Origin: Terriglobia bacterium
Lineage (GTDB): Bacteria > Acidobacteriota > Terriglobia > Terriglobales > Acidobacteriaceae
Direction: 5' to 3'
DNA length: 64,000 bases
Assembly: GCA_020072845.1 (NCBI GenBank)
Contig: JAIQGF010000001.1
Span: 1 to 64,000 of the forward strand
The translations under genes were made by a program, and so were the position numbers. Numbering within the stretch: position 1 is the first letter of the stretch; each line of letters begins with the position of its first letter. Positions 1 through 64,000 of the stretch are shown piece after piece. Under the pieces are notes generated by a model. The model did not search any database and was not told where the DNA came from. It saw only the letters and a program-made list of their open reading frames with translations.

Positions 1-3
1 TAA

Positions 4-84
4 AGCTGTCAGCCATCAGCTTTCAGCTCTCAGCCAAACCGGCGGGAGCACAAGCTGATAGCTGAAAGCTGATAACTCAGAGCA
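4..84. repeat. Inverted word array near atpD/atpG
   Basis: Two arms built from the word AGCTGA/TCAGCT: a left arm at about 4-35 and a right arm at about 52-84, roughly reverse-complementary, around a short GC-rich loop. This is the same architecture as the other gene-end arrays in the window. Here it lies just upstream of the beta-subunit start at 95, where an atpG-atpD spacer would be expected, so it is probably that spacer in inverted orientation. Confidence 0.7.
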
Positions 85-94
85 AAGAATTCAT

Positions 95-139
95 ATGTCA
101 GAAAACTTCGGAAAAGTGATTCAAGTTGCCGGGCCGGCG
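95..139 (+). pseudogene. atpD: atpD 5' fragment (F1 beta subunit N-terminus), inverted
   Basis: An ATG at 95 opens a frame reading MSENFGKVIQVAGPA. This is the canonical start of the F1 ATP synthase beta subunit (family pattern xGKVxQVxGPxVDVxF). After residue 15 the resemblance stops and the frame runs antisense through atpG. The sequence before the ATG (GAATTCAT) is the same as that before atpA, as expected for a sibling gene of one operon. The rest of atpD is not joined to it. I read this as the inverted first 15 codons of atpD brought against atpG, by a real inversion or by an assembly chimera. See the finding on this junction. Confidence 0.75.
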
Positions 140-573
140 CGCTCGGTTTGTTCCGGAGTCGCGGTCGGGAAGCGGCGGCGGAACATATCGCGCCCCTTGC
201 GGCGGACGGCTTCGATATCGACAATTTTGCCTTCGTTGGCCGCGAAAAAGCGGAAGGCGGCCTTGATGATGTTGGCGTTAAACGCCCCTGCCAGGCCGCG
301 GTCGGCGGTGACCACGATGACCAGAATGTTCTTCTCCGGACGTTGCGCCAGCAGCGGATGGCGTGGCTCGCCCGTTTCCGGGTCGAAGATTTCGGCGCGC
401 GAGACCAGCGACTTCAGGACGTTGGTGAGCATCTGCGCGTACGGTCTCGCCGACAGCGCCCGGTCCTGCGCCCGGCGCAGCCGCGCCGCCGAAATCATCT
501 TCATCGCCTTGGTGATCTGCCGCGTGTTGCGCACGCTGCGAATCCGGCGGCGAATATCGAGTATGTTTGCCAT
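121..573 (-). CDS. atpG: ATP synthase F1 gamma subunit, N-terminal half only
   Basis: The gamma subunit is the rotor shaft of F1, coupling proton flow to ATP synthesis at the inner membrane. The 150 residues start MANILDIRRRIRSVRNTRQI and contain TKAMKMISAARLRRAQ, the conserved N-terminal helix. VTADRGLAGAFN follows near residue 90. Full gamma proteins are about 290 residues, and the conserved C-terminal helix is absent. The frame meets TGA just where the opposite strand becomes the start of atpD, so the missing half was probably carried away in the inversion. It follows a 54-aa ORF and atpA on the same strand. Identity is certain; whether a functional gamma exists depends on sequence to the left. 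Confidence 0.9.
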   Translation of the reverse strand: MANILDIRRRIRSVRNTRQITKAMKMISAARLRRAQDRALSARPYAQMLTNVLKSLVSRAEIFDPETGEPRHPLLAQRPEKNILVIVVTADRGLAGAFNANIIKAAFRFFAANEGKIVDIEAVRRKGRDMFRRRFPTATPEQTERAGPAT

Positions 574-613
574 TCAGCTCTTAGCTCTTAGCCATTAGCC
601 CTAAAGACTTGTC

Positions 614-655
614 ATTCCGAGCGCAGCGAGTCGAACGGGAGGAATCTGCGGTTCG
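614..655. repeat. Interspersed TTCCGAGCGCAGCGAG repeat, variant copy
   Basis: Carries CATTCCGAGCGCAGCGAG followed, after a short insertion, by GGAATCTGC. The same word string occurs more completely near 8198 and 21541, so this is one copy of a dispersed intergenic repeat. It lies between atpG and the 54-aa ORF. Confidence 0.6.
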
Positions 656-680
656 CTCACAACTCAGAACTCGCAACTCG

Positions 681-845
681 CTACTTCTTCCCTGCCTTGG
701 CCTGCTGCGCCACTGCCGCGTTCATGATCGTCAACTGGCGCGCCACTTCCAGCACGCCGAGCGCGGTGGCGAGGGCGACTTTGTCCGCCGCCCGCGGCAG
801 CCGCTTCGTGTCCTCGATCAAGGTTTCGATCTCTTCCAAATTCAT
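681..845 (-). CDS. 54-aa conserved-looking ORF between atpA and atpG
   Basis: A small ORF starting MNLEEIETLIEDTKRLPRAA and ending QQAKAGKK, with a good ribosome binding site (GGGAGG) shortly before the ATG at 845. It lies 48 bases after the atpA stop and is followed by atpG, so it is co-directional and inside the ATP synthase operon. Composition predicts a soluble, mostly helical polypeptide with no signal peptide and no membrane segment. I do not recognise a family. It could be a small operon-specific protein or a chance ORF. The strong ribosome binding site, protein-like composition and snug placement favour a real gene. Confidence 0.6.
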   Translation of the reverse strand: MNLEEIETLIEDTKRLPRAADKVALATALGVLEVARQLTIMNAAVAQQAKAGKK

Positions 846-893
846 GGCGTCCTCCCTTCGGTGCTGCTCTGCCTGAAGCCTGCAGCCTGCAGC

Positions 894-2438
<1,545 letters not shown>

Positions 2439-2512
2439 TCAGTTCTCACAGAATCGCTATTCAATTGGCACATAATCCGGATCTTCGGCGGCCAAATGCC
2501 AACGGCCAACGG

Positions 2513-3052
2513 CTATTCCGTAGCAAGTTGTTCCTTCATCCTGTGCAACTGCCCTTTGATCGAACCGTCGTAAATCGTGCTGCCCAGCCGGACGATGGCG
2601 CCCCCGAGAATCCTGGGGTCAATGGCGTAATGAGCGCGCACCTTCTTGCCGGTCATGGGCGCGATCCTGCCTTCCAGCGCGCCTTTCTCGATGGCGGACA
2701 GCTCGCGCGCGCTGGTGACTTCGGCTTCCGCGAATCCCTGCCGCGTGTCCAGTTCGCTTTCCACCTCGCGCACGATCGTCGTCAACTGCTCGATGCGCCG
2801 GTGATCGATCAGCACCGCCAGAAAGTTCCGCGCCGGCTTGGAGACGTTTCCGCGCGCCACAATGGCGTCCAGCAAGGCGCGCTTCTGCTCCGCGGGCACC
2901 GACGGGTTCTCCCAAATGCGCTGCAATACCAGGTTGCTCTGGACCACCGACACCATGCCGTACAACTGCTCCAGCACGCTCGCCGGGGCAAGCTTCAAGG
3001 CGAACACCACGTCGGCGAAGGCGCGCGCATAACGGCTGGTGATTGCGGCCAT
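2513..3052 (-). CDS. atpH: ATP synthase F1 delta subunit (OSCP)
   Basis: Peripheral stalk protein that ties the b subunits to the top of F1. It is 179 residues, the usual size. It begins [17 protein letters not shown], the typical delta N-terminal helix. It ends with the conserved segment [20 protein letters not shown], the C-terminal delta signature. Its start codon directly abuts the stop of atpF, so the two are probably translationally coupled. Confidence 0.95.
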
Positions 3053-3823
3053 CTACTTGCCCTCCTTGCCGCCGCCGTTTTGGCCGAGCTGTCCGACGAA
3101 GTTCTCCACCAGCGCGCGGTCGGTGGCCGCATCCACCTGGATGCGCTTCTCCGCCAGCGATACCGCCAATTCCGCTGCATACGCCTTCAAATCGCGGTGC
3201 GCCAGGCGGGCAGCGGCTTCCACCTCCTGCCCGGCCGACTCCACGATCTTGCGCGCGTCTTCCTCGGCGGCGGCCTTGATGCGCTGTTCTTCGCCGGCAG
3301 CCTCGGCCTCAGCCTGCGATCGCATGGCCGCGATTTCGCTGTCCAGCTTCGACAGCCGGCCCTCGATTTCGCTCAGCCGGCGTCCCGCGTCGGCGCTGGC
3401 GCGCTGCGCCTCTTCCATGGTTTTGCGAATGGACTCGGAGCGCGCGCGGAACATCCCCGGGAGCTTCGATCGGCTGAACCAGATGACCGCGGCAGCGATC
3501 ACCGCGAAATTCAGCGCAATCGCCAGCCAGTAGGCGGAGTGCAGGCTCAGTCCGGTGATCCTCGCTAAAAAGCGTACCGAAGGCGACTGCTTGAACTCGG
3601 CGTTCTCTTCGCCTTCACCCCCCGCATGCTCGGAAGCCTCGGTCAGCTTCTGCCCGGGAGATTCCTGTGTCTTTTCGCGCGCGGGTTCCTGCGGCTTCGC
3701 CGCCGGTTCCGATTTTGTCCCTGGCGGTGGCGTGGCGGCCGGCTGATGCTGCGCCCAGGCCGCGCCCAGCAACAGCAACCACGCGACCACTGCGATAGAG
3801 AGGACGCGCCTGCGCCGGCTCAT
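3053..3823 (-). CDS. atpF: ATP synthase Fo subunit b with N-terminal export-like extension
   Basis: A stator stalk subunit of 256 residues, against about 160 for ordinary b. Residues 1-25 look like a signal peptide (arginine-rich, then VVAWLLLLGAAWA). Residues 26-85 form a proline/glutamate-rich linker. A second hydrophobic segment (YWLAIALNFAVIAAAVIWF, near residues 97-115) is the usual b membrane anchor. A long charged coiled coil rich in Ala, Glu and Arg follows, with the b-type C-terminus. It overlaps the upstream b' gene by 4 bases (ATGA). The leader suggests the N-terminus is exported before the anchor inserts. This is inference from the sequence. Confidence 0.9.
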   Translation of the reverse strand: MSRRRRVLSIAVVAWLLLLGAAWAQHQPAATPPPGTKSEPAAKPQEPAREKTQESPGQKLTEASEHAGGEGEENAEFKQSPSVRFLARITGLSLHSAYWLAIALNFAVIAAAVIWFSRSKLPGMFRARSESIRKTMEEAQRASADAGRRLSEIEGRLSKLDSEIAAMRSQAEAEAAGEEQRIKAAAEEDARKIVESAGQEVEAAARLAHRDLKAYAAELAVSLAEKRIQVDAATDRALVENFVGQLGQNGGGKEGK

Positions 3824-4296
3824 TGCGCGCTCCCGGCCGGACGCTGCACGCCTGCCACCGGCCTCAGAATGATGCGAATGACTGCGCTCGCCAGCCGTTC
3901 GCTTTGCGGCAGCAACTGGCGCTTGGCAGCCTCCAGTTCCTGGAAGACGCTTTCGCGCGCCTGGGCCACCTGCTGCTGGGCCCGCTCCCGCGCCTGCGCG
4001 ATCGCTGCCGCGCGGGCTGCCAGCGCCTTCTGCCGGCGCACTTCCTGCGCCTTGAAGATGGCCACGCGGGCCTCACGCAACCGCTGCTCGTATTCACCGG
4101 TCTTGGCCTCGGCCGCCGCAACATCGGCGCGCGCCTTTTCGATGGCTCCCTCGGTTCGCTGATAGCGCTCCTGGAGCACCGATTCCAGTTTGCCGTGGAC
4201 GATCAGCCGGTAGGAAAAGTACGTGACCAGGAACAGGACGATGGTCGGAACCGATCCGAGCAGTAATCCGCCTAATTGTCGGAGTGTCTCTTCCAT
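3820..4296 (-). CDS. ATP synthase Fo subunit b' (second b-type stalk)
   Basis: A 158-residue b-type stator subunit. One membrane helix lies near residues 8-28 (LLLGSVPTIVLFLVTYFSY). A highly charged coiled coil follows with motifs such as RYQRTEGAIEKARADVAAAE. It is the first gene of the operon and overlaps atpF by 4 bases. Organisms with two different b genes (b and b') build a heterodimeric stalk, and I infer the same here. The a and c subunits (atpB, atpE) are not in the window and must be encoded elsewhere. Confidence 0.85.
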   Translation of the reverse strand: MEETLRQLGGLLLGSVPTIVLFLVTYFSYRLIVHGKLESVLQERYQRTEGAIEKARADVAAAEAKTGEYEQRLREARVAIFKAQEVRRQKALAARAAAIAQARERAQQQVAQARESVFQELEAAKRQLLPQSERLASAVIRIILRPVAGVQRPAGSAQ

Positions 4297-4343
4297 TTCG
4301 ACGGGTGAATCAGGCTAGCTTATGATGGCCGCTTGAACTGACA

Positions 4344-4374
4344 ACCGTAGCATCGCTCCAGAGCCGCTGTCAAC
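4344..4374 (-). promoter_or_regulatory. Possible ATP synthase operon promoter
   Basis: On the minus strand a perfect TTGACA (4369-4374) is followed after 19 bases by TACGGT (4344-4349), about 50 bases upstream of the b' start at 4296. The -10 match is weak and the spacing long, so this is only a candidate. The remaining 4297-4617 spacer has no credible ORF. It contains a short AATGGGCC...GGCCCATT inverted repeat near 4547-4598, next to the end of the PIN toxin gene. Confidence 0.3.
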
Positions 4375-4617
4375 GCGCATTTGCTTGATTTTGCCCGACT
4401 TCTACCCGTCTCTCCGCGTCGCTTTCCCGCCGGCGAGGATTCCTGAATCGGCTTTGTGCCCATGTGCAGAAACTTGCAGTTTGCCTTGACTTCGCCGCCC
4501 GGAGGGTTAACATGTAACTATCACCTCCGATCCGATTCAGGATCGAATGGGCCTGTGGTCAAGGAATCGTCACCGCTTCTTGATCGCCGGCCCATTTAAC
4601 TTCTACCGCTTGACTTC

Positions 4618-5073
4618 TCAGGCCCCAGCCGACACGTCAACGATTGTTGCTCCCAGGGCTTCTGCCGCCCGAAGAAGTTGTTGGTCAGCCGACACAAACG
4701 GAGTCGGTTCTGGGCCGCTGTTCATTGCAAGCGACATATAGGCGGCCAAATGAATCGCGTCCAGGGTCGTCAGGCCGTACTGGTCGACAAGCGCGCACGC
4801 CGATTCGATAACAACCTCGGTCGCGTGCTGTCGGACAAACTTCGTTTGTAAGTGATGCTGAAAAACGTCGAGCAGCCTGTCCGCAGCCGATGCGTGAACG
4901 TCGCCCGCACGCTGACGCCGCCGGACGGCGGATTGTACCTCGACCTGCGCCAGTGAAAGAACCGCGAACTGATTACCTGCGCGTTGGCTGACAAGTTGCA
5001 GCATTGTCGCCGTACCGGGCTCGCGAATGTAAAGCTTAACTAGCGCGCTGGTTTCGAAATAGTAGAGCGCCAA
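4618..5073 (-). CDS. PIN-domain toxin (VapC-like ribonuclease)
   Basis: A 151-residue PIN-fold protein, expected to be a metal-dependent ribonuclease toxin. Acidic positions are visible: the N-terminal FETSALVKLY, where most family members have DTSALVKLY; Glu in LAQVEVQSAVRRR; Asp in LTTLDAIHLAAYM near residue 110; and Asp in FVSADQQLLRAA near residue 131. The start is TTG at 5073, immediately after the TAG of the upstream small gene, the layout of a translationally coupled toxin-antitoxin pair. The first catalytic Asp replaced by Glu may weaken activity. Family assignment is firm; cellular target is unknown. Confidence 0.85.
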   Translation of the reverse strand: MALYYFETSALVKLYIREPGTATMLQLVSQRAGNQFAVLSLAQVEVQSAVRRRQRAGDVHASAADRLLDVFQHHLQTKFVRQHATEVVIESACALVDQYGLTTLDAIHLAAYMSLAMNSGPEPTPFVSADQQLLRAAEALGATIVDVSAGA

Positions 5074-5283
5074 CTATTGACGCCTCTCTTGCAGGATCGT
5101 TGCTGACAGCGGCTCGCCACGAATTTCGATAGGGGAAAAGGGCCACACATCATCGGGCGCGGCTTGTGTCTTTGTTTTCTTTCGCGCTGCTTTGGCCGCA
5201 ACATTGGCTTGTTTGTTTTCCTTGTGCCGGTCGCGGAAAGCCTCTTGCACCGAATCCTTGACTGCGGGCCTACGCGGTTTCAT
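5074..5283 (-). CDS. Putative antitoxin partner of PIN toxin
   Basis: A 69-residue protein starting MKPRRPAVKDSVQEAF. The central region is strongly basic (KQANVAAKAARKKTKTQ) and the C-terminal half is more acidic and aromatic, ending LSATILQERRQ. The start at 5283 is preferred because AGGA lies about 8 bases upstream; an in-frame TTG at 5301 is the alternative. It directly abuts the PIN gene (TAG then TTG). No clear DNA-binding fold is visible. The antitoxin role is inferred from size, basic character and position. Confidence 0.65.
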   Translation of the reverse strand: MKPRRPAVKDSVQEAFRDRHKENKQANVAAKAARKKTKTQAAPDDVWPFSPIEIRGEPLSATILQERRQ

Positions 5284-5330
5284 AGTTCCATCCTGCCACA
5301 ATGCACAACCTCGCGCCAGACCGTAGTTGA

Positions 5331-6773
5331 TTAATCCACGATGAATCTTCCCACCTTCCTGACCACGCTCTGCGGCGCCTGCGCTTCCATCTCCACCATG
5401 CCGTCGCGATAGTGACGCGAGTAGATCCGCGCCCCGCCCTCCAGCATCGCCAGCGCCTTGCCTTCCGACTGCGGCACTCGCAGACGGACCTGCAGCAGCG
5501 GATCGTCCTCCAGTACGTGGTCAATGCGGTCCAGCAGCGTTCCCAGTCCCTGCCCGCGCAAGGCGGAGACGTGCACTGTAAGCGCATCGTCACGCAGGTG
5601 CTCGCGGTCCCGGGCGCTCAGCGCGTCAATCTTGTTGACCACGTGCAGCCGGGGCTTCTTCTCCGATTCCAGTTCGTGCAGCACCTTCTCCACCTGCGCC
5701 TCCTGCTCCTGCCGGATCGGGCTGGTCGCGTCAGAAATCTGCACAATAAGGGCCGCGCGCTGCACCTCTTCCAACGTCGCGCGAAACGCCGAGACCAGCG
5801 TGTGCGGCAGGTTGCGGATAAATCCCACCGTGTCGCTCAGCAACACCTTGCGCCGCGAGGGCAGGGTTACGCCGCGAATCGTGGGATCGAGCGTGGCAAA
5901 CATCTTCGAGGATTCCAGCACGCCGGCCTGCGTCAGCGCGTTGAACAGCGTGGATTTTCCCGCGTTGGTGTAGCCCACCAGCGCCACCGTGGCCACCGGA
6001 ACGGATTCCCGTCGCTGCCGCTGCTGCGCCCGGATCTTGCGCACGTTTTCCAGTTGTTCCTGGTTATGCCGGATGCGGCGGAAAATTCTCCGCCGGTCGG
6101 TTTCGAGCTGGGTTTCACCCGGGCCCCTGGTCCCAATGCCGCCGCCGAGCTGCGACATCTCCACGCCGCGCCCCGTCAGCCGCGGCAGCAGGTACTGGAG
6201 CTGCGCCAGTTCGACCTGCAACTGGCCTTCGCGCGTGCGGGCGTGGCGGGCAAAGATGTCGAGGATGAGCTGCGTGCGGTCGATGACCCGCGGCTTGACT
6301 TCGTTTTCAATGTTGCGCTGCTGCGAAGGCGAAAGGTCGTGGTCGAAGATAATGAGGTCGGCGTTCGACATCGCCGCCGCGCCGGCGAGTTCCTCCAGTT
6401 TGCCGCGTCCGATCAGCGTCGCCGGATCGGGCTTGTCCCGGTGTTGGAGAAATTCCCCCACCACCTGAGCGCCTGCGCTCGTTGCCAGCTCCTTCAATTC
6501 CGCCAGCGACTCTTCCGCGCTGAACAGCGGCTGGCGCGCCGATTTTGCTTCTGCCGGCACCGACGCGGCATTGCGCGCCGCCCGCGCCGACGGCGGCACC
6601 GCGTGGTCTGGCTCGCAAGCTCGGGTTCGCGGTTCAGAGACCCGCGCCACGCGCTGCGGGTAATCCAGCCCGACCAGGAACGCGCGCTCGGTGGCATCGC
6701 GATCGCGGATCTCATGGGGCGCACGCCGGCCCCGAAGCCCCTCAAGACTGCGTTTGGATTCGGAGCCGCGCAA
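5331..6773 (-). CDS. hflX: GTPase HflX
   Basis: Ribosome-associated GTPase that splits or rescues stalled 70S ribosomes. It is 480 residues. N-terminal [13 protein letters not shown] is typical of HflX. The HflX domain follows with [10 protein letters not shown] and [14 protein letters not shown]. The [20 protein letters not shown] region and a long coiled coil come next. The G domain has G1 [16 protein letters not shown]3 [16 protein letters not shown] and G4 VVNKIDAL. A low-complexity Ala/Arg-rich stretch (about residues 45-80) between the N-terminal motif and the HflX domain lengthens the protein. It starts 9 bases after hfq, so the two are probably cotranscribed, as in many bacteria. Confidence 0.96.
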
Positions 6774-6782
6774 GGGAGGCTG

Positions 6783-7106
6783 TTACCCTTCCGTTCCCGA
6801 AGGGGCGGATATCGGCTCGCTCGCATGGGGCCCCGGAGTGGCCGCGGCCGGCTTGGCTTCACCGATGGGCCGCGGTTCGTGCCGCTCCCCGATGTACGCA
6901 CCCTTCGCCATCACCACCGTGGAAATGGCGTGTTTGAAGATAAGCTGTTCCTGGTTGTTGGTCTCCAGCACGACCGAGTACTTATCGAACGACCGGATGC
7001 GTCCCGTCAGCTTCACCCCGCTAAGCAGGTAAATGGTGATGGTCGCTTTGTCCTTGCGTGCTGTGTTGAGGAAGGAATCCTGGATGTTCTGCGCCGGCTT
7101 GTCCAT
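6783..7106 (-). CDS. hfq: RNA chaperone Hfq
   Basis: Hexameric Sm-like protein that pairs small RNAs with mRNAs. It is 107 residues. The Sm1 core is [20 protein letters not shown] and [20 protein letters not shown]. The Sm2 segment [10 protein letters not shown] has the conserved KHA in place of the E. coli YKHA. A proline/alanine-rich tail of about 35 residues follows. It sits upstream of hflX. A second, divergent Sm-like protein is encoded at 26565-26945. Confidence 0.96.
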
Positions 7107-7355
7107 CTGCCGATCTCTCCTTTGTCAGAAAACCGCCCCTGCCCCAAGCGGAGCCCATCTCTCCCACCCGATCCTTGCAGCGCTCTTAACGATACGGCGG
7201 CGCCCGCCGGTTTTCAACTGCCCGCCCATGAATTGTCCGAGAATCCCACTCTGCTAGAATCGCCCTGCTCCGGAACAGGGATCAGGCCTCGGTACTCGGT
7301 ACTGCTGTTCCTGAAGCCTGAAGCCTGCAGCCTGAAGCCTTGCAGGAGGCCGCCC

Positions 7356-8108
7356 ATGCCCATCGCGCCCGCCATTGCCGCCTTTCAGGCCCATGTTTTG
7401 TTTCCCGAGGGCGGCGCCGTCAACGCCCTCATGCTGGTGCGGTGGATCCATTTTCTGGCTGGCATCACCTGGGTCGGCCTGCTGTATTTTTTCAACCTGG
7501 TTAACGTGCCCTTCCTGAAAGAATTGGATGGCGGAACGCGCGCCCGGGTGGTTCCGCTGCTCATGACGCGCGCCCTGTGGTGGTTCCGCTGGGCCTCGGT
7601 GGTGACCGTGCTCGCCGGAATCACCTACTGGATGAACATCGTGACCACCGACGCGCACAACGCCAACGCCTCGCCCGGCCGCGCCATCTGGAGTTTCTTC
7701 GTGCTCTGGACGGTCGCATTTGCCATCGAGATGGGCGCGCTGATGTCGCCCGCCGACGTCCTGCGTAAAGGGGCTTTCCTCGGCATTATTTGCGGCGTGG
7801 CGGTGTTTGCTGCCGCCTATGCCTATCTCGCCCTCAACAGCGACGGTTGGGAAAGCAACCGCCTGCTCTCCATCGGCATTGGCGGCGGCATCGGCTGGTT
7901 CATGCTGTTCAATGTCTGGGGCGTGATCTGGCGCATGCAGAAGAAAATCATCCGCTGGACGCGCGAGAATCCCGCCGGCGCCATGCCAGCGGAGCTGGCG
8001 AAACTGGCGCGGCTGACGTTTCTCGCCTCGCGCGTAAACTTCGTGCTCTCATTTCCCATGCTCTTTTTCATGGGCGCCGCCAGCCATTACCCGATGTTTG
8101 GGAAATAG
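7356..8108 (+). CDS. PuuD-like multi-pass membrane protein
   Basis: A 250-residue protein with about six or seven hydrophobic segments. The first conserved helix is VRWIHFLAGITWVGLLYFFN, typical of the urate hydroxylase PuuD / urate-oxidase N-terminal membrane family. The start at 7356 is chosen because GCAGGAGG lies directly upstream; the open frame continues far upstream only as antisense of hflX. There is no cytochrome c domain, unlike full PuuD proteins, so urate oxidation should not be assumed. The neighbours give no purine context. Confidence 0.75.
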   Translation: MPIAPAIAAFQAHVLFPEGGAVNALMLVRWIHFLAGITWVGLLYFFNLVNVPFLKELDGGTRARVVPLLMTRALWWFRWASVVTVLAGITYWMNIVTTDAHNANASPGRAIWSFFVLWTVAFAIEMGALMSPADVLRKGAFLGIICGVAVFAAAYAYLALNSDGWESNRLLSIGIGGGIGWFMLFNVWGVIWRMQKKIIRWTRENPAGAMPAELAKLARLTFLASRVNFVLSFPMLFFMGAASHYPMFGK

Positions 8109-8110
8109 GG

Positions 8111-8248
8111 TTCAGTTTCGGTTTCAGTCCTAGTTTCAGTTTCAGTTTCAGTTTCAGTTCACGCGTGCTGCTGGGTTGACCTTAATCCTTTAGGATTGTT
8201 ATTCCGAGCGCAGCGAGGAATCTGCTGTCTCTGAAACTGAAACTGAAA
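8111..8248. repeat. TTTCAG word array with internal dispersed repeat
   Basis: A left arm of tandem TTTCAG units (8111-8158) and a right arm of CTGAAA units (8229-8248) form an inverted pair. Between them lies the dispersed repeat TTCCGAGCGCAGCGAGGAAT (about 8201-8221). It fills the whole spacer between the PuuD-like gene and the DUF309 gene. Confidence 0.75.
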
Positions 8249-8253
8249 CTTCC

Positions 8254-8583
8254 ATGGACCATCCCACCTTCCAACGCGGCCTCACGCTCTTTAATGCGCG
8301 CGAATACTTCGACGCCCACGAAGTCTGGGAGGACGTCTGGCGCGCCGCGCCTGTGGAAGAGAAGAAATTCCTCCAGGGTCTGATCCAGGTCGCCGTCGCG
8401 CTCCACCACCACGGCCGCGGCAATCTCGACGGCGCGCGTTCGCTGCTCGCCCGCGCCCAGCGCAATCTGCAGGATTATCCGGATTCTTTTGCCGGCGTGA
8501 ATCTGGCAGCGGTCCGCGCCGCCATCACCCAGTTCCAGCGCGCCCTCGACACCGGCGCCCCACTCACCCTACCCAGCATTTAG
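8254..8583 (+). CDS. DUF309 domain protein
   Basis: A 109-residue soluble helical protein. The DUF309 hallmark FNAREYFDAHEVWEDVW sits near residues 13-29, followed by EEKKFLQGLIQVAVALHHHG. The conserved HE..W and the H-rich helix are the family's potential active or metal-binding positions. The biochemical function of DUF309 is unknown. It stands alone on the plus strand, followed by a strong hairpin at 8595-8629. Confidence 0.9.
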   Translation: MDHPTFQRGLTLFNAREYFDAHEVWEDVWRAAPVEEKKFLQGLIQVAVALHHHGRGNLDGARSLLARAQRNLQDYPDSFAGVNLAAVRAAITQFQRALDTGAPLTLPSI

Positions 8584-8594
8584 CGGATGTCATG

Positions 8595-8629
8595 CTTCGC
8601 GCGCGGCCTGGGGTTGGCCGCGCGCGAAG
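8595..8629. terminator. Strong GC hairpin, likely bidirectional terminator
   Basis: A perfect 14-bp stem (CTTCGCGCGCGGCC at 8595-8608 with its reverse complement at 8616-8629) around a 7-base loop TGGGGTT. It lies between the converging DUF309 gene and the SH3 lipoprotein gene. There is no clean T-tract on either side, so it may be a hairpin barrier rather than a classical intrinsic terminator. Confidence 0.6.
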
Positions 8630-8707
8630 GATCTAGGTTTTCTTGGAAGCCAGGATCGCAGCAGAGGAACCATCACAAATCACTAATTCACTAAATCCCC
8701 GGTCCTC

Positions 8708-9796
8708 TCACCGCCGCTTCCGTCTCGTGCCCGCCGCCTTCGCCTGCTCCTCTCCCGGCGCCAGCACTCTCCTTACGATCGGCCCATTCATTTTGTAATT
8801 CCGATCCACCGTCTTGCCGTCGTCGTCCTTCACGCGCAGCGTGAACGTCGGCAGCACGCCCTCTTTGCCGAAATCCGCGCTGCCCACGCTCACCGGAAAA
8901 ACTCCCACCAGCCTGCGCTCGCGATAGGCGGTCTCGTAACGATGGCGTTTCACGTTCCAGGTGAAAATCCGCGCCTGATCGAAGTCCCACGGCAGACCAT
9001 CTTTATTCTCGGTCAGCAGCACCAGGTACTGCGGAACCTTCTTGTCCGCGTCCGCAACCTGGTTGAGCACGAAATAGGCGACGATCCGCTGCCCTTCCGA
9101 ATACTGCGCGACCTCCAGGGGCACGTCGAAATCCACCATGCGCGCCAGAACCCACCCGGCATGCCGGGCTTGGTCACGCACCAGCAGCCAGTCCTCCATC
9201 GGAACCTGCGGCTCGTCCGGCTTCGCGGCTCCTTTCTTCGCTCCGGGCTTTTGTATGCGTGGCAGCGCGGGATTGATCTTCGGCACCGGCTTCTCGGCCG
9301 TCTCGCGCTTCAGTACTTCGACTTTGGCGCCATCGGGCATCTGGAACAGGTGCTCGGTATCGCGCCCGGGCGTCAGGTGCATATTGAGCGAGGCGCGCGC
9401 GGTGCCATGCGCCTGCGGCGGCGCCTTGGCATTTTCCTTGGCGAGATTTTCAAATCCGACATAGACGTCGGCGTCCACCAGGTACCGCTCTTCGATCCAC
9501 CCGACCTCGCCGCGCACGCTCTTCACTTTCAGAAAGCGGCGGCTTTTCTCCAGCACCTCGACGCGCTCGCCGTTGTGCACCACGCCGGTCTTGTTGTACA
9601 CGGGTGCCACGCGATCGCGCAGGTTCGCCTGCGGCACCGCGACATACGCGACCTCCGTTTGATACTTCCCCCCACGCTTGCAGCCGGAGAGAACCATCAC
9701 GAGGACGAGCGCCAGCAACACGACAGCCCAAGATCGCACTCCGCGACCTCTGCCGTTCCCCTGCGCGCTCTGCGTTGGTCTTTTTTTCTGGAACAT
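8708..9796 (-). CDS. SH3-domain lipoprotein
   Basis: A 362-residue envelope protein. A signal sequence (RSWAVVLLALVLVMVLSGC) ends in the lipobox LSGC near residue 39. A bacterial SH3 domain follows (ANLRDRVAPVYNKTGVVHNG, then GEVGWIEERYLVD), with a second SH3-like repeat containing LNMHLTPGRDT and AGWVLARMV. The C-terminal domain resembles a beta-sandwich. The start at 9796 puts the signal peptide near the N-terminus; the frame stays open to 9991, but that part is low-complexity. SH3 domains of this type usually bind peptidoglycan or target proteins. The specific role is unknown. Confidence 0.8.
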   Translation of the reverse strand: MFQKKRPTQSAQGNGRGRGVRSWAVVLLALVLVMVLSGCKRGGKYQTEVAYVAVPQANLRDRVAPVYNKTGVVHNGERVEVLEKSRRFLKVKSVRGEVGWIEERYLVDADVYVGFENLAKENAKAPPQAHGTARASLNMHLTPGRDTEHLFQMPDGAKVEVLKRETAEKPVPKINPALPRIQKPGAKKGAAKPDEPQVPMEDWLLVRDQARHAGWVLARMVDFDVPLEVAQYSEGQRIVAYFVLNQVADADKKVPQYLVLLTENKDGLPWDFDQARIFTWNVKRHRYETAYRERRLVGVFPVSVGSADFGKEGVLPTFTLRVKDDDGKTVDRNYKMNGPIVRRVLAPGEEQAKAAGTRRKRR

Positions 9797-10187
9797 GCCC
9801 CGGAATCTCTGTCTGCGACTATACCGCAGCGCCGCCTTCACTTCTGTGACGCTCGCACCCGCGTTTCCAGGCTCTTGCCGCACCGCAAACCCGCTCAGCA
9901 CGGCGCACCACAGATGTGCCGCGCGCCTGCCTTTGGCTTGCACATTCGTGGGAGCTGCGCCGGTCGCGGGCGCCTTCGTGGGTGAAGACATGAGTTCGGG
10001 GTGGTCAAGCGATTCTGACTGGAATCGCCCCTGTAAGCAAGAACAGACGAAAACAAAGTTGCAAGTGGCCAGCGGCTGGCGGTCAGGAGAGAAAGCTGGC
10101 CCCTGACCTCTGACAGCTAGCTACTGGTTTTAGGTTGCCGCAGAGTTGTGCTGCACCGCGCTCAGGCGCTAAGCTGCACGTTTCGCG

Positions 10188-11195
10188 ATGCTGCCCTTCA
10201 AAATCGTCTACAGCGACGCCTACTACCTGCCGATCGGGCAGCATGTGTTTCCCGCCTCCAAGTACCGCCTCGTTCATGACCGGCTGCTGGAGCGCGGCAT
10301 CGCCGAGCCCGCCGATTTCATCGTTCCCGAAAAAGCCGACGACCGCGACATCCTCCTGGTTCACGGCGCCGACTGGGTGTACAAGCTGCAAACCGGCACG
10401 CTCAGCGCCCGCGAAGAATTGCAGATGGAAGTTCCCTACTCCGAGAAACTGGTGGAGGCGTTTTGGCTCAACGCGGGCGGTTCCATACTCGCCGGACGCT
10501 GCGCGCTTCAGGATGGCGTCGGCATCAGCCTCGGCGGCGGATTTCATCACGCCTTCCCCGACCACGGCGAGGGCTTCTGCATGATCAACGACATCGCCGT
10601 CGCCATCCGCCGTTTGCAGAAAGACAACAAGATTGAACGCGCCTTGGTCATCGATTGCGACGTTCATCAGGGCAACGGCACGGCGGTGATCTTCGGGCGC
10701 AAGCGCGCGCTGGCGCAGGCCTCGCAGCCGCTGCCCTCGGTGAGCGCACCGTCTGTGCGAAGCACCGAGCACGGCTCCATTCGCGAGCTTCCCGCTGACG
10801 GCACTGACGTGTTCACCATCTCGCTCCACCAGGAGAACAACTATCCGACGTGGAAACCGCCGTCTTCGATTGACGTCAACTTGCCTGATGGCATTGACGA
10901 TGAGCCCTATCTCGGGTGGCTGGACAATGCGGTCAGCTCCGCGCTGCGCCACTTCCAGCCCCAACTGATCAGCTTCGTCGCCGGCGCCGACCCTTACGAG
11001 GAAGACCAACTCGGCGGGCTGAACTTGACCATCGAAGGCCTCAAGCGCCGTGACGAGTTCGTCTTCCGGCTGGCGAAAACTCGCGGCATTCCGGTGATGG
11101 TCACGCTCGCCGGCGGTTATGCCCAGGACATCAACGACACCATCACCATCCACGCCAACACGGTCGCGGCTGCCAAGAAAGTGTTCGGGGGCTAG
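10188..11195 (+). CDS. Histone deacetylase family protein (class II/IV-like, bacterial)
   Basis: A Zn-dependent deacetylase of the HDAC/AcuC/acetylpolyamine amidohydrolase superfamily, 335 residues. Catalytic elements are GGFHHAFPDHGEGFC (paired His 120-121), VIDCDVHQGNGTA (Asp and His zinc ligands, about 156-160) and GADPYEEDQLGGL (third ligand). A 36-residue insertion at about residues 171-206, rich in Ser/Pro/Arg, separates the NGTA motif from the VFTISLHQENNYP strand where family members are contiguous. Likely substrates are acetyl-lysine or acetylpolyamines; the exact one cannot be told. Confidence 0.9.
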   Translation: MLPFKIVYSDAYYLPIGQHVFPASKYRLVHDRLLERGIAEPADFIVPEKADDRDILLVHGADWVYKLQTGTLSAREELQMEVPYSEKLVEAFWLNAGGSILAGRCALQDGVGISLGGGFHHAFPDHGEGFCMINDIAVAIRRLQKDNKIERALVIDCDVHQGNGTAVIFGRKRALAQASQPLPSVSAPSVRSTEHGSIRELPADGTDVFTISLHQENNYPTWKPPSSIDVNLPDGIDDEPYLGWLDNAVSSALRHFQPQLISFVAGADPYEEDQLGGLNLTIEGLKRRDEFVFRLAKTRGIPVMVTLAGGYAQDINDTITIHANTVAAAKKVFGG

Positions 11196-11280
11196 CATCA
11201 GCATTCGATAGTTCCCCACATTTGCCCGCAGTTGGCAGACGCGGGCGTACGGCGTATCCTTCCCCCCAACGTTGCGGGGT

Positions 11281-11311
11281 CCCCAGCAGGCCCGATGTTG
11301 GCCTGCTGGGG
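11281..11311 (+). promoter_or_regulatory. 5' leader hairpin of the amidohydrolase gene
   Basis: A perfect 12-bp inverted repeat, CCCCAGCAGGCC (11281-11292) and GGCCTGCTGGGG (11300-11311), around the loop CGATGTT. It ends 21 bases before the ATG at 11333, with a GGGGGTGAGG ribosome binding site between. The position suggests control of translation initiation or mRNA stability. It could also be the residue of a dispersed repeat. Confidence 0.5.
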
Positions 11312-11332
11312 TGCTCTTGCGGGGGTGAGGAC

Positions 11333-12841
11333 ATGCCCAACTCGAAAACCGCGCCCAAGCCTGCGAAGCCCGAAAACCACAACGGTTGGATTCGAAAATC
11401 GGAACTGGACGCCTGGCTCGATCGCTATCTGCCGGTGCCCACCCAGGTAATCTCCAATGAAGAGTACACGCCCATTCCGCAGACGAGGGAGCAGCAGCGG
11501 CTGGAGCAAGAAATCCTCGCCGGCGCCCAGCGGCAGGCCAAACAGCTCGGCATGGACCGCCGCAAATTCCTCAAAACCTCCTGCGGCATGGCGCTGGCCT
11601 TTGCGGCCATGAACACGGTCTTTGGCAGGATGTTCACGGTCGACGCGGAAGAGCTGTTCGACCCGGCTGCGGTTGATCAGAAGACGCTCAAAACCTTCAT
11701 CTTCGACATTCAGACGCACCACGTGGCCATGCCGGAACAGGCGCCGCACGCCGACCAGGAGTTTCTGCGGGCGGTGGTCGGCATGCGCAACAACGCCGCG
11801 CGCATGAACCCGGCGCTCAAGGACCGCAAGGCCGCCATCGAGGATGCCTACCTGGAAAACTACATCAAGGAAGTGTTCCTCGACAGCGACACCGACGTGG
11901 TGGCGCTGAGCGCTCTGCCGGGCTCGTCGGAGGAAACCGACGTGCTGACGCCGGAGGTGATCTTCAAGAGCAAAAGCTGGATTAACCAATTGACCAGCTC
12001 GCCGCGCGTCATCAGCCACGGATATTTCTCGCCCGATCTGGGCCAGGAGAACCTCGACCTGATGGACGCGCAGTTGTCGAAGCTGAAGATCAACGCCTGG
12101 AAAGGCTACACCGGCGTGGCGCGCGCCAAGGGGAAAGAAGGCTGGCGGCTAGACGACGAGAAAACCACCTACCCGGCGCTGGAGAAGGCGGTGAAGCAGG
12201 GCGTGAAGAACATCTGCATCCACAAGGGCCTGCCCTTTCCGGGCGACCCGGAGTGGTGGAGCCCGATGGACGTGACCAAGGCAGCCAAGGATTTTCCCAA
12301 CCTGAACTTCCTCGTCTATCACTCTGGCTTCCGGGGGCCACAGGACGCGCTGGCCGCCGCCAAAGACGAGTTCCGCAAGACGACCTATATCCCGTGGACC
12401 TCGGACCTCTGCGCCTGGAAAAAGAAAAATCCCGCGGTGAAGAACGTCTACATGGAGATGGGGAGCACGTTTGCGCTGATGGTCTCTACCAGTCCGCTGC
12501 TGGCGGCGTACGTGATGGGCATGATCATTGACGCGTTCGGCGCCGACCACGTGCTCTGGGGCACGGATTCCATCTGGTGGGGCTCGCCGCAGTGGCAGAT
12601 CGAGGCCTTCCGCCGCCTGGAGATGCCCCAGGACTTGCAGAAGCGCTTCGGCTGGAAGCCGCTCACGCCCGAGGTGAAGCGCCAGATCTTCGGCTTGAAT
12701 GCGGCGCGCGTCTACGGGATTGACCCGAACCAGAAGATCAATCCCATGCCCGCCGATTATCTGCAGCGGCTGCGCAAAATGTACAAGGCGTCAGGGATGG
12801 CCGAGCCGAGCAATACCCAGTATGGATGGGTGAGGGTGTAA
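11333..12841 (+). CDS. Amidohydrolase-2 family metal hydrolase with internal Tat-like signal
   Basis: A 502-residue TIM-barrel hydrolase of the ACMSD/amidohydrolase-2 type. The barrel starts with IFDIQTHHVAMPEQ (metal His pair) near residue 120. Later conserved parts include CIHKGLPFPG, NLNFLVYHSGF and WGTDSIWWGSPQWQIEAFRR (Asp ligand). A Tat-like motif DRRKFLKTSCG with a hydrophobic stretch begins at residue 75, after a charged 73-residue N-terminal region. The start at 11333 is favoured by a strong ribosome binding site. Substrate is unknown. The signal suggests an exported enzyme if the late Tat motif is used, or an anchored one. Confidence 0.8.
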   Translation: MPNSKTAPKPAKPENHNGWIRKSELDAWLDRYLPVPTQVISNEEYTPIPQTREQQRLEQEILAGAQRQAKQLGMDRRKFLKTSCGMALAFAAMNTVFGRMFTVDAEELFDPAAVDQKTLKTFIFDIQTHHVAMPEQAPHADQEFLRAVVGMRNNAARMNPALKDRKAAIEDAYLENYIKEVFLDSDTDVVALSALPGSSEETDVLTPEVIFKSKSWINQLTSSPRVISHGYFSPDLGQENLDLMDAQLSKLKINAWKGYTGVARAKGKEGWRLDDEKTTYPALEKAVKQGVKNICIHKGLPFPGDPEWWSPMDVTKAAKDFPNLNFLVYHSGFRGPQDALAAAKDEFRKTTYIPWTSDLCAWKKKNPAVKNVYMEMGSTFALMVSTSPLLAAYVMGMIIDAFGADHVLWGTDSIWWGSPQWQIEAFRRLEMPQDLQKRFGWKPLTPEVKRQIFGLNAARVYGIDPNQKINPMPADYLQRLRKMYKASGMAEPSNTQYGWVRV

Positions 12842-12849
12842 CGGATCAG

Positions 12850-13002
12850 CTATGCTGGCTTTCGTTTGCCGGCTCGAACAACAACGACGTTCGTGCCCGA
12901 CGTATAGCGCGCGGCGTATTTCCCGCGCACACCTTTGCTGAAATCGTATTCCTGCCGCATAGAATCTCCGGAGCGGCGCTTCGGCTGTCTTCGCTTCTTC
13001 AT
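12850..13002 (-). CDS. 50-aa EYDFSKGVRGKYA-motif protein (truncated antitoxin-like)
   Basis: A short ORF hidden between the amidohydrolase gene and ffh: MKKRRQPKRRSGDSMRQEYD, then FSKGVRGKYAARYTSGTNVVVV and a basic tail ending KRKPA. The EYDFSKGVRGKYA...GTNVVV string is the conserved core of a family of small antitoxin-like proteins, usually 70-90 residues with a VxLDPDVAxxFPD continuation. Here that continuation is replaced by RAGKRKPA, so the C-terminus seems cut. No toxin gene is adjacent. Probably a decayed or degenerate antitoxin; expression is uncertain. Confidence 0.65.
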   Translation of the reverse strand: MKKRRQPKRRSGDSMRQEYDFSKGVRGKYAARYTSGTNVVVVRAGKRKPA

Positions 13003-13114
13003 GCTGTAAGCACTTTACGCCTTCGACTCGGGTCCGCGACTACCCGCACTTCGGGATTTCGGCTAAGAGCTAAAAGCTAACAGCTAAGAGCTTGATAGAA
13101 TCATACGACTAGCT

Positions 13115-14509
13115 ATGTTTGAGAATCTCACAGACAAACTCCAGCGCGCCTTCAAGAACCTGCGCGGCCAGGGCAAGCTCACCGCAGAGAACATCCAGGA
13201 GGCGCTGCGCGAAATCCGCCTGGCGCTGCTCGAAGCCGACGTCAACTTCAAGGTGGTCAAGGAGCTCATTGACCACATCCAGGCCAAGGCGGTCGGGCAG
13301 GAAGTCATGACCGCTCTTTCGCCGGCCGAGCAGGTCATCAAGATCGTGCGCGACGAATTGATCGAGCTGCTCGGGCACGACACCGCCAAGGTGAAGTTCG
13401 CTTCGCAGCCTCCCAGCGTGATCCTGATGGCGGGGCTGCAGGGTTCCGGAAAAACCACCACCTCGGCCAAGCTGGCGCACTGGCTGAAGAAGGGTGGACA
13501 CCGGCCGCTGCTGGTCTCGGTGGACGTTTATCGCCCGGCAGCGCGCGAGCAGTTGAAAGTCGTCGCACAGCAGGTGGGCGCGAACTTGTACGAAGGCCAG
13601 GTCGAGGTGGCGAACCCCGAACGCGGCGGCAGCGAAGCGTTGCCACCGCTCACCAAAGAAGTCGAACGCCTCGCCAAAGAGGCCCGCCGCGAGGCCGTAG
13701 TTACCGGCAGCGACGTGCTGATCGTGGACACCGCCGGCCGCCTGCACATTGACGAGCAGCTCATGGACGAGATGCAGTCGCTGAAAAAGCTGCTCAACCC
13801 GCAGGAGATTCTGTTTGTCGCCGACGCCATGACCGGCCAGGACGCGGTCAAGTCCGCCGACGAGTTCCACAAGAAGCTGACCCTCACCGGCGTGGTGCTC
13901 ACCAAGATGGACGGCGATGCCCGCGGCGGCGCGGCCCTTTCCATCCGCAAAGTCACCGGGCAGCCCATCAAGTTCATCGGCATCGGCGAAAAGTACGACG
14001 CCCTGGAGCCGTTTCACCCCGACCGCATCGTCGGCCGCATTCTCGGCATGGGCGACATTCTGTCGCTGATTGAAAAAGCCGAGGCCAGCCTCGACCGCAA
14101 GAAGGCCGAGGAATTCACCAGCAAGGCGCTGGCGGGCGACGGCTTCTCGCTGGAGGATTTCCGCGACCAGTTGCGCCAGGTGAAAAAAATGGGCTCCATC
14201 CAGAGCATCATGAAGATGCTGCCTTCCGTGGGCCCGTTCGCCAACATGCAGAAGGCCGTGGACAACGTGGACGAAAAGCAGATCACGCGCGTGGAAGCGA
14301 TCATTAACTCCATGACTCCGCACGAGCGCGATCACCACGAGGTGATCAACGGCAGCCGGCGCAAACGCATCGCGCGCGGCAGCGGCACCACCGTGCAGGA
14401 AGTCAATCAACTGCTCCGCCAGTACGCGCAGATGCGCAAGATGTTCAAGGACATGGGCAAGGCGAGCTTCGGACGCAAGCTGGCGGGCATGAAGTTCCCC
14501 GGGATGTAG
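13115..14509 (+). CDS. ffh: Signal recognition particle GTPase Ffh
   Basis: The SRP54 homologue that targets nascent membrane proteins with 4.5S RNA. It is 464 residues. The N domain contains LREIRLALLEADVNFKVVK. The G domain has LQGSGKTTTSAKLA (G1), VDTAGRLHIDEQLM (G3) and LTKMDGDARGG (G4 region). The C-terminal methionine-rich M domain includes SIQSIMKMLPSVGPFANMQ and LRQYAQMRKMFKDMGK. No clear Shine-Dalgarno precedes the ATG; the AGCTAAGAGC word array lies immediately upstream. Confidence 0.98.
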   Translation: MFENLTDKLQRAFKNLRGQGKLTAENIQEALREIRLALLEADVNFKVVKELIDHIQAKAVGQEVMTALSPAEQVIKIVRDELIELLGHDTAKVKFASQPPSVILMAGLQGSGKTTTSAKLAHWLKKGGHRPLLVSVDVYRPAAREQLKVVAQQVGANLYEGQVEVANPERGGSEALPPLTKEVERLAKEARREAVVTGSDVLIVDTAGRLHIDEQLMDEMQSLKKLLNPQEILFVADAMTGQDAVKSADEFHKKLTLTGVVLTKMDGDARGGAALSIRKVTGQPIKFIGIGEKYDALEPFHPDRIVGRILGMGDILSLIEKAEASLDRKKAEEFTSKALAGDGFSLEDFRDQLRQVKKMGSIQSIMKMLPSVGPFANMQKAVDNVDEKQITRVEAIINSMTPHERDHHEVINGSRRKRIARGSGTTVQEVNQLLRQYAQMRKMFKDMGKASFGRKLAGMKFPGM

Positions 14510-14583
14510 GAAGTTCTGGCTAGTGGCCAGTGCTGCATCACTCGCGACTCGAAACTCGCAGCTCGGAACTGGATGGTGAACAC

Positions 14584-15402
14584 ATGCCCACCGAAACCAC
14601 TGCTCCCGCCTTTGCCGCGACCCTGCAGAAGCTCGACGACGCTATCGGGCGCTTCATCCGTCCCGACACATTTCCTCTCGCCCTCCGCATGTTGAAACCC
14701 GGCGAACCGATCCCGCCCGATCTGAAAGTGCCGAGCCGCGATCTGGGCGAGCAGTGGATCGTCTGCCAGTCCATCGGAATTGCCCGGCGTTACGGCTGGG
14801 GCGTCGCTGTGGGGAAGAAGGACGTCATTTGCCCGCTGGCGGCGATCGCCTTCGGATTCCGCAAGCCCAATGACGATTACCTCAAGGGTTTCGCGGCCCT
14901 CGGCATGTATTGCAAGGACGAACAGGCAGCGACGAACCTGGAAGCCAGCGCGTGGAAATTCGAGCCCGAAACTTACGAGCACATCTGCGTGGCGCCGCTG
15001 AACCGGGCGAAGTTCGAGCCGCACGTCATCGCCCTGTACGGCAACAGCGCGCAGGTGCTCCGCCTGGTGCACGCGACCTTGTACAAGCGCGGCGGCCGGG
15101 TAGTCAGCACCTCGGGCGGGCGGCTGGACTGCGCCGAGATTGTCATCCAGACCATGACTACCAACGAGCCCAAGGTGATCCTGCCGTGCTCCGGCGACCG
15201 CATCTTCGGCATGGCTCAGGACACCGAGATGGTCTTCGCGTTCCCCTGGGGATGGGCAGAGGAGATCATCGAAGGGCTGGAGGGCACCCACAAGGGCGGC
15301 ATCCGTTATCCCATCACGGTGGCCATGCGCGAAACCGTGCACATGCCGCCCACCTACCAGGAGCTCATGCAGAAGCTCGTGGATCGCGATGCGAAAGAGT
15401 AG
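14584..15402 (+). CDS. DUF169 family protein
   Basis: A 272-residue soluble protein of the DUF169 family. Recognisable elements are IRPDTFPLALRMLKPGEPIP near the N-terminus, EQWIVCQSIGIARRYGWGVA, and CPLAAIAFGF with a conserved Cys. The middle part includes NRAKFEPHVIALYGNSAQV, and Cys-containing segments recur (DCAEIV, LPCSGDR). The repeated Cys suggests a metal or cofactor site, but the family is uncharacterised. The start at 14584 follows a GGATGG-like ribosome binding site. It sits between ffh and a peroxiredoxin. Confidence 0.85.
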   Translation: MPTETTAPAFAATLQKLDDAIGRFIRPDTFPLALRMLKPGEPIPPDLKVPSRDLGEQWIVCQSIGIARRYGWGVAVGKKDVICPLAAIAFGFRKPNDDYLKGFAALGMYCKDEQAATNLEASAWKFEPETYEHICVAPLNRAKFEPHVIALYGNSAQVLRLVHATLYKRGGRVVSTSGGRLDCAEIVIQTMTTNEPKVILPCSGDRIFGMAQDTEMVFAFPWGWAEEIIEGLEGTHKGGIRYPITVAMRETVHMPPTYQELMQKLVDRDAKE

Positions 15403-15420
15403 GCGTGTTCTAATCAAAAC

Positions 15421-16095
15421 ATGAAGTGGCGAGGACTCGAGGAGGCACAAACCGGGCTGGGGCACGCAACCTTGAAAGCGGCGCTGGACGAGCGCCGCGC
15501 GCTGATGGAGAAGTACGTCCCTGCCGATTCCCTCGCCATCAATCGTCGCGCGGTGGAAGAGCTGCGCGCGTCCGGAATGCTCGAACGCGTTTTGCCGGTG
15601 GGGGCCGCCGCGCCCTCGTTCGAATTGCCCGATCAGGATGGAAACACCATCAGCTCGTCAGCGCTGCTCGCTTCCGGGCCGCTGGTCATCCTTTTCTTAC
15701 GCGGACGCTGGTGCCCCTTTTGCGTTGCGACCGTGGAAGCCTGGAACGAAACCCTGCCGCAGGTGCGCGCGGCGGGAGCGGCGCTGGTCGGGATTTCGCC
15801 GCAGACGGTGCACCAGTCCTATCTCATGCACAACCAGCACAAGCTCGGCTTTCCGCTGCTCAGCGATGCCGGCAATACGGTGGCGAGGCAATTTGGGCTG
15901 GTGTACCGCGTCCCCGCGAGCCAGCAGGAGATGTACGCCCGCACCTTCGTGAACCTGCCGTTCATCAACGGCGATACCAGTTGGGAGCTGCCGCTGCCGG
16001 CGGCGTATGTGATCCGTGACGGCAAGGTCATCTTTGCCGCCGCCGACGCGGACTACACCCTCAGAACAGAGCCGGCGGAAGTTTTGCAAGGCTAG
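15421..16095 (+). CDS. AhpC/TSA-type peroxiredoxin-like thiol oxidoreductase
   Basis: A 224-residue thioredoxin-fold protein. The N-terminal 55 residues are helical and unrelated to the fold. The core runs PVGAAAPSFELPDQDGNTIS, then LFLRGRWCPFCVATVEAW with a CxxC pair at about residues 101-104, then LVGISPQTVHQSYLMHNQHK and FPLLSDAGNTVARQFGL. The WCPFC site implies peroxide or disulfide reduction in the cytoplasm; no signal peptide is present. Its TAG stop shares the CTAG with the stop of the convergent higA gene. Confidence 0.88.
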   Translation: MKWRGLEEAQTGLGHATLKAALDERRALMEKYVPADSLAINRRAVEELRASGMLERVLPVGAAAPSFELPDQDGNTISSSALLASGPLVILFLRGRWCPFCVATVEAWNETLPQVRAAGAALVGISPQTVHQSYLMHNQHKLGFPLLSDAGNTVARQFGLVYRVPASQQEMYARTFVNLPFINGDTSWELPLPAAYVIRDGKVIFAAADADYTLRTEPAEVLQG

Positions 16096-16484
16096 AAGAA
16101 CGCGGCGGGAGAGATTCCGAACCTTGCACTAAGTTTCTGAATGTGCTTCTTGCGTAGTTCTCGCCGTCCATTCAATACGTCGGATACGATACTTTCGGTT
16201 CCGAACACGTCCACCAGGTCTTTTTGCCTGAGGTTTTGAACCTCCATAATGTGCCTGATTACATCCAGCGGACCCGATGCCTGCATTGGGTAGTTGCGAT
16301 TTTCAAACTCGGTGACCAGCAGAATCAATAGCGCAACCAGCTTCTCCTGAGCGGGAGTAAGCGCTTCCTGGCTCGTAAGCCGCTCCAAGACCTCAACGAA
16401 ATGCTGGTGCTGATCCTCTCCGTCAATAACTTCAGGCTTGGTCTCAGACAGAAGCGTACCGTATTCACTTGCGAGTGCGCTCAT
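16092..16484 (-). CDS. higA: HigA-type antitoxin (XRE family)
   Basis: A 130-residue antitoxin. The N-terminal half is acidic and helical (LTPAQEKLVALLILLVTEFE). The C-terminal half is a helix-turn-helix: PLDVIRHIMEVQNLRQKDLV, then FGTESIVSDVLNGRRELRKKH and IQKLSARFGISPAAFF. It should neutralise HigB and repress the operon through the palindromes at 16786-16899. The start overlaps the end of higB by 20 bases. Base composition is clearly lower in GC than its neighbours, consistent with acquisition by transfer. Confidence 0.92.
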   Translation of the reverse strand: MSALASEYGTLLSETKPEVIDGEDQHQHFVEVLERLTSQEALTPAQEKLVALLILLVTEFENRNYPMQASGPLDVIRHIMEVQNLRQKDLVDVFGTESIVSDVLNGRRELRKKHIQKLSARFGISPAAFF

Positions 16485-16761
16485 TGGACCACCTCTTGTA
16501 CTCCGCGTGCGTAAGCACGTCTTTGATAAACACCAATTTCCACTTGTATTCGATCTTGACGATCAATCGAAACGTATTCCCTCTAATGTTAAACACCGTG
16601 AAGGGCTCAACGAAATCGGCTGTCGGGTAAGTTTTCCTAACGTCAACAATGCTGCACCAATTAGCCGATGATGCTATTTTGAACCAGTCGGCCAGCGGCC
16701 TCTCTAAGCTTCGGTCGCGAGAGCACGCGGAAACAAGCTTCTTCCGGCTTATGACGTGCAT
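16465..16761 (-). CDS. higB: HigB-type mRNA interferase toxin
   Basis: A 98-residue RelE-superfamily ribonuclease of the HigB type that cleaves mRNA. Conserved features are the N-terminal MHVISRKKL strand, the ADWFKIA helix, the segment VFNIRGNTFRLIVKIEYKWK, and FIKDVLTHAEYKRW at the C-terminus; the IRGNxFRL and HAEY motifs are diagnostic. The toxin precedes the antitoxin, the order typical of higBA. The start at 16761 has AAGG about 8 bases upstream. Expression is expected from the promoter at 16847-16875. Confidence 0.92.
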   Translation of the reverse strand: MHVISRKKLVSACSRDRSLERPLADWFKIASSANWCSIVDVRKTYPTADFVEPFTVFNIRGNTFRLIVKIEYKWKLVFIKDVLTHAEYKRWSNERTRK

Positions 16762-16785
16762 CGCGCTACCTTCTGGATCAGAACG

Positions 16786-16899
16786 CTTCGCATTTCGCGA
16801 AGTTGCATCGTCTTGGGGTCACTTCGCAAACCGCGAAGCCAGCCCTACGATACTTCGCAAACTGCGAAGCGTCAAGAGCAATCTTCGCAAATAGCGAAT
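16786..16899 (-). promoter_or_regulatory. Four-palindrome operator array of higBA
   Basis: Four 17-base palindromes of the form CTTCGCAAAnnGCGAAG occur at 16786-16802, 16822-16838, 16853-16869 and 16883-16899 (the last ends AAT instead of AAG). Start-to-start spacings are 36, 31 and 30 bases, close to three helical turns. They lie 25-138 bases upstream of the higB start and are not found elsewhere in the window by reading. They are most likely HigA binding sites for autoregulation. The rest of the 16762-17121 interval holds no convincing ORF. Confidence 0.75.
16847..16875 (-). promoter_or_regulatory. higBA promoter with palindrome as spacer
   Basis: On the minus strand TTGACG (16870-16875) and TATCGT (16847-16852) are separated by exactly 17 bases. 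Those 17 bases are the third operator palindrome, CTTCGCAGTTTGCGAAG. Binding of HigA there would cover the RNA polymerase spacer. The -35 matches the consensus in 5 of 6 positions and the -10 in 4 of 6. The predicted start lies about 80 bases upstream of the higB ATG. Confidence 0.6.
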
Positions 16900-17121
16900 T
16901 TTCCTCTTGATTAATCGCTTGAGAAATCAATTGCGTCTGCCTATGTCGGTCGGTGGCGCGGGATTTTCGTCGTCATGGACAACCAGATGACACTGACCCA
17001 CTACCGGCGCCTCTTTGCGATTGCCAACTGCGCCATGTTCCGCAATAATAAGCGTTTGTCTTAACTCCTCGGTCATCCGCAGGAAACCCATCAAGGAACC
17101 AGCAGGAAAGGAAGTTGCTCT

Positions 17122-17379
17122 GTGTTAATGATTCGACTGGCGCGCGTGGGCGCGCGTAAACAACCTCACTACCGCATCGTGGTGATCGAAAAAGAGCGGG
17201 CGCGCAACGGGCGCTCGGTGGAAGTGGTGGGCACCTACAACCCGCGCACCAACCCGGCCAGCGTCGAACTGAAGCGCGACCGCATTGATCATTGGGTCGG
17301 CAAGGGCGCCAAAATGTCGGAAACGGTGGCGCGCCTGGTCTCCAAGCACACCCCCGTGAGCGCCGAACCGGCAGCGTAA
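17122..17379 (+). CDS. rpsP: 30S ribosomal protein S16
   Basis: A small-subunit assembly protein, 85 residues. It reads MLMIRLARVGARKQPHYRIV, then ARNGRSVEVVGTYNPRTNPA, which are the S16 hallmarks. A GTG start at 17122 is chosen because it gives the usual three residues before IRL and has GGAAG 7 bases upstream; the ATG at 17128 is the alternative. It is the first gene of the rpsP-khpA-rimM-trmD-rplS-rnhB block. In many genomes it directly follows ffh, which here lies 2.6 kb upstream. Confidence 0.95.
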   Translation: MLMIRLARVGARKQPHYRIVVIEKERARNGRSVEVVGTYNPRTNPASVELKRDRIDHWVGKGAKMSETVARLVSKHTPVSAEPAA

Positions 17380-17385
17380 TTCTCT

Positions 17386-17664
17386 ATGTCGAGCGAGCCA
17401 TCCGCAGCGCGTCCTGAGCAGCCCGAGCCCGACTTGCGCGCGCTCGTCGAGCAGATCGTCAAGTCGTTGGTCGATGCGCCCGACGATGTGTCGGTGGAGG
17501 CGGTCGAAGAACACGACGCCACCGTCCTGGAACTGCGGGTTGCGCCCGGCGACGTGGGCAAAGTCATTGGCAAGCAGGGCCGGACGGCGCGCGCCTTTCG
17601 CAACATCCTGGGCGCCGCCGGCATGAAGCTGGACCGCCGCTTCGAATTGGAGATCCTGGAATAG
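17386..17664 (+). CDS. khpA: KH-domain RNA-binding protein KhpA
   Basis: A 92-residue protein. A short acidic N-terminus precedes the region LRALVEQIVKSLVDAPDDVS. The single KH domain has its binding loop in VGKVIGKQGRTARAFRNIL (GxxG as GKQG). KhpA binds structured RNA and in several bacteria partners with KhpB to affect cell division and elongation. It sits 6 bases after rpsP, the common location. Its stop TAG (17662-17664) overlaps the region where rimM must start. Confidence 0.93.
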   Translation: MSSEPSAARPEQPEPDLRALVEQIVKSLVDAPDDVSVEAVEEHDATVLELRVAPGDVGKVIGKQGRTARAFRNILGAAGMKLDRRFELEILE

Positions 17665-17690
17665 CCGACGAGTTCATCACCATCGCCCGC

Positions 17691-18227
17691 GTGGTCAAGA
17701 CGCAAGGGCGCCACGGCGAAGTCGCGGCCGATGTCCTCACCGATTTTCCCGAACGGTTCGCGCAACGCAGGCTGGTGTTCGCCCTCGCCGAGAGTGGCGC
17801 GCGCCGCGAACTGCGCGTCGAGAGCTTCTGGCCGCATAAGCAACGCCTGGTGCTGAAGTTTGCCGGCGTGGATTCTATTAACGATGCCGAAGCGCTCATC
17901 GGGTGCGAGATCCAGATCCCCCGCGAGCAGCGGGCCGCGCTCGAAGAAGGATCGGCGTACGTCGGCGACCTGGTCGGTTGCGAAGTGATGGCCGCCGGGC
18001 GCGCCGTCGGAACCGTGGCCGATGTTCAGTTTGGAGCCGGTGAGGCGCCGTTGCTGGTGGTCCGAGAGGGCCAGCAGGAACACCTGATCCCCCTGGCGCA
18101 GGCATACTTGCAGCGCATTGACACGGCGGCGAAGCGCATCGAAATGGAGCTGCCGGAAGGCATGTTGGAACTGGACGCGCCACTTTCGAAGGAAGAGAAA
18201 GATTTGCAGCAGAAGAAAAGCTCTTAG
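17691..18227 (+). CDS. rimM: Ribosome maturation factor RimM, start uncertain
   Basis: A 30S maturation protein that binds S19 and works near the 16S 3' domain. From the GTG at 17691 it is 178 residues: MVKTQGRHGEVAADVLTDFP, then FWPHKQRLVLKFAGVDSIND, the PRC-barrel part GDLVGCEVMA, and EHLIPLAQAYL near the end. The same frame codes DEFITIARV directly upstream, which matches the family N-terminal strand, but no ATG, GTG or TTG is available there. The GTG start therefore removes conserved residues. The true start may be an ATA overlapping the khpA stop, or there may be a sequence error. Family is certain; start is not. Confidence 0.9.
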   Translation: MVKTQGRHGEVAADVLTDFPERFAQRRLVFALAESGARRELRVESFWPHKQRLVLKFAGVDSINDAEALIGCEIQIPREQRAALEEGSAYVGDLVGCEVMAAGRAVGTVADVQFGAGEAPLLVVREGQQEHLIPLAQAYLQRIDTAAKRIEMELPEGMLELDAPLSKEEKDLQQKKSS

Positions 18228-18315
18228 CTGTTAGCTCTCAGCTTTTAGCCAGAGTGCAGCCGGGCAGACTTTTCGGTTTGTCTGGCTAAGAGCTAGAAGC
18301 TAAGAGCTAATAGCT
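18219..18315. repeat. AGCTCTTAGCTG / AGCTAAGAGC inverted word array
   Basis: A left arm at about 18219-18252 and a right arm at about 18282-18315, each made of near-repeats of TTAGCT/AGCTAA, pair across a central loop containing GCAGACTTTTCGGTTTGTC. The rimM stop (TAG, 18225-18227) is inside the left arm and trmD starts 5 bases after the right arm. An AGCTAAGAGC array of the same flavour also precedes ffh (13062-13092) and overlaps the end of rnhB. Confidence 0.75.
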
Positions 18316-18319
18316 GTTT

Positions 18320-19150
18320 ATGAAATTTGAGCTCATCACCATCTTCCCGGATTTTTTTCGTGGGCCGCTCGAGTATGGCATCGTGCGGCGGGCGCGGGAG
18401 TCTGGCCTGGTGGAGATCAACATCCACGACCTGCGCTCGTTCACCAAAGACAAGCACCGCACCGTGGATGATCGTCCTTTTGGCGGCGGCGAGGGCATGG
18501 TGCTGAAGCCGGAGCCGATCTTCGATTGCCTGGATTTCCTGCGCGTCGCGCCCCGCCAGGAGAGGATTTCGCGCCGGGTCAAAGAATCCGTCGTGCTGCT
18601 GTCGCCGCAAGGCGAACTGTTCAACCAGCGAATCGCGGCAGAAATGTCCGAACTCGACCGCGTGTTCCTCATCTGCGGCCGCTACGAGGGCGTAGACGAG
18701 CGGGTGAGCGAGTTTCTGGCCGATCGCGAAATTTCCGTGGGAGATTTCGTGCTGAGCGGCGGCGAGCTGCCGGCGGCGATCATTGTGGACGCGGTCACGC
18801 GCCTGCTTCCCGGGGCGTTGGGCAATGAGGCCTCCGCGCGGACCGAGTCGTTCGGCACGGGCGAGGTAAATCCTCGCCTGCCGGTGGATGCCGAGGGCAA
18901 ACGCATTCCGGATTCGACGATCAGCGCCGGCGGGCTGCTCGATTATCCCCACTACACGCGCCCGTCGGATTTTCGCGGGATGCTTGTCCCCGAGCCGCTG
19001 GCCTCAGGCGACCACGAGGCCATCCGGCGCTGGCGGCGCAAAAGGGCTCTGGAGAAAACCTTGCGCAACCGCCCGGAGTTGCTGGAACGGGTGGAGCTGA
19101 GCAAAGAGGATCGCGAAATCGTGGAAGAACTTCGGCAAAGCCGCAGATGA
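18320..19150 (+). CDS. trmD: tRNA (guanine-37-N1)-methyltransferase
   Basis: Methylates G37 of tRNAs to prevent +1 frameshifting, using S-adenosylmethionine. It is 276 residues. The start is [20 protein letters not shown]. Conserved parts are [44 protein letters not shown] (SAM knot) and [27 protein letters not shown] lies in the C-terminal domain. The C-terminal tail is longer than usual. The last codons and the TGA stop fall in a CGCAGAT-type inverted array (19141-19204), so the C-terminal residues derive from repeat sequence. Confidence 0.97.
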
Positions 19151-19204
19151 ACGCAGATCTACGCAGATCTAACAAAATCTGCGTCCATCAGCGTTAATCT
19201 GCGG
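19141..19204. repeat. CCGCAGAT inverted array overlapping the trmD 3' end
   Basis: A left arm CCGCAGATGAACGCAGATCT (19141-19160), extended to about 19170, and a right arm ending in TTAATCTGCGG (19194-19204) are reverse complements with few mismatches. It starts inside the trmD coding end, whose TGA is at 19148-19150. The word (A)TCTGCG(T) recurs within each arm. Confidence 0.75.
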
Positions 19205-19304
19205 CGAATCCGCCTGAAGCCTGCAGCCCGCGGCCTGTTCTGCCTAGCGCCCAACCCCAAGTGGCTGTTATATTGAAAGTTCGATTTTACGAAGGAAAAG
19301 TGTC

Positions 19305-19652
19305 ATGTCCACCTCACCGATACTGCAGAAGCTGATTGCCAAGGCGCAGCGCACCGACCTGCCGCCATTCCATGCCGGCGACACCGTGCGCGTGCACGTC
19401 AAGATCAAGGAAGGCGACAAGGAGCGCTTGCAGGCGTTTGAAGGCGTGGTCATCGCCCGCAGCCGCGGCGCCCAGCCCAGCTTCACCGTCCGCAAGATCA
19501 GCTTTGGCCACGGCGTCGAGCGCATCTTCCCCCTCAACTCCAAGGTCATTGACAAGATCGAAGTCCTGCGCTCGGCGCGCGTCCGCCGCGCCAAGCTGTA
19601 CTTTCTCCGTGCCCGCCGCGGCAAGGCTGCCCGCCTGCGCGAAGCGGAATAG
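19305..19652 (+). CDS. rplS: 50S ribosomal protein L19
   Basis: A large-subunit protein at the subunit interface, 115 residues. Conserved elements are [54 protein letters not shown] and [21 protein letters not shown] purine-rich GAAGGAAA sequence precedes the ATG. It follows trmD in the normal order, and rnhB lies downstream. Confidence 0.97.
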
Positions 19653-19758
19653 GTTTCAGGCATTAGGCTTTGGGCGTTAGGCTTTCGGCGTTAAGTCTCG
19701 GGTTCGCCAACTGCGATAAGATGAACCCCAACGCCCAAGGCCTAACGCCTAAAGCCTT
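19653..19758. repeat. GGCGTTAGGCTTT / AAAGCCTAACGCC inverted array
   Basis: A left arm of words such as TTAGGCTTTGGGCGTTAGGC (around 19664-19692) and a right arm of AACGCCCAAGGCCTAACGCC (around 19729-19748) are near reverse complements. A 35-base loop separates them. This is the whole rplS-rnhB spacer. The rnhB frame can be read upstream into it, but only as repeat. Confidence 0.7.
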
Positions 19759-19813
19759 TTCTGTGCCCCGTTTGCTCAAACCCGTGGATGAGATTTCGCC
19801 CTCCGCGGCGAAA

Positions 19814-20479
19814 ATGCGCCTGCTCAAACGGCTGAAGTGCACTCTGAAGTTCGAGAAGCAGGCTTGGGCTGCCGGCGCGACGCTGGTAGCGGGCGTGGAC
19901 GAGGTCGGGCGCGGCGCATTCTTCGGGCCCGTGGTTGCCGGTGCGGTGATTCTCGATCCCCACTACCGCATCCGCGGCCTGCGCGATTCCAAGCTCCTGC
20001 CTGCGCCCCGCCGCGAAATCCTGGCGCAGCGGATCAAGGACCATTGCATCGCCTGGGCGGTGGCAGCGGTGGACGCCGCGCGCATCGACCAGATCAACAT
20101 CTACCACGCCTCGCTGCTGGCCATGGTGGAGGCCGTCACGCAACTGCAACCGCCGCCCGACCACCTGCTGCTCGACGCGGTGCGCGTCGAGTACCAGTGC
20201 CCGCAGACCAAGATCATTCACGGCGACGCCCTGTCGGCCTCGATCGCCGCCGCCTCCATCGTCGCCAAGGTCTACCGCGACGAACTCGTCAGCCGCTGGG
20301 CGCCGGTGTATCCCGCCTACGATCTCGCCTCCAACAAGGGCTATCGCAGCCCCAAGCACATTGCCAGCTTGCGCAAGTTCGGGCCCTCGCCGCTGCATCG
20401 CCAGTCATTCGCGCCGGTGTGGATGGCGCAGCATCCGCAGGAAGTCCTGGAATTCATGCTGTCGGAAGATAGCGATTAG
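19814..20479 (+). CDS. rnhB: Ribonuclease HII
   Basis: Removes ribonucleotides and RNA primers from DNA-RNA duplexes. From the ATG at 19814 it is 221 residues. The active site is VAGVDEVGRGAFFGPVVAGA (Asp-Glu pair of motif DEVGRG), followed by LRDSKLLPAPRREILAQRI, HLLLDAV and SIVAKVYRDEL. A GTG at 19763 would add 17 residues (VPRLLKPVDEISPSAAK); neither start has a clear ribosome binding site. The gene ends the conserved translation block; its TAG stop lies in an AGCTCTTAGCTC word. Confidence 0.95.
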   Translation: MRLLKRLKCTLKFEKQAWAAGATLVAGVDEVGRGAFFGPVVAGAVILDPHYRIRGLRDSKLLPAPRREILAQRIKDHCIAWAVAAVDAARIDQINIYHASLLAMVEAVTQLQPPPDHLLLDAVRVEYQCPQTKIIHGDALSASIAAASIVAKVYRDELVSRWAPVYPAYDLASNKGYRSPKHIASLRKFGPSPLHRQSFAPVWMAQHPQEVLEFMLSEDSD

Positions 20480-20723
20480 CTCTTAGCTCATAGGCCCGAG
20501 TTTTGGATGTGGCACACGCGCCCCCGCGTGTGCAAAGCCCTCGTCCGCAGCTTCGTTTTCAATCGACAATCGGCAATCGACAATCGGAAATGCTCTTGCT
20601 CCAATTCAACCATACGTTTTGTAGCCCTCGGCCGCCGCTTCCCCCTCGACTGCGGAGCAAAGCGTCTTCTCAGCCGTATCCGACATCTAAGCTGCCGATG
20701 TGTAGCGCCTTGTAAGATGCCCG

Positions 20724-21476
20724 ATGCGAGGACCGATGCTGCGACTCTTGTGTGTGACTGCTCATCCTGACGACGAAGCCGGAGGCTTCGGCGGGTCGCT
20801 GCTGCTCTATCGCGAGCGCGGCGTCCAGACCTACGTTATCTGCCTCACCCCGGGACAGGCGGCGACACACCGCGGAAATGCCAACTCGGACGAAGAACTT
20901 GCGGCGCAGCGGCGGCGGGAGTTTCAAGACGCATGCCGCATCCTCAACCTCACGCGCGGCGAAGTGCTCGGCTACCCCGATGCCGCCCTCGATCGCGCCG
21001 ATTTCTACCGCGTCGTCGAAGACCTGGTGCTCAGGATTCGCACCATCCGTCCGCAGGTGATCCTCACCTTGGGCCCGGAGGGCGCCATCACCGCCCATCC
21101 CGACCATTCCATGGCCGCCCTGTTCGCCACCATGGCGTTTCACTGGGCGGGACGCGCCAATCGCTACGTCGAGCAACTCACCGACGGCGTCAGCCCGCAT
21201 CGCACCCAGAAGCTGTACTACTCCACCGCGTTGTTCACTCTGCCCGACCGTCAACCGGTCGCGCTGCCGCCGGCCACCGCCACGATTGAAATTGGCGATT
21301 ACCTGGAAACCAAGATTGCCGCCTTCAAGGCGCACGCCAGCCAGGCGCCGCTGTTTACTCTGTTTGAGAACCACGTGCGCCGGCGCGGCCATCAGGAGCA
21401 GTTTCACCTGGCAGCGCGCTCCGTGCCCAGCGTGATGAAACCAGAAACGGATTTATTTGAAGGAGTGGAGGAGTAA
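20724..21476 (+). CDS. LmbE/PIG-L family deacetylase
   Basis: A Zn-dependent N-acetylglucosamine-type deacetylase, 250 residues. The zinc motif TAHPDDEAGGFGGSLLLYRE is near the N-terminus, and HPDHSMAALFATMAFHW carries the third ligand. LGPEGAITAHPDHS and a C-terminal RRGHQEQFHL follow. Family members include BshB (bacillithiol), MshB (mycothiol) and glycan deacetylases. No companion bacillithiol genes are in the window, so the substrate is open. An ATG at 20736 (MLRLLCVTAHPD) is an alternative start. Confidence 0.9.
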   Translation: MRGPMLRLLCVTAHPDDEAGGFGGSLLLYRERGVQTYVICLTPGQAATHRGNANSDEELAAQRRREFQDACRILNLTRGEVLGYPDAALDRADFYRVVEDLVLRIRTIRPQVILTLGPEGAITAHPDHSMAALFATMAFHWAGRANRYVEQLTDGVSPHRTQKLYYSTALFTLPDRQPVALPPATATIEIGDYLETKIAAFKAHASQAPLFTLFENHVRRRGHQEQFHLAARSVPSVMKPETDLFEGVEE

Positions 21477-21540
21477 TTTGTAATTTGTGACTTGCGGTTT
21501 GCGATTGGTGATTGGTGATTGGTGACTGCTGATTGCTGAT

Positions 21541-21573
21541 TGTCATTCCGAGCGCAGCGAGGAATCTGCTGTT
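21541..21573. repeat. Interspersed TTCCGAGCGCAGCGAGGAAT repeat
   Basis: A full copy of the dispersed word TGTCATTCCGAGCGCAGCGA then GGAATCTGCTGTT, also present near 8198 and in variant form at 614. It lies in the spacer between the convergent LmbE and M61 genes, next to a GTGATTGGTGATT word array (21497-21540). Confidence 0.7.
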
Positions 21574-21633
21574 GTGCTGTTCCCGACCGCCGATAGCCGA
21601 TCGCCCAATTCCCTCGCAACTCGGAACTTACAT

Positions 21634-23574
21634 CTATTTCCCCACGTGCGCCCGAATCATGTCCCCCAAATAATCCGGCCTTGACGTATCCCGCACCAAA
21701 TGCGGATAGCGATCGCCGTCGTGATAGTTCACCGCATACGTCCTGTAGTATTCCGAGTTTTCCACCAGCAATTGAATGGGCGCTGCGTTGTTCTTCGCCG
21801 CTCTCACCGCGTCGTGCAGCACCTCCGCTGAATATTTGCGCCCGTTCACCGCAACGATTGTCATCCCCGGCATGATTCCCGCCTGGTACGCCGGCATGAA
21901 GAAGACGGAATCGCCCACGCGCCCCGCACGGTTGATGAACAGGCCGAGAGAAAAGCGGAAATCGGCGTCCTGCTCGATGGAATCGCGGGTGCGCTGCAGG
22001 TCGCTGGGCGTGTCGGTGTACACCAGTTTCCAGCCGCTGCCTTCAAGGCCGGCGAGCGGCGCGTCGGGGCCGACATAGTTGACGCGGTCCAGCAGAAATT
22101 TGCGCCAGTCGTTTGGCGCCACCTGGTTGAGCGCGGCAACAACGTCATCCAACGTGTACGGCTTCACCTGCGGCGCAACATTCGTCGGATTGTCGGGCGG
22201 GCCGTAGAAGAGCTTGGCGAAATCGTCCATGGTTTTCTTATTGTTCGTTAGGCGGCGAATGGTGGCGTCCACGTCCAACCAGATGAGCGCGCTTTCGTCA
22301 TAGAAATCCACGCTGCGCCGCCAGCTCGACCACTGCGCCGGCGACTCGTAGAGCAACTGCGCCGCCACCGCGGTATCCTGCAACGGCCGCCACTGCCGGC
22401 CCGGGCGGTGCGCGAGTTCCGCCGCCAGCAGCGCGACGTTGTCGCGAACATCGTCTGCCGACCAGATTCCGCAGCGCGCTGCCAGCAACTTGCCGAAGTA
22501 CTGCGTCAGGCCCTCGTACACCCAGAGCAGCTCGCCCTTCATCGGCTGTTCGAAGTCGGGCGTCGCCAGCCCCAGCGGACGCCGGTACTTCCCGTTCCAC
22601 GAGTGCGTGTACTCATGCGGCAGAAGATCTCCGAACGCCACCCGCCGCAGGTTGTCATCAATCAGCGCGCGCTCGGAGGTGCGGCTGTCATTCGACTCGT
22701 GGTGCTCGAGCCCGAAGTGCGCCACGTGGTCGCTGAGCGACAGCAGGAAGTGGTAGTCGCGGTAGTGCCGCGCGCCGAACAGCACACCCGCTTCGGCAAC
22801 CAGGTTGCTCAGTTGGTTCTCAACCTTGGCGCTGATATCAATCGCAGCGGCGCTGTCGGCGGCGACATCCAGCTCGGCCGGCCGCGCTTCGCCCACCGGC
22901 GACAGCGGCACGGCGCGGAAAAACTCGCCCATGATGACCGGCGAATCCACCAGCGTGGTCAGCGTGGCGGGCTGAAACAAGACGGTGTCGCCCGCCGCCG
23001 TTTCCGATTGCGGCAGCGCCGTCCCAAATTTCCATCCGGCGGGAAGTTGCAGCGATGCCTGGTAGGTGAGCTGGTCGGTAGTGAATCCGGCAGGATAAAG
23101 CAGAAGCTGGTTCCAACTGATGACCGTGAGCTTGTCGGTGGCGCTGGCGCCGGCGGAAAAGCCGCTCTCGCCGGAAACCGGCGAGGTGTAATCCATCGCG
23201 ATCTCGAGTTGGTTCACGCCTGGTGGGACCGTGAGATGGTAGGTGAACATGTCCACGTCATCGCGCCGCCACGGAATCGTCTGCCCTGCGGCGCTGAATT
23301 TCACGCCCACGTTGTCCACCACCGGCCCGCTGGGCATGTGCTCGCCCGGAATCCACTTCGGATAGTGCAGCGTCAGCGGGCCGGGCGTCACCGGCATCGT
23401 CAGTCGCGCATGAAAAAGCTTCTGGGCCGCCTGGCTGGCATCCACCGCCAGCATGATGGTGCCCGGCGGCTTCGCGGAAGCAGGCGCAGGGCGGCGCTGC
23501 GCCTCGGCGGCGAGGCTAAGTGGAAAAATTGCGAGGAGTACGAGGGCAGCAAGCTGAAGACGAGCAACGTTCAT
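21634..23574 (-). CDS. M61 family metalloprotease with C-terminal PDZ domain
   Basis: A glycyl-aminopeptidase-like secreted peptidase, 646 residues. A signal peptide (RLQLAALVLLAIFPLSLAAE) is at the N-terminus. The N-terminal beta domain contains TLHYPKWIPGEHMPSGPVVD. The catalytic zinc site is LLPHEYTHSWNGKYRRP (HExxH) with the downstream Glu in LLWVYEGLTQYFGK. The C-terminal PDZ segment is SVFFMPAYQAGIMPGMTIVA. The start at 23574 is preferred; an in-frame start with an identical ribosome binding site sits 42 bases upstream at 23616. A periplasmic role in peptide turnover is inferred. Confidence 0.92.
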   Translation of the reverse strand: MNVARLQLAALVLLAIFPLSLAAEAQRRPAPASAKPPGTIMLAVDASQAAQKLFHARLTMPVTPGPLTLHYPKWIPGEHMPSGPVVDNVGVKFSAAGQTIPWRRDDVDMFTYHLTVPPGVNQLEIAMDYTSPVSGESGFSAGASATDKLTVISWNQLLLYPAGFTTDQLTYQASLQLPAGWKFGTALPQSETAAGDTVLFQPATLTTLVDSPVIMGEFFRAVPLSPVGEARPAELDVAADSAAAIDISAKVENQLSNLVAEAGVLFGARHYRDYHFLLSLSDHVAHFGLEHHESNDSRTSERALIDDNLRRVAFGDLLPHEYTHSWNGKYRRPLGLATPDFEQPMKGELLWVYEGLTQYFGKLLAARCGIWSADDVRDNVALLAAELAHRPGRQWRPLQDTAVAAQLLYESPAQWSSWRRSVDFYDESALIWLDVDATIRRLTNNKKTMDDFAKLFYGPPDNPTNVAPQVKPYTLDDVVAALNQVAPNDWRKFLLDRVNYVGPDAPLAGLEGSGWKLVYTDTPSDLQRTRDSIEQDADFRFSLGLFINRAGRVGDSVFFMPAYQAGIMPGMTIVAVNGRKYSAEVLHDAVRAAKNNAAPIQLLVENSEYYRTYAVNYHDGDRYPHLVRDTSRPDYLGDMIRAHVGK

Positions 23575-23625
23575 TTCACTCCGCATTTGCTGATGCGAGT
23601 TACCAGCGACGTTCATTTCACTCCG
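23563..23625 (-). repeat. Tandem duplication of the M61 gene RBS and start
   Basis: A 21-base unit (one mismatch) containing CGGAGTGAAATGAACGT occurs at 23563-23583 and 23605-23625, 42 bases apart. Both copies place GGAGTGAA directly before an in-frame ATG. The protein therefore has two equivalent start sites differing by 14 residues. Confidence 0.75.
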
Positions 23626-23631
23626 GAGTTA

Positions 23632-23721
23632 CAGCCCGCGAAGCGGGCGGAATTCGTAAGCCCACCGCGGAAGCGGTGGGGAGGCGTGGAATAAAATTCC
23701 CGAGCGCCAGCGGCGCGGCAC
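23632..23721. repeat. REP-like element, copy 1
   Basis: About 90 bases with three short hairpins: CCCGCGAAGCGGG, CCACCGCGGAAGCGGTGG and GCGCCAGCGGCGC. The connecting words AATTCGT(A/T)AGCCCA and GTGGAATAAAATT recur in the same order at 63687-63773. It lies between the divergent M61 gene and tmk. The shared order of hairpins and linkers shows a dispersed repeat family. Confidence 0.8.
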
Positions 23722-23752
23722 CGCGCAAAAGTGTAGCAGCACGGGTGTTATC

Positions 23753-24448
23753 ATGTCGCCCGTGAGCCCCGGAAAACCAGGCCGGTTCATCACCTTCGAA
23801 GGACTCGACGGCTGCGGCAAGAGCACACAGTCGCAGCGCCTGGCCGAAGTCCTGCGCCAGGAAGGAATCGAGGTGGTGGTGACGCGCGAACCCGGCGGCA
23901 CGCCCGTCGGCGAGCGCATCCGCAGCATCGTCCTTGATTCCGCCACCGCCGGACTGGTCCCGACGGCGGAGCTTGCCCTGCTGTTTGCCTCGCGCGCGCA
24001 ACAGGTGCACGAGATCATTCTCCCTGCGCTTGCAGCCGGTAAATGGGTGCTCTGCGACCGCTTCACCGACTCTTCCGAAGCCTACCAGGGTGGCGGCCGC
24101 GAGCTGGGCAGCGAGACTGTGCTCACCATGCATCGCCTCACCTGCGGCAATGTTTATCCCGATATGACCGTGCTGATGGACTCCGACCCGGCAGCCAGCG
24201 TGGCGCGCGCGCGGCGCCGCAACCTGTCCCGAGTCGCGACCGCGCAGGGCGGCGAGGCCGACGAGAATCGTTTCGAGCAGGAAAACCAGGCGTTCTTTAC
24301 CCGTGTGCACGACGCCTATCTCGCCATCGCCCGGCGCGAACCGCACCGCGTGCTCATGCTCGACGCGCGCCGCCAGCCTGACATCGTGCACCGCGAGATC
24401 GTGGACGCCGTGCGCACACGATTCCTGGGCGCAGCCAAAACGGCGTAA
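23753..24448 (+). CDS. tmk: Thymidylate kinase
   Basis: Phosphorylates dTMP to dTDP. It is 231 residues. The P-loop is FEGLDGCGKSTQSQRLAE. TREPGGTPVGERIRSI carries the DR-type substrate motif, and the segment CDRFTDSSEAYQGGGRELGS follows. The lid region is near ARRRNLSRVATAQGGEADE. The stop is 2 bases from the convergent DUF2442 gene. tmk and holB are commonly neighbours; here a two-gene minus-strand unit separates them. Confidence 0.97.
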   Translation: MSPVSPGKPGRFITFEGLDGCGKSTQSQRLAEVLRQEGIEVVVTREPGGTPVGERIRSIVLDSATAGLVPTAELALLFASRAQQVHEIILPALAAGKWVLCDRFTDSSEAYQGGGRELGSETVLTMHRLTCGNVYPDMTVLMDSDPAASVARARRRNLSRVATAQGGEADENRFEQENQAFFTRVHDAYLAIARREPHRVLMLDARRQPDIVHREIVDAVRTRFLGAAKTA

Positions 24449-24449
24449 T

Positions 24450-24860
24450 CTACCCGGCAACTTTCTTGGGTCTGCCCCCGAGCCGGCCATTTTCGCGTGA
24501 CGCCGAAATCTTCGATGCGCTCCGGGACTTCCCGCCGGCTGCTCCCAGTCTGGACGCCATCCAGCGCTTCGAGCCAAACAGTCCCTCGATGAGCGCAGGA
24601 AGGTACAGGTCGGCATCAAGTTTGGGAAAGTGAATGCCGAAGCCCGAGGGCGTGATTTCGATCTTCCCCAATTGAGAAGGCCGCGCGCGCTCCAGCCCCT
24701 GGGCACGTCGAGGAGGAAACGCCAACTCCACTCCCGAATCGAGGCAGATGACCACGCGATCCAGCCGCCGGTCGTAATGCGCATCCACCGCCGCAGGGAA
24801 TCTCGCACGCCGGTTCCTCGCTCTCTGCTTCGCCAGTTCGAATTCGTCACGCAGCGCCAT
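24450..24860 (-). CDS. DUF2442 domain protein
   Basis: A 136-residue protein. After a basic helical N-terminus (MALRDEFELAKQRARNRRAR) it has the DUF2442 core: HYDRRLDRVVICLDSGVELA, FPPRRAQGLE and IEITPSGFGIHFPKLDADLY, then LPALIEGLFGSKRWMA. The C-terminus is basic, ending GRLGGRPKKVAG. The start at 24860 has a GGGGGAG ribosome binding site and overlaps the DUF4160 gene by 14 bases. DUF2442 proteins often sit beside DUF4160 genes, and a toxin-antitoxin-like role has been suggested for such pairs. That role is inference here. Confidence 0.88.
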   Translation of the reverse strand: MALRDEFELAKQRARNRRARFPAAVDAHYDRRLDRVVICLDSGVELAFPPRRAQGLERARPSQLGKIEITPSGFGIHFPKLDADLYLPALIEGLFGSKRWMASRLGAAGGKSRSASKISASRENGRLGGRPKKVAG

Positions 24861-25095
24861 GAATTCTCCCCCATTCACTGCATAGATGCGCCAGATGCTG
24901 CAGCAGCACGCGTTTGACGCGGCTCGTATCGGTTCGCGAAAAGCCGTAGTTCTCGCGCAGCACAATCGGTCCCGTGGGACAGTTCAGTTTGAAGACCGCC
25001 TCATGCCCGCACCCGATAACATGGACGTGGGCTGGGCGATGATCATTGGGATAGATCACCACCCGGAATGTGCCGAACCGCAGGACCGTCGGCAT
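24847..25095 (-). CDS. DUF4160 domain protein
   Basis: An 82-residue protein. The diagnostic DUF4160 segment is MPTVLRFGTFRVVIYPNDHR followed by PAHVHVIG. ENYGFSRTDTSRVKRVLLQH and a short C-terminal tail follow. The HxH within PAHVHV is the conserved and possibly catalytic element. It is cotranscribed with DUF2442 (14-base overlap). Insertion between tmk and holB suggests a mobile pair. Confidence 0.88.
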   Translation of the reverse strand: MPTVLRFGTFRVVIYPNDHRPAHVHVIGCGHEAVFKLNCPTGPIVLRENYGFSRTDTSRVKRVLLQHLAHLCSEWGRIHGAA

Positions 25096-25137
25096 GCCTC
25101 CATCCTATCACATAATCCCAATCGCTTAGGTTATTTA

Positions 25138-25240
25138 CTATTGAGGCGCCGTATTCTTCATGCTTCATTCTTCATGCTTCATTCTTCATTCTTCAATCTT
25201 TATTCTTCATTCCTCTGTGTCTCCGTGTCTCTGTGTTAGT
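25138..25240. repeat. TTCTTCATGCTTCA word array upstream of holB
   Basis: Tandem ATTCTTCATGCTTC units (25151-25220) are followed by CTCTGTGTCTCCGTGTCTCT. Only one orientation is present, so no long hairpin forms. It ends 10 bases before the holB ATG at 25250. Confidence 0.65.
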
Positions 25241-25249
25241 TTGTCCTCA

Positions 25250-26341
25250 ATGGGATTTGCGCAGTTTCACGGCAATCGCGACGTCGTTGACCGCCTCCGC
25301 GGCATGCTGGCGCGCGACCGCTTCCCCCACGCCGTCATCCTGGCCGGGGCCGAGGGCGCCGGCAAATACACGCTGGCGCAGATGCTTGCCAAAGCGATGA
25401 ACTGCCTCGCGCCGCCGCCCGGCGAGCTTCCGGATTTCTGCGGCAAGTGCAAGAACTGTGTGCGCATCGCCGAGGCCGACGACCTGGAAGCGCGCTGCTC
25501 CGCCGCCGTCGAAGCGCGCGAGGGCCTGCGCGAAACCGACAAGAAGGACACGCGCATTTTCGTCCAGACGCACCCCGATGTCCTCATCATCCCGCCCGAC
25601 CCGCCGCAAATGATGATCAAAGTGGACCAGGTCCGGCACGTCATCCAGACCATCTACTTTCTCCCCGGCGAGGGACGCCGCCGCGTCTACATCTTCACCA
25701 GCGCGGCCTTCATGAAGGAGGCGGCCAATTCGCTGCTGAAAGTGCTGGAGGAACCTCCCGAATTCGCCACGCTGTTGCTGCTGGCGGAAAATCCCGGGCA
25801 ACTGCTGCCCACCATCCGCTCGCGCTGCGTCACCTTTCAACTGTGCGCGCTGGCCGCCGGCGAAATCGAGGGTGACCTGGCGCGCCTGCATCCGGAATGG
25901 AAACCGGCGCAGCGGGCGCTGGTCGCCAGGCTCTCGGAGGGCGCCGTCGGACGCGCGCGCTCCTTCGATCTTGCCGCCTACACTGCAGCCCGCCAGGATG
26001 CCTTGCTGCTGCTCAACACCGCCCTCCATGCCGACGACCACAGCGCCCTGTTTCGCGCCACCGAGACCTATCGCGCCGGCGCCGAGGGCCGCGACAAAAC
26101 CGATCAGCTTCTCCGGACCCTGTATTCGCTGCTCGAAGACCTGATGTACCTGAAGTCCGCAACCCCGGAGTTGGTGCGCAACAGCGACATCGCCCCGGAA
26201 CTGAGCCGGCTGGCCGCCTCGCTGGATTTCGCCTGGATTGCCTTGGCGGCCCAGCGCGTCGGCGAAGTCGAAAGCGGCATGCGCCGCAACCTGCTGCGCT
26301 CTGTCTCGCTCGACGCCATGGTCGCGTCTCTGGAAAAATAG
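25250..26341 (+). CDS. holB: DNA polymerase III delta' subunit
   Basis: A clamp-loader subunit, 363 residues. It starts MGFAQFHGNRDVVDRLRGML. The degenerate P-loop is AGAEGAGKYTLAQMLAKAMN. The zinc module DFCGKCKNCVRIAEADDLEA ends with a further Cys. IKVDQVRHVIQTIYFLPGEG, FTSAAFMKEAANSLLKVLEE and RSRCVTFQL follow, all typical of the delta'/gamma family. The ATG at 25250 is preferred over upstream frame made of repeat words. Confidence 0.95.
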   Translation: MGFAQFHGNRDVVDRLRGMLARDRFPHAVILAGAEGAGKYTLAQMLAKAMNCLAPPPGELPDFCGKCKNCVRIAEADDLEARCSAAVEAREGLRETDKKDTRIFVQTHPDVLIIPPDPPQMMIKVDQVRHVIQTIYFLPGEGRRRVYIFTSAAFMKEAANSLLKVLEEPPEFATLLLLAENPGQLLPTIRSRCVTFQLCALAAGEIEGDLARLHPEWKPAQRALVARLSEGAVGRARSFDLAAYTAARQDALLLLNTALHADDHSALFRATETYRAGAEGRDKTDQLLRTLYSLLEDLMYLKSATPELVRNSDIAPELSRLAASLDFAWIALAAQRVGEVESGMRRNLLRSVSLDAMVASLEK

Positions 26342-26564
26342 CAGTTGACTGCCTGCGGCCTGCAGCCTGGCGACTGGCGACTCAGGATTGTCATGACCTA
26401 CGCCCTGTGATACGGTATGCCCAAGTCCACACCTGTTAATAACGTCATTACTAAGGGCGTCACTGTAATCATTGGTGTGTGGCGTTCCGCCGGGATAGCC
26501 GCGTCGGAGAATTCCGGCCCGGGCAGCGTGCGCTGCTTCGGCCGCACGGGGAGCCGCCAATCAT

Positions 26565-26945
26565 ATGAAGGAAACTGATTCCACCGCTGTGGGAAGGGCG
26601 CCCGAGCCCGCCGAGGGGTTTGCCAACCGCAAGCTGATCCGCCCCACGCTGAACCGCAGCGAGACCCGCGCCGACGGCGAACGCCGCGAGCGGCCCGAGC
26701 GCGCCGCCTCCGCCAAGAAGGTCCCTCCCGCGGAACAGACGCACGCCGAGAATTTTTACTACCAGAAGCAGATGCAGGCCAAAACACCCATGGTCATCGT
26801 GCTCCAGGACGGCGATTCCATGGAAGGCGTCATCGAGTGGTACGACAAGAGCTGCATCAAGATCAACCGTACCGGCCAGCCCAACGTCCTCATCTACAAA
26901 GCCGCCATCAAGTACATGTTCAAGGCCAGCGAAGAGCGGCGGTAG
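26565..26945 (+). CDS. Second Hfq/Sm-like protein
   Basis: A 126-residue protein. Residues 1-60 are a charged, disordered-looking tail (Arg/Glu/Ala). From residue 60 it has an Sm-like fold: HAENFYYQKQMQAKTPMVIV, then LQDGDSMEGVIEWYDKSCIK and NVLIYKAAIKYMFKASE. This aligns by eye with Hfq ([20 protein letters not shown] then IFKHAISTV), with IYKAAI replacing the IFKHAIS. It may bind RNA, perhaps as a partner or competitor of Hfq. The N-terminal tail is unusual; canonical Hfq has its tail at the C-terminus. Function is inferred. Confidence 0.8.
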   Translation: MKETDSTAVGRAPEPAEGFANRKLIRPTLNRSETRADGERRERPERAASAKKVPPAEQTHAENFYYQKQMQAKTPMVIVLQDGDSMEGVIEWYDKSCIKINRTGQPNVLIYKAAIKYMFKASEERR

Positions 26946-26967
26946 GTCTCAAAGCGTCGACCCGGTT

Positions 26968-27096
26968 TTACATCCCGGGATACTTGCCCAGAAAGATCAG
27001 CACAAAATCAATCGAGTCCTGAACCCCATGCGCGATGATGGGCACCGCCGGGTTGCGCCCCGTCCGCAGGACAGAGTTACCGACGATGCCTCGCAC
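26968..27096 (-). pseudogene. CPBP (CAAX-type) protease C-terminal remnant
   Basis: A 42-codon frame ending in TAA reads VRGIVGNSVLRTGRNPAVPI, then IAHGVQDSIDFVLIFLGKYP-GM. The H..xD pattern (AHGVQDSIDF) followed by a hydrophobic helix ending GKYPGM matches the last helix of CPBP intramembrane proteases. Nothing of the EExxxR motif region is present upstream; instead a GGCTTCGGGTTTTAGGCG-type word array begins directly before it (27098-27133). It looks like a gene tail left after deletion. Confidence 0.6.
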
Positions 27097-27131
27097 CTGA
27101 AGCCTAAAACCTAACGCCTAAAACCCGAAGC

Positions 27132-27695
27132 CTATTTCTTATTCACCTTCGGCAGCACGATACCCTTCTGCGCCTGGTACTTGCCCTTGCGGTCGGCGTA
27201 GCTGATCTCGCACTGCTCGTCGGACTGGAAAAACAGGATCTGGCACAGGCCCTCGTTGGCGTAGATTTTGGCCGGCAGCGGCGTGGTATTGGAGATTTCC
27301 AGCGTCACGAAGCCTTCCCATTCGGGCTCGAACGGGGTGACGTTGACGATGATTCCGCAGCGCGCGTAGGTGGACTTGCCGACGCAGACGGACAGCACGT
27401 CGCGCGGAATCTTGAAGTACTCCACCGAGCGGGCCAGCGCAAACGAATTGGGCGGAATGATGGCGCACTCCGACTGCATGGCGACAAACGAGCGCTCGTC
27501 GAAGTCTTTGGGATCGACCACGGTGGCGTTGATGTTGGTGAAGATCTTGAACTCGTCGGCGACGCGCAGGTCGTAGCCGTAGCTCGACAGGCCATAGGAA
27601 ATGACGCCGGTCCCAACCTGCTTCTCGGAGAACGGGTTGATCATGTCGTGTTCCTGCGCCATGCGGCGGATCCAGCGATCGCTTTTGATAGACAT
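27132..27695 (-). CDS. dcd: dCTP deaminase
   Basis: Converts dCTP to dUTP (possibly further to dUMP), feeding thymidylate synthesis. It is 187 residues. The start [20 protein letters not shown] has AGGAGA 5-10 bases upstream. Conserved parts are [40 protein letters not shown] and [20 protein letters not shown] (catalytic Glu). The C-terminal [18 protein letters not shown] is typical of the longer Dcd form. It functionally complements tmk, which is in the same window. Confidence 0.96.
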
Positions 27696-28064
27696 GGTTC
27701 TCCTGGTTGCGAGTCGCGCGTCGCGAGTTGCGAGAGCGGCACCGGCCGAGGGCAATGTATTCACAGTCATGGCAAACACAATATCGGAAGTGCTCGGGAC
27801 TCGGGACTCGGGACTTGGTTCTGACAAGATTCGCAAGAATCACCGTGCACGGCAAGTCCGGCTTCCGACTCATGGTGTGAAGAATCTGTGGAATACCAAG
27901 AATCTTGTGGAGAAACGATGTCCAGAACTGAGCAGCGACTAGCGAGCACTGAGGCGCGCCGCGCACGATCCTGCCCGGTACTCGGTGCCAGGTACTCGGT
28001 ACTGGTTGACTTTCAGCGCTTGTGTCTTTAGCATCAACACTTTGCAGTACTTTGGGAGCGTTAG

Positions 28065-28334
28065 GTGATCAAGCTCGATATCATCAACGAAGTGGTCAAC
28101 AAGACCGGCATCACCAAGACCAAGGCGGAATTGGCGGTGGAAACCGTGTTCGACAGCATGAAGAAAGCGCTGTCGCACGGCGACCGCATTGAACTGCGCG
28201 GCTTTGGCGTGTTCAATGTTCGCCCGCGCAAGACCGGCATTGGCCGCAACCCGCGCACCGGCGCCGAGGTCAACATCCCGCCCGGCAAGGCTGTGCGCTT
28301 CAAGCCCGGCAAGGAACTGCAGTCGATTGACTAA
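28065..28334 (+). CDS. HU/IHF-family DNA-binding protein
   Basis: A histone-like DNA-bending protein, 89 residues. It reads MIKLDIINEVVNKTGITKTK, then RIELRGFGVFNVRPRKTGIG, RNPRTGAEVNIPPGKAVRFK and PGKELQSID. The beta-arm motif RNPRTG is intact. The GTG start at 28065 has GGGAG 8 bases upstream. The alpha- versus beta-type assignment cannot be made. It stands alone, with repeat arrays on both sides. Confidence 0.95.
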   Translation: MIKLDIINEVVNKTGITKTKAELAVETVFDSMKKALSHGDRIELRGFGVFNVRPRKTGIGRNPRTGAEVNIPPGKAVRFKPGKELQSID

Positions 28335-28340
28335 GCACAA

Positions 28341-28439
28341 CAAGTTTCTAGTTTCTGGTTTCCAGTTTCTAGAGAGACGGAACCCTTGCGCAGCAACAAG
28401 ATTTTCCGCAACTAGAAACTAGAAACCAGAAACTCGAAA
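28341..28439. repeat. AGTTTCTAGTTTCTGG / AACTAGAAACC inverted array
   Basis: A left arm of TTTCTAG/TTTCTGG words (28343-28374) and a right arm of CTAGAAAC words (28411-28438) pair across a 36-base loop. This is the HU-S2P spacer. The right arm reaches directly to the next start codon at 28443. Confidence 0.7.
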
Positions 28440-28442
28440 CTG

Positions 28443-29438
28443 ATGTCTGACCCGATTCCACCTGTCCCCCCGGCCTACGACCTTCAGCCCATCGAGGTGT
28501 TCCTGGTGCCGGAGCGCCCGCGCCGGCGCTACTGGCTGCACGCGCTGCTGCTGCTGGCGACCGTCTTTACCACGCTGGTGGTCGGGGCGCGGCTGCAATT
28601 CAACTTCCTTAACAACCTGCCGGCGTTTTCCCTCGACGACAACACGCTGCCGCTGTTTCCGCTGGGCTGGGTGATGGCCGAGCCGTCGCGCCTGCTGCTG
28701 GGCGTGCCGTTCGCGGGCACCTTGATGCTGATCCTGCTGGCGCACGAGATGGGGCACTTCATCTACTGCCTGCGTTACGGCGTGAACGCAACCCTGCCGT
28801 TCTTCATCCCGGCGCCGACGCTGATCGGAACCTTGGGCGCGTTCATCCGCATCAAGTCGCCGATCCGCTCGCGCGAAGCACTGTTCGACATCGGCATCGC
28901 GGGGCCGATTGCCGGATTCGTGGTCGCGCTCATCACCTTGGTCGCTGCCCTGACCCTGTCCAAGCCGTCGCAGCCGGGCGTGCCGGTATCCGACATTGTC
29001 TTCGGATACCCGCTGGTCTTTCACTTCGCGCATTGGTTGCTGGGGACCCTGGACATCAGCGGGCCGGGACAGATTCCCCTCGGCGCGGCGTATCTGCACC
29101 CGACGGCCATCGCTGCCTGGGTGGGAATGTTCGCCACCGCGCTGAACCTGTTACCCGGCGGTCAACTCGACGGCGGGCACATGGTGTATGCGCTTTCGCC
29201 GCGGCTGCACAAGCACGTGTCGCGATTGACGGTCGGAATCCTGCTGCCCATGGGATTTTTCCTTTGGGCGGGATGGCTGGTCTGGGCGCTGCTGCTGACC
29301 ATCAGCGGCGTGCGTCATCCGCAGGTGCCGCTGTGGCCCGGCCTGCGCGCCAACCGAATATTGCTGGCGCTGCTGGCGCTGGCGATGCTGATCCTGACCT
29401 TCGTGCCCGAGCCGTTTAAGGGCGCGGCGCTGCGCTAG
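28443..29438 (+). CDS. Site-2 protease family membrane metalloprotease (M50)
   Basis: A 331-residue polytopic protease of the S2P/RseP superfamily. The zinc site is LLAHEMGHFIYCLRYGVNAT (HExxH) near residue 100. The second metal motif is NLLPGGQLDGGHMVYALSPR near residue 238. Between them lies FFIPAPTLIGTLGAFIRIKS, conserved in this group. About six to seven membrane segments flank the motifs. There is no PDZ domain, unlike RseP, so it is a short S2P with unknown substrate. Confidence 0.92.
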   Translation: MSDPIPPVPPAYDLQPIEVFLVPERPRRRYWLHALLLLATVFTTLVVGARLQFNFLNNLPAFSLDDNTLPLFPLGWVMAEPSRLLLGVPFAGTLMLILLAHEMGHFIYCLRYGVNATLPFFIPAPTLIGTLGAFIRIKSPIRSREALFDIGIAGPIAGFVVALITLVAALTLSKPSQPGVPVSDIVFGYPLVFHFAHWLLGTLDISGPGQIPLGAAYLHPTAIAAWVGMFATALNLLPGGQLDGGHMVYALSPRLHKHVSRLTVGILLPMGFFLWAGWLVWALLLTISGVRHPQVPLWPGLRANRILLALLALAMLILTFVPEPFKGAALR

Positions 29439-29440
29439 GA

Positions 29441-29512
29441 ACAGTCTTCAGTCGTCAGTCTTCAGTCTTCAGCGTTTTCCTGACGACTGAAGACTGAAGC
29501 CTGAAGACTTCA
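29441..29512. repeat. CAGTCTTCAGTCGTCAG inverted array at the priA end
   Basis: A left arm of CAGTCTTCAG words (29441-29472) and a right arm CTGACGACTGAAGACTGAAG to about 29512 pair across the short loop CGTTTTC. The priA stop (29510-29512, TGA on the minus strand) lies inside the right arm. This is one of the most perfect hairpins of the series. Confidence 0.8.
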
Positions 29513-31978
29513 AAGAAGCGACAGAGCGTCTACATCCACCACAACGTTCGTGCGCGGGATTTTTTGTGCGACGGCGTGAGCCAGCATGGCTCGCAACAAT
29601 CCATTGAGCTTGGCGCGGCTGGAAGATTTCAACACGAAATGGTAGCGGTATTCCGTCTTGAGTCGTGACAACGGCGCGGCCGCGGGTCCGAGCGCGCGGA
29701 TTCCCTCGTGCGGCGTCTTCTCCAGCCAATTTCCCAGCGTGCCCGCCCACTTGAGCGCGTCGTCGAGGCGGTTGCTGCGCACCAGCACGTTGGCGAGTGC
29801 GCTGAACGGCGGATAGCGCATCCAGTTGCGGTAGCGGAGTTCCTTTTCGTAGAACGACCGGAAGTCGTGCTGGGCGGCGTACTGCACCGCGTAGTGCTCG
29901 GGAAAGTAGGTTTGCAGGATGACGGTGCCCGGAGTGCTGCCGCGTCCGGCGCGTCCCGCCACCTGCGCAAGGAGCTGAAAGGTGCGCTCGGCGGAGCGGA
30001 AGTCGGGAAACATGAGCGCGAGGTCGGCGCCGACCACGCCCACCAGCGTGACCCCATGAATATCGTGGCCCTTGGCGATCATCTGTGTTCCGACAACCAT
30101 GTCCAGCTCGCCGGCATGCAGGGCGGAGAGAACGCGCTCGAAATCGTCGCGGCCGTGGACGGTGTCGCGGTCGAGACGAGCGATGCGCGCCTGCGGGAAC
30201 ATGCCGTGGAGCTGTTCTTCCAGCTTCTCCGATCCGGAGCCGAGGAACTGCACGTACTCGCTGGCGCACTTGGGACAGGTCTGCGGCACCGGGCGCGTAT
30301 AGCCGCAATAGTGGCACTCGAGCACGCGGCGGCGCTTGTGGTGCGTCATCGAGATGGCGCAGTTCTTGCACTGCACCGTGTCGCCGCAGGTGCGACAGAG
30401 AACGAATGCCGAATAGCCGCGGCGGTTGAGCAGCAGCATGATTTGTTCGTTGCGCGCCAGACGTTCGCCGATATCGGCGGCGAGCTTGCGGGAGATGAGC
30501 TGTTCGTTGGTCATGCCGGTTGCGCGGAACTCTTCGCGCATGTCGAGGATTTCGACTTCGGGCAGCGGGCGGCGCTCGACACGATCCGGCAGCTCGACCA
30601 GCGAGTACTTGCCCGTGCGCGCGTTGTGGTAGGACTCCAGCGACGGCGTCGCGGAGCCTAGCACGACCGCCGCGCCCGCCGTCTTCATCTTTGCGCGCAT
30701 GATGGCCACGTCGCGGGCATGGTAGCGCGGGGTTTCCTCCTGCTTGTAGGAGGTGTCGTGCTCCTCATCCACCACGATGAGCGCGAGATCGCTGACCGGC
30801 GCAAAAACGGCCGAGCGCGTGCCGACCACCATGCGCGCCTCGCTACGCCGGATGCGATGCCACTGCTCGGCGCGCTCGGCGTCCGAGAGGCCGGAGTGCA
30901 GAATGGCGACTTCTTCTCCGAACACCTGGTGGAGGTGCGCGGCAGCAGCGGGCGTGAGACCGATCTCGGGAACCAGCATGATGGCGGAGCGGCCGGAACG
31001 CAGCACTTCCTGCATGGCGGCGAGATACACCGCCGTCTTACCCGACCCGGTGATGCCGTGCAGGAGCGTGACGGAAAATTTCCTGGCGGCGACGGCGGTG
31101 TTGATCTGCTCGAGCGCGGTTTTCTGTTTTTGGCTGAAGATGAAATCGAGACCACGCGTCTTCAGCGACGAGATGCGAAATTCGGCGGGCTGGTTTTCGA
31201 CCATAACGAGGCCGCGCTTGATGAGCGTCGCCAGCGTGGTGCGCGGAATCGGAAGTCGGTTGAGTTGTTCGATGGCGATGCGTCCGCCGGATTTTTTCAA
31301 CGCGTCCAGCAACGCGTTTTGGTTCGCATTGAGCGCGCGACCTTTGGCGGCCTCGGCGCAGCGCGGTTCCACGGATTCATTCAGTACAGCGATGCGGATG
31401 GTGCGGGTGGCGTCACGCACGGCGGAAAGATCAACGCGTTCGATCCACTTCTTACGCACCAGCGAATTCAGAGTTTCCCGCGTTGCGCGGGTGGCGGAGC
31501 GCAGGGATTCTTCGCGGACAATGTCGCGGTCGAGGAGGTGGTTGAGGACGGCGATCTCCTGGGCTTGGTCCTCGGCGGATTTCGGGGAACGCAATGACGA
31601 GCCGAGGGTCGCCGACTGGTGCAGCGCTTCCATGCCGCGGTCGGTGAGGCGATAGCCGCGCGCGCGACGAAATTCGGCGCCGAGGGGCAGCATGGTGCGA
31701 AAGACTTCGCCGAGCGGGGCAACATAGTAGTCGGCGATCCATTGCCCGAGTTTCATCAGTTCTGGATCGAGCACCGGCGAAGCGTCGAGGACCGTGAGGA
31801 CGTTCTTCGCTGCCATCCTCGGCGGCGTGTCGTGCAGCGCGACCACGATCCCGGGCAGGCGCTGCTCGCGGAACGGGACGATAACGCGCCCGCCAATCAC
31901 CGGCATGGCGCCGTTGAGGCGGTAGGTGAAGTTCGCCTCCAGCGGCACGGGCAGCGCGACGTCGCAATACTCAGCCAT
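29510..31978 (-). CDS. priA: Primosomal protein N' (helicase PriA)
   Basis: A replication restart helicase, 822 residues. The N-terminal 3' DNA-binding domain begins MAEYCDVALPVPLEANFTYR. The Walker A motif is TLLHGITGSGKTAVYLAAMQ and the DEEH box LALIVVDEEHDTSYKQEETP. Zinc-binding cysteines are in FVLCRTCGDTVQCKNCAISM and YCGYTRPVPQTCPKCASEYV. The helicase C-terminal motif VVGTQMIAKGHDIHGVTLVG is intact. The start at 31978 is the ATG immediately before the conserved N-terminus; the upstream frame contains array sequence. Last gene of the yicC-priA series. Confidence 0.97.
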   Translation of the reverse strand: MAEYCDVALPVPLEANFTYRLNGAMPVIGGRVIVPFREQRLPGIVVALHDTPPRMAAKNVLTVLDASPVLDPELMKLGQWIADYYVAPLGEVFRTMLPLGAEFRRARGYRLTDRGMEALHQSATLGSSLRSPKSAEDQAQEIAVLNHLLDRDIVREESLRSATRATRETLNSLVRKKWIERVDLSAVRDATRTIRIAVLNESVEPRCAEAAKGRALNANQNALLDALKKSGGRIAIEQLNRLPIPRTTLATLIKRGLVMVENQPAEFRISSLKTRGLDFIFSQKQKTALEQINTAVAARKFSVTLLHGITGSGKTAVYLAAMQEVLRSGRSAIMLVPEIGLTPAAAAHLHQVFGEEVAILHSGLSDAERAEQWHRIRRSEARMVVGTRSAVFAPVSDLALIVVDEEHDTSYKQEETPRYHARDVAIMRAKMKTAGAAVVLGSATPSLESYHNARTGKYSLVELPDRVERRPLPEVEILDMREEFRATGMTNEQLISRKLAADIGERLARNEQIMLLLNRRGYSAFVLCRTCGDTVQCKNCAISMTHHKRRRVLECHYCGYTRPVPQTCPKCASEYVQFLGSGSEKLEEQLHGMFPQARIARLDRDTVHGRDDFERVLSALHAGELDMVVGTQMIAKGHDIHGVTLVGVVGADLALMFPDFRSAERTFQLLAQVAGRAGRGSTPGTVILQTYFPEHYAVQYAAQHDFRSFYEKELRYRNWMRYPPFSALANVLVRSNRLDDALKWAGTLGNWLEKTPHEGIRALGPAAAPLSRLKTEYRYHFVLKSSSRAKLNGLLRAMLAHAVAQKIPRTNVVVDVDALSLL

Positions 31979-32010
31979 AAGTTGGATTGAGTTTAGCGGA
32001 AGAAAACGAG

Positions 32011-32102
32011 TTAACCACGGATTTGCGCGGATTCTCACGGATAAACCAAGCAGGAAAACCGCCTGTTCTGATCCGTGGAACTCGGTGGTAATCCGTGGTT
32101 AG
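32011..32102. repeat. TTAACCACGGATT / AATCCGTGGTTAG inverted array
   Basis: A left arm (32011-32042) and a right arm (32071-32102) made of the word CCACGGATTTGCGCGGATT and its complement. The stop of the uracil-DNA glycosylase gene (32099-32101) is inside the right arm. The loop contains AACCGCC. It is the priA-udg spacer. Confidence 0.8.
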
Positions 32103-32938
32103 TTTTTCTGGCTGCTCGCCTTGGCTGGTGTCTCTAATCCCAGGTACTTCATCACCTGCTGCAGGTCCTTCCACGCTTCCGATTTCTGGCGCGGGTCGCG
32201 CAACAAATATGCGGGATGGTAGGTGACGAACAGCCGGGCGCCGCGGAAATCGTAGGAGCGCGCGCGCATCTCGCCCATGGAGGAGTTCATCTGCAGCAGG
32301 TTTTTGGCGGCTACCGCGCCCAGCGCCACGATGACTTTCGGATTGATCGCCTCGACCTGGCGCATCAGGAAGGGCATGCAGGTTTCGCACTCGTCGCGTT
32401 CCGGCGTGCGGTTGCCCGGCGGGCGGCACTTGACGACGTTGGCGATGTAAACCTCGGAGCGCTTCAGGCCCATGGCCTCGATCATCTTGTTGAGCAACTG
32501 CCCGGCGCGTCCGACGAAAGGCTCGCCCTGCTGGTCTTCGTCGGCGCCGGGGCCTTCGCCGATGAACATCAGCTCGGCTCGCGGGTTGCCAACGCCGAAC
32601 ACGATCTGCTTTCGCCCCAGCTTGTGCAGCTTGCAGCGGGTGCAATCTTCGCCGAGCTCTTCGCGGATGATGCGCAGCGCGGCGGCAGGATCGGTGGCGA
32701 CCTTCTCCAGCAGTTCGGGGGCAAACATGTTGGGTGCGGGAGCGTTGATGACAACACCAACTTCCAGCGCGGTTGATCCCTGCACCCGCGAGGGAGCGTG
32801 TGCCACGTCATCCGCGGGCGAGGACGCCTGTGCCACATCGGATTCGCGACGATAGAAATCGTAAATGCCGAGTTCGCGATAGTAATTGACGCGGGCAGCA
32901 AGGGCGCGGCGCTGGTTGGGGGTTAGCGTTCGGGGCAT
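32099..32938 (-). CDS. Family 4 uracil-DNA glycosylase (iron-sulfur)
   Basis: Removes uracil from DNA; 279 residues. A family-4 enzyme with a 4Fe-4S cluster. Cys ligands are visible in [13 protein letters not shown] and in [20 protein letters not shown]. The active site is [20 protein letters not shown] (GEGPG) and the downstream motif [15 protein letters not shown]. An N-terminal domain of about 80 residues precedes the catalytic part, including [20 protein letters not shown]. The start at 32938 is the ATG before this region. It lies between priA and coaBC, as in related genomes. Confidence 0.92.
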
Positions 32939-32950
32939 TGAATTCAGATT

Positions 32951-33056
32951 ACAGCAAACGAATTGAAGATTGCAGAATGAAGATTGCAGAATGGCCAAGG
33001 CTGCGGGCCTTCGATCTCAATCTGCAATCCGCAGTCTTCAATCTGCAATCTTCAAT
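32951..33056. repeat. GAAGATTGCAGAATG / CAATCTGCAATC inverted array
   Basis: A left arm of GAAGATTGCAGAATG units (32962-32993) and a right arm of CAATCTGCAATCTTCAATGG words (33019-33056) pair across the loop GGCCAAGGCTGCGGGCC. It occupies the udg-coaBC spacer. The coaBC end (33038) is inside the right arm. Confidence 0.75.
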
Positions 33057-34279
33057 GGTTTCGCGCGAAGCCGGTGGATGGCGTCGAGAATGCGCTGGGC
33101 GACTTCGGCCTTGGTCGCTTCGGGCACGTCCACTACTTCGGAGGCGGTGATGATGGTGACGGCGTTGCGGTCGGAATCCATGCCGATGCCGGGCTGCGAG
33201 ACGTCGTTGGCAACGATGGCGTCCAGGCCCTTCGACACCAGCTTCTTGCGCGCGTTCTCCAGCACGTTTTCGGTTTCGGCGGCGAAGCCGACCACGATCT
33301 GATCCCGCTTGCGCGCGCCCAGTTCGGCGGCGATGTCGGGCGTAGGCTCGAGATCGAGCTGGGCGTAACCTTGGCCTTGCACTCCCTCGCGCAGGAAATC
33401 GTGCCGCTTCAATTTCTGCACCGAAGTTTTTTTCGGGCGGTAGTCGGCGACGGCGGCAGCCTTGATGATGATGTTGGCGCCGGCGGCATGTTCCATCACG
33501 GCCTGGTGCATCTCGGAGGCGCTCTCGACCCGGAACAGTTCCGCGCCGTCGGGCGGCTGGAGCGCGGTTGGTCCGCTGACCAGCAGCACGCGCGCGCCGC
33601 GGCGCAGCGCCGCTTCCGCCAGCGCGTATCCCATCTTGCCGCTGGAACGATTGCTGATGTAGCGCACGGGATCAATCGCCTCGCGCGTCGGCCCGGCGGT
33701 GATCAGCACGGTCTGGCCGGCGAAATCCTGCGCTGCGCCGAGCGCTTCCAGGGTCGCGGCGACAATGGCTTCGTTCTCCGCCAGGCGGCCGGGGCCGACC
33801 ATGCCGCACGCCAGGTATCCGCTTCCCGGCTCCACGATGCGGACGCCGCGGCGGCGCAGCGTCGCCAGGTTGGCCTGGGTGGCGGCGTTGTTCCACATGT
33901 TGACATTCATCGCCGGCGCGACGATCACGGGCGCGGTGGTAGCGAGGAAGAGCGTGGAGAGAAAATCGTCGGCGATGCCGTTGGCAAATTTGCCGAGAAT
34001 GTCGGCGGTGGCGGGCGCAACCAGCAGGGCGTCAATGCGTTCGGCGACGGCAATGTGCTCAATGGCGGACTCGACGTTGGGCTCGCCGCCTTCGCGGGCA
34101 AACATGTCGGTGATGACTTTTTCGCCGGAGAGGGCGGCAAAGGTGAGGGGACGTACAAATTCCTGGGCGGCGCGGGTCATGACGACCTGCACCTTGACGC
34201 CGCGGTCTTGCAGGAGGCGAAGAATTTCCGCCGCCTTGTAAGCCGCGATTCCGCCGCTGACACCCAGCGCGATTCTCAT
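33038..34279 (-). CDS. coaBC: Bifunctional phosphopantothenoylcysteine decarboxylase/synthase
   Basis: Catalyses two steps of coenzyme A synthesis. It is 413 residues. The N-terminal flavoprotein CoaC half starts MRIALGVSGGIAAYKAAEIL. PAMNVNMWNNAATQANLATL holds the active-site Asn, and EPGSGYLACGMVGPGRLAE holds the catalytic Cys. The C-terminal CoaB half has VLITAGPTREAIDPVRYISN, RSSGKMGYALAEAAL and GANIIIKAAAVADYRPK. The start at 34279 is the ATG giving the standard N-terminus; the upstream frame is low-complexity. Follows rpoZ in the series. Confidence 0.97.
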   Translation of the reverse strand: MRIALGVSGGIAAYKAAEILRLLQDRGVKVQVVMTRAAQEFVRPLTFAALSGEKVITDMFAREGGEPNVESAIEHIAVAERIDALLVAPATADILGKFANGIADDFLSTLFLATTAPVIVAPAMNVNMWNNAATQANLATLRRRGVRIVEPGSGYLACGMVGPGRLAENEAIVAATLEALGAAQDFAGQTVLITAGPTREAIDPVRYISNRSSGKMGYALAEAALRRGARVLLVSGPTALQPPDGAELFRVESASEMHQAVMEHAAGANIIIKAAAVADYRPKKTSVQKLKRHDFLREGVQGQGYAQLDLEPTPDIAAELGARKRDQIVVGFAAETENVLENARKKLVSKGLDAIVANDVSQPGIGMDSDRNAVTIITASEVVDVPEATKAEVAQRILDAIHRLRAKPLKIAD

Positions 34280-34382
34280 CAGGCTGTCGGCCGTCGGCTG
34301 TCGGCGCTCGGCCAACTCACCGCGGCCATCTCCTTCGCGACTCGGACCCTGACTACTTGGATGCGGCTGGCACGCCGGAGAC

Positions 34383-34622
34383 TTATTTCTCCGCGACGAT
34401 AGCCTTCTCGAAGAACTCTGCCGCAACCGCAACCGGCGACTTCGGCACCTCGGGGATGAACCATTTCACCTTGCCCGCCTTGATCTCGTCCTGGGCAATG
34501 CGGCACGGCTTGCGCGAATTGGTGCTGACGATGGGCCGCGCGCCGGACTGGATCTGGCGCGCCCGGCGAGCCGCCACCAGGATGTACCGATAGTTGCTAT
34601 CGAAGCCTTCCATCAACTTCAT
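34383..34622 (-). CDS. rpoZ: RNA polymerase omega subunit
   Basis: A small RNA polymerase assembly subunit, 79 residues: MKLMEGFDSNYRYILVAARR, then ARQIQSGARPIVSTNSRKPC and RIAQDEIKAGKVKW. The MR..I..A..GRPxLS-like omega core is recognisable. The start at 34622 has GAGGTGAAAG upstream. It follows gmk by 7 bases, the conserved gmk-rpoZ-coaBC order. Confidence 0.93.
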   Translation of the reverse strand: MKLMEGFDSNYRYILVAARRARQIQSGARPIVSTNSRKPCRIAQDEIKAGKVKWFIPEVPKSPVAVAAEFFEKAIVAEK

Positions 34623-34629
34623 GGTACTT

Positions 34630-35331
34630 TCACCTCGTGTCCATTCCCGGCCGTTCAAACGAGGCCAGAATCTGCTCGGCGCGCGGACGAACGTTGGGCA
34701 GCAACGACCTTTCGGCTGCGGCCAACACGCCGGCACTCTCCGCGGAAGGCTTCGTTTCCGAGCGTTTCAGGCGCTCCGCCGCCACGATTGCCTTCAGCTG
34801 GGCGATGGATTGTTCCAGGCGGTCGTTCACAAGAATATAGTCATAGTTCCGGTAATTCTCAATCTCTTTCCGCGCCCCCTCCAGGCGCCGTCGGATAACT
34901 TCTTCCGAATCCATGTGTTCGGAATGGCTGCGATTGCGGAGCCGGAACTCCAGAACTTCGCGGGAAGGGGGTAGGATGAAAATGCTGACCGCCTCCGCCA
35001 TTTTCGCGACCTGGGCCGCGCCCTGCACGTCAATGTCGAGCACCAGGTCGCGGCCGGTGTTGCGGGCGTCGTCGAGGAAGCGCCGGGCGGTGCCGTAGTA
35101 ATGGCCAAAGACGCAGGCGTACTCGAGGAACTCGCCGCGGCGGATCATCTCCTCGAATTCCTCCTTGGAAACGAAGAAATATTCGCGCCCGCTTTGCTCG
35201 CTGCCGCGCGGCGGACGCGTGGTGTAGGAGATGGAAAATTGCAGGCCGGGAACCAGCGTGAGCAGTTCGTTGGTGAGCGTGGTCTTGCCGGACCCGGAGG
35301 GGGCGGAGATGATGAAAAGAATCCCGCTCAT
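34630..35331 (-). CDS. gmk: Guanylate kinase
   Basis: Phosphorylates GMP to GDP. It is 233 residues. The P-loop is ISAPSGSGKTTLTNELLTL, the GMP-binding part is SYTTRPPRGSEQSGREYFFV, and FGHYYGTARRFLDDARNTGR and LVLDIDVQGAAQVAKM follow. A C-terminal extension of about 40 charged residues after the core (SETKPSAESAGVLAAAERSL) is longer than E. coli Gmk. It overlaps yicC by 4 bases. Confidence 0.96.
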   Translation of the reverse strand: MSGILFIISAPSGSGKTTLTNELLTLVPGLQFSISYTTRPPRGSEQSGREYFFVSKEEFEEMIRRGEFLEYACVFGHYYGTARRFLDDARNTGRDLVLDIDVQGAAQVAKMAEAVSIFILPPSREVLEFRLRNRSHSEHMDSEEVIRRRLEGARKEIENYRNYDYILVNDRLEQSIAQLKAIVAAERLKRSETKPSAESAGVLAAAERSLLPNVRPRAEQILASFERPGMDTR

Positions 35332-36215
35332 TCGACGTTCTGCACCTGTTCGCGAGATTTTTCGATTTCAGCTTTCATGCCCAGCCCAACTTCGGTGATG
35401 CGCAAGGCTTCGCCGGCCACGCCGGAGGTCTTGGACATCAGCGTGTTCGCCTCGCGGCCCATTTCCTGGAGCAGGAAGTCGAGCTTCTTGCCGACTTCGC
35501 CGCTCTGGTCGAGCAGCCCCAGGAAGTGCTGGACGTGCGTTTCCATGCGGACCAACTCCTCGCGGATGTCGCTGCGCTCGGCCAGCAGCGCGGCTTCCTG
35601 CAGGATGCGGTCGCGGTCGGCGTGGGCGCCGATCAATTCCTGCATGCGCAATTGCACTTTCTCCAGGTAGGCCTGCGAGACCGCGGCGCGATGTTTCCCG
35701 ATTTCCTGGGTGGCCTGGAGCAGGCGCTGCATGTGCCCGCGCAACTGGTGGTCGATTCCCTTGCCTTCCTCGGCGCGCATGGCGTCCAGCCGCTTGACCG
35801 CTTCGTCCAGCTTGGCGAGCACGGCTTTTTCGGTCTCTTCATCAAAGTCGCCGCCGGCGCCGTCGAGCGCGCCCGGAATTTTGAAGATGGCGTTGAGGTC
35901 GGGCTCCGCCGTTAGCCCAAATTCCTTGGCGACATTGCGGAAGGCGGTGATGTAGCCGCTGACCAGTTCGCGATTGACGGTGATGCCCTGGGCGTCGGCG
36001 CGCTCGATGTCGAGCGTCAGCTCGACATGCCCGCGCGCCAGCTTGGATTTCAGGGCACGGCGAAGCTGCATTTCGAGCGCGTCGGTCTCGGCGGGCATGC
36101 GCAGGTGCAGATCGAGAAAACGGTGGTTCACCGATTTCAGCGACAAGGTGAAGCCGAGGCGGTCGTGCACCTGGCCTTTCACCTGGGCGTACCCCGTCAT
36201 GGAGCGGATGGACAT
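35328..36215 (-). CDS. YicC family endoribonuclease-like protein
   Basis: A 295-residue protein of the YicC family, linked in other bacteria to RNA degradation. It starts MSIRSMTGYAQVKGQVHDRL. Conserved parts are LKSVNHRFLDLHLRMPAETD, EGKGIDHQLRGHMQRLLQAT, and KLDFLLQEMGREANTLMSKT near the C-terminus, the strongest signature. It is the first gene of the yicC-gmk-rpoZ-coaBC-udg-priA series on the minus strand, with a word array on its upstream side. Confidence 0.93.
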   Translation of the reverse strand: MSIRSMTGYAQVKGQVHDRLGFTLSLKSVNHRFLDLHLRMPAETDALEMQLRRALKSKLARGHVELTLDIERADAQGITVNRELVSGYITAFRNVAKEFGLTAEPDLNAIFKIPGALDGAGGDFDEETEKAVLAKLDEAVKRLDAMRAEEGKGIDHQLRGHMQRLLQATQEIGKHRAAVSQAYLEKVQLRMQELIGAHADRDRILQEAALLAERSDIREELVRMETHVQHFLGLLDQSGEVGKKLDFLLQEMGREANTLMSKTSGVAGEALRITEVGLGMKAEIEKSREQVQNVE

Positions 36216-36310
36216 AATTTGTAATTGGTAATTTGTAATTGGTAATTGGCCGGAAGGCCGGTTGCGCTCTCAACGAAATTGCAAATTACAAATTACCATT
36301 TACAAATTAC
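36215..36310. repeat. AATTTGTAATTGGTAA / TTACAAATTACC inverted array
   Basis: AT-rich arms at 36215-36249 and 36276-36310 in an otherwise GC-rich region; each is a run of TGTAATTGG words. The msbA stop (36307-36309, TAA) is inside the right arm. The loop carries GCCGGAAGGCCGG. Confidence 0.8.
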
Positions 36311-38163
36311 TTCTCTCCCGCGGACTCGGCGGCCACTTTCGGCGGCTCCAGATCCACGAACTGCAGATCATACAACCTGCGATAGGTTCCCAGGCGCGCC
36401 ATGAGGTCTTCGTGCGAACCAATATCGCTGATGGCGCCGTTTTCGAGCACGATGATGCGGTCGGCGCGGCGCACGGTGGAGAGCCGGTGCGCGATCACAA
36501 CCGTGGTGCGGCCCGCCATCAGGTTCTGCAGCGCGGAGGCGACCAGGGATTCGCTTTCCGTGTCGAGGGCGGAGGTGGCCTCGTCGAGAATCAGGATGGG
36601 CGCGTTCTTCAGCAGGGCGCGGGCAATGGCAATGCGCTGGCGCTCGCCGCCGGAGAGGCGCACGCCGCGCTCGCCGATGATGGTGTCGTAGCCCTCCGGC
36701 AGTTCGCCGATGAAACCGTCGGCCAGCGCGGCTTCGGCCGCAATTTTTACCACGGGAAGCGAGACATTGGGCTGCCCGTAGGCGATGTTATTGCGCACCG
36801 TATCGTTGAACAGGATGGTGTCCTGGGTAACGATGCCGATCTGGGCGCGCAGCGAGGCCAGGCTAAGCTCGCGCACGTCGCGGCCGTCGATGGTGAGGCG
36901 GCCGCCGGTGACGTCGAAAAAGCGCGGGATCAGGTGCACCATGGTGGTCTTGCCGGCGCCGCTGGAACCGACGATGGCGACGACTTCGCCGGCCTTTACT
37001 TCCAGATCAACGTCCTGCAGCACCGGGCGCGACGCGCCGTTGCCGTCGTCGTAGCCGAAGCTGACGTGCTCGAAGCGGATCCCCTGGTGGAATTTCGGCA
37101 ACTGCACCGGCTTGGACCGCTCCTTGACGTCATCGTCCGCGTCCATGAAGGAAAAGATCATGGACGAGGCGCCAATCGCCTGCTGAAAATTGTTGTAGAA
37201 CTGCGCCATCTTCCTGACCGGATCGTAAAGGCTGAATACGGCCACGATAAACGCCGCAAAGGCGCCGAGGGTGAACTCGCCGGTCTTGATGCGGTCTCGG
37301 CCCATGAGGAGCATCAAGGCGATGCCCACCATGGCGAAGAAATCCATGAGCGGCGAACTGAGCGCAGCGGCGCGGACGGAACGCAGGTTGGCACGGAAGA
37401 GGCGCCGGGCTGCGCCGCGGAAACGGACGGCCTCCCACAGTTCCATGCCGAACGCTTTCACGATGCGATTTCCGGTGATGGTTTCGTGCAGGATATTGTG
37501 AATCTCGGCGAGCTTGTCCTGTCCGCGGCGCGTGGTGTGCCGCACCCGTCTTCCTATCCGGCCGACTGAAAATACGATGAAGGGCACAAACAGCAGCAGG
37601 AACCAGGCCAGCCTTCCGCCCAGGACGATGACCGCCGCGACGGTAAACAACAAGGTGAAGAACTGTTGCAGGAACTCGGCGAGAACGGCCGACATGGCGA
37701 CCTGCACGCGCTCAATGTCGTTGATGAGCGTGGAGAGCAGTGTGCCGGTGGAGAAGCGGTGAAAGAAGGCGACCGAGCGGCGCAGAATGGCGTTGTAAAG
37801 CTCGTCACGGAGATCGGTGATCAGCCCAAAACCGGCGTAGTTCACCAGGTAGGTGCCGGCGTAGTCAAACAACCCCTTGAGCAGCGTGGAGGCGACGAGG
37901 GCGAAGGCCACGACCGTCCAGGCGTTGTGGAAATGCTCCGGCACAAGCTGCTGCAAGTACAGGGCGTGCTGGCTCCACGGAACCTTGAAGAGGAGGATGT
38001 CACGCGATTGCGAGGCGGGATTCAAAACTCGGTCAAAAATGGGACGCACCAGCAGGAGACGAAACGCGCTGAACAGTCCGACGCCCGCCAGCAGCACCAC
38101 CGAGGCGAGCAGTTGCAGGGCGTAGGGGCGGATGTAGCGCACCAGGCGCCAGGCATGACGCAT
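36307..38163 (-). CDS. Lipid A export ABC transporter MsbA-like
   Basis: A half-size ABC exporter with fused membrane and ATPase domains, 618 residues. About six membrane helices lie in residues 1-310, including LLASVVLLAGVGLFSAFRLL and AIVLGGRLAWFLLLFVPFIVF-type segments. ATPase motifs are AIVGSSGAGKTTMVHLIPRF (Walker A), GVRLSGGERQRIAIARALLK (signature) and ILILDEATSALDTESESLV (Walker B). The likely substrate is lipid A-core, fitting the Lpt genes nearby, but homologues exporting other lipids or drugs have the same layout. Confidence 0.9.
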   Translation of the reverse strand: MRHAWRLVRYIRPYALQLLASVVLLAGVGLFSAFRLLLVRPIFDRVLNPASQSRDILLFKVPWSQHALYLQQLVPEHFHNAWTVVAFALVASTLLKGLFDYAGTYLVNYAGFGLITDLRDELYNAILRRSVAFFHRFSTGTLLSTLINDIERVQVAMSAVLAEFLQQFFTLLFTVAAVIVLGGRLAWFLLLFVPFIVFSVGRIGRRVRHTTRRGQDKLAEIHNILHETITGNRIVKAFGMELWEAVRFRGAARRLFRANLRSVRAAALSSPLMDFFAMVGIALMLLMGRDRIKTGEFTLGAFAAFIVAVFSLYDPVRKMAQFYNNFQQAIGASSMIFSFMDADDDVKERSKPVQLPKFHQGIRFEHVSFGYDDGNGASRPVLQDVDLEVKAGEVVAIVGSSGAGKTTMVHLIPRFFDVTGGRLTIDGRDVRELSLASLRAQIGIVTQDTILFNDTVRNNIAYGQPNVSLPVVKIAAEAALADGFIGELPEGYDTIIGERGVRLSGGERQRIAIARALLKNAPILILDEATSALDTESESLVASALQNLMAGRTTVVIAHRLSTVRRADRIIVLENGAISDIGSHEDLMARLGTYRRLYDLQFVDLEPPKVAAESAGEK

Positions 38164-38285
38164 CAGCGCACCGCCGGGGTGGGACCGGGATTCTGGCCGC
38201 CAACCGGGGATATCTTAGGGGAAGGCAACACAGCCATTCTAAAGGAAATTGACGAATTGCCGCACTGCGGAATTGCCGAATCGAG

Positions 38286-39218
38286 TCATCGCGGCGAGTC
38301 GCGGTGGATGGCCTTGACCTGATACCCGCCCTTACGCAAGCATTTGGCAACGTCTTCGGCAATCATGACCGAGCGGTGCTGGCCGCCGGTGCAGCCAAAG
38401 CCGATGGTCAGATAGCTCTTCCCTTCTTTGACGTAGTGGGGCAGCAAATAGACCAGCAAATCGGAAATGCGGTTGATGAACTCCTGCGTCTGCGGGAACG
38501 AGCGGATGTACTTGGCGACCTTGGGGTGGCGTCCGGTAAGGGGCCGGAATGCGGGCACGAAATGCGGATTCGGCAGGAAGCGGACGTCGAACAGCAGGTC
38601 GGCGTCGTCGGGTACGCCGTGCCGGTAGCCGAAGCTGACGCAAGAGACGAGGATGTTCTTTTCGGTGTGCTCGCGCTCGAAGCGGCGCAGGATGTGGTCG
38701 CGCAGCTCGTGGACGTTGAATTTCGAGGTGTCAAGGATGACGTCGGCGACGGCGGAGATGGGGCGCAGGCGGCGGCGCTCGGCGGCGATGGACGATTTGA
38801 CCGGCGCGGATGCGCCCAGCGGATGCGGGCGGCGGGTTTCGCTGAAGCGGCGGAGCAGCGCCTCGTCATTGGCCTCGAGAAAGAGCACCGTGGTGCGCAA
38901 GGTGCGCTTGATCTGCTTCAGCATGACGGGCAGGCGATCGAGCTTGGCGCCCTCGCGGACATCCACCACCAGCGCGGTGCGCTCGATGTCGGAGGAACGC
39001 GCCAACTCGGCGAAGCGCGGCAGCAACTCCATGGGCAGGTTGTCCACGGCGTAATAGCCGAGGTCCTCGAACACCTTGAGGACCGAAGCCTTGCCCGACC
39101 CGCTCATGCCGGTGATGATGACCAGTTCCGGCCGGCGGTGGGGGTCCCGCACCGGGACGCCCTTGCGACGCGGACTCGCGGGGCGGGCACGACGTTTGTT
39201 GGCGCTGCCGGACGGCAT
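38286..39218 (-). CDS. rapZ: RNase adapter RapZ / nucleotide-binding protein
   Basis: A 310-residue P-loop protein that in E. coli adapts RNase E to GlmZ sRNA. The P-loop is VIITGMSGSGKASVLKVFED, then LGYYAVDNLPMELLPRF. The region FEREHTEKNILVSCVSFGYR and the C-terminal GFGCTGGQHRSVMIAEDVAK are conserved. A basic N-terminal extension (ANKRRARPASPRRKG) precedes it. The ATG at 39218 is chosen over the TTG at 39236. It is the end of the lpt-rpoN-hpf-rapZ group, separated from hpf by a terminator. Confidence 0.93.
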   Translation of the reverse strand: MPSGSANKRRARPASPRRKGVPVRDPHRRPELVIITGMSGSGKASVLKVFEDLGYYAVDNLPMELLPRFAELARSSDIERTALVVDVREGAKLDRLPVMLKQIKRTLRTTVLFLEANDEALLRRFSETRRPHPLGASAPVKSSIAAERRRLRPISAVADVILDTSKFNVHELRDHILRRFEREHTEKNILVSCVSFGYRHGVPDDADLLFDVRFLPNPHFVPAFRPLTGRHPKVAKYIRSFPQTQEFINRISDLLVYLLPHYVKEGKSYLTIGFGCTGGQHRSVMIAEDVAKCLRKGGYQVKAIHRDSPR

Positions 39219-39265
39219 AGCTGCATCGTAACGCAAAACTTCGTTTGTCAGTAACTCAGTTCGGC

Positions 39266-39352
39266 ATCAGGTCGGTCGATCCGTCTATCGGTCTCTCGGT
39301 CCTTACGTTCGAATTCAAGCGACCGACCGATGGACCGATGAACCGATAGACC
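39266..39352. repeat. CGGTCGATCCGTCTATCGG / GACCGATGGACCGATG inverted array
   Basis: A left arm (39266-39301) and a right arm (39320-39352) of CGGTC/GACCG words around an AT-containing loop with GTTCGAATTCAAG. It is in the rapZ-hpf spacer. The same word type recurs at 51745-51867. Confidence 0.7.
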
Positions 39353-39354
39353 CC

Positions 39355-39383
39355 AATGAAAAGGGGCACATCGCTGTGCCCCT
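39355..39383 (-). terminator. Intrinsic terminator after hpf
   Basis: On the minus strand a 9-bp stem AGGGGCACA / TGTGCCCCT (39362-39383, loop GCGA) is followed by TTTCATT, a short U-rich tail. It lies between hpf (ends 39415) and rapZ (starts 39218), so rapZ probably needs readthrough or its own promoter. Confidence 0.7.
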
Positions 39384-39414
39384 CTGAAACTGAAACTGAA
39401 ACTTGAAACTGCTT

Positions 39415-40017
39415 CTAAGGCGCCTCAATCAACTCCATTTTGCCGTCCTTGGTGCGGTGCAGGACCTTGACTTTGCCCTTCAGATCGCGGAAGACGAAGA
39501 CGTCGCGATCGCGGAACTGGGCTTCCTTGACGGCCTCCTCCAGCGTCATGGGACGCAGCGCCACGGCGTCGTGGGAGGGCACAACGTGCGCCTCCAGGGT
39601 ACGCGCCGCCGCCGGATAAGCGTGCACCACCACCGGGACCGCAGTGGCAGCTTGCGCGCCCACCGCCATGCGAAATTCCTCGACCTGCACTTCGGCGGCG
39701 CTGGCGGGCTGCTTCTTGCGCGCCTTCTGCTTGATGGAGCGCCACCGTGTACGGTGCTTGATGGCCTGGCGCTCGATGCGCTCCAGCGCCTCGCCAACCG
39801 CGGCGATCATGTCGCCCGCCACGGCCGCGCCGACGATGGGATTGCTGCGCACGGTGACGGTGATCTCGGCCTTGCAGCGGTGCTTCTCGACGGCGAGGAT
39901 CACCTTCGACTCAAGATTGTCGCCCAGAATTTTGACCAGTTTGGCGAGACCGTGTTCGACCTGCTTGCGGACCTTGGGACTGATTTCGTACTGCCTGCCG
40001 GTGTATTCCACGTTCAT
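39415..40017 (-). CDS. hpf: Long ribosome hibernation promoting factor
   Basis: A long-form HPF that dimerises 70S into 100S ribosomes in stationary phase; 200 residues. The N-terminal HPF domain has MNVEYTGRQYEISPKVRKQV then CKAEITVTVRSNPIVGAAVA. The C-terminal dimerisation domain reads HDAVALRPMTLEEAVKEAQF, then RDRDVFVFRDLKGKVKVLHR. A basic linker lies between. It lies downstream of rpoN, the usual operon order. Confidence 0.96.
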   Translation of the reverse strand: MNVEYTGRQYEISPKVRKQVEHGLAKLVKILGDNLESKVILAVEKHRCKAEITVTVRSNPIVGAAVAGDMIAAVGEALERIERQAIKHRTRWRSIKQKARKKQPASAAEVQVEEFRMAVGAQAATAVPVVVHAYPAAARTLEAHVVPSHDAVALRPMTLEEAVKEAQFRDRDVFVFRDLKGKVKVLHRTKDGKMELIEAP

Positions 40018-40164
40018 CGAACGCCCCCTTTATCGCCAGGATGCCCGCCGTCCGTGTTCCGAACGTCCCGGTGACCATCCTGGTGCGTTCAACTTCCTGT
40101 ACGGCTAAGAACGTTGTGTCACCCACCCTTCGCCAAACCCGGGCGCAAGGGCGGGCCACCCGAA

Positions 40165-41958
40165 TCAGTCTTTCACTCTGCGCTGGTGGGTGCTCGGGAT
40201 GTGCATGTCTTCCCGATACTTCGCGACCGTGCGGCGAGTGACCTGGATGCCCTGCGACTGGAGGATGCGGGTGATCTGCTCGTCGGTTAACGGCCTGGTG
40301 GGATCTTCTTCCTCAATCAGCTTCTTGACGCGGCGCTTCAGGATGAGCAACGAGGTGTTGCTGCCCTCCGGCCCGTTGACGCTTTCGCTGAAGAAATAGC
40401 GCAGTTCGAACACGCCCTGGGGCGTGTGGGCGTACTTGTTGGCCACGGCACGGCTGACGGTGGAAGGATGCACGCCGATTTCTTCCGCGACTTCCTTGAT
40501 CATCATGGGCTTCAACTGGTCGATGCCCTTGTCCAGGAAATCCTTTTGCCGCCCCAGAATCGCGTAGCAAACCTTCAAGATAGTCTGCTTGCGCTGCTCG
40601 ATGTTCTTGATCAACTGGATGGCGGACTTATACCGCTCTTTCACGTAATTGCGAACATCTTTTTCGGCGGCCTCGCGGCTCAGCAGCTTCTTGTAGGTGG
40701 TGTTGAGGCGCAATTGCGGGACATCGTCGTCGTTGAGGACGGCGAGGTATTCGTCGCCATGCTTGATGAAGGCCACATCGGGCTCAATCAGCCGCGGTTC
40801 GACCTTGTTGTAGCGCAGACCGGGGCGGGGATCGAGCGTCTTCACCAGATCAAGGGCGGCCTGGACCGCTTCCAGCGGGCGGCCGATCGCCTTGGCGATT
40901 TCCTTCAACTGCTTGTTCTGCACCGCCCGGAGATGGTCGCCGACAATGACGATGGCATCCGCCAGCGCTTCGCCGGTTCCGGTGCCGTTGGCGCCCGTCA
41001 CCTGGTGCGCATGCTGCAGAAATATCAATTGCGCCAGCAGACATTGGCGCGCGTCGCGTGCGCCGACTCCGACCGGATCCATCTGCTGCACAATGCCCAG
41101 GGCCTCCTGCAGCTCCTCGCGCGTGAACAGCGGTTTGGCGCCCGTCGATTCCACCAGTTGCGGCCCGGCGTGCGCTGCGACTGGTACCGCCGCTTCGGCC
41201 ACTGCCGCCAGTGCGACCTCTTCCTCCGCGGCCGCCACGGCGACCGAAACTTCCGACGAAGCCTGCGCCGCTTCGTCAGCCATCGTAGGGACGAATAGGG
41301 CATCCGCGGTCTCGAGCGCCACCGCTTCGCCGGTCAGATCGTCCAGCAAGGCATCCGATTCCGGCTGCGGTTCGGGCTCAGGCTCGGATTCGGCAACGGC
41401 CGGTTGCGGAGGCGCCGCGTGCACGGGCGGCAGCGCCGCGAGCATCAACTCCTCGTCGCTGGCGGTCAGGTACCCCTCTTCGTTGAGGTTTCCGATGATC
41501 AGTTCCGCGGCCTCGCGCACGCCGGGCGTGACGCTCATTGCGCCCAACTGCCACATGAGGTGGTCGGTGAGGGTGCTGGCCTTGGAAAGGAAGTTCTCGA
41601 ACGAAGGCTTTTCCACGGACTCAGATTCCGGGCTGCGATAGCCGGGATCGAGGTAATCCTGGAAGAAAGTACCGAAGTCAATCTCGTCGAAGGGGTCCTT
41701 CTTGTCGACCGCGGCGGCGGGATCGGCCTCGGCGGCGGCCAAGCGCTCGCGCTCCTCTTCCTTGCCGGCCACTTCATCGAGCAGCGGAACGGTGCCGTCC
41801 AGTTCCTCCAGGACGGGGTTTTCCACCATCTCCGCATTGATCATGTCCTTGAGCTCAAGCTTGTTCAACGCCAGAACGCTGACCATCTGGACCAGGCCAG
41901 GCGTCAGGATCTGCTTCTGCATGACCCTTAAGTTGAGCTTTGGTGACAGCAGTACCAT
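40165..41958 (-). CDS. rpoN: RNA polymerase sigma-54 factor with large central insertion
   Basis: A sigma-54 of 597 residues, against about 480 in E. coli. Region I is Gln/Leu-rich (MVLLSPKLNLRVMQKQILTP then GLVQMVSVLALNKLELKDMI). The core-binding domain follows. A Pro/Glu/Ala-rich insertion covers about residues 175-275, between EEGYLTASDEELMLAALPP and FTREELQEALGIVQQMDPVG. The DNA-binding region has GVHPSTVSRAVANKYAHTPQ and the RpoN box RRTVAKYREDMHIPSTHQRR. Enhancer-dependent transcription is expected. Confidence 0.95.
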   Translation of the reverse strand: MVLLSPKLNLRVMQKQILTPGLVQMVSVLALNKLELKDMINAEMVENPVLEELDGTVPLLDEVAGKEEERERLAAAEADPAAAVDKKDPFDEIDFGTFFQDYLDPGYRSPESESVEKPSFENFLSKASTLTDHLMWQLGAMSVTPGVREAAELIIGNLNEEGYLTASDEELMLAALPPVHAAPPQPAVAESEPEPEPQPESDALLDDLTGEAVALETADALFVPTMADEAAQASSEVSVAVAAAEEEVALAAVAEAAVPVAAHAGPQLVESTGAKPLFTREELQEALGIVQQMDPVGVGARDARQCLLAQLIFLQHAHQVTGANGTGTGEALADAIVIVGDHLRAVQNKQLKEIAKAIGRPLEAVQAALDLVKTLDPRPGLRYNKVEPRLIEPDVAFIKHGDEYLAVLNDDDVPQLRLNTTYKKLLSREAAEKDVRNYVKERYKSAIQLIKNIEQRKQTILKVCYAILGRQKDFLDKGIDQLKPMMIKEVAEEIGVHPSTVSRAVANKYAHTPQGVFELRYFFSESVNGPEGSNTSLLILKRRVKKLIEEEDPTRPLTDEQITRILQSQGIQVTRRTVAKYREDMHIPSTHQRRVKD

Positions 41959-42103
41959 GGATGCCTTACAAACATCTCGTGATTTGGTGATTTAGCGATT
42001 TGGGGATTGAAATGCAATCAGCAAGTCGGCGAATCAGCAAATCGTTCATCAAAGTGTCGCTCCGAATTTGCCCGAGGGCAAGTTACCGGCGTGAGACTTC
42101 ACC

Positions 42104-42832
42104 CTAGACCAAGGAGAAGCTTTCCCCTAAATACACTCGCTTGACCTCCGGGTCGTTGCCGAGCTGCTCCGGAGTACCCGTCCGGAATATGCGTCCTTCG
42201 TTAATGATGTACGCCCGGTCGGTGGCCGAGAGCGTCTCGCGCACATTGTGATCCGTAATCAGCACCCCGATGCCGCTGGCCTTGAGATCGGCAATGATCT
42301 TCTGCAGGTCCAGCACAGCAATCGGGTCGATCCCCGAGAAAGGCTCATCCAGCAGGATAAACTTGGGCTGGATGCACAGGGCACGGGCAATCTCCACCCG
42401 GCGCCGCTCACCCCCTGACAGGGCATAGCCGCGGTTCTTGCGGATGTATCCCAAACCCAACTGCCCGATCAGCTTCTCCATCCTCTCCCGGCGTTCGTGC
42501 CAGGAGGTGGGCTGCGCTTCCAGCACCGCCAGGATGTTCTCCTCGACCGTCAACTTGCGGAAAACCGAGGGCTCCTGCGGCAGGTAGCTGACGCCGAAGT
42601 TCCTTGCTCGCAAGTACATAGGGGTTGCGGTGATGTCCTGGCCGTCGAGCGTCACTTTTCCCGAATCGGGAGGAGTGAGCCCGACAATCATGTAAAAAGT
42701 GGTCGTCTTGCCGGCGCCGTTTGGCCCCAGCAGACCCACCACTTCCCCTTGCTTGACGTGGAGGCTGACGGCACTTACGACCCGGCGCCCGCGATAAGAT
42801 TTGCCTATCTCGTCTGTCGCCAGGGTCTGCAT
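42104..42832 (-). CDS. lptB: LPS export ABC ATPase LptB
   Basis: The ATPase that powers lipopolysaccharide transport from the inner membrane. It is 242 residues. Walker A is [20 protein letters not shown], the signature [20 protein letters not shown], and Walker [21 protein letters not shown]. The H-loop is [20 protein letters not shown]. It abuts the LptC/A-like gene upstream without a gap and precedes rpoN, the typical order. Partner permeases LptF/G are outside the window. Confidence 0.97.
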
Positions 42833-45115
42833 CTACTTGGCTACCCGCGTTTGGGTTACGGTTGGCGAAGAATTGCTGCTATCAACCACGACCCTATCAT
42901 CGTGATTGTAGAAAGTCAACGAACCGCCGGTAATCTTGCCCCGTTCGGCATCAAAAATGCTAGGGGGTCCGCCGACCAGCACAAACTTGCCGTCCGAAGC
43001 CGTGTAAACCAGCTTTTGGCCGGTCGCGCGCCGGTTCGGTTGCTGGATATTGACCTGCCCTTCAGCCACGATCCGCTCAATCTGGCTGGGCGCCGGCTGC
43101 CCGGAAGCGGCGGCAGCTTGGCCCCTGGCTTGCAAATAGACATCAGTTTTTTCCGCGGTCATGGTTGTGTCCGTAGTGCGCAGGACCACGCCACCTTCAA
43201 ATCGTGCCTTGCGCTCGTGGTCGAGGTAGGTCAACTGCGCCGCGCCGACGCTCACCGGGGTTACTTTCCCGTTTTGGTCCCGCTGGACAAAGGAGGTGGT
43301 AACGGCGCCTGTTGCCGCGCCCGGCGTGGAAGCCCTGGCCACCAGGCGACCGTCCGGGCGGTTGAACTCGATCACCGGCGCCTGCACGATGCTGGATCCC
43401 TGCCACAACCTTGCCCCGCCGGTGTACACCGCCATGCCACTGCCGCGCAGCGCGCGCATGCTGGGCGCGGTCACATGAATTGGATCGGAGGAAGCCAGCA
43501 GCGCCCCATCGGGACGCGCCTTGAGATCGCTGTACGTGCTCTTTACGTCGCCGGTAGCGGCGGCATCGCCGGAGCGGCGATCCAGGCGAATCACGTCCGC
43601 CGTGGTGGTCAGGCCGCCATCGACCACCCGAGGCGACCCGGTCAGCGTCAGCACCTCCTCCGTGGGCGTATAGCGGGCATGCTCAGCCCAGGCGGCGCGA
43701 TCATTCCCGCCCGACCCGGCGGGTTCGGTGTAATGGAAGTGGCCGTCCTGAAGCATGGACGCGATGGCGCCCGCCGGGTTAAACGTCACCTCAAGCGCAT
43801 CACTCGTACTGGTCTTGTCCGGCTGCCCCGGCGATGACAACACCACCTTCGTATCCGGCGCTCCGGTCAAGTGATCGATGCGGTTCTGGCGATTGAAGCG
43901 CGCTTCGAAGCGTCCAGCCGTGGCGACGGTCTGCCCGGCGTCTGGTCCCGACGCGCCCGCCAGCGGTAAGACCGTGACCTGCGCCGGCCCGCCGGTTACG
44001 GCCTGTTGCAGGGTGCGCCCGTTCTGCACCAGAAAGTCGATGCTGGCCGCGGCGATCTCCACCGGATGCGCCGCTTTGCCGCGAGCCGGTTGTTGCAGCA
44101 GCTTGACGCCGTCGCTGGCAACGGCCTTGTCGGCGCGGTTCTGCGCCGCGAAAGCGACCCTCACCTTGCCCGCGGTCCCCTGCATGGCCTGCTCGCCGGT
44201 GCTGTCCAACTGCACACCGCCGGAGAATTCCGCCGCCTTCAGCGCGTTCTTGGCGGTGATCCAGGCTTCCGCGCGCTGCGAGCGCACTTGGGTGGCGGAT
44301 TTGCCCTTGGTGTCGGCGCGCACGTCGCCGGTGGCGAGCAGGTGCTCGATGGTGTTGTCGTCCCGCAGGTACACCGTCAGTTGGTTGGAGGCGAAGGAAC
44401 CGGTGTCGCGCGCCACGTGCACGCCGTCGAGCACCGCGCGGCTGGGACCCTTGGTGATGACACTACGACGGGCGGTGATGGTGGTGGCGCTTTGGTCGGT
44501 CGAGGTCACCACGATATTGGAATCGAGGGTGAGGGTTGCGGCCTTGGAATCGTAGCCGGCGCCGACCGCCGCTCCGCTGGCTTGCGGCACGCGAAACTCG
44601 ATGCGCTCCCTGGTGCTGGCCAGCCCCGTCTTGGCGTTGAAGATAAGGCCGCTGGTCTTCACGTGAATGGGATTCTTGAGCTCCGGCGGCGGCGCCTGGT
44701 CGGGGTTCAGCGGGCCTTCCGCATTGGCTTCGAGATCAATGTGCACCTCGCCTTTAGCGGTCACCTCGCCGGATTGGGGGTCGTATTCGAAGTCGGCGCC
44801 GTAGATCTGGTCGTAGCGGTTCGACTGGCGGCCATAGACGACAATGCTGACGCCCCGCAGCTCGGCCTTGCCGCCTTCCTGGTACTGCACCGCGCGGGAG
44901 GCGTGAATGGTGAACAGCGTGTGGCCGGCTTCGGACTTGGACAGCGTGAACCCCTGCGTGCTCTGCTGGATGTTCACGCCGAATTTCTCCGGCACTTCCT
45001 TGATCGCGTGCCGCACCCGCATGCGTCCATAGAAATAGAACCCGGCGACCAGCGCCGCCAATAGGATGGCCGCGGAGGCAAACCACAGTCTGAGCCGCTT
45101 GGGGTTGAGGGGCAT
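42833..45115 (-). CDS. LptC/LptA-like periplasmic LPS transport protein (fusion)
   Basis: A 760-residue periplasmic protein with one N-terminal membrane anchor (LRLWFASAAILLAALVAGFY). An LptC-like beta-jellyroll follows, containing TLFTIHASRAVQYQEGGKAE and YGADFEYDPQSGEVTAKGEV. A very long region of repeating OstA/LptA-like strands follows, with TAEKTDVYLQARGQAAA and RIVAEGQVNIQQPNRRATGQ near the end. Separate LptC and LptA are each about 190 residues, so the two functions appear to be joined in one extended bridge. The start abuts lptB's ATG on its downstream side. Assignment by operon and motif; the number of repeats was not counted exactly. Confidence 0.85.
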   Translation of the reverse strand: MPLNPKRLRLWFASAAILLAALVAGFYFYGRMRVRHAIKEVPEKFGVNIQQSTQGFTLSKSEAGHTLFTIHASRAVQYQEGGKAELRGVSIVVYGRQSNRYDQIYGADFEYDPQSGEVTAKGEVHIDLEANAEGPLNPDQAPPPELKNPIHVKTSGLIFNAKTGLASTRERIEFRVPQASGAAVGAGYDSKAATLTLDSNIVVTSTDQSATTITARRSVITKGPSRAVLDGVHVARDTGSFASNQLTVYLRDDNTIEHLLATGDVRADTKGKSATQVRSQRAEAWITAKNALKAAEFSGGVQLDSTGEQAMQGTAGKVRVAFAAQNRADKAVASDGVKLLQQPARGKAAHPVEIAAASIDFLVQNGRTLQQAVTGGPAQVTVLPLAGASGPDAGQTVATAGRFEARFNRQNRIDHLTGAPDTKVVLSSPGQPDKTSTSDALEVTFNPAGAIASMLQDGHFHYTEPAGSGGNDRAAWAEHARYTPTEEVLTLTGSPRVVDGGLTTTADVIRLDRRSGDAAATGDVKSTYSDLKARPDGALLASSDPIHVTAPSMRALRGSGMAVYTGGARLWQGSSIVQAPVIEFNRPDGRLVARASTPGAATGAVTTSFVQRDQNGKVTPVSVGAAQLTYLDHERKARFEGGVVLRTTDTTMTAEKTDVYLQARGQAAAASGQPAPSQIERIVAEGQVNIQQPNRRATGQKLVYTASDGKFVLVGGPPSIFDAERGKITGGSLTFYNHDDRVVVDSSNSSPTVTQTRVAK

Positions 45116-45126
45116 TGCTTCGATTG

Positions 45127-45260
45127 TAGTACCGAGTACTGAGTACTGAGTACTGGGTTGCGTGGTAACTGGTAGCGGGTGTTAGTTGTCAGTCGTTGGT
45201 AGGTGGCAGTCGGCAGTTGGTACTCGGTGCTCAGCGCTCGGTACTCGGTACTCGGTACTC
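45127..45260. repeat. GTACTGAGTACTGAG / CTCGGTACTCGGTACTC array
   Basis: A left arm with GTACTGAGTACTGAGTACTG (45134-45153) and a right arm with CTCGGTACTCGGTACTCGG (45236-45254), plus GTTGGTAGG words between. It is the divergent spacer between the LptC/A-like gene and the MFS gene. Confidence 0.65.
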
Positions 45261-45299
45261 ATCCCCCTGCTATTCTGTTTTACGCAGCATCCAAAATCC

Positions 45300-46637
45300 A
45301 TGCCGCCGGCGAATTCGTTCCAACCCGCAATTCCCTCCTCTCAAGGCAGAGTCTGGCGGGCGATGCGTTCGTTGCGGCACCGCAATTTCCAGCTCTTTTT
45401 CAGCGGACAACTGATCTCGCTGGTGGGCACCTGGATGCAGTCGGTGGCGCAGGCGTGGCTGGTGTACCGGCTGACCGGGTCGTCGCTGCTGCTGGGCGCG
45501 GTCGGATTCGCGTCGCAGTTCCCGGTCTTCCTGGTGGCTCCCATCGGCGGCACGATCGTAGACCGGCACCACCGCCATCGCCTGATCATCGCCACTCAGA
45601 CCGCCTCGATGATCCTGGCCTTCGTCCTGGCGTGGCTGACGCTCAGCCACCGCGTGCACGTGTGGCACATCTTCGCGCTGGCCGCGTCGCTGGGCGTCGT
45701 CAACGCTTTCGATATTCCCGGGCGGCAGGCGTTTCTGGTGGACATGGTGGGCCGCGAAGACCTGATGAACGCAATCGCGCTGAACTCCTCGATGTTCAAC
45801 GGGGCGCGCATCGTCGGTCCGGCGGTGGCCGGCGTCATGGTGGCGGCGGTGGGCGAGGGCTGGTGCTTCTTCGCCAACGCGGTAAGCTACCTCGCTGTGC
45901 TCGCAGGATTGGTGCTGATGGACGTCCGCCGCTACGAGCCGCCGGCGCGCACCGCCTCCACGCTGGAGCACATCATCGAGGGATTCCGGTACGTGCGCCA
46001 TACCGCACCGATCCGCACGCTGCTGCTGTTGCTCGGCCTGGTGAGCCTGGTCGGCATGCCGTATGCGGTGCTCATGCCGATTTTCGCCGACCGCATCCTG
46101 CACGTGGGCGCGCGCGGGCTCGGACTGCTGATGGGCGCCACCGGAGTCGGCGCGCTACTCGGGGCGCTGACGCTGGCGGCGAAGCAGGGGTTGAAGGGGC
46201 TGGGCAAGTGGGTGGCGGTCTGTTCGGTTGGATTTGGCGCGAGCCTGATCCTGTTTGCCTTCGCGCGCTCGCTCTGGCTCTCGCTGCTGCTGCTGCTGCC
46301 CGTGGGTTTCACCATCATGGTGCAGATGGCGTCCTCCAACACGCTCATCCAATCCATGGTGCCCGATCACCTGCGCGGGCGCGTCATGGCCGTGTACTCG
46401 ATGATGTTCATGGGCATGGCGCCGTTTGGGTCGTTTTTCGCCGGCGCGCTGGCGGACCGGCTGGGCGCCCCGATCACGGTGGCCATCGGCGGCGTGGCCT
46501 GCATTGCAGGATCGGCGTTTTTTGCCGCGCGTCTGCCGGGGTGGCGCGCCGAAGCCCGCCAGCTCATCATCGCGCAAGCCGTCGCCGGGGGCGATCCGGC
46601 GCAGGAAATGACGGTACGCGGAATTTCGCAGCGGTAG
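45300..46637 (+). CDS. MFS transporter (MFS_3/enterobactin-exporter-like)
   Basis: A 445-residue drug/H+ antiporter-like protein with about 10-12 membrane segments. Conserved parts are RHRNFQLFFSGQLISLVGTW near residue 25, then MQSVAQAWLVYRLTGSSLLL, PIGGTIVDRHHRHRLIIATQ, and GRVMAVYSMMFMGMAPFGSF in the second half. This resembles the MFS_3 group. No ribosome binding site is strong; the ATG at 45300 is a plausible start. The C-terminal residues and stop are in a sequence repeated at 48640-48721. Confidence 0.85.
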   Translation: MPPANSFQPAIPSSQGRVWRAMRSLRHRNFQLFFSGQLISLVGTWMQSVAQAWLVYRLTGSSLLLGAVGFASQFPVFLVAPIGGTIVDRHHRHRLIIATQTASMILAFVLAWLTLSHRVHVWHIFALAASLGVVNAFDIPGRQAFLVDMVGREDLMNAIALNSSMFNGARIVGPAVAGVMVAAVGEGWCFFANAVSYLAVLAGLVLMDVRRYEPPARTASTLEHIIEGFRYVRHTAPIRTLLLLLGLVSLVGMPYAVLMPIFADRILHVGARGLGLLMGATGVGALLGALTLAAKQGLKGLGKWVAVCSVGFGASLILFAFARSLWLSLLLLLPVGFTIMVQMASSNTLIQSMVPDHLRGRVMAVYSMMFMGMAPFGSFFAGALADRLGAPITVAIGGVACIAGSAFFAARLPGWRAEARQLIIAQAVAGGDPAQEMTVRGISQR

Positions 46638-46642
46638 CTCGA
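46569..46642 (+). repeat. Direct repeat A (end of MFS gene) flanking the protease cassette
   Basis: 74 bases starting CATCGCGCAAG and ending GGTAGCTCG. It covers the last codons of the MFS gene and the stop. A second copy is at 48640-48721. The two share long identical blocks (for example GCGATCCGGCGCAGGAAATG) and differ by a few bases and an extra CTGGTACG-like unit in copy B. Confidence 0.85.
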
Positions 46643-46871
46643 AAGGCTTCAGGCTTTAGGCTTCGGGCTTCAGGCTCCCTCTGGTTCGTCGATCTTTCAA
46701 TGTCCTCTCAGGTTCACGTCAATATTTGTTTACATTTAACGTCTGCGCGTATGGTTGGGCCTACCTCGTCAAAACTTAACCGTGGACTTACGGGCACACA
46801 GGCAGCGAACGGCGCTACAATGACTCCCAGCAGCACTCCAAAATTGATTCGTGCAATTGAGGAGGATCAGA

Positions 46872-47879
46872 TTGAGGCCGCATCGCTTGTTGGTTTTATT
46901 GTTTGCACTTGTATCAGTATGCCTTGCGGAGTCTCCGGGAGAACTGGCCAAGAGAGGCTTTAAGTCTGTCGTCCTCCTCGCAATGAACGATTCGAATGGC
47001 CAGCCGCTGTGCATCGGGAGCGGATTCTTTGTCTCTGAAAACGTAGTCGCTACGAACGCCCACGTCATTGAAGATGCCGGCAGCGGGTCGGCGAAACTGG
47101 TCGGACAAGCTCACACATATCAAATCTTGGGTACTCTCGCAATTGATCGCCATGCAGACTTAGCCTTACTGAAGGTCTCGGGGAAAGCCCCTTCGTTGCG
47201 ATTGAGTCCGGGGCCAGGCCCGAGCATTGGTGATAGCGTTTATGTGATCGGCAATCCCCTCGGCCTAGAGGGCACCTTTTCAGCGGGCATCATCAGCGGA
47301 ATCAGGCATACGGGATCAGACTCAATCGTTCAAATGACTGCTCCGATCTCTCCGGGCAGTAGCGGTGGGCCAGTGATGGATGTTGCAGGCGAAGTTATTG
47401 GGGTCGCTGTTGCAACATTTAAGGAGGGACAGAACCTTAATTTGGCCGTACCTGTAAGCTACTTGGCGAAGATGCTCGAAACCCACCCGGCCGTTGTGGC
47501 ACCACTGCGCCCGACACTGAAGAGCTCTAACGCATCCACATCTATAATAGACGGCTTGGGAACAAGAACTGAAGAAGGCGTCTTGGCAACTGACTTCAGG
47601 TCCTCTTACCCTAGAAGCTATCAGATAAGGCTCACAAATAAGCTCCCGGTTGCAGTCTCTCAGATTGACGTTGTGGTTGTCTTCTATGACCACTCCGGTA
47701 AGATGCTGGATTTTGATCGTTTTAGATATGCGTACACGATCCCTGCTGGTCTGACGAAGGACGTCGAGCAGACGTACGTGCTCGATAGCATAGAAGCTGG
47801 GAATTGGCAGCATGGGCACTATACCTTCAAGGTTGAAATGCGAGTAATCGGATTCAACACTGGTGAGTCCCAGTACTGA
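46872..47879 (+). CDS. Secreted trypsin-like serine protease (DegP-like S1C) with extra C-terminal domain
   Basis: A 335-residue exported protease. The TTG start at 46872 has AGGAGG 6 bases upstream; the signal peptide LLVLLFALVSVCLAE follows. The catalytic triad is VVATNAHVIEDAG (His), DRHADLALLKVSGK (Asp) and SPGSSGGPVMDVAGEVIGVA (Ser). A second domain after about residue 215 looks like a beta-sandwich (SYQIRLTNKLPVAVSQIDVV). GC content (about 50 %) is well below the rest of the window. It is the first gene of a two-gene unit between direct repeats. Confidence 0.88.
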   Translation: MRPHRLLVLLFALVSVCLAESPGELAKRGFKSVVLLAMNDSNGQPLCIGSGFFVSENVVATNAHVIEDAGSGSAKLVGQAHTYQILGTLAIDRHADLALLKVSGKAPSLRLSPGPGPSIGDSVYVIGNPLGLEGTFSAGIISGIRHTGSDSIVQMTAPISPGSSGGPVMDVAGEVIGVAVATFKEGQNLNLAVPVSYLAKMLETHPAVVAPLRPTLKSSNASTSIIDGLGTRTEEGVLATDFRSSYPRSYQIRLTNKLPVAVSQIDVVVVFYDHSGKMLDFDRFRYAYTIPAGLTKDVEQTYVLDSIEAGNWQHGHYTFKVEMRVIGFNTGESQY

Positions 47880-47896
47880 ACGGCGTTCCCGCCCAG

Positions 47897-48634
47897 GTGT
47901 CAAACGTGATTGCACTAAAATTCAAGTCAGCAGTTCTGAAAGAGAAAGTTGAACCGTTGTGTCAGCGAGTCCTCAGTTATTTCCAGCTTCCCGATTACAA
48001 ACTGCTTTCCTATATTGATGATGAAATTCCACCGGACTTGCCTAGACTGCATGCCTCATCAAGCGGGATCCACACCCCGATCTTTGGAGGTGGCAGGTGG
48101 CCCCATTACGTTGAAGAGTGGTTCTATACCCGCGAAAAGGAGTTTGCTTTTGACAATCTGATTTATATCCCCGGCACCAAATACATAGGCGACCCGGTCA
48201 CATTCACAATGATATTCGCGCACGAGCTTCAGCATTTCATGCAGTACGGCCAGTCGAGGTTGGCTTATAAAGTAAACTGCATCCTGTTCGGCAATGTCGG
48301 AGAGTTCGACCGGGGCGCTATGGCCTGGGACATTCCTTACGAGCGGGACGCCATGATCGCCTCCAAGCGCGTGATAGAAGCTGAGTTCGGAACACCAGCC
48401 GTACAGCAATCGGTTGAGAAGCAAATCGCTGACACGAATGCCAACGGGAACTTTTCAAAAAAAGAGGTGTGGAACTTCCTCAACACCCTTTCGTCTGCGG
48501 CTGACTACGACTGGCGCGAAGAGACTTGCCGCCTCATCCAAAGATACCGCCCGTACCTAGAGACAACTGTAGACGCGGCGGAGATGCGCCTCCTTAACAC
48601 ATGGGTGCGTCTGGGACGCAACATCATTTCCTGA
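47897..48634 (+). CDS. Unknown protein with HExxH zinc-protease motif
   Basis: A 245-residue cytoplasmic-looking protein; no signal peptide. The motif FTMIFAHELQHFMQYGQSRL (HELQH) sits near residue 112, followed by Asp/Glu in AMAWDIPYERDAMIASKRVI. This HExxH plus downstream acidic residue resembles a gluzincin metallopeptidase. I do not recognise the family. It is 17 bases after the serine protease gene, is also AT-richer than the surrounding DNA, and is likely cotranscribed. GTG start at 47897. Confidence 0.7.
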   Translation: MSNVIALKFKSAVLKEKVEPLCQRVLSYFQLPDYKLLSYIDDEIPPDLPRLHASSSGIHTPIFGGGRWPHYVEEWFYTREKEFAFDNLIYIPGTKYIGDPVTFTMIFAHELQHFMQYGQSRLAYKVNCILFGNVGEFDRGAMAWDIPYERDAMIASKRVIEAEFGTPAVQQSVEKQIADTNANGNFSKKEVWNFLNTLSSAADYDWREETCRLIQRYRPYLETTVDAAEMRLLNTWVRLGRNIIS

Positions 48635-48639
48635 GTTGA

Positions 48640-48721
48640 CATCGCGCAAGGGGTCGCCGGCGGCGATCCGGCGCAGGAAATGACGGTACGCTGGTACGCG
48701 GAATTTCGCAGAGGTAGCTCG
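48640..48721 (+). repeat. Direct repeat B flanking the protease cassette
   Basis: 82 bases matching repeat A (46569-46642), starting 6 bases after the metallopeptidase stop. In the MFS frame it reads IAQGVAGGDPAQEMTVRWYA, the old or alternative C-terminus of the transporter. The insertion between the copies is 2.0 kb. Confidence 0.85.
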
Positions 48722-48741
48722 CCAGAATTCAGCAAACCTCT

Positions 48742-48802
48742 TTAGCCACAGAGGACACAGAGTAATTTTTCATTTCTTCTCCTCTGTGGCCTCTGTGGCT
48801 AA
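48742..48802. repeat. TTAGCCACAGAGGACACAGAG inverted array
   Basis: A left arm at 48742-48762 and a right arm CTCTGTGGCCTCTGTGGCTA to 48802 form a 21-bp near-perfect stem with a 19-base AT-rich loop (TAATTTTTCATTTCTTCTC). It lies just before the end of the oxidoreductase gene. It could end transcription on the minus strand. Confidence 0.75.
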
Positions 48803-48819
48803 TGTTGGGGGCTGAAAGC

Positions 48820-49695
48820 CTATTTCAACCCGGCACGCTCCGCCGCCAACTTGGCCAGCGCGGCCCAATCCAGCTCGCCCATGCCGCGCGCGACGGCGGA
48901 AAGAAAACTGTCGTGGATGAAGCTGGCCACCGGCATGGGCACCGCGGCGCCATCGGCCGCCGCCAGCGCCAGACGCACGTCTTTCAATCCCAGGCGCAGG
49001 CGGAACCCGGCCGGCTCCCACTTCTGCTGCGCAATGATGGCCCCGTAGGTCTTGTACACCGGCGCCGCGAACAGCGAGTTGGTGAACACGTCCAGCATGG
49101 TGCCGGCCTCGAGGCCGTATTTCCGCCCCAGGGAAAAAGCTTCGCCGAGGCACTCGATGACCGAGGCAATCATGAAGTTTCCGCTCAGCTTGGTGACATT
49201 GGCCATGACCGGCTCTTCGCCGACCACAAACGTCTTCTGCCCCATAACGTCGAACAGCGGCAGGCAGCGCTCGATTGCCTGGTGGGGTCCGGCCGCCACG
49301 ATGAATAGCTTCGCCGCCTCGGCGGCTTCCGGACGTCCGAACACCGGCGCCGACACCAATGTCTGCCCGTGCTCGCGGTGCTTGTCCGCCAAACTTCGCG
49401 ACAGAGCAGCGCTGATGGTGCTCATGGAGACGTGAATCCCGCCTTTGGGCAGGCCCGCAATCAGGCCCTGCGGACCCAACACAATTTGTTCCAGGGCAGC
49501 ATCGTCGGCGACCATGCTAAACGCCACGTCGGCGTGGATGGCGGCCGGATGCTCGGCGACCATCGCGCCCTCCTTCGCCAGTCCATCCGCCTTGGCGCGC
49601 GTGCGGTTGTACACGACAACTGTGTTGCCGGCCTTCAGCAGGTTGCGCGCCATTGCCCGTCCCATCGACCCCAGCCCCAGAAATGCAACTCTCAC
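48820..49695 (-). CDS. NAD-dependent 3-hydroxyisobutyrate dehydrogenase family protein
   Basis: A beta-hydroxyacid dehydrogenase, 291 residues. The Rossmann motif is VAFLGLGSMGRAMARNLLKA. The substrate loop is IHVSMSTISAALSRSLADKH, then GQTLVSAPVFGRPEAAEAAK. The catalytic Lys lies in NVTKLSGNFMIASVIECLGE. The C-terminal segment GLKDVRLALAAADGAAVPMP is typical of the family. The substrate may be 3-hydroxyisobutyrate, tartronate semialdehyde or a glyoxylate relative; no pathway neighbours help. Confidence 0.92.
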   Translation of the reverse strand: MRVAFLGLGSMGRAMARNLLKAGNTVVVYNRTRAKADGLAKEGAMVAEHPAAIHADVAFSMVADDAALEQIVLGPQGLIAGLPKGGIHVSMSTISAALSRSLADKHREHGQTLVSAPVFGRPEAAEAAKLFIVAAGPHQAIERCLPLFDVMGQKTFVVGEEPVMANVTKLSGNFMIASVIECLGEAFSLGRKYGLEAGTMLDVFTNSLFAAPVYKTYGAIIAQQKWEPAGFRLRLGLKDVRLALAAADGAAVPMPVASFIHDSFLSAVARGMGELDWAALAKLAAERAGLK

Positions 49696-49815
49696 GGTCT
49701 ATTCCCCCTTCCGGCTAAACCGTTAGAGTACATTAGGCATTAGCCAAACACAGGTGTATCGGTCGCCTTCCTTGTGCCGAAGGACGCGCGCTGGAGATGC
49801 TGGCCCTGGTTGAGG

Positions 49816-50481
49816 CTACTTGCCCGGTTCCGGCAACGGCATGGCTGCGCTGCCGTGCGCGTCGCTGTACTGCAGAATGTACTTCACTTTCTTTGCGCCG
49901 CTGACCGGGAAGTAAAGATATCCAGCAACGGGTTTCTCGAATGTCCCGCTGGGCAGAGCCTTGTCCTTCAACTCGGCTTCCAGGACGCGGCGGTCGGCAT
50001 CGGACTTCGGCTGCTTGGGATCAAGACCGACACCGACACCGGCGCCGGTGGTCACGCCACTCTGGCGCTGGCCATAGATGTCGCGTCCGGACTCGTAGCC
50101 GACGGTCGCCACAGGATAGAGGGTCACGTCGCGGCCGCCGGGCTTTTGCAGGACGGCGGCGATGGCCTGCGGGCTGGCGGCGTGGAGCACGGTCTTAGTG
50201 CTTTCGATGGCGAGGGTGAAATTGGCCGGATCGAGTTTGAGCTCGCCATTCTTCGGATAGAGGGCGATCTCGACGACGATATAGCCCTTGCCGAGTTCGG
50301 GTGAGGCGAAGGTATGTCCCACTTGGGAGGCGGAGAGTTGCGCCGCGCCGATGACCACAGTCTCGGTTTGCGCCGAGGCGGGAAAGCCGTCGGGGTTGGG
50401 ACGCGGCTTGATTCCCTTCGACTGCGCCAAAGCAGAAGCTGCGAGCAACAGCACACAGGCATACAGCGCGCGAGCCTTCAT
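49816..50481 (-). CDS. Secreted protein of unknown function
   Basis: A 221-residue exported protein. The signal peptide is MKARALYACVLLLAASALAQ. The mature part is beta-rich, with TVVIGAAQLSASQVGHTFAS, GYIVVEIALYPKNGELKLDP and SGTFEKPVAGYLYFPVSGAK. No known motif is recognised. It overlaps the upstream PEGA-like gene by 4 bases, so the two form an operon. The C-terminal YLYFPV...VKYILQYSD resembles an Ig-like strand pair. Confidence 0.65.
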   Translation of the reverse strand: MKARALYACVLLLAASALAQSKGIKPRPNPDGFPASAQTETVVIGAAQLSASQVGHTFASPELGKGYIVVEIALYPKNGELKLDPANFTLAIESTKTVLHAASPQAIAAVLQKPGGRDVTLYPVATVGYESGRDIYGQRQSGVTTGAGVGVGLDPKQPKSDADRRVLEAELKDKALPSGTFEKPVAGYLYFPVSGAKKVKYILQYSDAHGSAAMPLPEPGK

Positions 50482-50930
50482 GGTTGTGAACTCCGCAGAT
50501 CAATCTTCAGCGTCTTGCCGCTGAGCACGTAAATGCGCCGCTCGAAATTGCCGCTGGCGGAACGCACCTCCAGCTTGTACACCCCGGGTTGCAGATGCAG
50601 CGACTTCAGCTTGCCGGCTTCCCCGGCGTAACCGCCTTCGATGTACACCTGTGCGTCGGCGGCGGCGTTCCGCAGCACGACCTTTCCTGCCTCGGGAGCG
50701 TTCGAGTATCCCGGATAGATTGCCGGATGGGGTCCCCAGAAGGGGTTGTAGTAGGGCCAGGCAAACGGTCCGTATCCGTAATAGGGCGGATAGAACAGGC
50801 TGCGGGCGTATCCGCCGCCGATGCCGATCCCGCCCAACCGCACCTCTGCCGCAGCTTGCGGTGGGGATGCGGCGGCCACAACCCCCAAAAGGAACACGAA
50901 GCACGCCAGCGCACGTGGATGGCAGGTCAT
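50478..50930 (-). CDS. PEGA-like secreted protein with YG-rich linker
   Basis: A 150-residue protein. The signal peptide is LACFVFLLGVVAAASPPQAA. A Gly/Tyr/Pro-rich linker follows (LFYPPYYGYGPFAWPYYNPF). The C-terminal 70 residues read NAAADAQVYIEGGYAGEAGK, then SLHLQPGVYKLEVRSASGNF, matching the PEGA domain (a surface-layer-like beta fold). The start at 50930 has AAGGTAGAG upstream. Role in envelope structure is inferred. Confidence 0.75.
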   Translation of the reverse strand: MTCHPRALACFVFLLGVVAAASPPQAAAEVRLGGIGIGGGYARSLFYPPYYGYGPFAWPYYNPFWGPHPAIYPGYSNAPEAGKVVLRNAAADAQVYIEGGYAGEAGKLKSLHLQPGVYKLEVRSASGNFERRIYVLSGKTLKIDLRSSQP

Positions 50931-51265
50931 CGCTCTACCTTGAGACTTATTCTCTACTTCTGCCAACCGCAGAGCCAGTCGAAAGTTGCTGACAAAATGC
51001 GCGCTTCGCAAGAAGGTTTCTCTAAACGGGAAGCAATTCCGGCCCCGCCCTGCAAGATCGACAAACCGGGAGACTAAGTTGCCGCTCGCGTTGGCGCAAA
51101 GAATAGGCAGTACGGTCGTGGGGAGCTGTCGGGTCGAAGCGGGCACACCCATCAGCAGCTACCACGCGCCGCGGCACTCGCAATCCACTTTGCGCTTTCC
51201 ACTCCCGCCTTTTCCCATTAGAATGCCCCGCACTCTCTTTCCAACACCCAAATTCAGGAGGCAAA

Positions 51266-51736
51266 ATGCGCATCACTAGAACTCTGACTCTGTTCCTGCT
51301 GTGCGTCTTCGCAGTGAGCGTCACCGCTGCCGCGGTCGACCCGCACGTTGGGACCTGGAAGCTCAACGTCGCCAAGTCGAAGTACAGTCCTGGTCCGGCG
51401 CCGAAGGAAGTCACGATGAAGATCGAGGCCAAGGGCGCCGGCATCCACCTGACGCAGACGGGCATCGATGCCGCCGGCAAGCCGATTAAGATCGAGTTCT
51501 CCGCCAACTACGACGGCAAAGACAATCCGACTACCGGCGTCACCAATACCGACACGATAGCCGTCAAGCGTGTGGACGCCAACACCACCGAGAGCACGCT
51601 GAAGAAAGGCGGGAAAGTGGTGATGACGGTCATTTCCGTAGTGTCGAAAGACGGGAAAACCCGTACCTCGACTTTCAAGGGCACCGACGCCGCCGGCAAA
51701 CCGGTCAACAATGTCGCGGTGTACGACAAGCAGTAG
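51266..51736 (+). CDS. Secreted beta-barrel protein of unknown function
   Basis: A 156-residue exported protein with an AGGAGG ribosome binding site. The signal peptide is RTLTLFLLCVFAVSVTAAAV. The mature region HVGTWKLNVAKSKYSPGPAP, then EVTMKIEAKGAGIHLTQTG, and STLKKGGKVVMTVISVVSKD suggests a lipocalin-like beta barrel, similar to other small Acidobacteria secreted proteins starting with GTWKLN. Function unknown. Confidence 0.7.
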   Translation: MRITRTLTLFLLCVFAVSVTAAAVDPHVGTWKLNVAKSKYSPGPAPKEVTMKIEAKGAGIHLTQTGIDAAGKPIKIEFSANYDGKDNPTTGVTNTDTIAVKRVDANTTESTLKKGGKVVMTVISVVSKDGKTRTSTFKGTDAAGKPVNNVAVYDKQ

Positions 51737-51744
51737 ATGCGCTT

Positions 51745-51867
51745 TGGTCTATCGGTCTATCGGTCTGTCGGTCCATTCGGTTAAGCCCAATTGCACTGGA
51801 ACCGAACGACTGATAGACCGAACGACCGACAGACTGATCGACTGACAGACCGAACGACCGATAGACC
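51745..51867. repeat. CTATCGGTCTATCGGTC / GACCGAACGACCGATAGA array
   Basis: A left arm of TATCGGTC words (51745-51782) and a longer right arm of GACCGA words (51800-51867) form inverted arms. They fill much of the spacer before the second MFS gene. Same word family as 39266-39352. Confidence 0.7.
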
Positions 51868-51935
51868 AAACGGCCGATACCATCCCCACCTCGCCCCGCC
51901 CCGCAACTTCACGCCAAGACCGCGCGGTAAAATGT

Positions 51936-53189
51936 TTGGCGGATGGGAGCGGGAGAGTCGAACTGGCGGACAACGCGCAACTCGTGACGCCCTACGCGGC
52001 GCGCATGGACAAGACCATGGCGGCGGTGATGCTCGCCGGCATGTGCACCTTCCTGAATGTCTATCCGACACAGCCGCTGCTGCCTTATTTCCGGCAGCTT
52101 TTTCACGCCTCCGAGCTGGAAGTCAGTCTGACGGTGAGTGCCACGATTTTTGCCGTGGCGGTGACCGCGCCTTTTGTCGGTGTCGTCGCCGAGCGCCGGG
52201 GCCGCACGACCGTGATCGTGCCGTCGCTGCTGCTGCTCACGCTGCCCACCGCGCTGTGCGCCACCGCCACTAGTTTGCACGCGCTCATCTTCTGGCGATT
52301 CGTGCAGGGCCTGTTCGTTCCGGGCGTGATTGCGGTGATGCTGGCCTACATCACGGAGGAATGGGAGGGGCGCGGCGTGGGACGCGCCATGGCCGCCTAC
52401 GTCAGCGGCACGGTGATGGGCGGATTCCTGGGCCGCTTTCTGTCGGGGCTGATCACCACGCATGTTAGCTGGCGCGCCACGTTTGTTGCGCTGGCCGGAT
52501 TGAACCTGGCAGGCGCGCTGCTGGTCCGGGCATGGCTGCCGATGGCGACCCGGTTCGTGCAGGCGGAACACATGTCGCATGCCCTGGCGGATGCGCGCCG
52601 GCATTTGCGCAACCTGCGGCTGCTGGCCAACTTCGGCACCGGCGCGGCGGTGCTGTTTTCGCTCGTCGGGTGCTTTACCTATGCGAATTTTTACCTGGCG
52701 GCGCCGCCGTTTCATCTGAACGCGGCGCAACTGGGCAGCATCTTCTTCGTCTACCTGGTCGGCGTGGTGATCACGCCGATGTCGGGAAAGTTTCTCGACC
52801 ACTACGGCTTCCGGCGCACCGCCTTTCTCTACTGCGCGATGATGATTGCCGGACTGCTGCTGACGCTGGCGCCGTCGCTGGCGGTGGTGATCGCCGGGCT
52901 GGCGCTTTTTTCGTCGGGAGTGTTCATCGCCCAGGCGGCGGCGACGGTGGAGACCGGGGCAATCGCCGGGCGGGCGCGATCGTCGGCCGCGGGCCTGTAC
53001 GTCACGTTTTATTATCTGGGCGGCAGCCTGGGCGCGGTGGTCACGGGATGGTGCTGGCAATGGGCGCGATGGCGTGGATGCGTGGCGCTGCTGGCGGCCG
53101 CCGCCGTCGTCAGCCTGGGACTCGGTCTGTTGAGCAGCAGGCCGGGCGAGAAGCTGCATCCGGAAGAAGCGGAGATCGTGGCGGATTGA
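51936..53189 (+). CDS. MFS transporter (YnfM-like)
   Basis: A 417-residue transporter with 12 predicted helices. Core text includes TFLNVYPTQPLLPYFRQLFH, VAERRGRTTVIVPSLLLLTL and the inner repeat FWRFVQGLFVPGVIAVMLAY. The second half contains AAGLYVTFYYLGGSLGAVVT. It resembles inner-membrane efflux transporters. The start is uncertain: TTG 51936, or ATG 52005 (MDKTMAAVML) which removes a 23-residue leader. The following gene is on the other strand. Confidence 0.85.
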   Translation: MADGSGRVELADNAQLVTPYAARMDKTMAAVMLAGMCTFLNVYPTQPLLPYFRQLFHASELEVSLTVSATIFAVAVTAPFVGVVAERRGRTTVIVPSLLLLTLPTALCATATSLHALIFWRFVQGLFVPGVIAVMLAYITEEWEGRGVGRAMAAYVSGTVMGGFLGRFLSGLITTHVSWRATFVALAGLNLAGALLVRAWLPMATRFVQAEHMSHALADARRHLRNLRLLANFGTGAAVLFSLVGCFTYANFYLAAPPFHLNAAQLGSIFFVYLVGVVITPMSGKFLDHYGFRRTAFLYCAMMIAGLLLTLAPSLAVVIAGLALFSSGVFIAQAAATVETGAIAGRARSSAAGLYVTFYYLGGSLGAVVTGWCWQWARWRGCVALLAAAAVVSLGLGLLSSRPGEKLHPEEAEIVAD

Positions 53190-53244
53190 GGCGGGCTGTG
53201 AGGTTTGTCCGCGCAGCCCACGAGGAAATTTCCAAGCGTGCTAA

Positions 53245-53655
53245 CTAAGCGGCGGCTTTGCGTTTCCAATCACGCAGCCACTTGGCAAAGAAATTTTCCC
53301 GATCGGCGAGCAATACGTGAACCGCCGCCACGAACTTCCGCGGCGGCTCCCGCTTGGGAAAAAACACATCCACATGGTCCAACACTTCTTCAGGTAACGA
53401 ATCGTGTGCGCTCAGCAGCATGATCGGAATGTCCGGCTTGAGCCGCTTCATGCGCGAAGCGACCACGTCACCGCGCATCTCCGGCATTTGGTAATCCAGA
53501 ACCACGGCATCGACGTGGCACGAGGCGAACAGTTTCAGCGCCTCACGGGGGCTGGTGCTGATCAATACGTAACAGCCTTCTTGCTTCAGCAGAGCTTCGC
53601 GTCCGATCAAGCCCTCCACTTCGTCATCCACGCATAGAACGACCGGGTGCCGCAT
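53245..53655 (-). CDS. Single-domain response regulator
   Basis: A CheY-like receiver of 136 residues. It begins MRHPVVLCVDDEVEGLIGRE with the acidic DD pair. The phospho-acceptor Asp is in HVDAVVLDYQMPEMRGDVVA, and the conserved Ser/Lys positions are IMLLSAHDSLPEEVLDHV and DVFFPKREPP. The C-terminal tail WLRDWKRKAAA is basic. The start at 53655 has AAGGAGG upstream. No kinase gene is adjacent, so its partner is elsewhere. Confidence 0.93.
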   Translation of the reverse strand: MRHPVVLCVDDEVEGLIGREALLKQEGCYVLISTSPREALKLFASCHVDAVVLDYQMPEMRGDVVASRMKRLKPDIPIMLLSAHDSLPEEVLDHVDVFFPKREPPRKFVAAVHVLLADRENFFAKWLRDWKRKAAA

Positions 53656-53847
53656 GCGGCCCTCCTTGCAGGGCGTCCGCCAAGTTACGCCATACCGGAA
53701 GAGCACGGGCATCACCAGTCGCAAGTGCTTGTGAACAAGGAGACGACTTCAGTACTCGTATGTAATTGCTGCGCACCCTAGGAAAAACCGTGGGTTGCCA
53801 GGAGCGCGGAATCAGGCAACCTGTGTTTTGGGCGCGCGGTCTGCAGA

Positions 53848-54102
53848 ATGCGAAAAAGCTGCGGTCCTTTGCATTCCTCTCGGCAGCGCACCAGCAGCAA
53901 TTCTTGCGCGACATCAGGCGATCGGCATGGCGACTTTCGAAAGCGACGGTGGCTTCGGCTCGGCCCCAAGCGTTACCGCGAGTTGAAGCTGAACATCCTT
54001 GAGCGGGACGGCGGGAAATGCCAGCGCTGCGGCCGGCACGGTCAACTCCAGATCCATCACATAGTTCGGAGAAGCCAGTTGGATTCTGCATGTCCACCGT
54101 AA
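53848..54102 (+). pseudogene. HNH endonuclease remnant
   Basis: An open frame whose second half reads RYRELKLNILERDGGKCQRC, then GRHGQLQIHHIVRRSQL: the start of an HNH nuclease (Cys pair and the first His pair). The expected N/H end, with a second CxxC or CxxH, is missing after SQLDSACPP. The DNA is lower in GC than its neighbours. A truncated mobile nuclease is the best reading. Confidence 0.6.
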
Positions 54103-54694
54103 CTGCCATAGCATCGGAAATCTATCGCACGCTCGAAGTCGCGCCTCAAAGCAGGGCGAAATGTGCGGACTATTTCCCTACCTTTGCATTTTCTTGCACT
54201 TTGGTCGAGCCGTAACGCCCCTGGAGTCAAACCGCAACGTACTGATATCAAAGGCACAACCGTAATATTTGGATGGTTACTGAAGTGCACTGTTTCCAAC
54301 CGCGACTTTGATCGTGTCGGTTGGACCATGCCCGTCTGGAAGCTCGTCAACGGCGTGACAGTGGCGCAACCTGGGATGTCTCCTCGCGCGTTTCAGCCCA
54401 AGTTCGTCCATCGGCTATTTGCTTGCCTTTGTCTTCCTTATCGTCATCCCGCTGCCAATGCCTGTGTTAGCGAATGGCAACTGAGAAGCGTCAGGAGCTG
54501 CAACATGCAAGCCCCGGTCTTCTTTTCGCGTTACCTCGGCGGCTGCGACGCGAACCGACTCGAACAGATCAGGGCGCTGAACCCGGGCTGGATGACCCCA
54601 ACCACGTCCAAGCCGGCCGGCGGATTCGACTGCCCGGGACGGCAGGTCGAGTCAGGCAACAACACAGCAAAGCGTGATTGCGGCTAGGAACTGA
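54103..54694. other. Long low-GC spacer without a clear gene
   Basis: About 590 bases, rather lower in GC than the surrounding genes. A frame at 54163-54687 stays open, but its composition is unlike protein and there is no good start. A possible short ORF, ATG 54505 to 54687 (MQAPVFFSRYLGGCDANRLE...), has AGGAG upstream and ends 8 bases before the GAF-AMIN gene. I give that ORF low weight. No hairpin terminator or riboswitch pattern was recognised. Confidence 0.5.
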
Positions 54695-56338
54695 ATGAGC
54701 AAAATCTACGAATTGCTGAGGCAAGCAGAAGAGGAGCGCCGTGCGGCCGTGCCCGAAATGCCGCGTGCTGCTGTAGACCGCAAGCCGATCCACGCCGCCG
54801 CCGCATCGGTTGCTGATCTTGATGAGACCGGTCATGAGGGAATGCTTCGCCTGCAGGCCGTCCTGGCAACCGCATACCTGCTGGGCCAGCACTGGCAGCC
54901 GCTGAGCACGGAACTCACGCCCGCGGGGGCGGCACAACTATTCTCCGCCTTGGTATCGTTGCAGCGGCAGGCCGCCGACCTCGAACTTGAAATGGACGAA
55001 GTCTTGGCGTCAGTCGCGCATCATGCCCGCGCGTTGACCCGGGCGGATGCGGCAGCGGTGGCCCTGCTCCAGGATAACCGCGTGGTCTGCCGGGGGCGTG
55101 CCGGTCTGAAGGCGCCCCCCCTTGGCACGTGCGTAATCCTTCGCTCGAGCTTTACCGGCCAATCGTTCTGCACCCGCGAGGTTCTGTACTGCGAGGACAC
55201 CAAGAACGATCCGCGCGTCAACGAGACAGCGTGTAGCGTCGCTGGCATCCGTTCTATCCTCGTGGTGCCGGTCGAGCAGGATCAACAATCAATTGGGATT
55301 GTCGAAGTATTTTCCGCTTCGCCCGCGCGATTTGGAAGCAGCGAGAGTCGCGCCCTTGAATTGCTGGCCTGTGTGGTGGCAGACGCAATTCGCGTCCGTG
55401 ATGTCGTCGGTCCACCGCCACCGCGTGAGCCGGTCGCAGCCGCTTGCGAAGTTGCGCCGTCAGCCACCACGTTAGCCACGGCGAAGACTGCGCCGACGCC
55501 AGCTCCGCAGAAAATTCGCCGGGATGTTGCGGTCACTAGCAAGCTGGCGCGAAGCGAGCCAGGGCCCGTGGCTGTGCGGCGGCCACAACCTCGCAGCCAG
55601 TTTCGTCCGTGGCTGGTGATCTCAACTCTGTCGGTCAGTTGCGTCACGGGCGTCCTCATCGGACATCAGCACGGCTTGCTGAGACCGCCCGCCCTGGCGC
55701 CGCGCTCAATCGTGGCAGCCGAACCGGCGCCCACAATCGCCGTGTCCGCATCGCCGCTACCGCAGACAGTCGCCATCGGCCCCGCCATCCTCCAGGGAGT
55801 GAAGTACAACTCGCGGCCGGACTTCACCAGCATTGCCATCGAGTTGAGCGGTCCGGTGAAAGTGAAGGCAGAGCAACTGGCCAACCCCGACCGCATTTAT
55901 TTCGATCTTGCCGAAACCCGCATAGCTCCTGAAGTAATCGACGCCCTGCACGCCAAGATTATCCCGGTCGGCGACCGGCTGGTGAATCGCCTGCGGGTGA
56001 CACAGAAATCTGAAGACGCGGCGCGCGTGGTCATTGATCTGAATCGCGCATGCGAGTACACGTACTTGATGTCGGAAGCGCCGCCGTTCCTTCTCTTAGT
56101 GGAACTGCACGCTGCGGACAAGGCCACCGGCGCGCAAACCATGACCCCCGCAATCACAGCGCCGGCAGTCGCCCTGCCGGCAATCGCACTCACGCAGAAG
56201 CGGATTCCAGCGCCGATCCGGCCCTTGAAGATCGTTATCGCCCCCTTGAGCAGGCTACTGAAAGCGCGCCTGGAACCGAGACCATTCTCACCAGTTTTAC
56301 CGCGCTACAAACGCGCTACGAGGAAAAGCCCTGCGTAA
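54695..56338 (+). CDS. GAF-TM-AMIN fusion protein
   Basis: A 547-residue membrane protein. Residues 1-20 (MSKIYELLRQAEEERRAAVP) resemble the leader of BY-kinase/CpsD-type proteins. A GAF sensor domain covers about 100-235, with VASVAHHARALTRADAAAVA-like helix and SILVVPVEQDQQSIGIVEVF. One membrane helix is at about 306-323 (PWLVISTLSVSCVTGVLIG). A periplasmic AMIN domain covers about 366-473, with GVKYNSRPDFTSIAIELSGP and ANPDRIYFDLAETRIAPEVI. AMIN domains guide proteins to peptidoglycan or secretins. A cytoplasmic GAF with a periplasmic AMIN is an unusual pairing. Confidence 0.8.
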   Translation: MSKIYELLRQAEEERRAAVPEMPRAAVDRKPIHAAAASVADLDETGHEGMLRLQAVLATAYLLGQHWQPLSTELTPAGAAQLFSALVSLQRQAADLELEMDEVLASVAHHARALTRADAAAVALLQDNRVVCRGRAGLKAPPLGTCVILRSSFTGQSFCTREVLYCEDTKNDPRVNETACSVAGIRSILVVPVEQDQQSIGIVEVFSASPARFGSSESRALELLACVVADAIRVRDVVGPPPPREPVAAACEVAPSATTLATAKTAPTPAPQKIRRDVAVTSKLARSEPGPVAVRRPQPRSQFRPWLVISTLSVSCVTGVLIGHQHGLLRPPALAPRSIVAAEPAPTIAVSASPLPQTVAIGPAILQGVKYNSRPDFTSIAIELSGPVKVKAEQLANPDRIYFDLAETRIAPEVIDALHAKIIPVGDRLVNRLRVTQKSEDAARVVIDLNRACEYTYLMSEAPPFLLLVELHAADKATGAQTMTPAITAPAVALPAIALTQKRIPAPIRPLKIVIAPLSRLLKARLEPRPFSPVLPRYKRATRKSPA

Positions 56339-56367
56339 CCGCCAGGCTACACAGGGCTTAGAATTCT

Positions 56368-56454
56368 TGGTGCCGAAGAAGGGACTCGAACCCCCACACC
56401 CTTGCGGGTACATGGACCTGAACCATGCGCGTCTGCCAATTCCGCCACTTCGGC
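56368..56454 (-). tRNA. tRNA-Leu (anticodon CAG)
   Basis: On the minus strand the sequence starts GCCGAAGTGGCGGAATTGGC and ends with a discriminator A and encoded CCA (56368-56370). The anticodon stem CATGG/CCATG holds the loop TTCAGGT, anticodon CAG, reading CUG codons. The long variable arm of a class II tRNA is present (TACCCGCAAGGGT). The T-arm GGTTCGAGTCC is canonical. Confidence 0.95.
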
Positions 56455-56542
56455 GTGGCGCGGCTGCCGAACGGCGCCGCGAAGGCTACACCGCTATGTA
56501 TTTTACAGACGTGAATGGCGGCATGCAAACCGGTCAGTTGTC

Positions 56543-56578
56543 GATGGTCCCCTCGACTGCGCTCGGGACAGGCTCTGG
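56543..56578. repeat. Interspersed CCCTCGACTGCGCTCGGGACAGG-type repeat
   Basis: A short dispersed word (CCCCTCGACTGCGCTCGGGA then CAGGCTCTGG). It recurs in reverse orientation and with variation at 63828-63865. It is in the tRNA-HisKA gene spacer. Confidence 0.6.
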
Positions 56579-56699
56579 TCGATGGCCGCTGGCGAACGAA
56601 AAGAAATGGCCGGCAAACAACGTTAATCCCGGAAAGGGATTCCAACAGGAGGTGGCATCAGTGACCTGGGGCCCGGTTGTGGCAAGGCAGGAGAGTAGA

Positions 56700-56942
56700 A
56701 TGCTGCCGCAGACGCGTATGGAACCAACGAAGATGTCTCCGGAAAACAATAGCAAGCTGCGCTCGCTCGCCCACGATCTGAGCAATTCCATTGAGACCAT
56801 CATGCAAGCTTCTTACCTGCTGGCGCAGGCCAAACTCGACGACACCAACAAGAAATGGCTGGAATTGATTGACAACGCGGCGCGGGATGCGGCGCGCATC
56901 AATCGCGAGATCCGCGAAGTCCTGAAGTCCCAGTCAAAATAG
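56700..56942 (+). CDS. Small HisKA-like dimerisation protein
   Basis: An 80-residue protein starting MLPQTRMEPTKMSPENNSKL. The rest reads LRSLAHDLSNSIETIMQASY, LLAQAKLDDTNKKWLELIDN and AARDAARINREIREVLKSQS, which resembles the HisKA two-helix dimerisation hairpin with an H-box LAHDLSN. There is no catalytic ATPase domain. GGAG is 8 bases upstream of the ATG. It could be a phosphotransfer or scaffold helix pair; function is inferred. Confidence 0.6.
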   Translation: MLPQTRMEPTKMSPENNSKLRSLAHDLSNSIETIMQASYLLAQAKLDDTNKKWLELIDNAARDAARINREIREVLKSQSK

Positions 56943-56943
56943 C

Positions 56944-56984
56944 GGGTTTCGGGCTTCAGGCTTCAGGCTTCAGGCTTCAGGCTA
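56944..56984. repeat. GGCTTCAGGCTTCAGG tandem word array
   Basis: At least four tandem GGCTTCA(G) units in one orientation, in the spacer between the small HisKA-like gene and the end of the sugar transport operon. The same word, with TTTAGGC variants, occurs at 7311-7340, 27098-27133 and 46645-46680. Confidence 0.7.
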
Positions 56985-57030
56985 AAGACGAAAACACGGA
57001 ATCGTACCGCGCCCCCCCCGCCCGGCAGGG

Positions 57031-57879
57031 CTACTTCACCGCGCCCACGGTAAATCCGGCGATAAAGCGGTCGAGGAAGAGGTTGTACAGGATGGCGATG
57101 GGCACGCTGGCAATCAGGCAGGCGGCCATCAGCGAGCCCCAGTAGTACACGTCGCCACGCACCAGGAAGGTGGGGACGCCGACGCTCAACATCTGGCTTC
57201 GCTCGGTGGAGATAAACGTCAGCGCATAGACGAATTCCTGCGTGACCAGCGTGAAGGTAAAGATCACGACGGTCAGGATGCCGGAAAGCGAAATCGGCAC
57301 CACCAGCTTGAAGAATGCTCCCAGCCGCGAGAGGCCATCCACCATGGCGGCATCTTCCAGTTCGCGCGGGATGGATTTGAAAAATCCCATCAGCAGCCAG
57401 ATGGAAAACGGCACGGTGAATGTCGGGTACACCAGCACCACCGACCAGATGGTGTCCTGCAAGCCGAGGATGGCGACCACGCGCGAGAGCGGGATGAACA
57501 GCAGCGTTGGCGGCACCAGGTAGGTAAGGAAGATGGCGACGCCGATCCTCTGGCCCCAGCGCCCAGTCAGCCGGGTCAGGGCGTAGGCGGCCGGCAGCGC
57601 CAGCACCAGCGTGATTGCGACCACGATCGCACCGACGATCACCGTGTTCGTCACCCAGACCATGTACTTGGTCTGGCCGAACAGCAGCTTCAGGTGCTCC
57701 AGCGTCGGCGCCATGTTGAACTTGAAGGGATTGTTTTGCAGCGTGTACAGGTCCGCAGTCTGCTTGAACGTGGTGATGAACATCCAGTAGAACGGGAACG
57801 CCAAAAGAACGGCAAACACCACCAGGACAGCCCAGCGCGCGATGATGTGGCCGGCGGGGCGAGCGGCGCCGCGCTGCAT
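57031..57879 (-). CDS. Carbohydrate ABC permease (MalG-like)
   Basis: A CUT1-family inner-membrane permease, 282 residues, six predicted helices. It starts MQRGAARPAGHIIARWAVLV. The family EAA loop is PRELEDAAMVDGLSRLGAFF, and VTQEFVYALTFISTERSQ is typical MalG. The start overlaps the stop of the upstream permease by one base (TGATG). Last gene of the operon. Confidence 0.93.
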   Translation of the reverse strand: MQRGAARPAGHIIARWAVLVVFAVLLAFPFYWMFITTFKQTADLYTLQNNPFKFNMAPTLEHLKLLFGQTKYMVWVTNTVIVGAIVVAITLVLALPAAYALTRLTGRWGQRIGVAIFLTYLVPPTLLFIPLSRVVAILGLQDTIWSVVLVYPTFTVPFSIWLLMGFFKSIPRELEDAAMVDGLSRLGAFFKLVVPISLSGILTVVIFTFTLVTQEFVYALTFISTERSQMLSVGVPTFLVRGDVYYWGSLMAACLIASVPIAILYNLFLDRFIAGFTVGAVK

Positions 57880-58838
57880 CACGCCACCTCCGATTTGTAC
57901 GCCAGACGCAACATCACGTAGGTCACCGCCACCATGATCGGCACCAGGAACAGCGAGATGGCCGCACCCTGGGAGAGGTCGCCGGCGAGAATGCCGGTGA
58001 AGAAGGCCAGCGACGGCAGCACCTGGGTGGAATCGTAGGGCCCGCCGGCGGTCAGCACGTACACCACGGTCATGTCGGTAAAGGTGAAGATGATGCCGAA
58101 CAGCACCGCCACCATGATGATGGGCAGCATCATGGGAATGGTGATTTGGAACAGGGTGCGCCAGAAACCGGCGCCATCCACCTGCGCGGCCTCGGGGATG
58201 TCCTTGGGAATGGCGGTCAAACCGGCCAGCATGATGACGGTGGAAAACGGCAGCAGGCGCCAGGAGTGCACCAGGATGACCGACGCCATCGCCAGATACG
58301 GCTCGCCGAGCCACATGGGCGCGGAGTATGGCTTGTAAAAATGCAGCGCGACCAGCACCCAGTTGATGACGCTATACAGCGAATCCAGAATCCACTTCCA
58401 GCCGATCGCGCCCAGCGAGATCGGCGCCACCCAGGGCAGCAGGATCAGGAAGCGCACAAACCCGCGGCCGTGGAATTTTTCCTTCAGCGCCACCGACAGG
58501 ATGGTCGAGCCGACGATCACCAGCACCTGGGAGATGATGGTGAAGATGAACGAATTCATCAGCGCCTTCCTGAAGCTGGGGCTCTGCAGGATGCTGCGGA
58601 AATTTTCCAGCCCCACCCAGTGCGACTCGATGCTGCCGACCCTGACGTCGGTGAAGGCATAGACAAACGCCAGGATGAAGGGACCACCGATGAGCACGGC
58701 GATGAAGACGATCGCGGGAGAGAACATGGCCACACCCAGCAGCTTGGCGCGGTTTTCCGGGGTGCGGTGCCAGGGAATCGCGACCGGAATCCCTTCGTCC
58801 ACGCCCACCGTCTCGGACGGGGCCTTGCTCACTGCCAT
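57879..58838 (-). CDS. Carbohydrate ABC permease (MalF-like)
   Basis: A 319-residue permease with about six helices plus a short N-terminal segment. Conserved parts are GLENFRSILQSPSFRKALMN, VIMLAGLTAIPKDIPEAAQV and DGAGFWRTLFQITIPMMLPI (EAA loop). It overlaps the ATPase gene by 10 bases and the second permease by one base. It works as a heterodimer with the 57031-57879 gene product. Confidence 0.93.
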   Translation of the reverse strand: MAVSKAPSETVGVDEGIPVAIPWHRTPENRAKLLGVAMFSPAIVFIAVLIGGPFILAFVYAFTDVRVGSIESHWVGLENFRSILQSPSFRKALMNSFIFTIISQVLVIVGSTILSVALKEKFHGRGFVRFLILLPWVAPISLGAIGWKWILDSLYSVINWVLVALHFYKPYSAPMWLGEPYLAMASVILVHSWRLLPFSTVIMLAGLTAIPKDIPEAAQVDGAGFWRTLFQITIPMMLPIIMVAVLFGIIFTFTDMTVVYVLTAGGPYDSTQVLPSLAFFTGILAGDLSQGAAISLFLVPIMVAVTYVMLRLAYKSEVA

Positions 58839-59866
58839 TCCAGCACCTTGGGTTGGGTACGCTTCTCGGACTGGCGATCGAAGAAGTGCAGGTCGGCGTC
58901 GCGCACGCCGAAGTCGTAGACCTGATCGGGTTTAAACGACGCGGCGGACGCGAGGCGCGAGATCACTTCCTTGCCGTCAAACTTTCCGCCGGTCACGCTG
59001 GCGTAGAGGATCCACTCCGCGCCCAGGTACTCGGTGACCTTGACCTTCAGCCGGAACGTGATCGCCGGATTCGGCGCCAGCTCGATGGGCAGGAGATGCT
59101 CGGGGCGGAAACCGACGATGTAGTCGCCATTCTCCAGCAGGTTCATGGGCGGCGAACCCAAAAAGGTCGCGACGAAGGTGTCGGCCGGGGTGTCGTAGAC
59201 CTCGCGCGGCGTGCCGAGCTGGCGCATGTAGCCTTTGTGCAGCACCATGACGCGGTCGCCCATCGCCATCGCTTCCACTTGGTCGTGGGTGACGTAGATG
59301 GTGGTTGTTCCCACGCGCTTGTGAAACAGCTCCAGCTCCTCGCGGGCGCTGGCGCGCAGCTTGGCGTCGAGATTGGAAAGCGGCTCGTCCAGCAGGAAGA
59401 CCGAGGGTTCGCGCACGATGGCGCGCGCCAGTGCGACACGCTGCCGCTCGCCGCCCGACAGTTCGCGCGGCTTGCGCTGCAAGAGTGCGCCGATTCCCAG
59501 CAGCGACGAGGCCCACTCGACTTTCTGCTTGTGCAGTTGTTTGGGAACTTTTTGCGCCTTCAGCGGGAAGGCGATGTTGTTGTACACGGAAAGGTGGGGA
59601 TAGAGCGCGTAGCTCTGGAAAACCATGGCGATGCCGCGCTCGCGCGGGGTGAGGTGGGTCACCACCTGTCCCCCAATGCGAATCTCGCCGGCCGTGGGAT
59701 TTTCCAGGCCGGCGATCATGCGCAACAGCGTGGTCTTCCCCGATCCCGATGGACCGAGGAAGACCAGAAACTCGCCTTCGCGAGTTTCCAGATTCACATC
59801 GTTCACTGCGCCGAGTTCACCCTCTTTGAAGACCTTGCTTAGTTTTCTGGTTTCGACAACGGCCAT
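58829..59866 (-). CDS. Sugar ABC transporter ATPase (UgpC/MalK type)
   Basis: A 345-residue ATPase with a C-terminal TOBE domain. Walker A is FLGPSGSGKTTLLRMIAGLE, the signature PRELSGGERQRVALARAIVR, Walker B SVFLLDEPLSNLDAKLRASA, and the H-loop TTIYVTHDQVEAMAMGDRVM. The TOBE part includes GFRPEHLLPIELAPNPAITF. It follows the binding-protein gene. Sugar specificity is not visible. Confidence 0.94.
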   Translation of the reverse strand: MAVVETRKLSKVFKEGELGAVNDVNLETREGEFLVFLGPSGSGKTTLLRMIAGLENPTAGEIRIGGQVVTHLTPRERGIAMVFQSYALYPHLSVYNNIAFPLKAQKVPKQLHKQKVEWASSLLGIGALLQRKPRELSGGERQRVALARAIVREPSVFLLDEPLSNLDAKLRASAREELELFHKRVGTTTIYVTHDQVEAMAMGDRVMVLHKGYMRQLGTPREVYDTPADTFVATFLGSPPMNLLENGDYIVGFRPEHLLPIELAPNPAITFRLKVKVTEYLGAEWILYASVTGGKFDGKEVISRLASAASFKPDQVYDFGVRDADLHFFDRQSEKRTQPKVLEWQ

Positions 59867-59884
59867 CGATCCCTCAAGTCGACG

Positions 59885-61222
59885 TTATTTCCAACGTGCG
59901 AAGATACGCTTGTACTCCTGCTCGGCCGCCTTAGCGGCGTTTTCGGGAGTTTCATCGCCGCGAGCGACTTTGGCGAACATGGTGGGAATCACCCAAGTCT
60001 TGAAAGCCTCATCAATAGCGGCTGTGGCATACCCCGGGTAGCCCACGTTGGTGGCCCAGTCTAGCACGTCGGCCAGCACGGCATACTTGTTGGGCGGATC
60101 GGCCGCGGGATCGTTCTGCACGATCTTCTTGATGTCGGGCACGGTCGACGGGAAGCAGGGGAAGTTGTACCACTTGCCCGCCTCGAAGCCCTGCTTGAAG
60201 TTGTCAATGTAATCAATCAGGAACTGCTGCGCACCTTCCTTGTTGTCGGCGAAATTCCACACCACGTAGCAGTCCATCACGTGCTCGGCGGCAAGCCGCT
60301 TGGCCGGGCCCTTCAACGCCTTCGAGACCATGATGTGGCTGGAAATGGGACTGTGTTCCCGCTCCGCCTGCCGCGTGATCGAGATGGCATTGGCGACATA
60401 GGACGTCTTCCCCGCCAGCATTGCGCGGTTATTGGACGACGGGTCCCAGGTGAAGACCTCCGGCGTCTCCGACTCCTGGTAGAGCGCCTTCATGTACTTG
60501 AGCGCCTCGATGGTCGCCTTGGAGTTGATGGTCACGTTGCCCTGCTCATCCTGCTCGGCGCCGCCGAAGGACCACAAGATGGCCCGCATCGCCATGCTGG
60601 TGTCGAGCTCCTGCGCCAGGCCCAACCCGCAGGGGTTGCCGCGCTTGTCGCGAATCTTCTTCGCGCCCGTGCGCAGGTCGTCGTAGGTATCGGGACCGTT
60701 GGGATAGCCCGCCTCCGCCCACCATTCCTTGTACCAGTTGCCGGGATCGGGAACGTAGGAGTCGGAAAAGGCAAAATACTTCTTCGTCTTCGGGTTGAAA
60801 GTGGACTTGTGCGCCAGGTCGATCTTCTTGCCGTGCTTCTTCTCGACCTCCTGGTACACGTGCGTCATATCCACAGTCTGCTGCTCGTAGGCCGCCGGAG
60901 GCGAGAGGAACATGAACAGGTCGTGTCCCTTCTGGGCGGATACTTCGGCGGCGGCACGAGCGTTGATCTCGGTGAGGTTGATGTGATCCACGATCACATT
61001 GGTGTTGTGCTTCTGTCCCCAGGCTTTGGTGTACTCGCTATCGAACCATTTGTCGTAATCGGGAACGAAATGGCTCCACTGCGCAATCTTCAGCGTCTTC
61101 TGCTGCGCTTGCGCTCTTTCCGGAAACAGAAAATATGGACCCGCTCCCGCCACCACGGCGGCGGCGCCGGTGGTCTTAAGGAAATCCCTTCGGGTGAAGC
61201 TTCCACTGCGCTTTTTCGCCAT
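59885..61222 (-). CDS. Tat-exported solute-binding protein of sugar ABC importer
   Basis: A family-1 (CUT1) extracellular binding protein, 445 residues. A Tat signal MAKKRSGSFTRRDFLKTTGA (twin Arg) is followed by a hydrophobic stretch and AQAQ cleavage region. The mature start KTLKIAQWSHFVPDYDKWFD is typical. SEYTKAWGQKHNTNVIVDHI and AKRLAAEHVMDCYVVWNFAD are conserved parts. The start at 61222 has AGGAGG 8 bases upstream. Tat export implies folding before export. The likely ligand is an oligosaccharide; unknown. Confidence 0.92.
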   Translation of the reverse strand: MAKKRSGSFTRRDFLKTTGAAAVVAGAGPYFLFPERAQAQQKTLKIAQWSHFVPDYDKWFDSEYTKAWGQKHNTNVIVDHINLTEINARAAAEVSAQKGHDLFMFLSPPAAYEQQTVDMTHVYQEVEKKHGKKIDLAHKSTFNPKTKKYFAFSDSYVPDPGNWYKEWWAEAGYPNGPDTYDDLRTGAKKIRDKRGNPCGLGLAQELDTSMAMRAILWSFGGAEQDEQGNVTINSKATIEALKYMKALYQESETPEVFTWDPSSNNRAMLAGKTSYVANAISITRQAEREHSPISSHIMVSKALKGPAKRLAAEHVMDCYVVWNFADNKEGAQQFLIDYIDNFKQGFEAGKWYNFPCFPSTVPDIKKIVQNDPAADPPNKYAVLADVLDWATNVGYPGYATAAIDEAFKTWVIPTMFAKVARGDETPENAAKAAEQEYKRIFARWK

Positions 61223-61427
61223 ACGTAATTCCTCCTTGAAAGGGAAACCAGCGGTGAACCCCAGGACCGGTAACGTGCCCCCACGAGCGACGAAATTCGG
61301 CGCGGCCATAATACTCATCGTGAGGCGATGGGTCAAAAGGTAGCGGCTAGTGGCCAGTTTGCCAATGCGCGGGTCACTTCTTGTTTCCGACTTGCTAACG
61401 ACTGAAGACTGACGACCGAAGACTCGT

Positions 61428-62756
61428 TCAGCCGAACGGGTGCTCGATGGACGGGCTGGGGGTGGTGAACATCTCCGCGCCATTGTTGGTGACGTAGATA
61501 TCGTCTTCCAGCCGAACGCCGAATTCGCCGCGAATGTAGATGCCCGGCTCGTCGCTGAACGTCATGCCCGGCGCCAGCGGAAGGGCGTTGCCATGCACCA
61601 GGTACGGCCATTCGTGGCCGTCCATGCCGATGCCGTGGCCCAACCGGTGCCCGAAAAACTTGTACCCGGGGCCGTATCCGGCGTCGGTGATGACCTTGCG
61701 CGCGGCCGCGTCCACGGCTTCGCACGCCACGCCCGGCCGCGCCGCATCTAGTGCTGCCTTCTGCGCCCGCTGCACGATTTCGAAAACGTGCTTTTGCTTG
61801 TCGGTCGCCTTGCCGAGGACGAAGGTGCGCGTGATGTCGGAGTTGTAGCCCTCCACCGTGCATCCGTCGTCAATCATGATCGGCATGCCTTCGTGGATGA
61901 CCTGCGGCGTGCGCGAGCCATGCGGCAGCGCAGTGTATTCGCCCACCTGCACGCTGGCGCCTCCGCGGAAGCCGACATTGCCGTACGCGGCGGTAATCAG
62001 CGCACCGACATCGTGCTGCGTCATGCCCGGCCGCATCGCCTGATAGACGGCGCGATACACCAGCCAGGTCGCCTGGTTGGCCAGCTTCATCAGCTCCAGT
62101 TCGTGCGCCGATTTCACTCCGCGGCAGCCGGCGGTGACCGGAGTCGCGCTCACCATCTTCAGCGCCGGCGCTGCCTGCGCCACGCCGTTGCTGAACGCGA
62201 ATGTCACCCGTTCTTCCGTGCCCAGCGTGCCCACCGAGAGGCCGCGGTCCTTCAGTCCTTGCGCGACCAGCCGGTACGGGTCTTCGTCTTCCTGCCAGGT
62301 GCGTACGTCGGCGGCCTTGACGTCAAAAGGCCACTTAGCTAGCTGTGGATTGTCAAAGCGATGTTGCTTCGGATCGAGCGGTCCGCCTGCCAGTTGCTCG
62401 CGCAAGCGATCCTCTTCAAATGCCGGCACAACGAAGAACGGTTCGCCCTTGACCGGGAGGATGAGCGCACCCAGCCGCTCGCTGTTCCACCAACTGACAT
62501 TGGCGAAGTACATGAGCGAACTGCCGCCGATCATGAGGATGGCGTCCATGCTGTTCGCCGCCATCAACCCACGCGCCCGCGCGATGCGCTGCCCGCGCTC
62601 GCCAGCCGTGATCGGGCGAGCCTGGTCGCGCATCGACTTGAGCGCCTGGATGGACGCCGGCTGCGCGGCGGTCGGCTCACTACCGGCGGTCAACGGCAGG
62701 AAAGATGTTCCTGCGGCGACTGCACCCAACCTCAGAACTTCGCGGCGAGAAACCAT
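61428..62756 (-). CDS. M24 family metallopeptidase (Xaa-Pro aminopeptidase-like), Tat-exported
   Basis: A 442-residue protein. The Tat-like signal MVSRREVLRLGAVAAGTSFL begins it. The creatinase N-terminal domain includes RGLMAANSMDAILMIGGSSL. The pita-bread catalytic part has IMIDDGCTVEGYNSDITRTF (two Asp ligands), GHRLGHGIGMDGHEW (His) and FSDEPGIYIRGEFGVRLEDD (two Glu). Probable periplasmic Xaa-Pro or prolidase activity. It lies 205 bases upstream of the binding-protein gene, on the same strand. Confidence 0.93.
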   Translation of the reverse strand: MVSRREVLRLGAVAAGTSFLPLTAGSEPTAAQPASIQALKSMRDQARPITAGERGQRIARARGLMAANSMDAILMIGGSSLMYFANVSWWNSERLGALILPVKGEPFFVVPAFEEDRLREQLAGGPLDPKQHRFDNPQLAKWPFDVKAADVRTWQEDEDPYRLVAQGLKDRGLSVGTLGTEERVTFAFSNGVAQAAPALKMVSATPVTAGCRGVKSAHELELMKLANQATWLVYRAVYQAMRPGMTQHDVGALITAAYGNVGFRGGASVQVGEYTALPHGSRTPQVIHEGMPIMIDDGCTVEGYNSDITRTFVLGKATDKQKHVFEIVQRAQKAALDAARPGVACEAVDAAARKVITDAGYGPGYKFFGHRLGHGIGMDGHEWPYLVHGNALPLAPGMTFSDEPGIYIRGEFGVRLEDDIYVTNNGAEMFTTPSPSIEHPFG

Positions 62757-62813
62757 GGGGGCAATGTATAGGAGCGGTTGAGCAGAACACAACCGCTCAA
62801 CAACCCATTTATT

Positions 62814-63557
62814 ATGATGAGCAGGATGAAACCTCCTGCCTACATGGCCGACCACGTCCGTCGCGTCATCAAGAACGGAGCTTCGGCGCCGCACTCGGAA
62901 GAGGTACAGCGATTTTTCAAGGAGAAGGTCGCCTCTCGCGGCTGGTACACCGCCGAGCTGCGCAAGGTTGCGTACCGCTTCCACCGCGTGCTGCTGAACG
63001 AACACGGGCTCGATTACCTGGTTTCCGTTGCCGACCAGCTCTTTCGCGGCCGCGTGCTGGAAGAAAAAAACATGGCGGTGATGCTGCTGGAAAAATCCGT
63101 GCACGACTTCGGCCCGAGACAATTCCGCCTGTTCGAGCAGTGGCTCGACCGCGTCTCGAGCTGGGCGGACCACGACGCACTCGTGTACTACCTGATCAGT
63201 CCCATGCTCGTGGACGAACCATCGCGGGTGCGCTTCGCCTTCGTCTGGGCGCGCTCGCGCAACCGCTGGCGCCGCCGCGCCTCGGCCGTGGCGCTCATCC
63301 GGGGCGCCCGCCGGCGGATGTTTCGCAGCGAGATTGCCCGGTTGTCGGAAATGCTGCTGAACGACGCCGATGATATGGTGCAGAAAGGTCTCGGGTGGCT
63401 GTTGCGCGAGTACGCCAAGGCCGACGCCGCTAACGCGGTCAAACTGCTGATGAAACTGCGCGCGCGCGCGCCGCGGCTGGTCCTCCGCACCGCTTGCGAA
63501 ACATTGCCGGCGGAAACGCGAGCCAAGGTGCTGGCAAAAGCGGCTGCTGACTTGTAG
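62814..63557 (+). CDS. AlkD-like DNA alkylation repair protein
   Basis: A 247-residue HEAT-like helical protein that excises alkylated bases. Conserved elements are RGWYTAELRKVAYRFHRVLL, WLDRVSSWADHDALVYYLIS (Trp/Asp of the active site), RSRNRWRRRASAVALIRGAR (Arg), and LLNDADDMVQKGLGWLLREY near the C-terminus. The start is chosen at the ATG 62814; ATG 62826 is an alternative. It is divergent from the M24 gene. Confidence 0.92.
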   Translation: MMSRMKPPAYMADHVRRVIKNGASAPHSEEVQRFFKEKVASRGWYTAELRKVAYRFHRVLLNEHGLDYLVSVADQLFRGRVLEEKNMAVMLLEKSVHDFGPRQFRLFEQWLDRVSSWADHDALVYYLISPMLVDEPSRVRFAFVWARSRNRWRRRASAVALIRGARRRMFRSEIARLSEMLLNDADDMVQKGLGWLLREYAKADAANAVKLLMKLRARAPRLVLRTACETLPAETRAKVLAKAAADL

Positions 63558-63899
63558 GTCGTAGCGAACTTTCAGGTCGTAGCGAGAATAGAGCCCCGAA
63601 GGGGCGCTGGAAACCAGCCCGGCATGTAAGAGTCTGTGTGAGAACTCACTTCCGGGAAGCATACTTGTCCGAACGCACCCATAATCCAGCCGCGGAGCGG
63701 CGGTATTCGTTAGCCCAGCGCGGCAGCGCTGGGGAAAGTGGAATAAAATTGTCGAGCGCCAGCGGCGCGACACAGTTCTCACACAGACTCGTAAGTGCCG
63801 GGGATGCTGTTCGAAAAATGTTCAGAGTCCCGCAGAGCCTGCCCTGAGCGCACTCGAAGGGGACGGCGGATAGAGAATCCGGGCTGATCAACAAACCCT
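63558..63899. other. Intergenic block made of repeats
   Basis: After the AlkD gene the spacer holds: GTCGTAGCGA words (63559-63590); short hairpins near 63591-63622 (GCCCCGAAGGGGC); a MITE-like element (63630-63790); and a dispersed repeat near 63824-63872 (CCTGCCCTGAGCGCACTCGA). No ORF is supported until the ATG at 63900. Confidence 0.7.
63630..63790. mobile_element. MITE-like element with 17-bp terminal inverted repeats
   Basis: Bounded by a perfect 17-base inverted repeat: GAGTCTGTGTGAGAACT (63630-63646) and its reverse complement (63774-63790). Inside are hairpins and the linker words of the REP-like element at 23632-23721 (AATTCGT-like, GTGGAATAAAATT, GCGCCAGCGGCGC). It is 161 bases and has no ORF. 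The terminal inverted repeats are absent from the 23632 copy. Confidence 0.8.
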
Positions 63900-64000
63900 A
63901 TGAATGAATCTGCGATCTACCAACTTCTCCTTGTCCAACAAAAACAAATCCGCGAACTCAAGCTGCACCTCGAAGCGCTCAAGCGCATGATGTTCGAACA
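63900..64000 (+). CDS. Start of a gene, cut by the window end
   Basis: An ATG at 63900 opens a frame reading MNESAIYQLLLVQQKQIREL, then KLHLEALKRMMFE, with no stop before 64000. Amphipathic heptad-like Leu/Gln spacing suggests a coiled coil. Too short to name. The frame looks protein-like, so I treat it as a partial gene of moderate certainty. Confidence 0.5.
   Translation, partial: MNESAIYQLLLVQQKQIRELKLHLEALKRMMFE

Follow-up and report, generated by a model that had tools for sequence, protein, structure and literature searches.

An apparent atpG/atpD inversion at the start of a Terriglobia contig is very probably an assembly artefact

At the start of the DNA analysed here, a truncated atpG lies against the first codons of atpD, and the two genes point in opposite directions. 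The window (the whole stretch analysed, 64,000 bases) is C1:1-64000, and its first base is the first base of contig C1. This contig has 304,141 bases; it is one of 27 in the source genome (G000), which totals 4.23 Mb and has a listed completeness of 100%. Does the organism carry an inversion that cuts two ATP synthase genes, or does the contig begin with sequence that belongs elsewhere? We conclude that the apparent inversion is very probably an assembly artefact at the contig end, a conclusion that includes the variant of a join made by the assembler alone. In our reading the atp operon is ordinary, is cut by a contig break and carries a false terminal arm, and the inversion is not a real feature.

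One atpG gene on two contigs

The plus strand at window positions 95-139 reads MSENFGKVIQVAGPA, residues 1 to 15 of the beta subunit of F1 (atpD). The minus-strand ORF 573-121 (150 aa) runs from the gamma N-terminus to ...TERAGP (residue 148) and then adds two foreign residues, AT. The Pfam family ATP-synt matches residues 4-135 of this ORF over profile positions 2-128 of 285 (E=9.9e-38). A sequence-only reading of this DNA had placed the beta N-terminus on the plus strand at 95-139 and gamma on the minus strand from 573, and the translations and the Pfam match bear this out. The first 139 bases consist of the atpG-atpD intergenic stretch and the first 15 atpD codons, and very probably do not belong to the left of atpG (Table 1).

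Table 1. Features of the ATP synthase locus at the start of the window
Feature	Position	Strand	Basis or remark
Terminal arm, very probably false	1..139	-	Inverted exact copy of C15:72765-72903 (139/139); L104 position 3979-4110
First 15 atpD codons, duplicate of the intact atpD on C15	95..139	+	Translation; match to C15
11-base core CCGGGCCGGCG, putative fold-back crossing point	129..139	.	Common to atpG (C1 minus strand) and atpD (plus strand)
atpG, true N-terminal part (gamma residues 1 to 148)	129..573	-	Continues on C15 from right end 73490 downward
atpA, intact, 512 aa	894..2432	-	Usual order and direction, upstream of atpG

The search of the source genome with PF00231 gave two partial matches, each corresponding to one half of a single atpG. 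The second lies at C15:72894-73451, near the end of that contig (73,490 bases), and covers profile positions 140-285; with positions 2-128 on the C1 ORF, the family is present at full length across the two contigs. C15 reads on past both sides of 72765-72903, into the gamma C-terminal half on one side and a complete atpD on the other. The latter is one open frame of 493 residues, with the N-domain at C15:72567-72788 and the nucleotide-binding domain at C15:71736-72398. The absence of the gamma C-terminal half from C1 had been taken as a sign of inversion; this interpretation is not supported, since the half sits on C15 with the intact atpD. The end of C15 (...GGACCGGGCC) closes with seven bases, CCGGGCC, that recur in C1 at 129, and when the gamma halves of C15 and C1 are set end to end a single frame runs across the junction (...TERAGPVQTVGEHIG...). 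The joined gamma aligns to the 345-aa gammas of L104, L099, L100 and L101, except in its C-terminal tail.

Second, inverted copies of atpG and atpD in the genome were also considered. They were ruled out by the PF00231 result (two halves, one gene) and by the search with PF02874, in which one match was found besides that of atpA. A third PF00006 match, at C3:119603-120214, has no counterpart in the PF02874 search.

C15 itself is probably not free of faults. Compared with all eight relatives chosen, the atpG of C15 (locus L008) is ten alignment columns short at its 3' end, and the gap sits exactly at C15:72903/72904, the first base of the 139-mer. The C15 gamma frame misses the stop used by those eight relatives and gains a tail from the intergenic repeat. 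The gap is probably an assembly fault, with a real deletion at this place as a conceivable alternative. Since it falls exactly at the start of the 139-mer, C15 was probably joined at that node too, and its atpG tail is not trustworthy. Because C15 seems misjoined here, less confidence can be placed in the link between the gamma C-terminal half and the 139-mer than in the passage from the 139-mer into atpD, and it is this passage that contradicts a fixed inversion.

Between atpA and atpG there is also a 54-aa ORF (window 681-845, minus strand), possibly encoding a small operon protein. A Pfam search with it gave no match at E<=0.1. With tblastn, matches of 53-90% identity were obtained in 9 of the 35 loci searched, which come down to 6 distinct places, four of them in the same genus and the remaining two in two different other genera of the family.

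Gene order in related genomes

A pattern scan for the gamma stretch adjoining the junction, which possibly did not extend to the records of the source genome itself, matched a single contig, L104 (JAIQFM010000234.1, titled as a Terriglobia MAG, isolate SRVP_22; identical to G001:C133). On this contig, which is of the same genus, atpA, atpG and atpD are collinear through the junction point. C1 from base 129 maps to L104 position 3388 and downward and the end of C15 to 3382, and the two overlap by 7 bases on one atpG; the terminal arm of C1 is placed separately, in inverted orientation. Identity to L104 is 91.0% for C1 129-861, 96.0% for C1 871-2437, 86.7% for C1 2513-2986 and 93.4% for C15.

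Gamma also reads through the junction place in 8 of the 10 relatives' loci compared (L104, L099, L100, L101, L012, L024, L010 and L103). For the other two, the wrong ORF, of 38 aa, was picked in L023, and the rule used gave none in L009. In the G008 gamma (L103, G008:C37), about 30 extra residues are inserted immediately ahead of the C1 break point. G001 has two full-length atpG loci on short contigs, L101 (G001:C51) and L102 (G001:C133). One of them is far closer to G000 than the other, and this bin may mix two strains or species.

The search was extended to 41 genomes (the source genome and 40 relatives), in 36 of which gamma was found. Window 80-220 had matches in 12 of the 41, with the best 21 candidates scored in many genomes. 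Among the candidates scored, no match crossing the junction was reported in the 40 relatives, and only the window itself crosses it. In three same-genus genomes (four operon copies), the two arms lie on opposite strands, about 0.7 kb apart.

The 139-base arm and the 11-base core

The length of the arm recurs at other contig ends, which lends weight to the fold-back alternative of the sequence-only reading. For all 54 contig ends, the outer 300 bases were compared with only the terminal 4 kb of every end; C26 (6,365 bases) and C27 (4,131 bases) are so short that their two 4-kb ends overlap. At six of the 54 ends (C1_L, C8_L, C24_R, C20_L, C23_L and C27_L), the outermost 139 bases are an exact tract shared with another contig. 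C1_L pairs with the inside of C15, C8_L with C24_R, and C23_L with both C20_L and C27_L, the last two pairings being of one element. In addition, C5_L and C9_R share 134 bases, stopping at base 139 of C9_R. Besides C1/C15 there are thus two independent exact 139-base sites and one near one. C1_L is the only one of the 54 ends whose first 139 bases are matched at 100% away from another contig's terminus, within the 4 kb compared; for C8_L and C24_R there is a 96.4% match in the interior of the C10 end.

These tracts are as expected of k-1 overlaps in a de Bruijn graph with k=140. Chen and Banfield, in their passages on contig ends (PMC10914622), describe how contigs that de Bruijn assemblers break at repeats keep overlapping ends, of length maxK or, with IDBA_UD, maxK-1, and maxk=140 is a setting published there. 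A literature search for the assembler settings of the source genome found none. Terminal similarities of other lengths were also observed: C20_L/C27_L (171 bases, 97.7%), C3_L/C12_R (about 300 bases, 91-92%), C24_L/C22_R (62 bases, 93.5%) and C7_L/C21_L (19 bases, exact). The k-1 reading does not account for these.

The junction coincides exactly with a short inverted match, the 11-base core. On the collinear map the atpG copy of the core begins at C15 coordinate 73484 and the atpD copy occupies C15:72765-72775; the two are inverted, and the first starts 709 bases after the second ends. C1:1-139 and C15:72765-72903 thus represent an inverted joining of two nearby stretches. Inverted 11-mer pairs within 1 kb numbered 6 in the 2.5 kb examined, at three separate places; four came from one repeat and one was the core. 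In 100 first-order Markov sequences the mean was 3.09 and the maximum 11. Inverted 11-mers are therefore common here by chance, and only the position of the core at the junction is informative.

The arm also contains a short dispersed repeat (window 4-83, AGCTGATAGCTGAAAGCTGA-like) with an inverted partner; its copies lie at window 5-34 and 54-83. At least 32 further partial matches were found in the source genome outside C1:1-160 and C15, among the best 40 of 80 candidates. This intergenic repeat was considered as the cause of the junction and rejected, because the junction coincides with the 11-base core rather than with the repeat.

Artefact, inversion or assembler-only join

The artefact very probably arose as follows. 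The organism's order is atpA - atpG - atpD in one direction, and the assembly broke inside atpG, so that its N-terminal half is on C1, while C15 carries the C-terminal half and atpD. A fold-back molecule, formed during amplification or library making and paired at the 11-base core, most likely created a chimeric graph path in which a reversed stretch, from upstream of atpD into the gene, was joined to the N-terminal half of atpG across the 11-base match. In the graph this false path would have persisted and the true link dropped out. The start of C1 would then be the last graph node of the false path, of 139 bases (k-1 for k=140). Two points of this account are inferences: the origin of the junction in a chimeric molecule (a fold-back from library making or amplification), and the use of an IDBA_UD-like assembler at k=140.

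A toy k-mer graph was built from the collinear sequence and one fold-back molecule at four k values. At k=140 the chimeric unitig starts at window base 1 and the atpD unitig starts with the same 139-mer. At k=100 and k=120 the start moves to 41 and 21, and at k=160 no start falls inside C1; among the four values, only k=140 puts the fork at window base 1. The loop unitig carries the 139-mer. The toy graph retains the true link, so that the 267-base chimeric piece and the gamma N-terminal half come out as separate unitigs. It therefore reproduces the start position of C1, not C1 or C15 as a whole. The artefact reading does not explain how the false link came to be retained at the expense of the true one. 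It also has against it that a simple fork should give the end of C15 a 139-base overlap with C1, whereas only 7 bases are shared and C15_R as query gave no match in the comparison of the 54 ends.

The junction might also have been made without any chimeric molecule, through a false join by the assembler during local assembly or scaffolding. This variant of the artefact is possible but rather unlikely. The probably faulty join of C15 only 139 bases away, where the 10 columns are missing, suggests that the spot was mishandled and speaks for it. However, the 11-base core falls short of the lowest k (mink = 20) given among the assembly settings of PMC10914622, and under such settings a shared k-mer alone would be insufficient.

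Either form of artefact has to be weighed against a real inversion. A fixed inversion, with atpG cut and atpD reversed, has in its favour the sequence of C1 only. C15 crosses the atpD breakpoint (C15:72765) without interruption and continues into a complete atpD that has its own start, and the genome search gave one beta-type gene with an N-domain besides atpA and the two halves of one atpG. Since C15 passes this breakpoint in the usual order (atpG C-terminal half, intergenic stretch, complete atpD), a fixed inversion was rejected and is hardly conceivable. It is very unlikely that part of the population carries a real inversion, spanning about 0.7 kb from one 11-base core to the other, of which one junction was assembled. 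Such an inversion would account for a junction precisely on an inverted match and, judging from the toy graph, it would result in the same 139-mer fork as a chimeric molecule. On the other hand, its reciprocal junction has 0 matches in the source genome with up to 2 mismatches allowed, the candidates scored for window 80-220 in the 40 relatives include no reported crossing of the junction, and the arms are separate and on opposite strands in the three same-genus genomes. It would also break both gamma and beta, subunits that are normally essential. The collinear junction, as contiguous sequence, likewise has 0 matches in the assembly; with both junctions absent, the assembly alone does not weigh the two readings. 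It is the relatives and the loss of two normally essential subunits that weigh against an inversion in a mixed population. That a minority of cells carries such a flip in atpG/atpD as a means of switching the F1 ATPase off is extremely unlikely.

The sequence-only reading had left an inversion and an assembly or amplification fold-back side by side. The fold-back is the part that stands, while a real inversion is opposed by the unbroken run of C15, the missing reciprocal junction and the in-frame abutment of the gamma halves. If true, the inversion would mean a switchable loss of F1 ATPase, but its sole support is one probably false junction. As this case illustrates, what looks like a rearrangement of essential genes at the terminus of a contig can be a graph artefact, recognisable by the fixed length of the arm (139 bases) and by the continuation of the gene on another contig.

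The proposed artefact resembles several described phenomena. As in the contig-end overlaps that the COBRA work treats in those passages (Chen and Banfield, PMC10914622), an exact tract of fixed length, here 139, occurs at several ends. It differs from them in that the tract of C1 lies inside C15, 588 bases from its end, and would come from a false path, not from a genomic repeat. For multiple displacement amplification (MDA), the results on chimeras in Lasken and Stockwell (PMC1855051) give more than 85% of rearrangements as inverted and more than 70% of junctions as primed at 2-21 complementary bases. The present junction is likewise inverted, of nearby origin (709 bases) and on an 11-base match, which is within that range, and MDA would be one possible source of it. 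In the account of PDSM given in PMC10908179, strand-switching fold-back reads arise at inverted repeats in sonicated libraries. Those reads come from human capture libraries; they share with the fold-back proposed here the switch to the opposite strand at an inverted repeat.
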